Positions 1 through 38,786 of a stretch of 38,786 nucleotides of DNA are shown here, in pieces (the first letter of the stretch is position 1; every line of letters begins with the position of its first letter). A program made the translations under genes and the position numbers. The notes beneath the pieces were generated by a model, which saw only the letters and a list, made by a program, of their open reading frames with translations, was not told where the DNA came from and did no database searches. This DNA is from Ignavibacteriales bacterium (GTDB taxonomy: Bacteria > Bacteroidota > Ignavibacteria > Ignavibacteriales > Ignavibacteriaceae). Location: assembly GCA_016182615.1 (NCBI GenBank), contig JACPGF010000105.1, forward strand, positions 1 to 38,786. The letters run 5' to 3'.

Positions 1-2584
1 CCAGTATATCATATACCTTAAGTGTTACCTTACCGCTTTCGGCCAACTGATAATTTATAATAGTGCTTGGGTTAAACGGGTTGGGGTAGTTTTGCGCAAG
101 GGCAAACTGCAGATTAACGGCTACACTTATTTCCGACATAGCTGTTATCAGCCCAGTGTATTTTGCCTTAACAACATTTACCAACTCTTTCATTGGAACA
201 ATACTATTAATGTTGTTGCTGCCTTTAGCAATACAATACGCGTACACAAATTCTATAGTGTCGTTATGGTTAAAATTTCGGGAGCCAAATGCCATAAGAA
301 ATACCCGGTCATAGGGGGCTTGATTCCATCCACCACCTTCAAACCACCCGCTATGTGAAATGGGGTCGCCGGATAATACAAACTTTGTTTCATTGTTTCC
401 GGGATCCCTCACCGGGCTGCCATCCCAAAGTTTTCCATTTAAATTATTATACAGTTGAATACTACCTGCAGGAGAGCCTTGTGCCCAGAGTTTGTAAATT
501 GAGCTAAAATTTATGTACAAATTAAACGCTGATAAATGCATAGGCTTAAAGCCTTTCCTGAACCTGCCATCAAAAAAGGTACTATCCGATAAACTGCCTG
601 GCATTACAGGCGGCTGAACTGCATAATATCCCAGAGCCGGAGGTGTTTTTCCATACCCGTTAACACCAGCATCATCCCCATCACCATTGTATGTGAACCC
701 CAGATCGAGTGTTGTATCACAACCAGCATAATCATCGCTCGGGTCGCCCAAATCAGTATCAGCCCAAATGCCAATATAAAAATCTGCAATCGGGTTGTTT
801 CCTTTATTAATTAGCTTAACTTTTTTGAACAAAACATCTTTTAGATCACTGGAATTGACTCCAAATTCAGTAACCTGCATTTCTATACCCAGTGGCTGCA
901 TACCTGCAAAGAAAGCAGTCTTCATTGGGTTTAAATCGTTGGCAACATACCATGCAGTTTGTTCACCAAGTATTTTCGGTCTATCAATACCCGGTTCGTA
1001 GTTGCCATTTTGGTTTACATCTTCCCACGGTGCACCGAGTGCAACAGGCCAGTTGTTATAGTTTGATTCATAAATACTTCTTTCTATCCCGGGCTCTAAT
1101 TGCTCCCAGTCTTTTTTCAATCGCCAGACATAAAAATCAAGGTTGTTCGTATCAGCTGCCAATCCATTGCTCATAATATTGCCCGGCTGCAAACCCGAAC
1201 GGTATGCTGACCCACCCGTCCTGATTTCAGTTCCTACTTTTCCGCCCCACACGATACCATCCTGGTAAACCGCTGTCGAATTTGCATTTTTAGGCCAATG
1301 TAATCCGCTTGCATTGGTCGAAATATTGTGAGATGTTATTCCATTATTACATATGTAGTGGCTTATTTCATTCGGTCCAAACAAAAGTGCCGGTGAATTT
1401 ACCATCATCACAAATTCGGGAGATATTGCAGACCCGGAAGAACCCGTTAATCTCAATCGTGCTTTAAATGTATTGGCTACCCTGGGTAAAACTGTTCCGT
1501 TGGAGCTTGAAGGCAGATTATTTAGAACTGGCTCCCAATTCTGGCCATTATTTGTCGATAAGGATAAAGTTAAAGGCTCTGTAAATGTATAAGATGAAAA
1601 CCATGAAACAGTTATTGTTGATGTTGGTCCAAAACTGCTGTTCCTTATTGGGGTATCAAAATAAACGGCCGGTGTGCCCGAATTGTCAAACCGGTAGATA
1701 TTGTTCCCAGCAAAAATGCCGTTGTTTTCATCTAAAAATGCTGCGGCTAAAAATTTTTGGTTAATGTTTGGTTTGTTAAATTTTGTCCATGCCTGCCCAT
1801 TGTTATCTGTTTGGTATATATCATTTTCATCACAAATATATCCTTTGCCACCGCTAAACATTTGTAATTCCCTAAGGGTAATATCTGCCGCGAATTCATA
1901 CGTTAACCAGTTCAAACCACCATCAGTGGTACTCAATATGTTTTTTGTTCCCATGAACAAAGATCCGGTCATCTCATTAACAAAGGAAATATCAAGTATA
2001 GGTTTGGCAAGTGGTACTGTAATTGCGACCCATGTAAGTCCGCCATCGGTTGTTTTTAACAATTTACCGAGATTATCACCCGCAAAGCCAATCTGGGCAT
2101 TAAGGAAGAATACTGATTTTATTGTCTTACACGACGGCAATACAAGTTGCGAAAATGACTGGCCGCCATCAGTCGATTTTTTAATGATTCCGGAAATTGA
2201 GCCTCCATATAAATACAAATCATTTACTGTTGAAGCATAGAGATAAAAATTGCCACCCCCGTTTGTGTTGGTTTTCTGCAGCCATGTCTGCCCTCCATTG
2301 GTTGATTCGTAAAGCCAAGTCTGATCGGTAATATAAATTTTATTTATGTCCTTAGCGGCAAGACTGATCACTTTTGTTAAAGGCAGATTCACAATTTCAG
2401 TCCATGAAACCCCTTTGTCTGTTGTTGTTTCCATTATACCATTCCCAACAGTTATAACGGATGTATTGTTGCAGCTAACTGCTAAATTTTGCGGCGCTGG
2501 AGGATATGTTGCTATTGCAAACTGTGCAATAGATTTTACCGTTATTAGCAACGCAACAAGAATTTTTATAAAAACCCGATTCAT
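1..2584 (-). CDS. Secreted propeller protein with T9SS sorting domain (3' end cut by window)
   Basis: This gene is absent from the ORF track because it runs off the left edge. I read it from an ATG at 2584 on the minus strand, with a Shine-Dalgarno-like GGAG just upstream. The N-terminus MNRVFIKILVALLITVKSIAQ is a signal peptide. Ycf48/BNR-like repeats follow (TTDKGVSW, STNGGQTW, STDGGQSF), then a central region shared with the two neighbours (GIVWGG, GAPWEDVNQNGNYEPGID, DTDLGDPSDDYAGCD). It ends in NYPNPFNPST...VYDILG at the edge. About 861 codons are visible; by comparison with its paralogues about 52 residues are missing. I infer an exported, outer-membrane-translocated or surface-anchored protein. 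The substrate or ligand is unknown. It lies 63 bp downstream of its paralogue, probably in the same transcript. Confidence 0.85.
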   Translation of the reverse strand, partial: MNRVFIKILVALLITVKSIAQFAIATYPPAPQNLAVSCNNTSVITVGNGIMETTTDKGVSWTEIVNLPLTKVISLAAKDINKIYITDQTWLYESTNGGQTWLQKTNTNGGGNFYLYASTVNDLYLYGGSISGIIKKSTDGGQSFSQLVLPSCKTIKSVFFLNAQIGFAGDNLGKLLKTTDGGLTWVAITVPLAKPILDISFVNEMTGSLFMGTKNILSTTDGGLNWLTYEFAADITLRELQMFSGGKGYICDENDIYQTDNNGQAWTKFNKPNINQKFLAAAFLDENNGIFAGNNIYRFDNSGTPAVYFDTPIRNSSFGPTSTITVSWFSSYTFTEPLTLSLSTNNGQNWEPVLNNLPSSSNGTVLPRVANTFKARLRLTGSSGSAISPEFVMMVNSPALLFGPNEISHYICNNGITSHNISTNASGLHWPKNANSTAVYQDGIVWGGKVGTEIRTGGSAYRSGLQPGNIMSNGLAADTNNLDFYVWRLKKDWEQLEPGIERSIYESNYNNWPVALGAPWEDVNQNGNYEPGIDRPKILGEQTAWYVANDLNPMKTAFFAGMQPLGIEMQVTEFGVNSSDLKDVLFKKVKLINKGNNPIADFYIGIWADTDLGDPSDDYAGCDTTLDLGFTYNGDGDDAGVNGYGKTPPALGYYAVQPPVMPGSLSDSTFFDGRFRKGFKPMHLSAFNLYINFSSIYKLWAQGSPAGSIQLYNNLNGKLWDGSPVRDPGNNETKFVLSGDPISHSGWFEGGGWNQAPYDRVFLMAFGSRNFNHNDTIEFVYAYCIAKGSNNINSIVPMKELVNVVKAKYTGLITAMSEISVAVNLQFALAQNYPNPFNPSTIINYQLAESGKVTLKVYDIL

Positions 2585-2647
2585 ACAAATCTCCAATATT
2601 TCATTTTTCAAGTATCTAAAAATACTAATACTTTTATAAACTATGAG

Positions 2648-5392
2648 TTACTTCATCAACATCATTTTCTTAACAACACTGTTGGCACCAGCCTGCAGGC
2701 GGTAAAAATACACACCGCTTGCAAGTGTCTTTTTATCTGCCAAGGAAAACACCGCCTGATGCCTGCCTGCAGCCTGCTCCTCGTTAACAAGGGTTATCAC
2801 CTCGTTGCCCAGTATATCATATACCTTAAGTGTTACCTTACCGCTTTCGGCCAACTGATAATTTATAATAGTGCTTGGGTTAAACGGGTTGGGGTAGTTT
2901 TGCGCAAGGGTAAAACCACGTTGCGTAACTTTGTTGTCTTCCGCCGCGGTCAGTGTACTTACCGACAACGAATGATAATACGCCTGTGCGACCGGGACAA
3001 GCTCTTTCACCTTTTGAATAGCGTTCAAATTATTATCCGCACTGTCAATCAGAATTGCGTATGCAAATTCCTGTTTTTCACCGGGTGCAAATGAAAACGG
3101 GCCGCAGGAGATGAGCAGTCTTCGATCCCCGGGGGCATAACCAAATCTTCTCTCTGTCCATCCCTGATTAAGTACCGGATCCCCATCCAGTGGAAATGTA
3201 CTTGGCTGATTGGTGACTGGATTAATATATGCTGAGCCATTCCATGTTTTGCCATTTAAAAGATTATACAATTGCGGTGTACCCTCAGGTTTACCTATGG
3301 CAGAATCGGCAAACTGCGAACTTCCGTTGTAAAAAAAGCTGAAGGCTTTTAAAGGTAGATTTTTACGGCCTTTTCTCCATTGCCAGTTAAAGAATGCGCT
3401 ATCCTGAACTGCCCCGCTTTTTACAGGGCCTTGCATTAATGCATAGCCAACGGCAGGTGGCGTAAAGCCATAAGTACCATCATTTTGATCACCGTTATAA
3501 CAATAACCCAAATTCAAAGGCACATCGCATCCGACCCAATCATCATCTTTATCACCAATATCGGGATCAGAAAAAACTCCAAAAAACATCGAGTCAATCG
3601 CCATGCCGGACCGGTTCACCACTTCATATTTTTTAAAAACAACATTCTTTAAATTGGGTTCATTCGCGGCAAACATGCTGATACACACTTCAAGTCCTAT
3701 GGGCTGTGAGCCGTACAGTTTGTACGTTTTAACCGGGTCAAGATCGTTGGTAACTAACCACAGTGTTTCATCAGCAAGCACTCCGGGTTTATCTATACCC
3801 GCTGTAAATATCCCGTCGTGGTTCACATCTTTATACGGTGCACCCCAACCGACTGGCCAAGCCTCATAATCGTGCTGCAGCCTGCTTTTATTAATAGAAA
3901 CAGGTAATGCTTCCCAATTGTCTTTAATCCTCCACACGCCTGATTCAGGATCTGCCGGATCGGTTGCTGTCCCATTGGACAAAATGCGGCCCGATTGCAG
4001 CCCGGAATTATAGGTTACCCCGCCCGTAAGCATAGTACCGTTTTTAAAGCCGCCCCACACAACCCCATCTGCATATACAGATTTTTTACTGGCGGAAACT
4101 CCACCGGGCCAGAAAACTCCACCAACAGGCAATGCCGGGCTATTCCCGCTCATTCCATCTGCTGTCTGAAAAATTTTAACCTGGTTAACGGCCAGTGCAT
4201 TGGCTTTCCGGGGTTTTGTTGCTTGTACTGAGTCAACTACCCCAATTGGGAAAGATGGACGTGAGTCATCGAAAAACCGCACTGTGTAAAGTGTATCGCC
4301 AACAGTCAGCGGATAGGTGTTTTGTGTTGGAGGTATTCCCGAAGCAATAACACGCCAGGTTGCGCCGTTGGCAGCTTTATACTGCAACGAGATACTATTA
4401 ATAAAGGAACTGCTCCAGGCTAATGTTAACACGGTATCGGTAACAATACTTAAAGCCCGGTTTATTGCAAACAATGGCTCTGTTTTGTTATAATGACAAA
4501 GGATATTTATCCCGGTAACAATACCCCACGCCTGATTAAACCTCACAATTTTCTTTAATTGTCCGCCCGGCAATGATAAGGTAGTATCCCAGGAATTTCC
4601 CATATCAGCAGAAAAGGCAATGTGTTTATTTTCTCCCAAAGCCCATAATTCGGTACCATTCCAATGCAGATCCAGAATTGTCCCCGATGCAAAAATTTGC
4701 TTTTGCGCCCAGGTGTTTCCGCCATCGGTTGTTGTTGCAAGCTTACCTGCTACACAACCCAACCAGCCGCTTGTACTGTCCTTAAATTGCATGCTGGCAA
4801 CCCCGGTAGGCAGACCCTGAATTGATGACCAGTTCCATCCTCCATCCACAGTTTTAAACATCGTCGCACCCCCACGGATTATCCACCCATGAAGCCCGTC
4901 GGTAAAGGTAAGGGGGCTAGTCATTGTTACACTTCCCGAAATCGTATCAATTGCATTCCAGTTTAAACCAGCATCGGCTGTTTTATAAACATACGTTTTT
5001 AGACCAAAACCCCCTAATGCCCACACCGTATCTGCCGAAATTGCCGCCATAGAATACAAAGGCACATTTGAATTAAGTTTATACAATTGCCAGGATTCAC
5101 CGCCATCTGCTGTTTGATAAATACGACCCGAATCTGCTCCAACAAATCCATGCATGTTATCACTGAAGATCACTTTTTTGCCTGTTGCCGGGAAAAAACC
5201 CTTAGTATTCCATGTGCTCCCTCCATCGGTTGTTTTTAATACAGACAACCCAGCCGTGTTGGCTATTTGCCATCCTGTCTGCTCATTAAGAAAACAAGCA
5301 TCAACTGCTGCTGTTGGGATTGTTATCCACTGTCCCTGCATTGATACCACAAGCACAAAAAACACAATAAAAATATTTCTTACGATCCGCAT
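2648..5392 (-). CDS. Secreted Ycf48/BNR propeller protein with T9SS sorting domain
   Basis: The 914-residue protein starts with a signal peptide (MRIVRNIFIVFFVLVVSMQGQW). Residues about 30-290 hold six or so propeller-type repeats about 40 residues apart (TTDGGSTW, TADGGESW, TADAGLNW, TVDGGWNW, TTDGGNTW, SADMGNSW). A fibronectin-III-like stretch (about 305-385) follows, then a long central domain with Asp-rich loops (DVNHDGIFTAGID, DPDIGDKDDDWVGCD, YNGDQNDG) that resemble calcium-binding loops. The last 80 residues are a type A T9SS sorting domain (NYPNPFNPST, GVYFYRLQAG, KKMMLMK). The family is common in Ignavibacteria, but I know of no assigned function. It is the middle of three tandem paralogues, 43 bp after the next one upstream, and an operon is likely. 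No Shine-Dalgarno is visible. Confidence 0.93.
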   Translation of the reverse strand: MRIVRNIFIVFFVLVVSMQGQWITIPTAAVDACFLNEQTGWQIANTAGLSVLKTTDGGSTWNTKGFFPATGKKVIFSDNMHGFVGADSGRIYQTADGGESWQLYKLNSNVPLYSMAAISADTVWALGGFGLKTYVYKTADAGLNWNAIDTISGSVTMTSPLTFTDGLHGWIIRGGATMFKTVDGGWNWSSIQGLPTGVASMQFKDSTSGWLGCVAGKLATTTDGGNTWAQKQIFASGTILDLHWNGTELWALGENKHIAFSADMGNSWDTTLSLPGGQLKKIVRFNQAWGIVTGINILCHYNKTEPLFAINRALSIVTDTVLTLAWSSSFINSISLQYKAANGATWRVIASGIPPTQNTYPLTVGDTLYTVRFFDDSRPSFPIGVVDSVQATKPRKANALAVNQVKIFQTADGMSGNSPALPVGGVFWPGGVSASKKSVYADGVVWGGFKNGTMLTGGVTYNSGLQSGRILSNGTATDPADPESGVWRIKDNWEALPVSINKSRLQHDYEAWPVGWGAPYKDVNHDGIFTAGIDKPGVLADETLWLVTNDLDPVKTYKLYGSQPIGLEVCISMFAANEPNLKNVVFKKYEVVNRSGMAIDSMFFGVFSDPDIGDKDDDWVGCDVPLNLGYCYNGDQNDGTYGFTPPAVGYALMQGPVKSGAVQDSAFFNWQWRKGRKNLPLKAFSFFYNGSSQFADSAIGKPEGTPQLYNLLNGKTWNGSAYINPVTNQPSTFPLDGDPVLNQGWTERRFGYAPGDRRLLISCGPFSFAPGEKQEFAYAILIDSADNNLNAIQKVKELVPVAQAYYHSLSVSTLTAAEDNKVTQRGFTLAQNYPNPFNPSTIINYQLAESGKVTLKVYDILGNEVITLVNEEQAAGRHQAVFSLADKKTLASGVYFYRLQAGANSVVKKMMLMK

Positions 5393-5435
5393 AATTTTTC
5401 TACCAAATTAATTACACACTTAAAATTTTAGAATT

Positions 5436-8177
5436 TCACTTCATCAACAACATCTTTTTAACAACACTGTTGGCACCAGCCTGCAGGCGGTAAAAATACA
5501 CGCCGCTTGCAAGTGTCTTTTTATCTACCGAAGAAAACACCGCCTGATGCCTGCCTGCACGCTGTTCCTCGTTAACAAGGGTTATTACCTCGTTGCCCAG
5601 TATATCATATACTTTAAGTGTTACCTTACCGCTTTCGGCCAACTGATAATTTATGATAGTGCTTGGGTTAAACGGGTTGGGATAGTTTTGCTCAAGGGTA
5701 AAACCACGTTGAGCAGCTTTGTTATCTTCCACCGCGGTGATGGTGCTTACGGATAACGAATGATAATAAGCCTGTGCAACCGGGACCAGCTCCTTCATTT
5801 TTGTAATCGCGTTCAAATTATTATCCGCATTGTCAATCAGAATAGCGTATGCAAATTCCTGTTTTTCACCCGGTGCAAAAGAAATTGGGCCGCAAGAGAG
5901 TAGCATTCTTCTATCACCGGGACTAATTCCGGAACTTATTTCTGTCCAACCTGAACCTGTAACAGGGTCGCCATTATAAGGAAATACACTTGCTTGCTGA
6001 GTGAATGGATTAATATAGGGATTCCCGTTTGTTTTTTTACCCTTCAAAAGGTTATAAACCTGCATTGTGGCGGCAGGTGTACCTAGTTCAGGATCAGGAT
6101 CGAAATTAGAAAAATCTTGCATTTGATGGTAAGCAAATGATGTTATTAACATGTTTTTATTACCCCTGATCCATTCCCAATTGTAAAATGCACTGTCTTC
6201 CGGAAACCCTGCAATTTTGGGGCCTTGCACGATAGTATAGCCTACTGCCGGTGGAATTTGCCCGTAAGCAGTATCACGCCCATCACCATTATAGCAGTAT
6301 CCAAGACGTAATGAGGTATCACAACCAACGTAATCATCGCGGCCATCACCAACATCCGGGTCACTCCATGCTCCAAGATAGAGTGAATCAATTTGCGCTC
6401 CTGACCTGTTGAATAATTCATATTTTTTAAAAACTGTGTTTTTCAACGAGTCGTCTTTTGAGGCAAAAGAAGTGATCCTGACTTCAATACCCATCGGCTG
6501 AGAACCGAACAGGTTGTTTGTTTTAACCGGGTCAAGATCATTAGCAATTAACCATAATGTTTCATCACCAATTAAGCCGGGTTTATCTATGCCTGCATTA
6601 TATGTCCTGTCATGGTTTACATCTTCGTAAGGTGCTCCCCACTGAAACGGCCACGTGTTATAGTCCCATTGCAGCCGTGACTTTAAAATTGAAGCAGGTA
6701 AATTTTCCCAGTTCTTTTTAATCCGGTAAACGCCATTTTGCAAGTCGTTTGGATCGGTAGTAGTTCCGTTAGGTAAAATTCGTCCGGGTTGCATACCGGA
6801 TCGGTGAGTTACTCCGCCTGAATGAAGCACTCCATTTTTATACCCGCCCCAGATTAAACCGTCAGCAAAGACAATGGTTTTATTTGCATTTGCACCACCC
6901 GGCCAATAAGTGCCTGCATATACTGCACCGACACCACGCTGGCTCATGGCCTCTCTGTTCTGATATACTTTCACTTGATTTGCAGCGAGTATGTTAATCT
7001 TTCTACTGCTGACTGCTGTAACTGAATCAATAAAAGCAACAGGTGTGCCCGGCCTGCTTACATCAATAAAACGGAATGTGTACATAGAATCGGCAATTGA
7101 ACATGAAAATGTGTTTTGCGCTGGAGCAAGCCCTGATGCGGCTGTTATCCAGTTACTGCTATTATTAACCGAATACTGAATAGTTATCCCGTTGATGAGC
7201 GAACTATTCCAGTCAAAAGTAACAACAGTATCTTCTACTGAAGTATATACTAATTGAAATTGGGGAGTAGTCGGGTTGTAGTAATATAATCCGGCAGGAG
7301 AAGTTACAAATCCGGATGTCCTATTAAAGTGGACAAATTTACTAATGCCCGAATCTGGCAGATGCATCGTGGTGTCCCATGAATGTCCCAAATCCGAAGA
7401 AACGGCAATGTGTTTATTTTCACCTAAGGCCCACAAGTCAGTGCCATTCCAATGAATATCCAAAACTGCTTCTGTGCCCCAAATTTGTTTCTGCACCCAG
7501 TTTAACCCGCCATCAGTTGTTTTTGCAATTTTCCCGGCTTTACAGCCGAGCCAGCCGGTCAGACTGTCCTTAAACTGCATTCCGCCGCCATCAACAGGAA
7601 CAGCTTGAATAATACTCCAGTTTTCACCACCGTCAACTGTCCTATAAAAAGCCCCCGGGCGGTATACCCAGCCATGACGGCTGTCTGCAAAAACAAATGG
7701 TTTTGCGAAAGAAGTCATTTGGGGAATGGTATCTATCGAATTCCAGTTATTTCCACTATCTGTACTTCTGAATACAATTGATTTGATACCGAAATTTCCG
7801 AGTGCCCACAATGTATTAACACCGTACGAGGCAAACTCGAATATCGGATAATTGTAAGTGAGTTTTATAATTTGCCAGGACTCACCGCCATTTGTCGTCC
7901 GGAAGATACGACCGGAATCGGCACCGACATAGCCATTATTTATATCTGTAAACAAAATTTGTTTCCCGGCAGCTGGATAATAAAATTTCAATTGCCAGGA
8001 AATACCGGCATCGGTGGTTTTATATACCCAAAGATCTATATCAGAAGCTAAGGCCCATCCGGTTTGTTCATTTGCAAAGCAAATCTTCTGGGATGGCGCA
8101 ACCAAAGGCATCCATTGGCTATATGCAGAAGTGCATAATAATAAGGCTAGTATAAACAGAAGTGTAAGTTTTTGCAT
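5436..8177 (-). CDS. Secreted Ycf48/BNR propeller protein with T9SS sorting domain
   Basis: This 913-residue paralogue is the first gene of the tandem trio in transcription order. It has a signal peptide (MQKLTLLFILALLLCTSAYSQW), repeats TTDAGISW, TTNGGESW, STDSGNNW, TVDGGENW, TTDGGLNW and SSDLGHSW, a fibronectin-like stretch, then the same central domain as its neighbour (DVNHDRTYNAGID, DPDVGDGRDDYVGCD, YNGDGRDTAYG). The sorting domain ends KKMLLMK. It is clearly homologous to the 914-residue protein throughout, but the last 80-100 residues are far closer than the rest, and the last 161 bases align without gaps. Its start is the ATG at 8177, facing lepA across 285 bp. Its role is unknown; an exported cell-surface protein is inferred. 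Confidence 0.93.
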   Translation of the reverse strand: MQKLTLLFILALLLCTSAYSQWMPLVAPSQKICFANEQTGWALASDIDLWVYKTTDAGISWQLKFYYPAAGKQILFTDINNGYVGADSGRIFRTTNGGESWQIIKLTYNYPIFEFASYGVNTLWALGNFGIKSIVFRSTDSGNNWNSIDTIPQMTSFAKPFVFADSRHGWVYRPGAFYRTVDGGENWSIIQAVPVDGGGMQFKDSLTGWLGCKAGKIAKTTDGGLNWVQKQIWGTEAVLDIHWNGTDLWALGENKHIAVSSDLGHSWDTTMHLPDSGISKFVHFNRTSGFVTSPAGLYYYNPTTPQFQLVYTSVEDTVVTFDWNSSLINGITIQYSVNNSSNWITAASGLAPAQNTFSCSIADSMYTFRFIDVSRPGTPVAFIDSVTAVSSRKINILAANQVKVYQNREAMSQRGVGAVYAGTYWPGGANANKTIVFADGLIWGGYKNGVLHSGGVTHRSGMQPGRILPNGTTTDPNDLQNGVYRIKKNWENLPASILKSRLQWDYNTWPFQWGAPYEDVNHDRTYNAGIDKPGLIGDETLWLIANDLDPVKTNNLFGSQPMGIEVRITSFASKDDSLKNTVFKKYELFNRSGAQIDSLYLGAWSDPDVGDGRDDYVGCDTSLRLGYCYNGDGRDTAYGQIPPAVGYTIVQGPKIAGFPEDSAFYNWEWIRGNKNMLITSFAYHQMQDFSNFDPDPELGTPAATMQVYNLLKGKKTNGNPYINPFTQQASVFPYNGDPVTGSGWTEISSGISPGDRRMLLSCGPISFAPGEKQEFAYAILIDNADNNLNAITKMKELVPVAQAYYHSLSVSTITAVEDNKAAQRGFTLEQNYPNPFNPSTIINYQLAESGKVTLKVYDILGNEVITLVNEEQRAGRHQAVFSSVDKKTLASGVYFYRLQAGANSVVKKMLLMK

Positions 8178-8345
8178 AAAAGATTCCCAGTATGTTTAAC
8201 TACAATATAAAAGTATCAATCAATCGCGTTTTCCAGTTCCATTTGTTCTTATCCGCAACCCCTAACGTAAGCATGGTATGGGGTTAATAATGTAAAAACA
8301 AATCCGCTTCTTAAATATAATAATTAAATTACAAAATATTACCCT

Positions 8346-8392
8346 TGGGGATGACTGCCATACCCACGCGGCCCCCACAACCCCCATCCCCA
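8346..8392. repeat. GC-rich inverted repeat in the divergent spacer
   Basis: TGGGGATG (8346-8353) and CATCCCCA (8385-8392) are exact inverted repeats around a C-rich loop. They sit between the divergent propeller gene and lepA. The function is unknown. No T-run follows on either side, so I do not call it a terminator. Confidence 0.35.
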
Positions 8393-8462
8393 GTTTCTGT
8401 GAACAATACCTCGAAACAACCCCGGATTTTTGTATATTTATGGTTTGTATTATCTTGGAACT

Positions 8463-10256
8463 ATGAATAACATAAGAAACTTTTGCATTATCGCCCATAT
8501 AGACCATGGGAAATCGACTATTGCCGACCGCCTTCTGGAAAGGACCGGCACTATTAGCTCCCGTGAGCTTGTCTCCCAAATGCTTGATGATATGGATCTG
8601 GAGCGTGAACGTGGTATAACCATCAAGTCGCACGCCATACAGATGAAATATACAGCACAGGATGGGAATGCCTATATTTTAAACCTTATCGATACACCGG
8701 GACACGTGGATTTTACCTACGAGGTATCCCGCTCTTTAGCCGCCTGTGAAGGGGCTCTGCTTATTGTAGATGCCTCGCAGGGTGTTGAAGCACAAACAAT
8801 TAGTAATCTCTATCTTGCCATTAACGCGGGTCTGGAAATTATCCCGGTTCTTAACAAAATTGATTTACCCTCGGCAGAGGTTGACCGGATTAAACATCAG
8901 GTCATCGACCTTATCGGCTGTAAGGAAGAGGATATCATCCTCGCGAGTGCAAAATCCGGTATCGGCATCGATGAAATTCTGGAAGCTGTTGTAAAGCGCG
9001 TGCCTGCCCCCTCGGGTGACCCGGAAGCGCCATTACAGGCTCTGATATTCGACTCGGTATTTGATGCTTACCGTGGCGCCGTGGCACTCATCCGTATCGT
9101 GAGCGGCACGTTTACCGAAAAACAGAAGATAAAGTTTTTTGCCCACGACAATATGTACGAGGCTGAAGAGCTCGGCATACTTGGCATGAAGCGTATCCGC
9201 ACCGGTAAACTGGTCTGCGGTGATGTTGGCTACCTTATTGCAAATATTAAAGACGTGCACGATACCAAAGTTGGCGACACGGTTACCCTGCACCGCGGCG
9301 GCGCTGCAGCTGCCCTGCCCGGCTACCAGGAAGTAAAGCCGATGGTATATAGCGGCTTGTTCCCCACGAATGCCGAAAATTACGAGGATCTCCGTGACGC
9401 GCTGGAAAAATTCAAATTGAACGACTCCGCCCTTATTTATCAGCCCGAAACCTCCGCCGCGCTTGGTTTTGGTTTCCGCTGCGGTTTTCTGGGCTTGCTG
9501 CACATGGAAATTGTGCAGGAACGTTTGTACCGTGAATTTAACCAGGCGATTATTACAACTTTACCAAACGTTGAGTATGTTGTTTACAAAAAGAACGGGC
9601 AGCGCCTTGTGGTGGATAACCCGGCCGAGATGCCGGGTATTGGCGATTTGGATATGGTTGAAGAGCCCTATGTAAAAGCGCAGATTGTTACCCCAAGCGA
9701 GTACGTCGGCAATATCATGAAGCTTGCAACGGATAAGCGTGGTATCTATAAAAACACAACGTATATCGATCCGACCCGCGCCGACATTACTTACGAGTTT
9801 CCACTTTCGGAAATCATCTTTGACTTTTTCGATAAGCTCAAATCCACCACCCGTGGATATGCCTCGCTTGATTATGAAGTCATCGGCTATCGCGAATCGG
9901 ATTTGACCAAACTTGACATACTGCTCAACGGAGAACCTGTGGATGCACTTTCGATGATTGTGCACAGAAGCAAAGCCTATGATTGGGGCAGGAAAGTCTG
10001 CGATAAACTAAAAGACCTCATTCCCAAGCAGATGTTTGAAATTTCCATTCAGGCAGCAATTGGTACAAAGGTCATTTCTAAAACTGTTGTAAAAGCTATG
10101 CGCAAAAACGTTCTGGCAAAATGCTACGGCGGTGATATTTCCCGCAAGCGCAAATTGCTCGAAAAACAAAAAGAAGGTAAAAAGCGGATGAAGCAGGTCG
10201 GCAATGTAGAAATTCCCCAGGAAGCCTTCCTTGCCGTTTTACAGATTGACGATTAA
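8463..10256 (+). CDS. lepA: Elongation factor 4 (LepA), ribosome back-translocating GTPase
   Basis: This translational GTPase acts on stalled or mistranslocated ribosomes. All G motifs are present: AHIDHGKST (P-loop), RERGITIKS (switch I), DTPGHVDF (G3), NKID (G4) and SAK (G5). The EF-G-like domains follow ([19 protein letters not shown]), then the LepA-specific C-terminal domain ([22 protein letters not shown]). The ORF track opens at 8430, but the conserved N-terminus is [18 protein letters not shown], so I place the start at 8463, giving 597 residues, the usual LepA length. lepB follows after 11 bp, a common arrangement, so the two probably form an operon. The protein is cytoplasmic and membrane-associated. 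Confidence 0.98.
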
Positions 10257-10267
10257 TCCCGATACTA

Positions 10268-11164
10268 ATGAATATTGACCCCAAGGGACATGGAACAGAG
10301 GAAGCACCTGCTTCCTCTCAACATGGACACATCTCCTTTACTATTGTTGCAAAAATTGTCCTCTACTCTCTTATTGTTGCCGTTGTATTAAAGGCATTTT
10401 TTGTTGAGGCGTACCGTATCCCAACCACTTCAATGGAGCAAACACTATTGCCCGGTGATATGATTCTGGTTAATAAAACCGCCTATCATTTTGCAGGTCC
10501 CGCGCAAATCCCATTTTTTGATACACCCGTTAAACGTGTTGTTCTTTTTAGGACAGGTCAAATAAACCGTTTTGATGTCGTAACCTTTTTGCATCCCGGC
10601 GGGCAGGAAGAAATTGTGCCTTCGCAGCCGCAGTACTATATTAAAAGGCTTATCGGCCTTCCCGGTGAAACCCTTAGCATTACAAACAAAAACGTGTATA
10701 TAAACGGCAGATTGTTAAGCGAGGGAAACCACGTTATGTTTAAAGATACGGTACCGGGTGAACCACAATCAAGCGAAAGAATTTTTCCGAAAGGCATGGA
10801 GTGGAACAGGGATGACTACGGCCCGATGCAGCTACCGTACAAAGGCATGCAGGTCTTTTTTACCGCTGACAACTTTCTGAAATACCGCGTTATTATCGCG
10901 AGGGAAACAGGCTCCTCGCTCGAGTGGAAAGCCGGAAAAATCTATTGCAACGGTACACTGATAAACAGCTACACATTCAAGGATAACTATTACTTTGCCA
11001 TGGGCGACAACCGCGATGACAGCTTTGACAGCCGTTATTGGGGTCCCGTACCTGAATCGAACATTTACGGCAAAGCCTCGTTTATCTATCTTTCGTTTGA
11101 ACCTTTCAGTGAGAGTTTCTTCACCTCTATCAGGTGGGCAAGGGCTCTCAGGATAATCCGGTAA
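10268..11164 (+). CDS. lepB: Signal peptidase I
   Basis: This membrane-bound serine/lysine protease removes signal peptides from secreted preproteins. An N-terminal membrane segment (about residues 24-46) precedes box B, RIPTTSMEQTLLPGD, with the likely nucleophile Ser55. Box D, YYIKRLIGLPGE, carries the general base Lys126, and box E is GDNRDDSFDSRYWG near residue 245. The 298-residue length fits Gram-negative enzymes with a large periplasmic insert. Only one membrane segment is evident before the catalytic domain. It lies 11 bp after lepA and is probably co-transcribed. Many predicted substrates with signal peptides are encoded in this same window. Confidence 0.96.
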   Translation: MNIDPKGHGTEEAPASSQHGHISFTIVAKIVLYSLIVAVVLKAFFVEAYRIPTTSMEQTLLPGDMILVNKTAYHFAGPAQIPFFDTPVKRVVLFRTGQINRFDVVTFLHPGGQEEIVPSQPQYYIKRLIGLPGETLSITNKNVYINGRLLSEGNHVMFKDTVPGEPQSSERIFPKGMEWNRDDYGPMQLPYKGMQVFFTADNFLKYRVIIARETGSSLEWKAGKIYCNGTLINSYTFKDNYYFAMGDNRDDSFDSRYWGPVPESNIYGKASFIYLSFEPFSESFFTSIRWARALRIIR

Positions 11165-11579
11165 ATAAAAGGAGCCTTTCAGCACCGGGGGCAAAACACC
11201 TGCAAAAAAAATTACTTCCCAACCCGGTAACCCTTGTACAGGATAAGTCTATAAAAAACTGAAACAGCCTATTAGTTATTTGGCATTGTAGCAGTTACGT
11301 CAAGTTGGTCTAATATAGCTCAAATTATGGACATACTCACTCAGTGAAAAGTTGAAGAGTAGGCAGATAGATGGATTTTTATTTACAACACATGGCATCA
11401 CTTCCGGACTTGTGCATTACAAGAAACGGGTGGGAGAGCTGTTCTATTTGACTAACTGCAAATTTTTTGGTATTTTGCAAAAAACAGTTTACAATAATGC
11501 AGTATTATTATTGCTTCATTAAAATATCCGGTAATATTTTTAACAATAAAGGGTTACTAAACTAAATACAGTGGATAAA
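11165..11579. other. 415-bp intergenic region between lepB and the next secreted-protein gene
   Basis: I find no convincing ORF here. It should carry the end of the lepA-lepB transcript, though I see no strong terminator hairpin. It also holds the promoter candidate at 11447-11478 and a long AT-rich leader of about 100 bp before the next gene. Confidence 0.6.
11447..11478 (+). promoter_or_regulatory. Bacteroidota-type promoter candidate (TTTG-N20-TATTTTGC)
   Basis: TTTG at 11447-11450 is followed after exactly 20 bases by TATTTTGC at 11471-11478. The known Bacteroidota sigma-A consensus is TTTG, 19-21 bases, then TAnnTTTG, so both the first box and the spacing match and the second box is close. 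It would drive the two-gene T9SS-cargo operon starting at 11580. Confidence 0.45.
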
Positions 11580-13268
11580 ATGAAAATTTTCTTAGTCATC
11601 ATAACATTATTCTCCTTTGCCCATACCATAAATGCCCAATGGGGTACAACTGCAAATAATAATTTACGCGTTTCAAACCAAGGTTTAGGTGTAAGTGCAG
11701 CAGAAGATGGCAATAGTGGAACTTTTATACTGTTTGGCACTGGTTCACAACCGCATACGGTAGGCATGCAATGGGTTGACCGGTATGGTATTGTCCGCTG
11801 GCCGCTAAATCTGGCTATACATGGGAAATGGGCAGACAAGGGGTCATTTAATGTTATTAAATCTGGTTTTGGCAGCGCTTTTATAATATATAAAGATGGA
11901 AGAGAAGTCCGAAGGTACCCGAACGGAATAGTGGTATATCATTGGGAAATATTTATGAACAAAGTGGATACATCGGGTGAACTGCTGTTGGGGAGCGAAG
12001 GGGGAAAAATCACTGATGACACCCTGCAAATAGACGGATTCAATGTAATCCCTTCAGAGGACGGCGGGCTATATATAGCATGGAACAGCATATTTGATGA
12101 TGAATACAGCGATTCCTCCGCGTATTACGTGCAAAAAATAGGAGCTGATGGCAAAAGAAAGTGGGGGAATAACGGGATACTAATTTATACAGCCACCAGG
12201 TCAAGCTACATTAAACCTGAAATATCAAGAAAATTCCCTGATGGAATATTCGTTTGGTACAATAGTAAGTATCAGTCTTTTTTAGCAAGCTTTGATGGGA
12301 ATGCAACGAAACGGTGGGTAAAAACAAATAAATACTGGTATCAGTTACCAATCGGTTTACCTGATGGCGGCGGTATGTGGATTTACACCTCAACAATGAA
12401 TGGAAGCGGGCTTAAACAGTTCAATGGTAATAGGATCGATAGTTCCGGGCAAATGTTATGGAATGATACAGCAAAAGTATTAGATTATAATTACTATGAT
12501 TGCGGAATTACAGATATCAAACTACTCGATAGCAGTCAGGTTGCATATTTTTGGGGACGAGTTTACGAAAACAGTTCAAAAACTGAAGGATATTTTCAAA
12601 TTCTGAAACCTGACGGCACGCTATACTACCGTTATGGGAGCAAGTTGGTGGGTCCAGCATCAGCCAGTGTTCGTCCAATTAAAATTGTTCTTTCTGATGA
12701 AGGTAACTTCATTTTACTATGGACAAATAACGATTCTATTTCCGGAAATGGTTATTGTTGCCAGAAGTTTAACAAATTATTTAAACCTTTGTGGAATACT
12801 GATAAAGTTTTCTATGCACATATTCTTCAAGAATTTGCATCAATCATTTCGGATGGTAATAGCGGGGTTATCGCGGTTTGGACGCAATTTTATCCGAACC
12901 CTTTGGGGACATACGCGCAGCAGGTTAGTAAAAATGGCAATTTGGGGGAGGTTTTAACATCTGTTGAAAATACAACAGACATGCAATCGCCCGGGAACTT
13001 CTTTATTAAAAATTATCCGAACCCATTTAATTCAACAACAAAAATTATGTTTAAAAACAACACAAATTCAAACGTGCTGATTAATATTTATAACAGCCTT
13101 GGGCAGTTGGTAAAGCGCCTTATTGATGAATACAGACCAATTGGCTCATATCAAACAACATGGGATGGCAGGGATACGGGAAATAACTGGCTGCCATCGG
13201 GAATATATTTTGCAAGGATAATTGCGGGTCCTAATAGCGGGACAGCGAAAATAATCATGTTAAAATAA
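11580..13268 (+). CDS. Secreted protein with T9SS/FlgD-like C-terminal sorting domain
   Basis: The ORF can open at a GTG (11571), but the ATG at 11580 gives a clean signal peptide (MKIFLVIITLFSFAHTINAQW) and 562 residues, so I prefer it. The body has a loosely recurring motif of Asp-Gly-rich turn plus hydrophobic-aromatic strand (AEDGNSGTFILFG, SEDGGLYIAWNS, LPDGGGMWIYTS, ISDGNSGVIAVWTQ), suggesting a beta-propeller or similar repeat fold. The C-terminus (NYPNPFNSTTKIMF...GIYFARIIAG...KIIMLK) is a T9SS sorting domain with FlgD-like Ig character. The M6-type protease starts 13 bp downstream, so the pair is probably an operon. The function is unknown; export to the surface or medium is inferred. 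Confidence 0.88.
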   Translation: MKIFLVIITLFSFAHTINAQWGTTANNNLRVSNQGLGVSAAEDGNSGTFILFGTGSQPHTVGMQWVDRYGIVRWPLNLAIHGKWADKGSFNVIKSGFGSAFIIYKDGREVRRYPNGIVVYHWEIFMNKVDTSGELLLGSEGGKITDDTLQIDGFNVIPSEDGGLYIAWNSIFDDEYSDSSAYYVQKIGADGKRKWGNNGILIYTATRSSYIKPEISRKFPDGIFVWYNSKYQSFLASFDGNATKRWVKTNKYWYQLPIGLPDGGGMWIYTSTMNGSGLKQFNGNRIDSSGQMLWNDTAKVLDYNYYDCGITDIKLLDSSQVAYFWGRVYENSSKTEGYFQILKPDGTLYYRYGSKLVGPASASVRPIKIVLSDEGNFILLWTNNDSISGNGYCCQKFNKLFKPLWNTDKVFYAHILQEFASIISDGNSGVIAVWTQFYPNPLGTYAQQVSKNGNLGEVLTSVENTTDMQSPGNFFIKNYPNPFNSTTKIMFKNNTNSNVLINIYNSLGQLVKRLIDEYRPIGSYQTTWDGRDTGNNWLPSGIYFARIIAGPNSGTAKIIMLK

Positions 13269-13281
13269 TTGCGGAGGTTAT

Positions 13282-16200
13282 ATGAAAATCGGGATTAAAG
13301 TCCTGTTTTTTTTGTTCTTTTTAACGCGCGTCCTTTTCTGCGCGCCTATTGATACAGGGATGAAAACCTGGGTGCAGCCAAATGGATATACTTTTACCGC
13401 GCGTATGCACGGGGATGAGTTTTCAGCACGATTTACCATGGAAACTAATTATGAGGTTTATCAAGGCGTTGACGGATGGTACTATTATGGTGTCCTTAAT
13501 AACGATGGTATTGTTGTTTCGAGCGAAATAAAAATTGGTATTGGTATGCCTCCTCCAGAATCTTACAATATTGTATTACCGCAAGGGCGTATGACAGAAA
13601 TCGATAATCAAAGGCAAATATTTGCTCAGCAGCTCGCTTTGGCCAAAGAACAGTATGCCAACAAAAGAATCGAAGCTGGCAGTAACCCTGTTGTAATGAA
13701 AATTGGCGTTATTCTCGTCGATTTTGCAGATAGCGCTCATTATCGTCAAGGAGCAGCCTACCCTTATGGTTACAAAAAAGAAAAATTTAGTAAAATGCTT
13801 TTTTCAAATGATGGCGATTGGTTTGATACTTTATTAACAATTCCACCAAAGCACCCTGAAGCAAATAAAGTGTATGGCTCTCTTAGGGATTACTATAACC
13901 AGCAATCGCTGAATAAACTGGATATCAAAGGACTTAATGGAGTAACTGCTGAAATTTTAAATCCAGTAGATCCTCTTCACACCGGTATTCCGGATTGGGT
14001 GTATTTAAGTGAAACAAAAGACTATTGGGCAAATATGCCGATCGGGTATGATGGTGCCTTCAGAAGTGAGGTTCTATCAGCGTTCCAAAATAAATTTGGC
14101 TCAACCGATTTCAGCCAATACAGCCGTTTATTATTTATATATGCTGGAGATTTTAATGCAAATGGATATTTACATTCGCATGCCGATCCGCTTTTCCAGT
14201 ATGTAACATCTGAAAGATACTTTAATGTCTTTTCCCATATCGGTGTCCATGCGCACGAATTTGGTCATCTGCTTGGCGCTGATGATGAATATGGCGGCGA
14301 GTCTGTTAGCACGTATTTTGACTTAATGGATAAAGGCTGTAATAATGGTTATCACCCAAATACTGCTTTTAATAATGGTTCCTGCCCCGCAGGACATAAT
14401 CCAAATAACCGGATTCAATTTGGTTGGGTTACGCCGGTTACGTTGAATGACACATATTATACCGATCTTGCAATAAATTATAATTATCAAAATCCAGTAT
14501 ATTATAAATTGGACATTCCTGAGGACGGACAAAAATTTTATATTATAGAAAACCGCTTGCGAGCGGGGTTTGATCAGTTTACCCCGAACGACCCTAATTA
14601 TATCCCCACCGATCCAAACGACCCGAATGGAAATCAGGGAGGACTGCTTATTTGGGCAATTGACGAGACCAATAATGAACACGATAAAGCTCAATTGAAG
14701 GAAGCAGCAAGTACTGTTGGATACAACAACGGTGCTTCAACGCCATTTCCATATAATAGCCCTGATCTTATCTCAGGATTGAACCTAACTCAAGCAACAC
14801 TGCCAAATAATTCAATTGCAGGCCTTACAAATCCCGGAATAGAGTTTCTGAACATACGATGGGATAGCGCAACTAAAAACGTTTTGTTAAATATCCATCA
14901 CGATTATTCACAAGGCAGTACGATATACACACAAAACACAACACTTTCCGGCAGTCTGGTATATGATAAAGGAGTGGTTGTATTAAGTGGTGTAACACTT
15001 ACAATAGACCCTAATACCACGATTAGTTTACCTTTTGGTAAAAAATTCGTTTTGTTTGACGGAGCAAACTTGGTAGTGAATGGCGGCGTTAATGCTCCTG
15101 TAATATTCAGGAATTCAGGAAGTAGTTGGGGTGGGATACAATTAATTGGAGCAAACTCACAAATAACAGGGAGTAATTATAGGATTGAACATGCAGCGTT
15201 TGCTTTTGACATTCCGTATGGCAGAAATATAACATTTACTGGTGGCACTTTTTTGTACTGCTCTAATCTATTCAATTTGGGGGGGTACTGTACAAATAGT
15301 TCCACGATCAATATTGATAATTGCAGGATATATAATACACCTTCACACAGTTTGATTGCTCTATTTCCTGCATCAATTAATATCAGTAATTGTGATTTGC
15401 AAGGTTCAAATGCTACTTTTGAGGGACGTGTTAATTGCAGTCTGGTAAATAATAATTTGAGAGAAGGTTCTAACCTGAATCTTAGATCTGGGGCTACAAT
15501 AAACCAGATAAAAAACAATATATTCTTAAATAGTAGTGTTACAGGTATATCCTCAAATGCAAATATAACCTATAACTGTATTTATCCTGCCCCATCCCCC
15601 GGTAATAACATTTTTAACAATATTGGTAATTTTTCTGCCGATCCCAGATTCCAATATAATGGTTCAAATTTTTATCTTGCTCCAAAATCGCCCTGTATTG
15701 ATGCAGGCGATCCTTCAATGGCATGCGGCAATGAACCCGCGCCAAATGGCGGAAGAATTAACATGGGTACTGATGGAAACACGGCATTAGCAACAACAAC
15801 AAGCATTGACTTGGAGGCCAATGGCAATGGTTTAGTTTTATACGGTGACTTTTTAACAAAAAGGAAATGGTCTTTAAACTCGAATTTAATCATTCCTTTT
15901 GGCACCACTGCCGAATTTCAACCTGGCAGCGGGTTCCGTTTTACCAATCAAAATAATTTATTAGTCGAAGGAAGTTTGCACGCGCTTGGTTTTAATGACA
16001 ATCCTATAGTTTTTGATTTTTATTCAGAAGCTGAAGGGCAGAATAGCGGCATCAAACTTGAAAATAATGAGTCAAATTCAAGTTTTCAATATTGTGAAGT
16101 TAAAAATGCATTCAGGGGATTTGAAATCAGGGCATCTTCACCTGTATTGGAGTATTTGAATATTCACGATTGCTTCGATGGTATGTATATGGAAAATTGT

Positions 16201-17469
16201 TATTATTTCCCGGATTCACGTGAAGGGATAAAACTTATAAATAGTACCGTAAACAATAACTGGTATGGCCTTAACCTTTCAACTGCCAGTCCATTATTAA
16301 TTGGCAATACGATAACTAATAACAGCCGGGGTGTCAATTGCATGGCTGAATCTATACCATATTTTGGTGATGTTGACGGTGTAGAAGGGTTGAACACAGT
16401 TACCGACAATAGAATATCCATCTATTCGAATGCCTCATCACCCCTATTAGGAATGGTGGATGGAATGCAGTTTGGCGGACTAAATATCATTGGTGCAACT
16501 GATTATTATATATTCTCAGAAAACAGTAGTAAAGTAATTTTTGCCCAGAATAATTACTGGAGCGCCCCGAAACCCGATGACATGAAGTTTTATCCGGATC
16601 CACAATATTTTGATTGTAATTATTATTTAACCTCACCACCATTTGGCAAAAGCCAGATCCCCAATAACAAAAAAAGTGCTAAAATTGTAACTGATAATGA
16701 CAAAGTGCTGCATCCTCAAATAAAGAACGCGCTTAAATATTTAACGTCAGGCAAGTACAATGAAGCATTTCAAATTTGTAAATCGCTCATTGATAATAAT
16801 CATGATTCAGCATTTGCTTTTGATGCTGTCCGGATAATTCAAAAAGTCAGTTATGCGGCTAGATTAAAGGACAGCGTTACAAATTATTTAATGTCTTTGG
16901 GCCTTACTGGTTTTCAAAGTGAAATTAATATATACGCCAAAATATTGCTTGCTGATATTCTAAAAGCAGACTACGCTCAAAGATTAGACAGTATTTTAGT
17001 GTCATATCCAAACTCGGTTTTTGCACCTTATGTCTATTTCAAAAAGTTTAATTATTACTTGTTTGAAAAAAACAATGAAGAATTAGCTCGTGAAATTAGT
17101 TCGGAAATGGCGCTATTTTACCCTGCAAATTCCCTTACAAAAGAAACGTGGCATTTACTTGGTGATACTACCGAAGCAAAAAGAATTGTAAAAACACAGC
17201 CAAAAGAAATGTCCGGCGAAATTGCAAGCTTCCCAAATCCGTTTAATCCATCGACATCACTGCGTTACAACGTGAACGTTCGGGGAGCGGTTAGTTTAAT
17301 TATTTACAATGTCCTTGGTGAGCAAGTGAAGCAATTGGTAAATGAAGTAAAAGAACCGGGAATCTATGAGGTAAGTTTTAACGCGAGCCAATTACCAACA
17401 GGCATGTATATCTGTCATTTTACGACAAGTAATTCGAAAAAAGTATTAAAATTATTGTTGATTAAATAA
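13282..17469 (+). CDS. Secreted M6-family-like metalloprotease with beta-helix region and T9SS sorting domain
   Basis: A 1395-residue protein preceded by a good GGAGG Shine-Dalgarno. It has a signal peptide (about 1-22), an M6 (immune inhibitor A-like) protease domain around 130-440 with the zinc motif HEFGHLLGADDEYG at residue 325 (HExxHxxGxxD), then about 540-1110 of Asn/Gly/Ile-rich right-handed beta-helix-type repeats including CIDAGDPS. A helical, TPR-like stretch (about 1130-1290) follows, then a C-terminal sorting domain (FPNPFNPSTSLRY, VLGEQV, PTGMYICHF). It is predicted to be a T9SS-exported endopeptidase for protein breakdown. The beta-helix may bind carbohydrate or act as a spacer. 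It is operonic with the preceding gene, and a terminator follows at once. Confidence 0.92.
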   Translation: MKIGIKVLFFLFFLTRVLFCAPIDTGMKTWVQPNGYTFTARMHGDEFSARFTMETNYEVYQGVDGWYYYGVLNNDGIVVSSEIKIGIGMPPPESYNIVLPQGRMTEIDNQRQIFAQQLALAKEQYANKRIEAGSNPVVMKIGVILVDFADSAHYRQGAAYPYGYKKEKFSKMLFSNDGDWFDTLLTIPPKHPEANKVYGSLRDYYNQQSLNKLDIKGLNGVTAEILNPVDPLHTGIPDWVYLSETKDYWANMPIGYDGAFRSEVLSAFQNKFGSTDFSQYSRLLFIYAGDFNANGYLHSHADPLFQYVTSERYFNVFSHIGVHAHEFGHLLGADDEYGGESVSTYFDLMDKGCNNGYHPNTAFNNGSCPAGHNPNNRIQFGWVTPVTLNDTYYTDLAINYNYQNPVYYKLDIPEDGQKFYIIENRLRAGFDQFTPNDPNYIPTDPNDPNGNQGGLLIWAIDETNNEHDKAQLKEAASTVGYNNGASTPFPYNSPDLISGLNLTQATLPNNSIAGLTNPGIEFLNIRWDSATKNVLLNIHHDYSQGSTIYTQNTTLSGSLVYDKGVVVLSGVTLTIDPNTTISLPFGKKFVLFDGANLVVNGGVNAPVIFRNSGSSWGGIQLIGANSQITGSNYRIEHAAFAFDIPYGRNITFTGGTFLYCSNLFNLGGYCTNSSTINIDNCRIYNTPSHSLIALFPASINISNCDLQGSNATFEGRVNCSLVNNNLREGSNLNLRSGATINQIKNNIFLNSSVTGISSNANITYNCIYPAPSPGNNIFNNIGNFSADPRFQYNGSNFYLAPKSPCIDAGDPSMACGNEPAPNGGRINMGTDGNTALATTTSIDLEANGNGLVLYGDFLTKRKWSLNSNLIIPFGTTAEFQPGSGFRFTNQNNLLVEGSLHALGFNDNPIVFDFYSEAEGQNSGIKLENNESNSSFQYCEVKNAFRGFEIRASSPVLEYLNIHDCFDGMYMENCYYFPDSREGIKLINSTVNNNWYGLNLSTASPLLIGNTITNNSRGVNCMAESIPYFGDVDGVEGLNTVTDNRISIYSNASSPLLGMVDGMQFGGLNIIGATDYYIFSENSSKVIFAQNNYWSAPKPDDMKFYPDPQYFDCNYYLTSPPFGKSQIPNNKKSAKIVTDNDKVLHPQIKNALKYLTSGKYNEAFQICKSLIDNNHDSAFAFDAVRIIQKVSYAARLKDSVTNYLMSLGLTGFQSEINIYAKILLADILKADYAQRLDSILVSYPNSVFAPYVYFKKFNYYLFEKNNEELAREISSEMALFYPANSLTKETWHLLGDTTEAKRIVKTQPKEMSGEIASFPNPFNPSTSLRYNVNVRGAVSLIIYNVLGEQVKQLVNEVKEPGIYEVSFNASQLPTGMYICHFTTSNSKKVLKLLLIK

Positions 17470-17500
17470 ATCTTCTTAATGGTTTTTCAGCAATGAAAAG

Positions 17501-17536
17501 GCAGCCGGGCTGTGCCACCCGGCTGCTTTATTTATT
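17501..17536 (+). terminator. Rho-independent terminator after the M6 protease
   Basis: GCAGCCGGG (17501-17509) pairs with CCCGGCTGC (17518-17526), a 9-bp GC-rich stem with an 8-base loop, followed by TTTATTTATT. It lies 32 bp after the stop codon, between convergent genes. Confidence 0.85.
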
Positions 17537-17647
17537 AAATGGAGTTGTTGCTTGTAATTTAAGTTAGCCACAAATCAGTTTACGATATTAAATTTTCTTT
17601 CTATTCTTGCAGATAAGTAGATTAACGCTGCTACAACAATTTTACCA

Positions 17648-18685
17648 TTAGCATAGTTCTAGTTTTTTGTGCAGTTGTAAAATGGCTTGCACCAAATCCT
17701 CTGCACCATGCCTGATGACGTCACACGCGGGTAACCCGAAACGGTCCTGTACCCGCTTCCGCTCATCTTCCGCTTCGGCAGCGGTATATTTGCGGCTGTT
17801 TATTGCAATACCTATTACCTTGCAGGGAAACATAATCGAAGCTGTATCCTCGTAGGTTTTAATTACCCTGTCCAATGGTGGTATTTTTATATTAGCCATT
17901 CCATGAATATATTCACGTCCCATTTCATAACACATGATAAGCCCGTGCGGGATGCTGCCATGCAAAAGTCCCAGTGTTACCGAGGAATACCGCGGATGAA
18001 ACAGGCTTCCCTGACCTTCGATATTGATAATTTTATGATGCTGGTTTTGCAATACCAGTTTTTCTGCCGAGCCGTTAATAAAATCGGCCACAACAGCATC
18101 TATGGGGATGCCGTCACCTTCGATAAGAATTCCCGTTTGCCCTGTCGCGACAAATTTAGCATCATGCCCCGCGGCAACAAGTGCCCTGTTTAGCTCAAGG
18201 CTCACAATCATTTTGCCAAGGCTGCAATCATTCCCAACTGTGTGGACGCGAAGGCAGTTTTCGTTAATGCCTTTCCGGTTTACCACGTCATGTTCATCGT
18301 TCCTGCGTATGTCAATCAGCCTGACACCCGCTTTCCGGGCGGCTGAAAGCATTTCAGCATCTTCATGCAGGAAGTCATGCAGGCCATTAATGATATTCAT
18401 CTGTAATCCAATAGCCTCAAGAATAATTGACCGGTAAGAGGGAGGAATTTTTCCACCGGGAGTTGCAACGCCTATCAACAGCGTGTCCGCATCAGGAAAA
18501 TCGTGAAACGATGAAACTACCGGTACATTACCCACGCCGAGCAGCTCGGCACTAGTTTTACCAGCAAGTGCGCGGTCGAAAATACAAAGTACTTCTTCGG
18601 GCTTATAATAGATAAGGTTCCGGGCAGTTTTACCATTATGCGGATTTGTCAGTCCTTCGGTAAGCAGGATAATTTTTCTTGGCAT
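17648..18685 (-). CDS. DUF1611 family protein, DgcN-like (possible D-glutamate N-acetyltransferase)
   Basis: The 345-residue product matches the two-part DUF1611 layout: an N-terminal Rossmann-like domain (about 1-130) and a C-terminal P-loop-like domain starting HTVGNDCSLGKMIVSLEL (about 148), with family-typical FVATGQTGILIEGDGI and VVADFINGSAEKL. Members have been annotated as NAD-dependent epimerases and, for DgcN, described as D-glutamate N-acetyltransferase. They often neighbour an enolase-superfamily dipeptide epimerase. No such partner is within this window, so the substrate assignment is tentative. It is monocistronic here, convergent with the M6 protease gene and divergent from the M16 genes. 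ATG start; no clear Shine-Dalgarno. Confidence 0.82.
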   Translation of the reverse strand: MPRKIILLTEGLTNPHNGKTARNLIYYKPEEVLCIFDRALAGKTSAELLGVGNVPVVSSFHDFPDADTLLIGVATPGGKIPPSYRSIILEAIGLQMNIINGLHDFLHEDAEMLSAARKAGVRLIDIRRNDEHDVVNRKGINENCLRVHTVGNDCSLGKMIVSLELNRALVAAGHDAKFVATGQTGILIEGDGIPIDAVVADFINGSAEKLVLQNQHHKIINIEGQGSLFHPRYSSVTLGLLHGSIPHGLIMCYEMGREYIHGMANIKIPPLDRVIKTYEDTASIMFPCKVIGIAINSRKYTAAEAEDERKRVQDRFGLPACDVIRHGAEDLVQAILQLHKKLELC

Positions 18686-19002
18686 GGGTGAAATTCTCTG
18701 TAATTCTGGATAAACGGTACGCTAAAATTACAAATTACACGGCAATTTTACGTTAAAAAAGCGTTAATTGACAACATTCGCCGGTTTTTTATTCGCAGTT
18801 AGAAGCGTGGTTTTGCATAGCTCCCCGGATTGCTTCAACCCGAAGATAATCTTTAAGCCATGTATTTTACTGCAATAATATTTGCTCCATCAAAATATTT
18901 TCGTTTTCTGTCATTTCATTATCAGTTTAACTGGCAAAGTATAAACCATCTTGCGGGAATTTATTAACTTGCAGTACTCTCTAAAACTAATTAGGACCGT
19001 CC
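18686..19002. other. 317-bp divergent intergenic region
   Basis: This AT-rich spacer between the DUF1611 gene and the M16 genes has no supported ORF. It contains TAACTTGC at 18965-18972, about 30 bp before the M16 start, which resembles the -7 box of this group, but no TTTG lies at the right distance upstream. Promoters for both flanking genes must lie here. Confidence 0.5.
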
Positions 19003-20328
19003 ATGAAAAACATTATATCGAGCTTGGTTCTGGTATTGATTGTTTCCTGCCTGCTTTTTGGGCAGGGCAAGGAAATTGCTTTTACCGAATACGATTTGCC
19101 GAATGGCCTGCACGTTATTTTACACAAGGATAACAGTACTCCCATAGTAGCTGTTACAACAACCTATCACGTCGGGTCAAAAAACGAAGACCCGATGCGG
19201 ACAGGTTTCGCGCACTTTTTTGAGCACCTGATGTTTGAAGGCAGCGAGAATATCGGCCGGGGACAAATTGATGAACTTATTCAAAATGCAGGCGGGCAGT
19301 TGAACGCCTCGACCTCGTTTGATAAAACAACGTATTTCTTTGTCCTTCCTTCCAATCAGCTTGAATTAGGGCTATGGATTGAAAGCGAACGTATGCTGCA
19401 CTCGAAAGTTGACAGTGTCGGCGTTGAAACACAGCGCAAAGTTGTTAAAGAAGAGCGCAGGCAGTCTTATGATAACCGCCCGTACGGCAGTATCATCGAG
19501 AAGACTTTCCAGCATGCATTTAAAGTGCACCCATACCGCTGGACACCAATCGGCTCTTTCCAGTATATTGACCAAGCCACTATTGATGAGTTCCGGGATT
19601 TTTATAAAACCTTTTACGTGCCGGATAACGCGGTTCTTTCAATAGCCGGTGATATCGACATTAATAAAACCAAAGAACTTATTGCTTCGTATTATAACGC
19701 TATTCCCAAAGGCACAAAAGCAATCCCGCGGCCAACAGAAATTGAACCGCGGCAAGCCGCTGAAGTACGGGATACGGTCTATGACAATATCCGCCTTCCG
19801 GCTGTTATACAGGCTTACCACATCCCTAAAATGGGGGATAAAGACTTTTACGCGCTGAGTATGTTAACCACTTTATTGTCATCAGGACAGAGTTCACGGC
19901 TATATAAAGAACTGGTTGATAATAAAAAACTTGCCGTCAGCACCGGTTCGTTTCCGTTCCCCCTTGAGGATCCGGGTTTGTTTTTGGTATATGCAATAAG
20001 CGGCTTCGGTAAAACAGCCGATGAGAACGAGGCAACCATTAACGCTGAAATAGCCAAAGCACAGACAGATCTGCTGAGCGATGAAGAACTGCAAAAAATA
20101 AAAAGTCAGGTAGAAACCGATTTTGTTATGGATAAAGGGCAGATGCGGGGCATTGCCACCTCGCTTGCCGAGTATTACCTGATATACAAAAACACGAATT
20201 TGATAAACAAGGAAATCAGCAGATACCTTGCAGTTACGAAAGAAGATATACGCCGGGTTGCCAAACAATACTTGCAGCCTGCCAACCGCGTGGTATTATA
20301 CTATTTACCCAAACCGGCAAGCAAATAA
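19003..20328 (+). CDS. M16 family zinc metallopeptidase, catalytic subunit
   Basis: The 441-residue protein has a signal peptide (MKNIISSLVLVLIVSCLLFGQG) and an inverted zinc motif HFFEH (His71, Glu74, His75), with the third ligand Glu150/151 in VVKEERR, the expected 76 residues or so downstream. The two M16 halves (about 30-210 and 215-430) match the M16B layout, in which a catalytic chain pairs with a second chain carrying an Arg/Tyr pair. That second chain is encoded 19 bp downstream. It is probably a periplasmic protease for short peptides or leftover signal sequences; the substrate is not determinable here. Cys16 lies within the hydrophobic stretch, and I do not read it as a lipobox with confidence. 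Confidence 0.94.
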   Translation: MKNIISSLVLVLIVSCLLFGQGKEIAFTEYDLPNGLHVILHKDNSTPIVAVTTTYHVGSKNEDPMRTGFAHFFEHLMFEGSENIGRGQIDELIQNAGGQLNASTSFDKTTYFFVLPSNQLELGLWIESERMLHSKVDSVGVETQRKVVKEERRQSYDNRPYGSIIEKTFQHAFKVHPYRWTPIGSFQYIDQATIDEFRDFYKTFYVPDNAVLSIAGDIDINKTKELIASYYNAIPKGTKAIPRPTEIEPRQAAEVRDTVYDNIRLPAVIQAYHIPKMGDKDFYALSMLTTLLSSGQSSRLYKELVDNKKLAVSTGSFPFPLEDPGLFLVYAISGFGKTADENEATINAEIAKAQTDLLSDEELQKIKSQVETDFVMDKGQMRGIATSLAEYYLIYKNTNLINKEISRYLAVTKEDIRRVAKQYLQPANRVVLYYLPKPASK

Positions 20329-20347
20329 AAAGAAGGAGATAAACACT

Positions 20348-21088
20348 ATGAAAACATCAACAAAAATTTTCGCCCTTCTGCTGTTATGCATCCTGCCGCT
20401 AAGTGCGCAGGTTGACAGGACAAAAGCCCCGAAACCGGCTGCCGCACCGGCATTTAACATAGCCGATTACCAGTCTTTCACATTAAAAAACGGGTTAACG
20501 GTATTCGTGGTCGAAAACCACAAACTGCCCGTTGTTTCGTTACAGCTTGTTGTTAATTATGACCCCGTTGCAGAAAAGCCGAACAATGGCTTTGTAGCGG
20601 TAACAGGCTCTTTGCTGCGTACCGGAACAAAAACCAAGGAAAAAGCACAGCTTGATAAAGAAATAGACCTCATCGGAGCCTCGCTCTCGACATCTGAAAC
20701 CGGATTGTACGCGAGCTCGCTGAAAAAGCACGCCAAAAAACTGTTTGCTCTTGCTTCTGAGATTCTTCTTACTCCCGAGTTCAGGCAGACGGAGCTTGAT
20801 AAGATTAAGGAACAGATGATTTCCGAATACCAGTCATCAAAAGAAGAGCCGCAGGCTATTGCATCTGTTGTACGCCGCAAACTGTTTTACGGCGAAAATC
20901 ATCCGTTTGGCGAAGCTGTTAACGAAAGCAGCATAAAGAGTATTACCCTTGAAATGGTTAAACAGTTCTATGCAACGTATTTCAGGCCGAATATTTCATA
21001 CCTTGCCATTGTCGGCGATATAACGCTTACCGAAGCAAAAAAACTTGCAGAGCAGAGTTTTAGTCAATGGGAAAAGCAGATGCGTTAG
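20348..21088 (+). pseudogene. M16 peptidase non-catalytic subunit, N-terminal fragment of a broken gene
   Basis: I choose the ATG at 20348 over the track's 20228 because it follows AAGGAG by about 10 bases and opens a signal peptide (MKTSTKIFALLLLCILPLSAQ). The fragment covers the first M16 domain. It lacks HxxEH, having NNGFVAVTGSLLRTG in its place, as expected of the R/Y-type partner subunit. The reading frame fails after ...SFSQWEK at about 21076 and stops at 21088. The intact family continues here through a linker and the start of the second M16 domain. By comparison with the catalytic subunit next door, about 43 residues are missing, and the rest resumes in the -1 frame. Confidence 0.85.
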
Positions 21089-22281
21089 CTGCAAAAGTTA
21101 CCAACACCATTCTTGGCGGCGGAACTTTCCGCTTGTTTAATAACCTGCGCGAAAAGCACGGCTACACGTACGGTGCTTATTCATCGCTGGAAAGTAACCG
21201 GATTATCGGCTCGTTTATGGCAAATGCAAATGTGCGCAACACGGTTACCGACAGTTCTGTTACCGAGTTCCTTGCCGAGATGAAGCGGTTGAGTGATGAG
21301 CCTGTTGGCGAAGCCGAGCTGACGAAGGTCAAAAACTATATGACCGGCGGGTTTGCAATCTCTTTGGAAAATCCGCAAACCATTGCCAACTTTGCCATTA
21401 ACACGGCACGGTATAATCTGGCAAAAGATTATTACAAAAATTATCTGAAAAACCTTGCCGCGGTTTCTGCTGCAGATGTGCAAAAGATGGCAAAAAAATA
21501 TATCCTGCCTGAGCAGAGCTATATTGTAGCCGTTGGCAAAGCTGCTGATATAGCAGATAACCTGAAAAAGTTCAGCGTATCCGGTAAAGTTGATTTTTAT
21601 GATGCTGACGGGAATAAAGTAGATCCAACCGCGGCAAAGGCACCTGAAGGCGTGACGGTTGAAAAAGTTATTGATGATTATATAACAGCCGTTGGCGGCA
21701 AAGAAAACTTGTACAAAGTGAAAGACCGCACCACGGTTTCAACCGGAACTATTCAGGGAATGCAGTTAAGCAGCACCGTGTATCAGAAAGCACCGAATAA
21801 ATTTCTTGCAAAAATTTCGGTAAGCGGCATGGAACAGGTTGTACTGTTTGACGGTGTAAAAGGCGAACAGCGCTCCGTTATGGGCAACAACGAAATGACC
21901 GGAGCCGAGCTTGAAGAGATTGCTTTCATCTCCGATTTTACGGCAATGACCAGGCTGAAAGATTTTGGCGTTACTGCTAAATTAACCGGAATGCAAAAAA
22001 TAAACGGCAAAGATGCATACCGCATCGAGTTGAAACTGCCAAAAGGTTCAACACTTGTTGAGTTTTATGATGCAGAGAGTCATTTGAAAGTACGGCAGGA
22101 GCGCTCGCTCAGCACACCAAACGGCACTTTTACACAACAAACCGACTACTTGGATTACAAGGATAACAATGGCGTTAAATACGCGTTTACCATGGTACAG
22201 TCGGTTGCAGGCAGAAGCATCGAACTGAAAACCAGCAGCATGGATGTTAACACCGGGCTTTCTGATGATTTGTTCAAGTAA
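21067..22281 (+). pseudogene. M16 peptidase non-catalytic subunit, C-terminal fragment fused to a LolA/lipoprotein-sorting-like domain
   Basis: The true coding content begins about 21077 with ADALAAKVTNTILGGGTFRL, mid-domain of M16_C. LREKHGYTYGAYSS follows and contains the Arg and Tyr residues (R-x6-Y) that complete the active site of two-chain M16 enzymes. From about residue 195 (APEGVTVEKVIDDYITAVGGKENLYKVKD) the protein becomes a domain resembling outer-membrane lipoprotein-sorting (LolA-like) folds, a fusion seen in Bacteroidota insulinase-family proteins. The ATG at 21067 is probably fortuitous: there is no signal peptide and no Shine-Dalgarno, and it overlaps the upstream fragment by 22 bp in another frame. 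Either a genuine frameshifting deletion or a sequence error separates it from its N-terminal half. Confidence 0.85.
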
Positions 22282-22309
22282 ATTTTAAAGCACTATACAT
22301 TATGCAAAA

Positions 22310-22335
22310 GGCTCGCTTTTTAAGCGAGCCTTTTT
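22310..22335 (+). terminator. Rho-independent terminator after the M16 locus
   Basis: GGCTCGCTT (22310-22318) and AAGCGAGCC (22322-22330) form a 9-bp stem with a TTT loop, followed by TTTTT. It lies about 30 bp past the stop. Confidence 0.88.
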
Positions 22336-22595
22336 ATTGCTACTCGATAGAAAACTTGAATTGGTTTATCCGGAATTGTAATTTACATGGTAAACAAAAC
22401 CTTTATAGAATTTGGATGAAATTTACACGTTAACAACGCGCAATGAATCGTGATGTTATAACTCATCACTCAACTCTCATCGTTAAAACAGGGTACTGCG
22501 CTGTTGCGCAGAACTGTGTTGTTTCTATCTTTGCCGAAAACATCAGTAATGGTCGATTTGGAAAATCGCCCTATCTATAGTATTACAAATTTTCT

Positions 22596-22665
22596 ATGGG
22601 TGCTGATAAACTCAGCGTGCTTGGCGAAGCTGCGCTTCGCGCTACACTCAGCTCTCAACACCCAT
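22596..22665. repeat. 70-bp imperfect long hairpin next to the CoA-ligase stop codon
   Basis: ATGGGTG (22596-22602) and CACCCAT (22659-22665) bound the element. Inside, the two arms stay complementary with mismatches down to CGAAGC-TG-CGCTTCG at the centre. It begins about 20 bp after the minus-strand stop of the CoA ligase. No T-run follows on the minus strand, so it looks more like a dispersed palindromic repeat or a 3' end stabiliser than a classic terminator. Confidence 0.6.
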
Positions 22666-22683
22666 CGTTCATCACTACGGGGC

Positions 22684-24789
22684 TCACCGTACCTTTACCC
22701 GTGCATCCACGCAAACGTAATCGCCGCTTTGCGTTACAATCAGCGGATTCAAGTCAAACTCAACTATGCCCGGATGATCGAGCATCATCTGCGCGCAAGA
22801 AGTGAGTATCTTTTGTAGCTTTGTAATATCAACAGGCTGCTCACCACGTACGCCGTGTAACAGTTTGCCAATCTTTACTTCTTCAATCATACTGTTTATA
22901 TCAGAAGTATTTGCGTATGCAGACCGGATGGCGGTATCATTCCAAACCTCAACATATTTACCTCCGGTGCCGAACATCAGCATCGGGCCGAATGATGCAT
23001 CCCTGAAACCGCCTACCAGCAGTTCAAACCGCTGCGTGATAAAAGGCTGAATAAGCAGCGAGTGCAGGTTAATGCCTGTATTCGCGGTGCGCTCAACCAT
23101 TAAACGGGCTTCATCAATCAGGTTTTGTGCATCACCAATATTAACAACAACCAAACGTGCCTCGCTTTTATGAGTCAGTCCCTCGGCTATGCCTTTCAGG
23201 ACAACGGGATAACTGAGTTGCGCTGCGAAATTTTTCACGCGATCCACGGGGATTAGCTGTGTACCGACAAGAGGGATACCATATCCTCTGCACAAATCTT
23301 CAATTGCTTTATTGCCAAGCCAGCGGGGCTCACTTTCTGTTGCATTCTGCTGATTGCCGGAAAGCGCCTCCTTAAATTCCGGTGTGAGCCTGTTTGTATG
23401 TATGCTTGTATTTAAGCTGTTTTTAAATTGCAATAAATTTGCAATTACTTTAGAAGGCTCTTCAGGCTTTCTGAAAACCGGCGGCATAGCAGTAGTTGCG
23501 CCCGCCCTGTATGCGGTCCAAAACTCGGGCAGCGGCATTGCCACCTGATACAAGGGTTTCTCCGCGGCAACTTCCTGTAAACCGCGTATAACAGGCATCG
23601 CGGGAACCATAACAGGCTCAACAAATATCGAAACGACAACATCCACACCTGCATCGGCAAGCAGCAGTCCCGCGGCCATTTTGTATTGTTCAGCGGTTCC
23701 GCCGGGTAAAAAATCAACAGGGTTATTAACACTGCCTTCGGGATGGACAAACTCGCGCAATGCAGTCTTTGTTTCATCGGATAATTGCGCAAGTAAAAGC
23801 CTCTCTTTTTCCAATGCATCAACACACAGTATTGCAGGGCCACCCGCGTTGGTCATAACAGCCACGCGGTTTCCGGCGGGCAGCGGGTGATGTTCGAAAG
23901 CCTGTATGGTATGGAACATTTCATCCACGGTTTCAGCCCGGATAACCCCGAACTGTTTAAGAACATTTCCGGCAACACGGTCGCTGCCGCCCAATGCGCC
24001 AGTATGTGATGAAGCCGCCTTCATGCCAGCCTCGCCCCGTCCTGCTTTTACGATAATGACAGGTTTAGGTGTGTTTGTATTGTTCAGCAATGTTTGTATG
24101 AACCGTTCGCCATTGACAAAACTTTCAAGATACATCGCGATCGAGGTGATGTTGTCATCCTGCTGCCAATATGATAATAAGTCATTTTCATTAATATCAG
24201 CTTTGTTGCCAACGCTGATAAAATGGCCGAATGAATAATCGGTATCACGAAGCGTGTTAAGAACGGCCGCACCCAACGCGCCGCTTTGTGAAAGAAACGC
24301 GGCATGACTTTCTTTCGGGTGCTCGGCTACAAACGTGGCATTTAAACGGTAACCGGAAAAGCTGTTAATAACGCCCATGCAGTTCGGCCCGGTTAAGCGC
24401 GCGTTGGCATTTTGCACCATTTCGAGCAGTTTGCGTTCATTCTCAGCTCCTTCACTTCCGGTTTCCTTGAAACCGGCGGTAATCAGCACGATGGATTTGA
24501 CACTTTTAGCAAGCAGCGAGGTTATGGTATCAAAAACAAACTTTTTAGGAACCACAACAATAGCCAAATCAATTGTTTCGGTTATTGCCTCAACACTCGG
24601 ATAGCACTGGTATCCAAGAATTTCCGGGGTGTTGGGGTTAACCGGCAGGATTTTACCGGTAAACCCATAGCTTTTAATTGTTTTTAATAATTCATAGCCT
24701 ATGGATTTTTCTTTTCCGGAGGCACCGGGTATGCAGATGGCTTTTGCATAAAAAAAGTTATTCAACTGATGAGCGTGAAGTGGTTTCAT
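22684..24789 (-). CDS. ADP-forming acyl/acetyl-CoA synthetase (fused alpha-beta)
   Basis: This enzyme class converts acyl-CoA, ADP and phosphate to the acid, ATP and CoA, conserving energy, and the reaction is reversible. The 701-residue chain has a CoA-binding Rossmann domain (about 10-130; KAICIPGASGKEKSIGY, GPNCMGVIN), a succinyl-CoA-ligase-like domain with the phosphorylated His262 in AASSHTGALGGSD, a further ligase domain (about 300-455) and a C-terminal ATP-grasp domain (about 480-701) with the second conserved His540 in GLTHKSE. The order is that of single-chain ACDs; a protein-acetylating (Pat-like) relative is less likely because no GNAT domain is present. The substrate could be acetyl-CoA or branched/aryl acyl-CoA. 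It is monocistronic. Confidence 0.92.
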   Translation of the reverse strand: MKPLHAHQLNNFFYAKAICIPGASGKEKSIGYELLKTIKSYGFTGKILPVNPNTPEILGYQCYPSVEAITETIDLAIVVVPKKFVFDTITSLLAKSVKSIVLITAGFKETGSEGAENERKLLEMVQNANARLTGPNCMGVINSFSGYRLNATFVAEHPKESHAAFLSQSGALGAAVLNTLRDTDYSFGHFISVGNKADINENDLLSYWQQDDNITSIAMYLESFVNGERFIQTLLNNTNTPKPVIIVKAGRGEAGMKAASSHTGALGGSDRVAGNVLKQFGVIRAETVDEMFHTIQAFEHHPLPAGNRVAVMTNAGGPAILCVDALEKERLLLAQLSDETKTALREFVHPEGSVNNPVDFLPGGTAEQYKMAAGLLLADAGVDVVVSIFVEPVMVPAMPVIRGLQEVAAEKPLYQVAMPLPEFWTAYRAGATTAMPPVFRKPEEPSKVIANLLQFKNSLNTSIHTNRLTPEFKEALSGNQQNATESEPRWLGNKAIEDLCRGYGIPLVGTQLIPVDRVKNFAAQLSYPVVLKGIAEGLTHKSEARLVVVNIGDAQNLIDEARLMVERTANTGINLHSLLIQPFITQRFELLVGGFRDASFGPMLMFGTGGKYVEVWNDTAIRSAYANTSDINSMIEEVKIGKLLHGVRGEQPVDITKLQKILTSCAQMMLDHPGIVEFDLNPLIVTQSGDYVCVDARVKVR

Positions 24790-25331
24790 AAAATGCAGGG
24801 TGTTGAGTTTGTAAAAATAGCTTATACAAAATTAATGAATAATTAATAATGAGAAATGAAAAATGTATGCTCTGTCCGCCTGCATCCGCCCGCATGAAAC
24901 ATTCGGACATGCTGTTCAGGCGGGTGGGGAATGGAAAGAGGGGCTTTATTGATATGAAGGATTATATTTTTGGGAGGTGTAATTTGTGAGTGGGTGATAA
25001 AATGGAAAAAATCCGTATGGGATTTTATCACGTGTAATTTTTTATTTTTTACGGAATAAGGGATAAGGATGGAAGCACAGAAAAGGACAGCCGGATTTGC
25101 CGTTTTATCATCAATCAAGCCGAAATGACAGTGATGGTTGTATATAATTAAACTGCCCTGTTTGCTGATACCAGGTGGCAATAACAATAGGTAGTTATTT
25201 TGCCCTATTTTGGGGTTGTCGGCTCTTTTAATATATTAGCACTGTTTCAGTTATTTCGCTTTTTCGTGGGCGAAGTCATGAAAAAAAATTAGTATCTTGC
25301 ATGTCACATTAAAAAGCAAAAATATTATTCT
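24790..25331. other. 542-bp divergent intergenic region, no gene seen
   Basis: The region separates the CoA ligase from a lipoprotein gene. The minus-strand 114-codon ORF at 24843-25187 has no signal peptide, family motif or Shine-Dalgarno, and I reject it. TATCTTGC at 25293-25300 resembles a -7 promoter box 31 bp before the lipoprotein start, without a matching TTTG box. Confidence 0.5.
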
Positions 25332-26783
25332 ATGTCAAATAAAATAAAACTAGGGCTGTCAACAATTGTTCTGGGCAGTGTATTGCTGCTATTCAGTTCA
25401 TGCGAGCAGGCGGTAACATATCCCGATGAAACCAACACCGGAGTGTACCGGACACTGACCATTGATTCAAAGCCTTCAGGAGCAACAATTTTTATAAACG
25501 GTAAAAACATGGGGCAAAAAACCCCGGACAGCTTGGTTTGGTTAGCATCTGACACGAATGCCATAACCCTTAGATTGGCAGATTTCCGTGATACTGTGTT
25601 CACAGCAATGGCTCCACAGGGGGTTAAAACAGCAATTATGGTTGACTTTACCCAAAACCCCAGAATGCGGGGCACTATTTATTGTGATTCATTCCCTGAC
25701 AGCGCGGATATTTATATTGGCGACTCAGCTACAGGCCTTCCCGGTGATTATAACATCCGGTACAGGTATGCCAGTTGTATTGATGCCGTTACCAAAGTAA
25801 AGGTCGTCAGTGAAAAAATTACGAATAATACCGTTAGCATGAAGGATACAACTTTGTGGGTAACCTATCTTCCTGAAAACTGTGGAATACCCGAATTGTA
25901 TTTTAACACGATTTTTGTTGATGCACATGATGTAAAATGGCTGGGTGGTAATTCAACCGGATTAACAAGATACGATGAATTAAGCTGGACAAATTATTCA
26001 ACCAGCAATTCAAACATACCGGGAAATATTATTAATTGTATAACTGAAGATATATCCGGAAATCTGTGGGTAGGCACAAACAATGGCTTAGCAAAGTTAA
26101 ATAGCGGATCATTTACCGTTTATAACACCGGTAATACGTGTTTAACATCAAATATTATTACTGCAATCCGAGTTGGCTCCGGAGATAGCCTTTTTGTTGG
26201 TACTGCAAACAGTTTGGTATTGTTTTCAGGTAACACTTGCCAGAAACTTGACAATGAATTTTTGGGTACTATGTGGATACGCTCTTTGGCTGTTTCGCGG
26301 ACAGGTCTTCTTTATGTTTGTACATCAGCGGGACTTTATGCTTATTCCGGTTCAACCCGGTATAGTTTACCCGGTCTTACCAATAGTACGGTCTCAGCAT
26401 TTGCAATTGAGTACAACGGGCATGGATGGATAGGCACCATCGGGGCTGGTGACGCTGGCGGAACCTTCCAATATACCAGAGGCCGCATTGACCTGACCTC
26501 ATCGTTATCAAACCCAATTACCGGCGATCCATTAATAACATTCTCCAATTTTACCGGCAAAGATATCTATGACATTTTACTGACTTCCGAAAACTACCTG
26601 TGGGTATCGACCAATCAAGGGCTTGGTAAATGTACAACCGGCAGCGCAAATGCACCGGTATTTTTACGGGTTAACAATGGTTTTCTTCAATCGAATGTGA
26701 TTAAAGCCGTCAGGCGTGATTCAAACAAGTATTACTGGATTGCCACAAGCGGCGGCGGCCTGACTAAATACAAAGGAAATTAA
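25332..26783 (+). CDS. Lipoprotein with PEGA domain and two-component-regulator-type propeller
   Basis: The 483-residue protein has a lipoprotein signal peptide ending LLLFSSC with the lipidated Cys24. A PEGA domain follows (about 42-110; LTIDSKPSGATIFINGKNMG). The remainder is a propeller of Reg_prop-like blades: NLWVGTNNGLAKL, LLYVCTSAGLYAY, HGWIGTIGAGDAGG, YLWVSTNQGLGKC, YYWIATSGGGLTKY. Such blades occur in the periplasmic sensor part of hybrid two-component systems, but no histidine kinase domain is present here. It is probably anchored in the outer or inner membrane facing the periplasm or the surface. The function is unknown. It is monocistronic with a strong terminator. Confidence 0.88.
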   Translation: MSNKIKLGLSTIVLGSVLLLFSSCEQAVTYPDETNTGVYRTLTIDSKPSGATIFINGKNMGQKTPDSLVWLASDTNAITLRLADFRDTVFTAMAPQGVKTAIMVDFTQNPRMRGTIYCDSFPDSADIYIGDSATGLPGDYNIRYRYASCIDAVTKVKVVSEKITNNTVSMKDTTLWVTYLPENCGIPELYFNTIFVDAHDVKWLGGNSTGLTRYDELSWTNYSTSNSNIPGNIINCITEDISGNLWVGTNNGLAKLNSGSFTVYNTGNTCLTSNIITAIRVGSGDSLFVGTANSLVLFSGNTCQKLDNEFLGTMWIRSLAVSRTGLLYVCTSAGLYAYSGSTRYSLPGLTNSTVSAFAIEYNGHGWIGTIGAGDAGGTFQYTRGRIDLTSSLSNPITGDPLITFSNFTGKDIYDILLTSENYLWVSTNQGLGKCTTGSANAPVFLRVNNGFLQSNVIKAVRRDSNKYYWIATSGGGLTKYKGN

Positions 26784-26790
26784 GTTTACA

Positions 26791-26817
26791 AAAAACCGCC
26801 TGTTGGGCGGTTTTTTT
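26791..26817 (+). terminator. Rho-independent terminator after the lipoprotein gene
   Basis: ACCGCC (26795-26800) pairs with GGCGGT (26806-26811) around TGTTG, with flanking A- and T-runs that extend the stem and supply the U-tract. Confidence 0.88.
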
Positions 26818-26839
26818 ATGACTACTGCAACTCTGCACG

Positions 26840-26887
26840 TTAACAAAAATATTTTTGTTAAAAAACTTGACAAAATGATTTTTGTCA
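26840..26887. repeat. Twin AT-rich palindromes between convergent genes
   Basis: A perfect 22-bp palindrome (26840-26861; half-site TTAACAAAAAT) is followed 6 bp later by TGACAAAA-TGAT-TTTTGTCA (26868-26887). They share the core ACAAAA and sit between two conventional terminators, so termination does not need them. They could be protein-binding sites or remnants of a dispersed element. Confidence 0.6.
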
Positions 26888-26915
26888 GCTAAATCAATGC
26901 GGCATTATGTAATGC

Positions 26916-26945
26916 AAAAGCCCCGGTTTCCGGGGCTTTTTTGTT
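26916..26945 (-). terminator. Bidirectional terminator; ends the UPF0210 operon on the minus strand
   Basis: AAAAGCCCCGG (26916-26926) and CCGGGGCTTTT (26930-26940) form an 11-bp stem with a TTT loop, A-rich on the left and T-rich on the right. It lies 18-47 bp past the minus-strand stop at 26963 and can serve both directions. Confidence 0.85.
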
Positions 26946-26962
26946 GATTGTATGTGGCTATT

Positions 26963-27718
26963 TTAATTAGTCAAGCTGCGCGTAGGGGCGGGGAACCTGC
27001 CGCCGCGGGAGAGTAGGTTGTACGAGCTGATGGTGCGGACAGGCATGATGGGCGCTTTGCCGAGCAGGCCGCCGTAATCAACAAACTCACCGGCTTTTTT
27101 ACCGTACGCGGGAATAATGCGCGCTGCCGTCGTTTTGTCGTTAATAACACCAATTGCCGATTCATCGGCAATAATTCCTGCAATAGTGGAGGCTGGTGTG
27201 TCGCCGGGTATGGCAACCATGTCTAAACCTACCGAGCAAACGGCTGTCATCGCTTCGAGCTTTTCTAACGAGAGATTACCGCGCTCTGCAGCCCGTATCA
27301 TTGCCTGATCTTCACTCACGGGGATGAATGCACCGCTCATACCGCCAACCGACTGGCTGGCCATGAGTCCCGCCTTTTTAACGCAATCGTTCAGCATGGC
27401 AAGGGCACAGGTAGTGCCAGGGGCACCGACATCTTCAACTCCCATTGCAATAAGTATATCACCAATGCTGTCGCCTTCGGCGGGTGTGGGTGCTAGTGAA
27501 ATATCAACGATACCGAACTCGATACCGTGTTTTTCGGCAACTTTGCGGCCGATAAGTTCACCTGCACGGGTTATCTTGAAAACGGTTTTTTTAATTACTT
27601 CGGCTAAATCCTGGAAACCTACCTGCCCGGCAGCGCGGATTGCATCGAGCACAACACCCGGCCCGCTGATGCCAACGTTAAGAACAACTTCGGGTTCCGA
27701 GACACCGTGGAAAGCACC
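26963..27718 (-). pseudogene. UPF0210 / PFL-like (DUF711) protein, C-terminal fragment of a broken gene
   Basis: The track starts this ORF at a GTG (27652), but homologous sequence extends in frame back to 27718 ([28 protein letters not shown]), which belongs to the middle of the family. The fragment carries [72 protein letters not shown] and the typical end RGGRFPAP. The family resembles pyruvate formate-lyase in fold, but its reaction is not established. There is no plausible independent start, so it is the detached 3' part of the gene that begins at 28196. It ends at a strong terminator. Confidence 0.87.
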
Positions 27719-28196
27719 GGTTTATACCGGCTTTTGTTGAGCCGATGTTAACGCTGGAACAGACTTTTTTTGTTGTAGATAGCGCGTAGGGAATCGAATC
27801 AACCAAGGCACGGTCGCCGCGGGTAAAACCTTTTTGTACAAGAGCCGAATATCCGGCAATATAATCGATGCCGCACGTATCGGCAGCTTTGTCTAATGCT
27901 TCGGCCAGTTTAACGTATTCTTCCACGCCAAAACCATCGCCGACTATGCCAATAGGGGTAACGGCAACTCTTTTGTTGGCAATGGAGATGCCATAGCGGT
28001 GCTCAATTTCCTGAGCCAGTTTTACGTGTTGCCCGGCGTAGCGTACAACTTTTTCATAAATCTTTTGGGCGGTTACGGCAACATTCCTGTCGGCACAGTC
28101 ACGCAGGCTAATGCCCATGGTAACGGTGCGGATATCAAAATGTTCCACTTCCGTCATTTTAATGGTCGAGAGTATCTCTTCAAACTCGTAAGGCAC
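27678..28196 (-). pseudogene. UPF0210 / PFL-like (DUF711) protein, N-terminal fragment of a broken gene
   Basis: The start is a GTG at 28196, supported by AGAAGGA about 9 bases upstream and by the family N-terminus (FDIRTVTMGISLRDCAD). The matching part runs to [10 protein letters not shown] (27720). The last 14 codons are out of frame. Intact members have about 43 more residues between AGIN and GAFHG; these are missing, and the downstream frame resumes after one extra base. Around the join the sequence reads CCGGT-ATAAA-CCGGT, a direct repeat that could have mediated a deletion. It follows the ACT-domain gene by 28 bp, the usual genomic partner of this family. Confidence 0.87.
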
Positions 28197-28224
28197 GGTA
28201 TTTTCCTTCTTAAACGTTTAGGTG

Positions 28225-28647
28225 TTAGATTCTGTGCATGAAACGGAAAACATCCTCATGCTGAAGATAAATTTTAATTTTCAGGGTTTCAGCGATACTG
28301 TTCATTTCTTCCTGCAAGTCCTTAATTGTTGTGTTGCTGCCCGAGAGGTCAATCAGCATAATCATGGTAAAAAACTCCTGCATGATTTTTTGCGAAAGAT
28401 CCAGAATATCGCAGTTCTGCGCGCTGAGTTTTGCAGATACGGCACTGATAACACCCGGGTGGTTAACACCAAAGGCGGTAAGAATTGCCCGGTCACCTGC
28501 TTTTCCTGTTGATGCCGGCAAATCGCCGCCGTTTTGCTGTAACTGCTGCGAAACGTATGCATTTAATGCATCGGGTGAGGCGTTTTTACCCAGTTCTTTA
28601 ATCCCTTTAATAACCAGTTCCCGAATTTGTTCTTCGGATGTACTCAC
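28225..28647 (-). CDS. ACT-domain protein (UPF0237-like)
   Basis: A 140-residue cytoplasmic protein. Residues about 1-50 form a helical extension, then an ACT domain (about 52-130) opens RAILTAFGVNHPGVISAVSAKLSAQNCDILDLSQ and continues with FFTMIMLIDLS, the amino-acid-sensing fold of small UPF0237 proteins. These are typically encoded directly before UPF0210/PFL-like genes, as here, and presumably regulate or partner them. The start is a GTG whose codon overlaps the TGA stop of the preceding gene (GTGA, 28644-28647), implying translational coupling. If its partner is truly broken, this protein may be functionless in this strain. Confidence 0.9.
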   Translation of the reverse strand: MSTSEEQIRELVIKGIKELGKNASPDALNAYVSQQLQQNGGDLPASTGKAGDRAILTAFGVNHPGVISAVSAKLSAQNCDILDLSQKIMQEFFTMIMLIDLSGSNTTIKDLQEEMNSIAETLKIKIYLQHEDVFRFMHRI

Positions 28648-29510
28648 GGTTTGGCTCCTTGAAAATCAGTTTCTAAATAATGTAATGCACTCTCGTGTAT
28701 TTCTTTGTTTTTCTCTAAGGCGTATTTCTCTGCATTTTCCAGGTTTCCGGTGTAAAAACGCAGCAATAATAAATCACCAATCAGCAAAGCATCAAGCACC
28801 CGTTGTTCTTGCAAAGCCTGTACCGTAAGATAACCAAACAAAGCGTTCCAACCCAAAGAAAGTGCGCCGCTAAAGTAGTGCCCGGTGTATATTGAACCGC
28901 TGCCCGGCAAAACAGCAGAAATAAGCTTTATAAAACTAACAGGATATTTTTTATTATCCACATCCAAACAGAAATTTTTTAGAAATTTTGCCGAATCACA
29001 TTTGTCAAAATATTCAGCCGCGGCTTTCCAGTCATCATCAAATATCTTTGCCCAGCCGTACCAGTAGTTTAGAGCAGGCAGCAGAGAAACATTCTGCCGG
29101 TTTTGAGCCATTGCATCTAAAATGCCGTAAGCCTGACTGCTGTTTTTATTAAGGATGTGGACTTGTATCAGGGCGAATTGCAAATCCTGTATTTCAGCAC
29201 TGCTTTTTGAAAAGGCAAGCGCCCGGTTCATACAATCTATTGCAAACGTGTATTTACCTCCTTGCAGGTAAGCTTCCGCCTGCCCGAGTAATACCCTGCG
29301 TGCATAAGTCTTCTGTTTGTCAAAAAATAAAACCCGCTCATACTCCGTTACGGCATCAAAAGGGTTGCCGGATTGCAGGAGGGAATCGGCAAAGCGGAGT
29401 TGCAAGACAAAAACAGAATCGCCGGACGGTGCAGCCTGTGCACTGGTGATTCCGCTAAGCATGAATAAAATGGCGTAAAAAACGGAGAGAATATCATGTC
29501 TTACTCGCAT
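28644..29510 (-). CDS. Exported TPR-like protein with C-terminal membrane hairpin
   Basis: The 288-residue product has a signal peptide (VFYAILFMLSGITSAQA), an alpha-helical TPR-like region (about 30-185; LLQSGNPFDAVTEYERVLF, AEAYLQGGKYTFAIDCMNRAL) and a hydrophobic end with the motif SAVLPGSGSIYTGHYFSGALSL followed by RFYTGNLENAEKYAL. The same motif pair occurs in the gene immediately upstream, so the two are divergent paralogues. I do not recognise a named function; related proteins pair a Pro-Gly-x-Gly-x-x-Tyr turn with two membrane helices. It overlaps the upstream gene by 10 bp and the downstream one by 4 bp, so it sits firmly in this operon. Confidence 0.85.
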   Translation of the reverse strand: MRVRHDILSVFYAILFMLSGITSAQAAPSGDSVFVLQLRFADSLLQSGNPFDAVTEYERVLFFDKQKTYARRVLLGQAEAYLQGGKYTFAIDCMNRALAFSKSSAEIQDLQFALIQVHILNKNSSQAYGILDAMAQNRQNVSLLPALNYWYGWAKIFDDDWKAAAEYFDKCDSAKFLKNFCLDVDNKKYPVSFIKLISAVLPGSGSIYTGHYFSGALSLGWNALFGYLTVQALQEQRVLDALLIGDLLLLRFYTGNLENAEKYALEKNKEIHESALHYLETDFQGAKP

Positions 29511-30331
29511 GGCGGTTTTACCATTTGTGGCTGCAAAAAGTAATCATTGTCTTGTAGAAATTGCAAGGTTTGCTGTTTAACCGCATCCTCCTCTTTTGCC
29601 GTTGTAATAATTGCCTGTTTGTATGAGCCGTATATCGTGCCGCCATAAAACAGTGTAGCACTCACTCCCGTTATCCATCCCCGTGCTGTATGATGGTGCT
29701 TAAAATTTTCAATGGTAAGGTAGGTAAACAATCCAGTCAGGATAAAGCCGAACGCGCCTTCTTCATAGCTGCGGGTGTATATTTTACCCAAACCGGGCAG
29801 TACTGCCGAAAGCCCGGCTGCAAGCATCGGGCTGTACCGCGCGCGCTCCATCGCCTTGGTTTGACTTTTCATAAACTCATGGAACAATACGGGACCGGTA
29901 TTATTTTCGTTGTTCTTTTCAGCATAGCCATGCTGCATAAATTTATATACACAGTTTAGTGGAATGAACTCATGGTGTAAGGATTCAGGTGCATTAGTGT
30001 TTAATAAACTGTGCATTTTTTCCGGGTGTGCCGAATTAAAGGAAAGCCGCGCCATGTTCCGGTAGAACTCCGCTTTAAACAAATTGTTTTGGAGCTGCCG
30101 TACCACTATTAGGGCTGAATCAATGTTGTCTAAATGCAAGAGACAGAGAGAACGGAAAAACAGCGTTGAATCCTGCGCGGGTAAGGCTGCATATTCTTCG
30201 GCTGCGCGGAGATAGTCCGCACTGCAGAACAAGTGGTTGGCAAATGCAAGCCGTTCATGAGCTTGGCGGAATGGCAATCCCTGCGCTGTAAGAGGTGAAA
30301 GCAGAAGGAGTGTTAATAGAAGATAACGCAT
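29501..30331 (-). CDS. Exported helical-repeat protein with C-terminal membrane hairpin, paralogue of the next gene
   Basis: A 276-residue protein with signal peptide MRYLLLTLLLLSPLTAQG, a helical TPR-like middle (LFCSADYLRAAEEYAAL, LLHLDNIDSALIVVRQL) and a membrane-inserting end with SAVLPGLGKIYTRSYEEGAF, LTGLFTYLTIENF and LFYGGTIYGSYKQA. It starts only 8 bp after the YidD-like gene and overlaps the following paralogue, so the three are translated together. A role with the YidD-like protein in envelope or outer-membrane assembly is an inference from context only. The function is not known. Confidence 0.85.
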   Translation of the reverse strand: MRYLLLTLLLLSPLTAQGLPFRQAHERLAFANHLFCSADYLRAAEEYAALPAQDSTLFFRSLCLLHLDNIDSALIVVRQLQNNLFKAEFYRNMARLSFNSAHPEKMHSLLNTNAPESLHHEFIPLNCVYKFMQHGYAEKNNENNTGPVLFHEFMKSQTKAMERARYSPMLAAGLSAVLPGLGKIYTRSYEEGAFGFILTGLFTYLTIENFKHHHTARGWITGVSATLFYGGTIYGSYKQAIITTAKEEDAVKQQTLQFLQDNDYFLQPQMVKPPCE

Positions 30332-30339
30332 CTGCCGCC

Positions 30340-30771
30340 TTATTTGCTGCCCTGAGGGGCATTTTTATATTTAGATACAGGGTCGAGGAGCTTGTTTGTG
30401 GCTTTATCCAGATGATACAGTTTCCCCCGGTTGATAAAATTTGCATCGCGGGTAAGGCGGTCTGCTGTTAAAAATAATGCTGCCGGAAAAGATACCTGTT
30501 CCGTGGCCTGCAAAAAAAACGATGAACAGCTTGGAGAGAAGGGGCAGCGTGAACCGTCGGGCTCGGAGATAAAATATTGATAAACGGCAAAGAGTGGTTT
30601 TACCAGGATGTCAGAAGGCTTTTTAAAAGACACAGTGAAGTTTTCGTGGGGATGTTCCGTTGGATTCACTCCATACGATTTGTTTACTTTGCCCCATTTT
30701 ACCGTTCCGGTTTGGGCGGCCGCATTATGGGCAGCAACAAATATCAGCAAACATAAAAAAAATCGATACAT
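30340..30771 (-). CDS. Exported YidD-like protein (membrane protein insertion efficiency factor domain)
   Basis: The 143-residue protein contains a recognisable YidD domain at about 56-115: KPLFAVYQYFISEPDGSRCPFSPSCSSFF, with the paired-Cys pattern of the family (usually CRFxPTCSxY), and DRLTRDANFINRG. Classical YidD is a cytoplasmic membrane-associated protein of about 70-100 residues, usually encoded between rnpA and yidC. This one instead has a signal peptide (MYRFFLCLLIFVAAHNAAAQ), a 35-residue linker and a C-terminal tail, and heads an operon with two TPR/membrane-hairpin genes. The role is inferred to lie in the envelope rather than with YidC. The usual Arg of CRF is Pro here. Confidence 0.82.
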   Translation of the reverse strand: MYRFFLCLLIFVAAHNAAAQTGTVKWGKVNKSYGVNPTEHPHENFTVSFKKPSDILVKPLFAVYQYFISEPDGSRCPFSPSCSSFFLQATEQVSFPAALFLTADRLTRDANFINRGKLYHLDKATNKLLDPVSKYKNAPQGSK

Positions 30772-31099
30772 CCGGTTCTATTAAAAGTGTGCCTGCAAGA
30801 TAAAGAGTTTGGCGGGTAAAGAAAACAGGTAAACCTGGAATTTTTAGTTTGGATGGCGATGGAAACTGGAATCGCTTGAGATATTTTGTGCGGCGTGCAT
30901 GTTTTGCTAGCAATGCAGAGACGATCCAGATACAGTTAAGACTGAGATGCTGGTTTAAAATACAAAAGGGTTGACTATGGTGCGCAAAGCCAACCCTGAA
31001 GAAACCACTAGTAAAAAGAACACGAAGATGTGATTCTTCTTAACCCATACAAGTCAACAATTAAAATACAACCTGCGGGTATTATTAACAAATTATTTT
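30772..31099. other. 328-bp intergenic region between pta and the YidD-like operon
   Basis: Both flanking genes are on the minus strand. I see no gene. GGGTTG (30968-30973) and CAACCC (30991-30996) could pair; on the minus strand the stem is followed by TTTTGTATTTTA, so it may be a weak terminator for pta. The promoter of the YidD-like operon should lie between it and 30771, but no clear boxes are visible. Confidence 0.45.
30968..30996 (-). terminator. Possible weak terminator downstream of pta
   Basis: A 6-bp stem GGGTTG/CAACCC with a 17-base loop, followed on the minus strand by TTTTGTATTTTA, about 105 bp past the pta stop. The loop is long and the stem short, so confidence is low. Confidence 0.3.
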
Positions 31100-32080
31100 T
31101 TAGGCCATCAGCAAAGCAATTGCTGCGGTGTTAACAATGTCTTCGACACTACAGCCGCGGCTTAAATCGAAATACGGTTTTTTTAGGCCTTGATTAACCG
31201 GTCCTACTGCCTCTGCACCGCCCATGCGTTGTGCAATTTTGTATCCGATATTTCCTGCCTGAAGGTCGGGGAAGACAAGGACATTTGCACGACCTGCAAC
31301 TTCGCTGCCCGGTGCTTTTTTCTTGCCTATGCTGTCAACAACAGCAGCGTCAAACTGCAATTCACCGTCAACGGCAAGGTCAGGGCGCTTTTCTTTAACA
31401 AGGGCAGTAGCTTGCCGCACCTTGTCAACCAGTTCATGTTCAGCAGAACCTTTTGTTGAGAAAGAGAGCATTGCAACGTACGCTTTTTCACCGGTCAATT
31501 TTGCATGGTTGTCGGCAGTGCTAATCGCGATGTCTGCTAACTGGCCAGCATCGGGATTTGGAACAACGGCGCAGTCTGCATAACTATAAACCATTTCAGG
31601 AAAGCACATCAGAAAGAAGCTGGATACGAGAGAAATGCCTTCCTTCATGCCAACGCATTGTATGGATGCACGCATAACATCGGCTGTTGAAGCAAAGGAG
31701 CCCCCGACAACCGCATCTGCCATGCCTTCAGCCAGCATCATGCCGGCAAAAAACAAATCGCGTTTCATAGTTTCGCGGGCTTGCTCTATGGTAACACCTT
31801 TGTGTTTTCTTTTATTGTAAAAGATATTGGCAAAATCGCTCAGTTTCTCCGATTTTTCCATATCAATTATTCTGACCCCCTGCAGGTTAACCCCGTGTTT
31901 TGCCGCTGATGCACGGATGGTTTCTTCGTTACCGAGTGTAATAACCTGCGCGATTCCGCGCTGCGTTAATGATTCTGCTGCTTTTAATACACGCTCATCG
32001 TGCGACTCCGGTAAAACTACCGTTTTTTTGCGTTGAGCGGCTTTTTCACATATTTGTTCTAAAAGTGGAATTGTTCCCAT
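31100..32080 (-). CDS. pta: Phosphate acetyltransferase
   Basis: Pta interconverts acetyl-CoA plus phosphate and acetyl phosphate plus CoA, normally working with acetate kinase to make ATP and acetate. The 326-residue length is that of the short, catalytic-domain-only form. Family signatures include VVLPESHDERVLKAAE at the N-terminus, ADAVVGGSFASTADVMRASIQ, VPNPDAGQLADIAISTA, ELQFDAAVVDSIGKKKAPGS, ANVLVFPDLQAGNIGYKIAQR and the end DLSRGCSVEDIVNTAAI. No ackA is next to it; the ADP-forming CoA ligase elsewhere in the window could be an alternative ATP-yielding route. It is divergent from the MFS gene and appears monocistronic. Confidence 0.96.
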   Translation of the reverse strand: MGTIPLLEQICEKAAQRKKTVVLPESHDERVLKAAESLTQRGIAQVITLGNEETIRASAAKHGVNLQGVRIIDMEKSEKLSDFANIFYNKRKHKGVTIEQARETMKRDLFFAGMMLAEGMADAVVGGSFASTADVMRASIQCVGMKEGISLVSSFFLMCFPEMVYSYADCAVVPNPDAGQLADIAISTADNHAKLTGEKAYVAMLSFSTKGSAEHELVDKVRQATALVKEKRPDLAVDGELQFDAAVVDSIGKKKAPGSEVAGRANVLVFPDLQAGNIGYKIAQRMGGAEAVGPVNQGLKKPYFDLSRGCSVEDIVNTAAIALLMA

Positions 32081-32143
32081 TTTGATTGCTTATCTGTTAA
32101 TTATGAAACATGTCGTACAAAATTAAGAAATATTTTTTTGGAT

Positions 32144-32172
32144 TTATCTATATTAATGGTATTGATAGATAA
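32144..32172. promoter_or_regulatory. Inverted repeat, candidate operator upstream of the MFS transporter
   Basis: TTATCTAT (32144-32151) and ATAGATAA (32165-32172) form an exact 8-bp inverted repeat, centre-to-centre 21 bp or two helical turns, 35 bp before the transporter start and 64 bp from the divergent pta start. The geometry suits a dimeric repressor, but no regulator gene is adjacent. Confidence 0.35.
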
Positions 32173-32206
32173 TTTTCCCGGAACATTCACCCGAAATCTT
32201 ACAATC

Positions 32207-33505
32207 ATGAAAAAACCGCAACTAAATTTCTGGCAAATCTGGAACATGAGCTTTGGCTTCCTCGGTATTCAGTTTGGATTTGCCCTGCAAAATGCTAATG
32301 TTTCCCGCATTTTTGAAACGCTCGGCGCCAGTATTGATGCTATTCCCATTCTTTGGATTGCCGCCCCTACTACCGGTCTGATAATTCAACCTATAATCGG
32401 GTATCTAAGTGACAGGACGTGGAACAAGCTTGGCCGCCGCCGCCCTTATTTCCTTATCGGTGCTATCTTAGCTTCACTGGCACTTATCATCATGCCAAAC
32501 TCACCCGCTCTTTGGGTTGCTGCCGGAATGTTGTGGATACTTGATGCTTCAATTAATATATCTATGGAGCCATTCAGGGCTTTGGTTGCCGATATTCTTC
32601 CTTCAGAGCAGCGGACAACCGGATTTGCCGTGCAGAGTTTTTTCATTGGCCTCGGAGCGATAGTTGCGTCGGCTTTGCCATATATATTTACCAACTGGTT
32701 TAATATTGCAAACACCGCACCGAAAGGTGAAATCCCGCTTTCCGTTCAGTACTCTTTTTACATCGGTGCTCTTGCATTTATCGGTGCCGTTTCATGGACG
32801 GTTTTCCGCACGAAAGAGTACCCGCCGGAAAATATTGCCGAGTTTGAGAAATACAAACAAGAAAACAAAGGTTTACTGCACGGATTTGGTGATATTATCA
32901 AGTCCTTTGGCAGCATGCCAAAAACCATGATACAACTTGCCGTAGTGCAGTATTTTTCATGGTTCGCATTATTTGCCATGTGGATTTACACGACCGGAGC
33001 AGTTACAAGGCACATTTACGGCGCAACGGATGCAGCATCAGCGCAGTATAATCAGGGTGCCGATTGGGTAGGAGTATTGTTCGCGGTTTACAACGGCTTT
33101 GCTGCAATTACGGCTTTTTTACTGCCGCTTATTGCAAAATATACCAGCCGCAAGACGGTTCACATGATTAGCTTGTTTATTGGCGGTATTTCCCTGTTCT
33201 CATTTAGCATAATCAAATCGCCTGAACTGCTGCTGTTATCCGAACTCGGTATCGGTTTGGCGTGGGCTTCTATTTTATCAATGCCATACGCTATTCTTGC
33301 CGGTGCACTGCCTGCAAATAAAATGGGCGTGTACATGGGCATATTTAATTTTTTTATTGTTATACCGCAGATAACCGCCGCGGGTATTCTTGGCTGGCTT
33401 ATCCACCACTACTTTGGCAACGACCCGATGTTTGCATTAATAATTGGCGGCATTTCGATGTTTATTGCCGGAATAGCAGTAATGTTCGTACAGGATAAGG
33501 ATTGA
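32207..33505 (+). CDS. MFS sugar transporter (SLC45/GPH-like)
   Basis: I place the start at 32207 rather than the track's 32138, because homologous proteins begin MKKPxLxFWQIWNMSFGFLGIQFGFALQNANVSRIF. This gives 432 residues and 12 predicted membrane segments. The family-typical motif A is GYLSDRTWNKLGRRRPYFLIGA, and the stretch LDASINISMEPFRALVADILP is highly conserved in Bacteroidota relatives linked to maltose/sucrose-type uptake. A proton- or cation-coupled inner-membrane carrier for a disaccharide is likely; the exact sugar cannot be read from sequence. It is followed by a 784-bp repeat-rich spacer before galT, so co-transcription with galT is doubtful. Confidence 0.93.
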   Translation: MKKPQLNFWQIWNMSFGFLGIQFGFALQNANVSRIFETLGASIDAIPILWIAAPTTGLIIQPIIGYLSDRTWNKLGRRRPYFLIGAILASLALIIMPNSPALWVAAGMLWILDASINISMEPFRALVADILPSEQRTTGFAVQSFFIGLGAIVASALPYIFTNWFNIANTAPKGEIPLSVQYSFYIGALAFIGAVSWTVFRTKEYPPENIAEFEKYKQENKGLLHGFGDIIKSFGSMPKTMIQLAVVQYFSWFALFAMWIYTTGAVTRHIYGATDAASAQYNQGADWVGVLFAVYNGFAAITAFLLPLIAKYTSRKTVHMISLFIGGISLFSFSIIKSPELLLLSELGIGLAWASILSMPYAILAGALPANKMGVYMGIFNFFIVIPQITAAGILGWLIHHYFGNDPMFALIIGGISMFIAGIAVMFVQDKD

Positions 33506-33556
33506 GTTGGCTAATTAAAGGGCATACAGCATTTTTATCCTTGAATGCATGAGGTT

Positions 33557-33828
33557 GTTGACAGCATTGCTTTTTTTACCCCAAAAGTAGTTGAAGACAG
33601 CACTGCTTTTTTACCCCGAAGGGGTTAAATCTCAATAACCGCGGGTTTCTTACCCGCGGAACAAAAACAAACATATTTTCGTCCCCGAACGGGGGCGAAC
33701 CTTATGTAGATTAATAGATATCTTCACCTATTCGGAAATAACGTGAACAATTGCAATAAATTTCAGAAAATAGAAATTCTTAGCAACTAAGCATTGCGGT
33801 TCGCCCCCTTCGGGGCAATGCTGTCAAC
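33557..33828. repeat. 272-bp segment bounded by a 14-bp perfect inverted repeat
   Basis: GTTGACAGCATTGC (33557-33570) is exactly inverted at 33815-33828. Between them lie several GC-rich mini-hairpins and no ORF. A second, degenerate copy of the left end (GACAGCACTGC) follows 33 bp inside. This is compatible with a non-autonomous mobile element. I see no flanking target duplication that I trust. Confidence 0.6.
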
Positions 33829-33856
33829 TTAAGGAAAAAAGTTGCGCAAAGTTTCC

Positions 33857-33990
33857 AAGTCCCTCCTTTTTGAAAGGAGGGTGGATCGCTTTAGCGAGAC
33901 GGGAGAATTGTTTTAGCGGCATTGGCACTGCCTAAAAACGATTCCCCCGCTTCGCCGCGGCGAACAACCCCTTTTCAAAAAGGGGGACTT
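33857..33990. repeat. 134-bp multi-hairpin palindromic element (MITE/REP-like or structured RNA)
   Basis: The ends AAGTCCC... and ...GGGGACTT are complementary, and the whole element folds on itself. Hairpin 1 is CCCTCCTTT-TTG-AAAGGAGGG (33861-33881), hairpin 2 is TCGC-TTTA-GCGA, and the central stem is CGGGAGAATTGTTTTAG paired imperfectly with CTAAAAACGATTCCCCCG. Hairpin 4 is TTCGCC-GC-GGCGAA (33951-33964) and hairpin 5 is CCCCTTTT-CA-AAAAGGGG (33968-33985). The left and right halves mirror each other, giving a cloverleaf-like symmetric fold. No ORF is inside. Confidence 0.75.
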
Positions 33991-34238
33991 CGGAAAAACC
34001 ATTTTTATAATTTTGTCAATCCTTAAGTTGTTTCGCCGCGGCGAACCTTCGCAAGGAGAGGGGTCTGCAACTGTATGTTATTGAAGAGGTTACTATCTTC
34101 CTGCGATTGTAATGCATTATTGGGGTTAAATGTTGCTCGGTTTGTTCATTTCTTGTTCGTTAAGGGATTGGAATAAAACAAGTAGCATCTATAAGGAATA
34201 ATAATTTAATCTGAGTTTAGTTTATCGTCTATAATTAA

Positions 34239-34271
34239 CGGGGTGCTTTGGTACCCCGGTTTTATTTTATT
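34239..34271 (+). terminator. Terminator-like hairpin just upstream of galT (possible attenuator)
   Basis: CGGGGT (34239-34244) pairs with ACCCCG (34253-34258), extendable with one bulge, followed by GTTTTATTTTATT. The galT start is only 31 bp downstream, so it either stops read-through from the repeat region or works as a leader attenuator. Confidence 0.6.
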
Positions 34272-34289
34272 AAATACGGGTAACACGCT

Positions 34290-35291
34290 ATGCCGGAAAT
34301 ACGACAAAACATTATCACCGGTGAATGGGTTGTTATATCAACAGAGCGGGCCAAGCGGCCCAGCCAGTTCGCGCGTCCACTGCCGGATGCATCGGCCATC
34401 CCTGTGCACGACAGTAATTGTCCATTTTGCCCCGGTAACGAGGCTCTATCACCGGGAGACATACTCAGGCATCCGTTATCGGGTACTTGGGAGCAGCGTA
34501 TTGTAGCCAATAAATTTCCCGCGTTAACTAACGTGGGCAGCGCGCAGCGTACTATTAATGGCATCTACAGGTCGATGGAAGCTACCGGTGCGCATGAAGT
34601 GCTTATCGAGCATCCCCGGCATGACCTGATTCTGAACAAGATGAGTATTCACGAGATATCGGATATTTTCAGGATGTACCGCGACCGGTACCGGCAGATA
34701 CGCCATCAGCAATACATCGAATCAATAATTATTTTCCGTAATCACGGTCTCAGGGCTGGCGCTTCATTGGTGCACCCGCACTCGCAAATTGTGGCTACGC
34801 CGGTAACACCGTTTCAAGTGCGTATGCGAATGGAGTTGGCAATACGGTATTATGATGACCATGGAGAGTGCCTGTTTTGCAGAACACTGCATGACGAGCT
34901 GCATGATGGCAGACGTATAATAACAGATACTGAACATTTTACCGCATTTATTCCGTACGCGGCTCTTTCGCCGTTTCATATCTGGATATTCCCTAAAAGG
35001 CATGTGTCCTCGTTTGATGACATAAATTCAAATGAAATGAGTGATATCGCGGTAAATCTTAAGGCTACACTTGGCAGGCTATATACCGCGCTTGGCAATC
35101 CCGACTATAATTTTACCATTCGATCCAGTCCGGTACGCGATAGCAGATCCGAATATTTTCACTGGTATCTGGCAATTGTACCGCGGTTGAACACCGCGGC
35201 GGGCTTTGAACTTGGCAGCGGCATGTTCATCAGTTCGGCATTGCCGGAGGAGAGCGCGGCATTTTTGCGCTCTGTTGAAATAGAGGTTTAA
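34290..35291 (+). CDS. galT: Galactose-1-phosphate uridylyltransferase
   Basis: GalT transfers UMP between UDP-glucose and galactose-1-phosphate in the Leloir pathway. The 333-residue protein has the HIT-superfamily signature HPHSQ at 162-166 with the nucleophile His164, the N-terminal metal motif CPFCPGNE (Cys44, Cys47), a second CLFC motif near 195, and GEWVVISTERAKRPSQF at the start. FHIWIFPKRHVSSF marks the second half-domain. A related nucleotidyltransferase such as ADP-glucose phosphorylase cannot be fully excluded. It is probably co-transcribed with the GIY-YIG gene 6 bp downstream. No galK or galE is visible nearby. Confidence 0.92.
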   Translation: MPEIRQNIITGEWVVISTERAKRPSQFARPLPDASAIPVHDSNCPFCPGNEALSPGDILRHPLSGTWEQRIVANKFPALTNVGSAQRTINGIYRSMEATGAHEVLIEHPRHDLILNKMSIHEISDIFRMYRDRYRQIRHQQYIESIIIFRNHGLRAGASLVHPHSQIVATPVTPFQVRMRMELAIRYYDDHGECLFCRTLHDELHDGRRIITDTEHFTAFIPYAALSPFHIWIFPKRHVSSFDDINSNEMSDIAVNLKATLGRLYTALGNPDYNFTIRSSPVRDSRSEYFHWYLAIVPRLNTAAGFELGSGMFISSALPEESAAFLRSVEIEV

Positions 35292-35297
35292 TTACTC

Positions 35298-35750
35298 TTG
35301 GTTACAGTTCAGCCGCCTTTCAGTAAAGGGAAAGGCGTTTACCTGCTTTGTATGAAATTACCTAAACCGGTAACCATTTGTTTTGGAAAACGTGAAGAGA
35401 TTTTTAGAAAAGGTTATTATTACTATGCTGGCAGTGCACACGGCAGCGGCGGTTTATACAGCCGTTTGATGAGGCACTGCTCGCACGATAAAAAGAAACA
35501 CTGGCACATTGACTATTTTTTAGAACATGCCAAACTGGTAAACATTTTTACTTGGGCAACCGGGAAAGATTTTGAGCATGAACTTGCCGGCATGATAGGC
35601 GCTCTGGACGGGGTACAGCCTGCTGCTACCCGTTTCGGGTCGAGTGACTGCAGGTGCGGGACGCATTTGTTGTATGCTTCAAAAAATGACCTACAAATCC
35701 AACTCCAGGCAATTGCTGGCTTGGTACACAAATGCTGCATTCATGAGTAG
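35298..35750 (+). CDS. GIY-YIG nuclease-fold protein (DUF123)
   Basis: A 150-residue cytoplasmic protein of the DUF123 branch of the GIY-YIG fold, known as stand-alone proteins or fused to endonuclease III-type glycosylases. The signature elements are GVYLLCMKL (first strand, near 13), GYYYYAGSAHGSGGLYSRLMRH (second strand plus helix with the conserved Arg) and HWHIDYFL. C-terminal SSDCRCGTHLLY is also typical. The start is a TTG 6 bp after the galT stop, with AGAGG upstream. The next in-frame ATG (35352) would remove the first GIY strand, so TTG is preferred. A role in DNA processing is likely from the fold, with no evident link to galactose. Confidence 0.87.
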   Translation: MVTVQPPFSKGKGVYLLCMKLPKPVTICFGKREEIFRKGYYYYAGSAHGSGGLYSRLMRHCSHDKKKHWHIDYFLEHAKLVNIFTWATGKDFEHELAGMIGALDGVQPAATRFGSSDCRCGTHLLYASKNDLQIQLQAIAGLVHKCCIHE

Positions 35751-36213
35751 GATTCGATACTGAAATTAAATCAGAGGAGGCTCACACGAAAAATCCGGAT
35801 ATTCATCTCTGCTTAGCCCGGTTCTATGGCTCTACTACATTATTGTCCTATAAGGATTGCCATACCGTGTTTTAAGTTCAAGCGGAGTGAGATAGAAACT
35901 TAACTCTATATCTACACGTTGATGTAGCATCGTTTATAATTTAGATGCCTCCGTTTATTGAGATGTTACTTGAATCTGCTGCAAGCTGTTTAACAACAAC
36001 AATTTGCAGCATCGTCCACGCGCTTTCTAACAAACGGCTTTACCAGCAAAAGGAGAAGAGGTTGTGGTAATCAGTCGTCAAGGGTGCTCCAAATTTCCCG
36101 TGTTTTTAATGTGTTATTGCAGGTAAGCTGAACCCAGCTAAACATTTTTTCAATATATGCGACAATTAAAATAACTCATAAATTTTAATGTCACTTTATA
36201 AATAGGTGCCCTT
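35751..36213. other. 463-bp intergenic region, no gene seen
   Basis: Lies between the GIY-YIG gene and the chemoreceptor. I find no ORF with support, no clear terminator and no recognisable promoter boxes. The last 80 bp before the receptor are strongly AT-rich and presumably hold its promoter. Confidence 0.5.
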
Positions 36214-38379
36214 ATGGCTTATATTGCTAATCTCAGTATCCGCGTAAAGCTGTTTTTGGGGTTTCTTTTTCTCAGCTTTGTCGTTGCCTATCTTGGGTAT
36301 AACAATTTAACTTCTGTTTCAAACATGCATGCCTATTCAAATGAAATGTATGCAGACAGGCTTGTCCCCATAAGGGATTTGAGCCATATTAAATCGAAGT
36401 TAATGGAGATGCGTGGGGATCTGCGTATTTATCTCTTCGAGCAGGTAGAGATGCGGGGGGAGCGCCGTCAGGAAATGAAAAAAGATGGCGATGAAATTGA
36501 CAGAATCTTTGCTGAATACTGTGCAACAAAACTGGAAAAAGAAGAAGAAGATGCAATTCCAGTATTCAAGACGCATTGGGCTAAATACTTTACAATGTCT
36601 TTTCATGTAATGGATTTAGCTGACACCTCAGGGAATGTTCAGGCGGTTGTATATTTAAATAATGAAACCGTTCCGCAATTTGATAAATCAGTTGAGACTC
36701 TTAACCAGCTCATTGAAATCAACAGAAATGTTGCGGAAAAACTGCGTATAAAAGCGGATGCAGAATATTCAGATGTTAATTCCGAAACTAAATGGATATT
36801 AATTATATCCATCCTCTTGTCTCTTGGGCTGGGTTATTACCTCTCTAAAAGCATAGGAAGCCCGCTTAAAGCCATTACAGGTGCGGCCAATAAAATTGCT
36901 GCCGGAGATTTTAACCTAAAAATTGAGACATACGAACGGAATGATGAGGTCGGTAAGCTGAGCAACGCTATTAAAGTTATGACCGAAAAAGTGCTGGCAA
37001 AGGTTTTTTGGTATGAGCAGCTTCTCGATGCAATACCATTTCCAATTTCGGTAACTGATACCGACATGAATTGGACGTTTATAAATAAACCTGTCGAAGT
37101 GTTACTTAAAACCAAACGTGAAGCAATTTCCGGAAAACCCTGCAACAATTGGGGAGCCGGAATATGCAAGACCGAAAACTGCGGCATTGCCAGGCTCCGT
37201 AATAATCAACCGCAAACTTTCTTCGATCAGTTCGGTGGAAATTTTCAGGTGGACACATCGTACATTTATAACGCTAAAGGGGAAATAACCGGACATATCG
37301 AAACTGTGCAAGACATTTCGAAGATGAAAAAAATGGAAATCTATCTTTCATCGAGTACAACACAAATGCTTGTGCAGATGGATAAATTAGCTATGGGAGA
37401 TTTGACGGTACAATTGCCGGTTACGTCTAATGATGACATCGGGAAACTTTTTTCCGGTTTTAATCAATCAGTTAAAAAAATTGCAGAAGCCCTGAGGGCT
37501 GTTTCAGAAGCAGTATTTGCAACTGCAAGCGCAAGCACACAAATTTCATCGAGTACAGAAGAAATGGCAGCAGGCGCTCAGGAACAAAGTGCGCAGACAA
37601 GCGAAGTTGCCTCAGCGGTAGAAGAGATGACAAAAACAATTTTTGAAACATCTAAAAACACAAGCATTGCAGCCGAAACTGCTAAAAATTCAGGACAAAA
37701 AGCGCAGGCCGGTGGAGCGGTTGTACAAAAAACAATTGCCGGAATGGAGAGAATTGCAGTGGTTGTAAATCAATCAGCCGAAACGGTGTTTGCACTGGGT
37801 CAAAACTCTGAAAAAATAGGTGAAATTATTCAGGTTATTGACGAAATTGCCGATCAGACAAATCTCTTAGCGTTAAACGCAGCCATCGAAGCTGCTCGGG
37901 CAGGTGAACAGGGCAGGGGTTTTGCTGTGGTTGCTGATGAGGTTAGGAAACTTGCCGAACGAACCACGAAAGCCACAAAAGAAATTGCTTCGATGATAAA
38001 ACAAATCCAAAAAGATACCGGGGATGCTGTTGTTTCTATGAAGCAGGGTGTTCATGAAGTAGAGACAGGTAAAAAACTTGCCATGGAAGCCGGGACGGTT
38101 TTGCGCGAAATTGTTGAGGGTGCAAACAAAGTGACGGATATTGTAATACAAGTGGCTGCAACAAGCGAGGAGCAAAGTGCCACGGCCGAACAAATTGGTA
38201 AGAATATTGAAAGTATTAACACGGTCATGCAAGAATCATCGGCAGGCATTCAACAGGTTGCGCGGGCAACGGAAGATCTTAACAGACTGACAGAAACTCT
38301 GCAATCCCATATCGGACAATTTAAAATGGGGGCAACTGTACAAACTGCGGTAACCCGCCGGACTCTATTGAGTGAATAA
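36214..38379 (+). CDS. Methyl-accepting chemotaxis protein with HAMP-PAS-HAMP sensor
   Basis: The 721-residue receptor has TM1 (about 11-30), a four-helix-bundle periplasmic domain (about 31-190), TM2 (about 194-212), HAMP (about 213-265; [23 protein letters not shown]), a PAS domain (about 268-372; [22 protein letters not shown]), a second HAMP (about 380-430) and the signalling domain. The conserved hairpin tip [41 protein letters not shown] is at about 543-583. The PAS domain carries [14 protein letters not shown], a Cys-x7-Cys-x4-Cys cluster that might bind a metal or cofactor or act as a redox switch. The C-terminus (RRTLLSE) lacks the NWETF-type CheR tether. No che genes adjoin it, so it feeds a pathway encoded elsewhere. 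Confidence 0.95.
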
Positions 38380-38440
38380 GGCAATCTGCTTATTGGGCAT
38401 CGAAGAACATGGTTAGGAATAATTGCGGCAAACAGTAAAA

Positions 38441-38472
38441 CAACGGTGGTTTATTAAACCACCGTTGTTTTT
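38441..38472 (+). terminator. Rho-independent terminator after the chemoreceptor
   Basis: CAACGGTGGTTT (38441-38452) and AAACCACCGTTG (38456-38467) form a perfect 12-bp stem with an ATT loop, followed by TTTTTA and preceded by AAAA. Confidence 0.92.
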
Positions 38473-38484
38473 ACGTTTTTGTAT

Positions 38485-38520
38485 AAAAAAAGCCCGGCTG
38501 CTAATACAGCCGGGCTTTTT
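38485..38520 (-). terminator. Bidirectional terminator; ends the acidic-protein gene
   Basis: AGCCCGGCTG (38491-38500) and CAGCCGGGCT (38507-38516) form a 10-bp GC-rich stem with A- and T-runs on the two sides. It lies 18 bp past the minus-strand stop at 38538 and gives a tandem pair with the receptor terminator. Confidence 0.88.
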
Positions 38521-38537
38521 ACAAAAATTAAGAAAAA

Positions 38538-38786
38538 CTATAACTCATCCTCGTCGGCAAGGTCTTCGTCGTCGTCATCGAAATCGAAGTCTTCGTCTTC
38601 GAGATCATCTTCGTCAAAGTCCTCGTCATCAAAATCGCTGTCGAAGTCTTCATCATCGAAATCTTCGTCGTCTTCATCATCTTCGTCAAGGTCATCGTCA
38701 TCAAAGTCGTCGTCGTCCTCGTCCAAATCATCGTCGAGTTCATCATCGTCTAAATCTTCTTCGTCTTCAAAGTCATCATCATCATC
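38538..38786 (-). CDS. Extremely acidic Asp/Glu-rich protein, C-terminal part (5' end beyond window)
   Basis: The track shows 62 residues from a TTG, but the frame is open to the right edge, so 82 residues of a longer protein are visible. It is almost only Asp and Glu with Phe/Leu spaced every few residues (DDFDDDDLDEDDEDDEDF, FDEDDLEDEDFDFDDDDED) and ends LADEDEL. This is either an acidic tail of a larger protein (for example a nucleic-acid-related or ribosome-associated one) or a small calcium- or cation-binding protein; the visible part cannot decide. The overlapping Met/Thr-rich frame is a shadow of the GAT/GAC/GAA repeats. Its terminator follows at once. Confidence 0.75.
   Translation of the reverse strand, partial: DDDDDFEDEEDLDDDELDDDLDEDDDDFDDDDLDEDDEDDEDFDDEDFDSDFDDEDFDEDDLEDEDFDFDDDDEDLADEDEL

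Follow-up and report, generated by a model that had tools for sequence, protein, structure and literature searches.

The nested palindrome at positions 33857-33990 of the window (the whole 38,786-nucleotide stretch of Ignavibacteriales DNA analysed here) is very probably the core of a MITE that is mobilised in trans by a multi-copy IS4-family IS of the same genome. We favour this reading because the MITE and the IS have common terminal repeats, because 9-bp target-site duplications are seen for both, and because the identical-ended IS is present in multiple copies in the same genome; it bears out one of three possibilities raised in the original prediction, a MITE-like insertion mobilised in trans. 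As a MITE this is an ordinary kind of element belonging to a new family, and a striking multi-hairpin sequence is thereby explained as ordinary mobile DNA and linked to one particular IS with ends that are found across many bacterial phyla. The part worth following is its modular hairpins, above all the 14-bp palindrome TTCGCCGCGGCGAA.

The 134-mer is almost self-complementary and contains five local hairpins (CCCTCCTTTTTGAAAGGAGGG, TCGCTTTAGCGA, GGCATTGGCACTGCC, TTCGCCGCGGCGAA and CCCCTTTTCAAAAAGGGG). Folded as RNA it reaches -72.8 kcal/mol, compared with a shuffle mean of -40.7 +/- 3.8 kcal/mol (z -8.4; 0 of 200 shuffles were equally good), and folded as DNA it gives a z of -6.2, so the symmetric five-hairpin element first noticed from the letters is real. 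No ORF of at least 90 aa runs across the 134-mer, in line with the lack of coding capacity claimed for it. The whole 230-nt element folds to -99.7 kcal/mol (z -8.1), the fold taking in the outer inverted repeats (33816 and 34031), and the boundaries originally predicted are therefore right for the core but too narrow for the element, which comparison of copies places at about 33816 to 34045 (no strand assigned). Its neighbours, identified with Pfam as an MFS transporter gene and a galactose-1-phosphate uridylyltransferase (galT)-type gene, are both on the plus strand and are separated by the 0.8 kb in which it lies.

Read from the left, the element opens with the terminal inverted repeat CAATGCTGTCAACTTAAGG (33816-33834, plus strand; family consensus CAATGGTGTCAACTTAAGG), the end common to the contig-edge IS described below and to copies with target-site duplications. 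The core (33857-33990, no strand assigned) consists of two mutually complementary arms that also bear the local hairpins, as seen in the fold and in an alignment of 18 full-length copies. Hairpin 1 in the left arm (CCCTCCTTTTTGAAAGGAGGG, 33861-33881, plus strand) is conserved among copies and is followed by hairpin 2, which is slot 1 (TCGCTTTAGCGA, 33885-33896, plus strand; copy L003 has CCCGCCTAGGCGGG instead), and by the central hairpin GCGGCATTGGCACTGCC (33916-33932, give or take a base or two, plus strand), supported by sequence, fold and copy alignment. Hairpin 4, or slot 3, is the mini-palindrome TTCGCCGCGGCGAA itself (33951-33964, no strand assigned), supported by the copy alignment and by counts of the 14-mer and replaced in other copies by GCCCTTCGGGC, GGCCTTCGGCC, GGTTTACC or GGCTCGCCGCGGCGAGCC, and hairpin 5 in the right arm is CCCCTTTTCAAAAAGGGG (33968-33985, plus strand). 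Of the right terminal inverted repeat, sequence, copy comparison and fold place the inner part (CCTTAAGTTGT) at 34021-34031 on the minus strand, and the outermost 8 nt (CACCATTG) are replaced by a second TTCGCCGCGGCGAA copy at 34032-34045 (no strand assigned).

When the own genome of the window was searched (5.1 Mb in 489 contigs, 89.8% complete), full or partial copies turned up at roughly 50 distinct places, including 18 distinct copies of full length, so the 134-mer is not unique. The matches reach 95% identity over most of their length. No copies are present in the sole other genome of the genus, which is 99% complete, and other genomes of the order match almost only over the outer ends. 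One of these, G082, shares an identical stretch with a named Melioribacteraceae MAG (L105 and L189), by which the order is identified as Ignavibacteriales. Placement was intergenic for 27 of 28 checked copies, with tandem, convergent and divergent neighbours alike. The element is short (230 bp), without an ORF across it and multi-copy, as a MITE should be.

Comparison of the copies defines an outer layer of the form CAATGGTGTCAACTTAAG ... CTTAAGTTGACACCATTG (in the window, left end 33816-33834 and right end 34021-34031). Intact copies carry the terminal inverted repeat CAATG(G/C)TGTCAACTTAAG on both sides, and a literature search for this repeat returned no match. The CAATG..CATTG ends are flanked by 9-bp direct repeats, exactly so in GATTTATCC (L012), CCTGAACCG (L014), CCATGCACC (L072) and CTGTTAAAG (L067) and with one mismatch in other cases. 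Within the own genome, 7 of 12 intact end pairs match at 8 or more of the 9 flanking positions, versus 0.8% for left flanks set against right flanks from other copies, and the search for target-site duplications called for at the outset thus gave a fixed length of 9 bp for the family. The flanks of the window copy (CCTTCGGGG vs CCTTCGCAA) match at 6 of 9 positions and form no clean duplication; on this account, and because its right terminus has been replaced by TTCGCCGCGGCGAA, the copy is probably immobile. More generally, a MITE end replaced by TTCGCCGCGGCGAA is predicted to be dead, as against CAATGGTG.. ends. In L003 and L017 the outer flanks are mutually inverted copies with no direct duplication (in L017, CCTTTAGAAGG ... 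CCTTCTAAAGG), a pattern that suggests homogenisation between the inverted arms.

The candidate partner emerged at the edges of the assembly, where contigs of the own genome stop some 130 bp into a repeat that ends exactly in CAATGGTGTCAACTTAAGG. These ten contig-edge sites, seven with an X (left-type) and three with a Y (right-type) end, share identical 19-nt ends, so that the MITE has its ends in common with a putatively autonomous element of the same genome. Each of the three Y flanks recurs as an X flank in the form of an exact 9-bp duplication (CTGTTAACC, CCCTCATTC and CCCTTCGGG); this is the decisive point, and X and Y are thus opposite ends of a single multi-copy IS that has the ends and the duplication length of the MITE. 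The Y end encodes a 35-aa C-terminus, LKIIQRLVIPERPGRVYERKPKCAMKFHLNQRRVA, resembling the C-termini of same-ended IS4 transposases, a likeness that is weak when taken alone (tblastn E 0.1 to 0.5). The search for a transposase with matching ends thus led to this IS, but of its putative transposase only the last 35 codons are seen, the IS interior being absent from the assembly. Searching the own genome with the whole L192 and L103 transposase proteins gave nothing convincing, which fits an unassembled IS interior. In the third X/Y pair (L023 and L066, contig ends C312 and C393) the partner IS appears to have inserted into the slot-3 hairpin of a different MITE copy, with the hairpin sequence CCCTTCGGG as its target duplication.

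Two other candidates for the partner were set aside. The IS4-family element at L039 (C36 of G000) is a different one, 1427 bp long with an intact transposase frame, and adjoins a CCCCTCCGGGGCGC repeat array; its ends, CATAGGCGTCAACTTAAA, are related and not identical, making it a less likely partner than the multi-copy IS at the contig edges. The DUF559 (PF04480) gene exists as a single broken copy in the genome, and its locus had no match to the core by the search used.

The same ends recur well beyond this genome. The exact 18-mer end was found in at least 88 stretches from many phyla, including Chlamydiae, Legionella, Cardinium, Verrucomicrobia, cyanobacteria and Ignavibacteriales, among others. 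For 31 short end pairs drawn from this multi-phylum set and from order-level loci, and compared on ends and flanks, 11 had a duplication matching at 8 or more of 9 positions, against 1.4% expected. A Waddliaceae MAG has a 423-aa transposase between two exact ends spaced 1357 bp apart, and one genome of the family to which the window belongs has a 422-aa transposase between TAATGCTGTCAACTTAAG ends; both proteins score above the NCBIfam IS4 cut-off of NF033592 (147.9 and 150.9 bits vs 115).

Taken at the level of sequence, movement of the MITE is most likely the work of the transposase of the multi-copy IS. This DDE transposase would recognise the shared terminal repeat CAATGGTGTCAACTTAAGG, excise the MITE and then insert it with a 9-bp target-site duplication. 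The near-perfect palindrome stems from the long inverted arms, and the small hairpin modules within them, including the 14-bp TTCGCCGCGGCGAA, are replaced as units, a pattern that may be due to template switching between the inverted arms or to the action of a very small mobile repeat.

Alignment of the 18 full copies shows conserved long arms and three slots whose contents change all at once. Slot 1 holds either TCGCTTTAGCGA or CCCGCCTAGGCGGG; the second slot has GACG, or AAAGCTTGTCCCAATGGGA with a hairpin of its own; and slot 3 is occupied by GCTTCGCCGCGGCGAAC, GCCCTTCGGGC, GGCCTTCGGCC, GGTTTACC or GGCTCGCCGCGGCGAGCC. Most of the common slot alleles are locally self-complementary and have lost their match to the opposite arm, so what persists is the local hairpin. 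Taken singly, short alleles like CCCTTCGGG do not reach significance by shuffle, and the argument lies in the allele series. The wholesale exchange of local hairpins between copies is the unusual feature of this element.

This bears directly on the idea of selection for the fold. The pairing-preserving T/C and A/G exchanges cited in its favour are indeed present, but they do not signal selection at the RNA level, as both strands are equally favourable; the local hairpins are preserved by the swapping of whole modules, for which a process at the DNA level would account equally well. We consider it very unlikely that the element is a structured RNA (a regulatory RNA, terminator or mRNA stabiliser) whose fold is kept by selection on the transcript. 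The fold is very stable and some slot alleles have CTTCGG-type loops, as such an RNA might, yet the plus and minus strands differ by a mean of 0.07 kcal/mol, with the plus strand better in 9 of the 18 copies, and this equality argues against selection on one RNA strand. An Rfam search returned no match near threshold, no terminator-like or promoter-like site lies inside the element, and copies sit between tandem, convergent and divergent genes without distinction.

Slighter still is the chance that we are dealing with a REP/BIME-like palindrome dispersed by a RAYT (TnpA-REP, Y1_Tnp) transposase, the remaining suggestion of the original prediction. Several Y1_Tnp genes are present in the genome, and the element is palindromic, intergenic and multi-copy; these Y1_Tnp loci, however, contain no copy of it, and the IS4-type terminal inverted repeats and 9-bp target duplications are features that REPs lack. 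It is also improbable, if a little less so than either of these, that inverted repeats recombining or undergoing gene conversion, and not transposition, were the main means by which the core spread, with the terminal repeats incidental. Partial and mosaic copies are numerous, and the inverted flanks of L003 and L017 are what arm homogenisation predicts, but several copies have clean 9-bp direct duplications within unrelated flanks. Mobilisation of the MITE in trans by the multi-copy IS thus remains our preferred reading.

The 14-mer TTCGCCGCGGCGAA occurs 25 times in the own genome, compared with none for the reversed control, and its sites there are slot 3 and the outer end of the element. In 9 own-genome sequences, including the right side of the window element, the terminal repeat has TTCGCCGCGGCGAA or a near variant in place of its final 8 nt. 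Across the order it is present in 32 of 164 genomes, with none in the same-genus genome, and in other Ignavibacteriales genomes it is found in unrelated contexts (loci L214-L231 and L244-L283; the window sites are 33951-33964 and 34032-34045). A literature search for the 14-mer gave no match.

Filled and empty versions of such sites could be compared in several genomes. In tRNA T-arm sequence, GGTTCAA[GTC]C.G becomes GGTTCAA[TTCGCCGCGGCGAA]C.G in G059, G022, G071 and G015, cases that may include duplicates of one event. Six times in G074, TGTGA[AAT, ACT or GCT]GTGAA is changed to TGTGA[TTCGCCGCGGCGAA]GTGAA, and once TCCGCCGTAGGCGGA takes this place; in G059 the ATT between GATGCTGAAATGA and CAGCATGAC is exchanged for TTCGCCGCGGCGAA. 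The exchange is of 3 nt for 14 nt in every comparable filled/empty case. What we take to be a valyl-tRNA synthetase frame in G036 (L221, about position 1501) has the 14-mer shortly after its start (MTETN-SPRR-TEIPKAYDPS). TTCGC stem-loops top the G+C-containing stem-loops in the two genomes sampled, with 15 vs 1.5 expected in the own genome and 12 vs 0.5 in G059. An inverted repeat of at least 6 nt flanks TTCGCCGCGGCGAA at 9 of 52 sites (3.4% by chance), but nearly all of these are in G059, and we therefore do not claim a preference for hairpin loops as a rule.

We put forward tentatively, as a possibility falling somewhat short of an even chance, that the MITE hairpins are themselves mobile units and that TTCGCCGCGGCGAA and its relatives TTCGCCNN(N)GGCGAA and TCCGCCGTAGGCGGA spread by replacing exactly 3 nt at unrelated Ignavibacteriales sites, including the tRNA T-arm, and also in the MITE terminus and loop slots. 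If this is true, TTCGCCGCGGCGAA would rank with the smallest known modules of mobile DNA. The spread of very small palindromic repeats is an old open question in bacteria, and the filled and empty sites, with their 3-nt to 14-nt exchange in several genomes, offer a testable route to it.

Prokaryotic MITEs, including Chunjie from Geobacter uraniireducens and QMITE2 from Coxiella burnetii, have been reviewed (PMC10969869). The window element resembles these two in being non-coding and of about 180-240 bp, with terminal inverted repeats and short direct repeats, a stable fold, derivation from an IS, and dozens of intergenic copies alongside truncated ones. It differs from them in that its arms hold discrete mini-hairpin slots whose contents are exchanged between copies. 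MITECca01 of Cardinium, about 240 bp long, likewise has ends in common with a resident IS, but the parent there is IS982 (ISCca4; PMC9769881) and not IS4. With the IS4 family (NCBIfam NF033592, Pfam DDE_Tnp_1) the element shares 9-bp target duplications and ends that surround IS4 transposases elsewhere; unlike members of that family it has no transposase, and the interior of its partner IS is missing from the assembly. For TTCGCCGCGGCGAA the nearest precedent would appear, by analogy, to be the very small dispersed repeats of cyanobacteria (SDR5 and others; Elhai et al. 2008), which, going by the accounts that cite them (PMC3116915, PMC4390886), are very short repeats set precisely within other sequences and repeats. 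As far as those accounts go, TTCGCCGCGGCGAA would differ from these repeats in being a perfect palindrome of 14 bp that takes the place of 3 nt, and in its occurrence in Ignavibacteriales.

Elsewhere in the window, positions 1-8300 contain long direct repeats at a spacing of about 2.79 kb (2650-2949 and 5438-5737, for instance, are 93% identical), which are probably tandem paralogous genes or domains. At the contig end, positions 38548-38784 comprise a low-complexity repeat of the TCATCGTC type.
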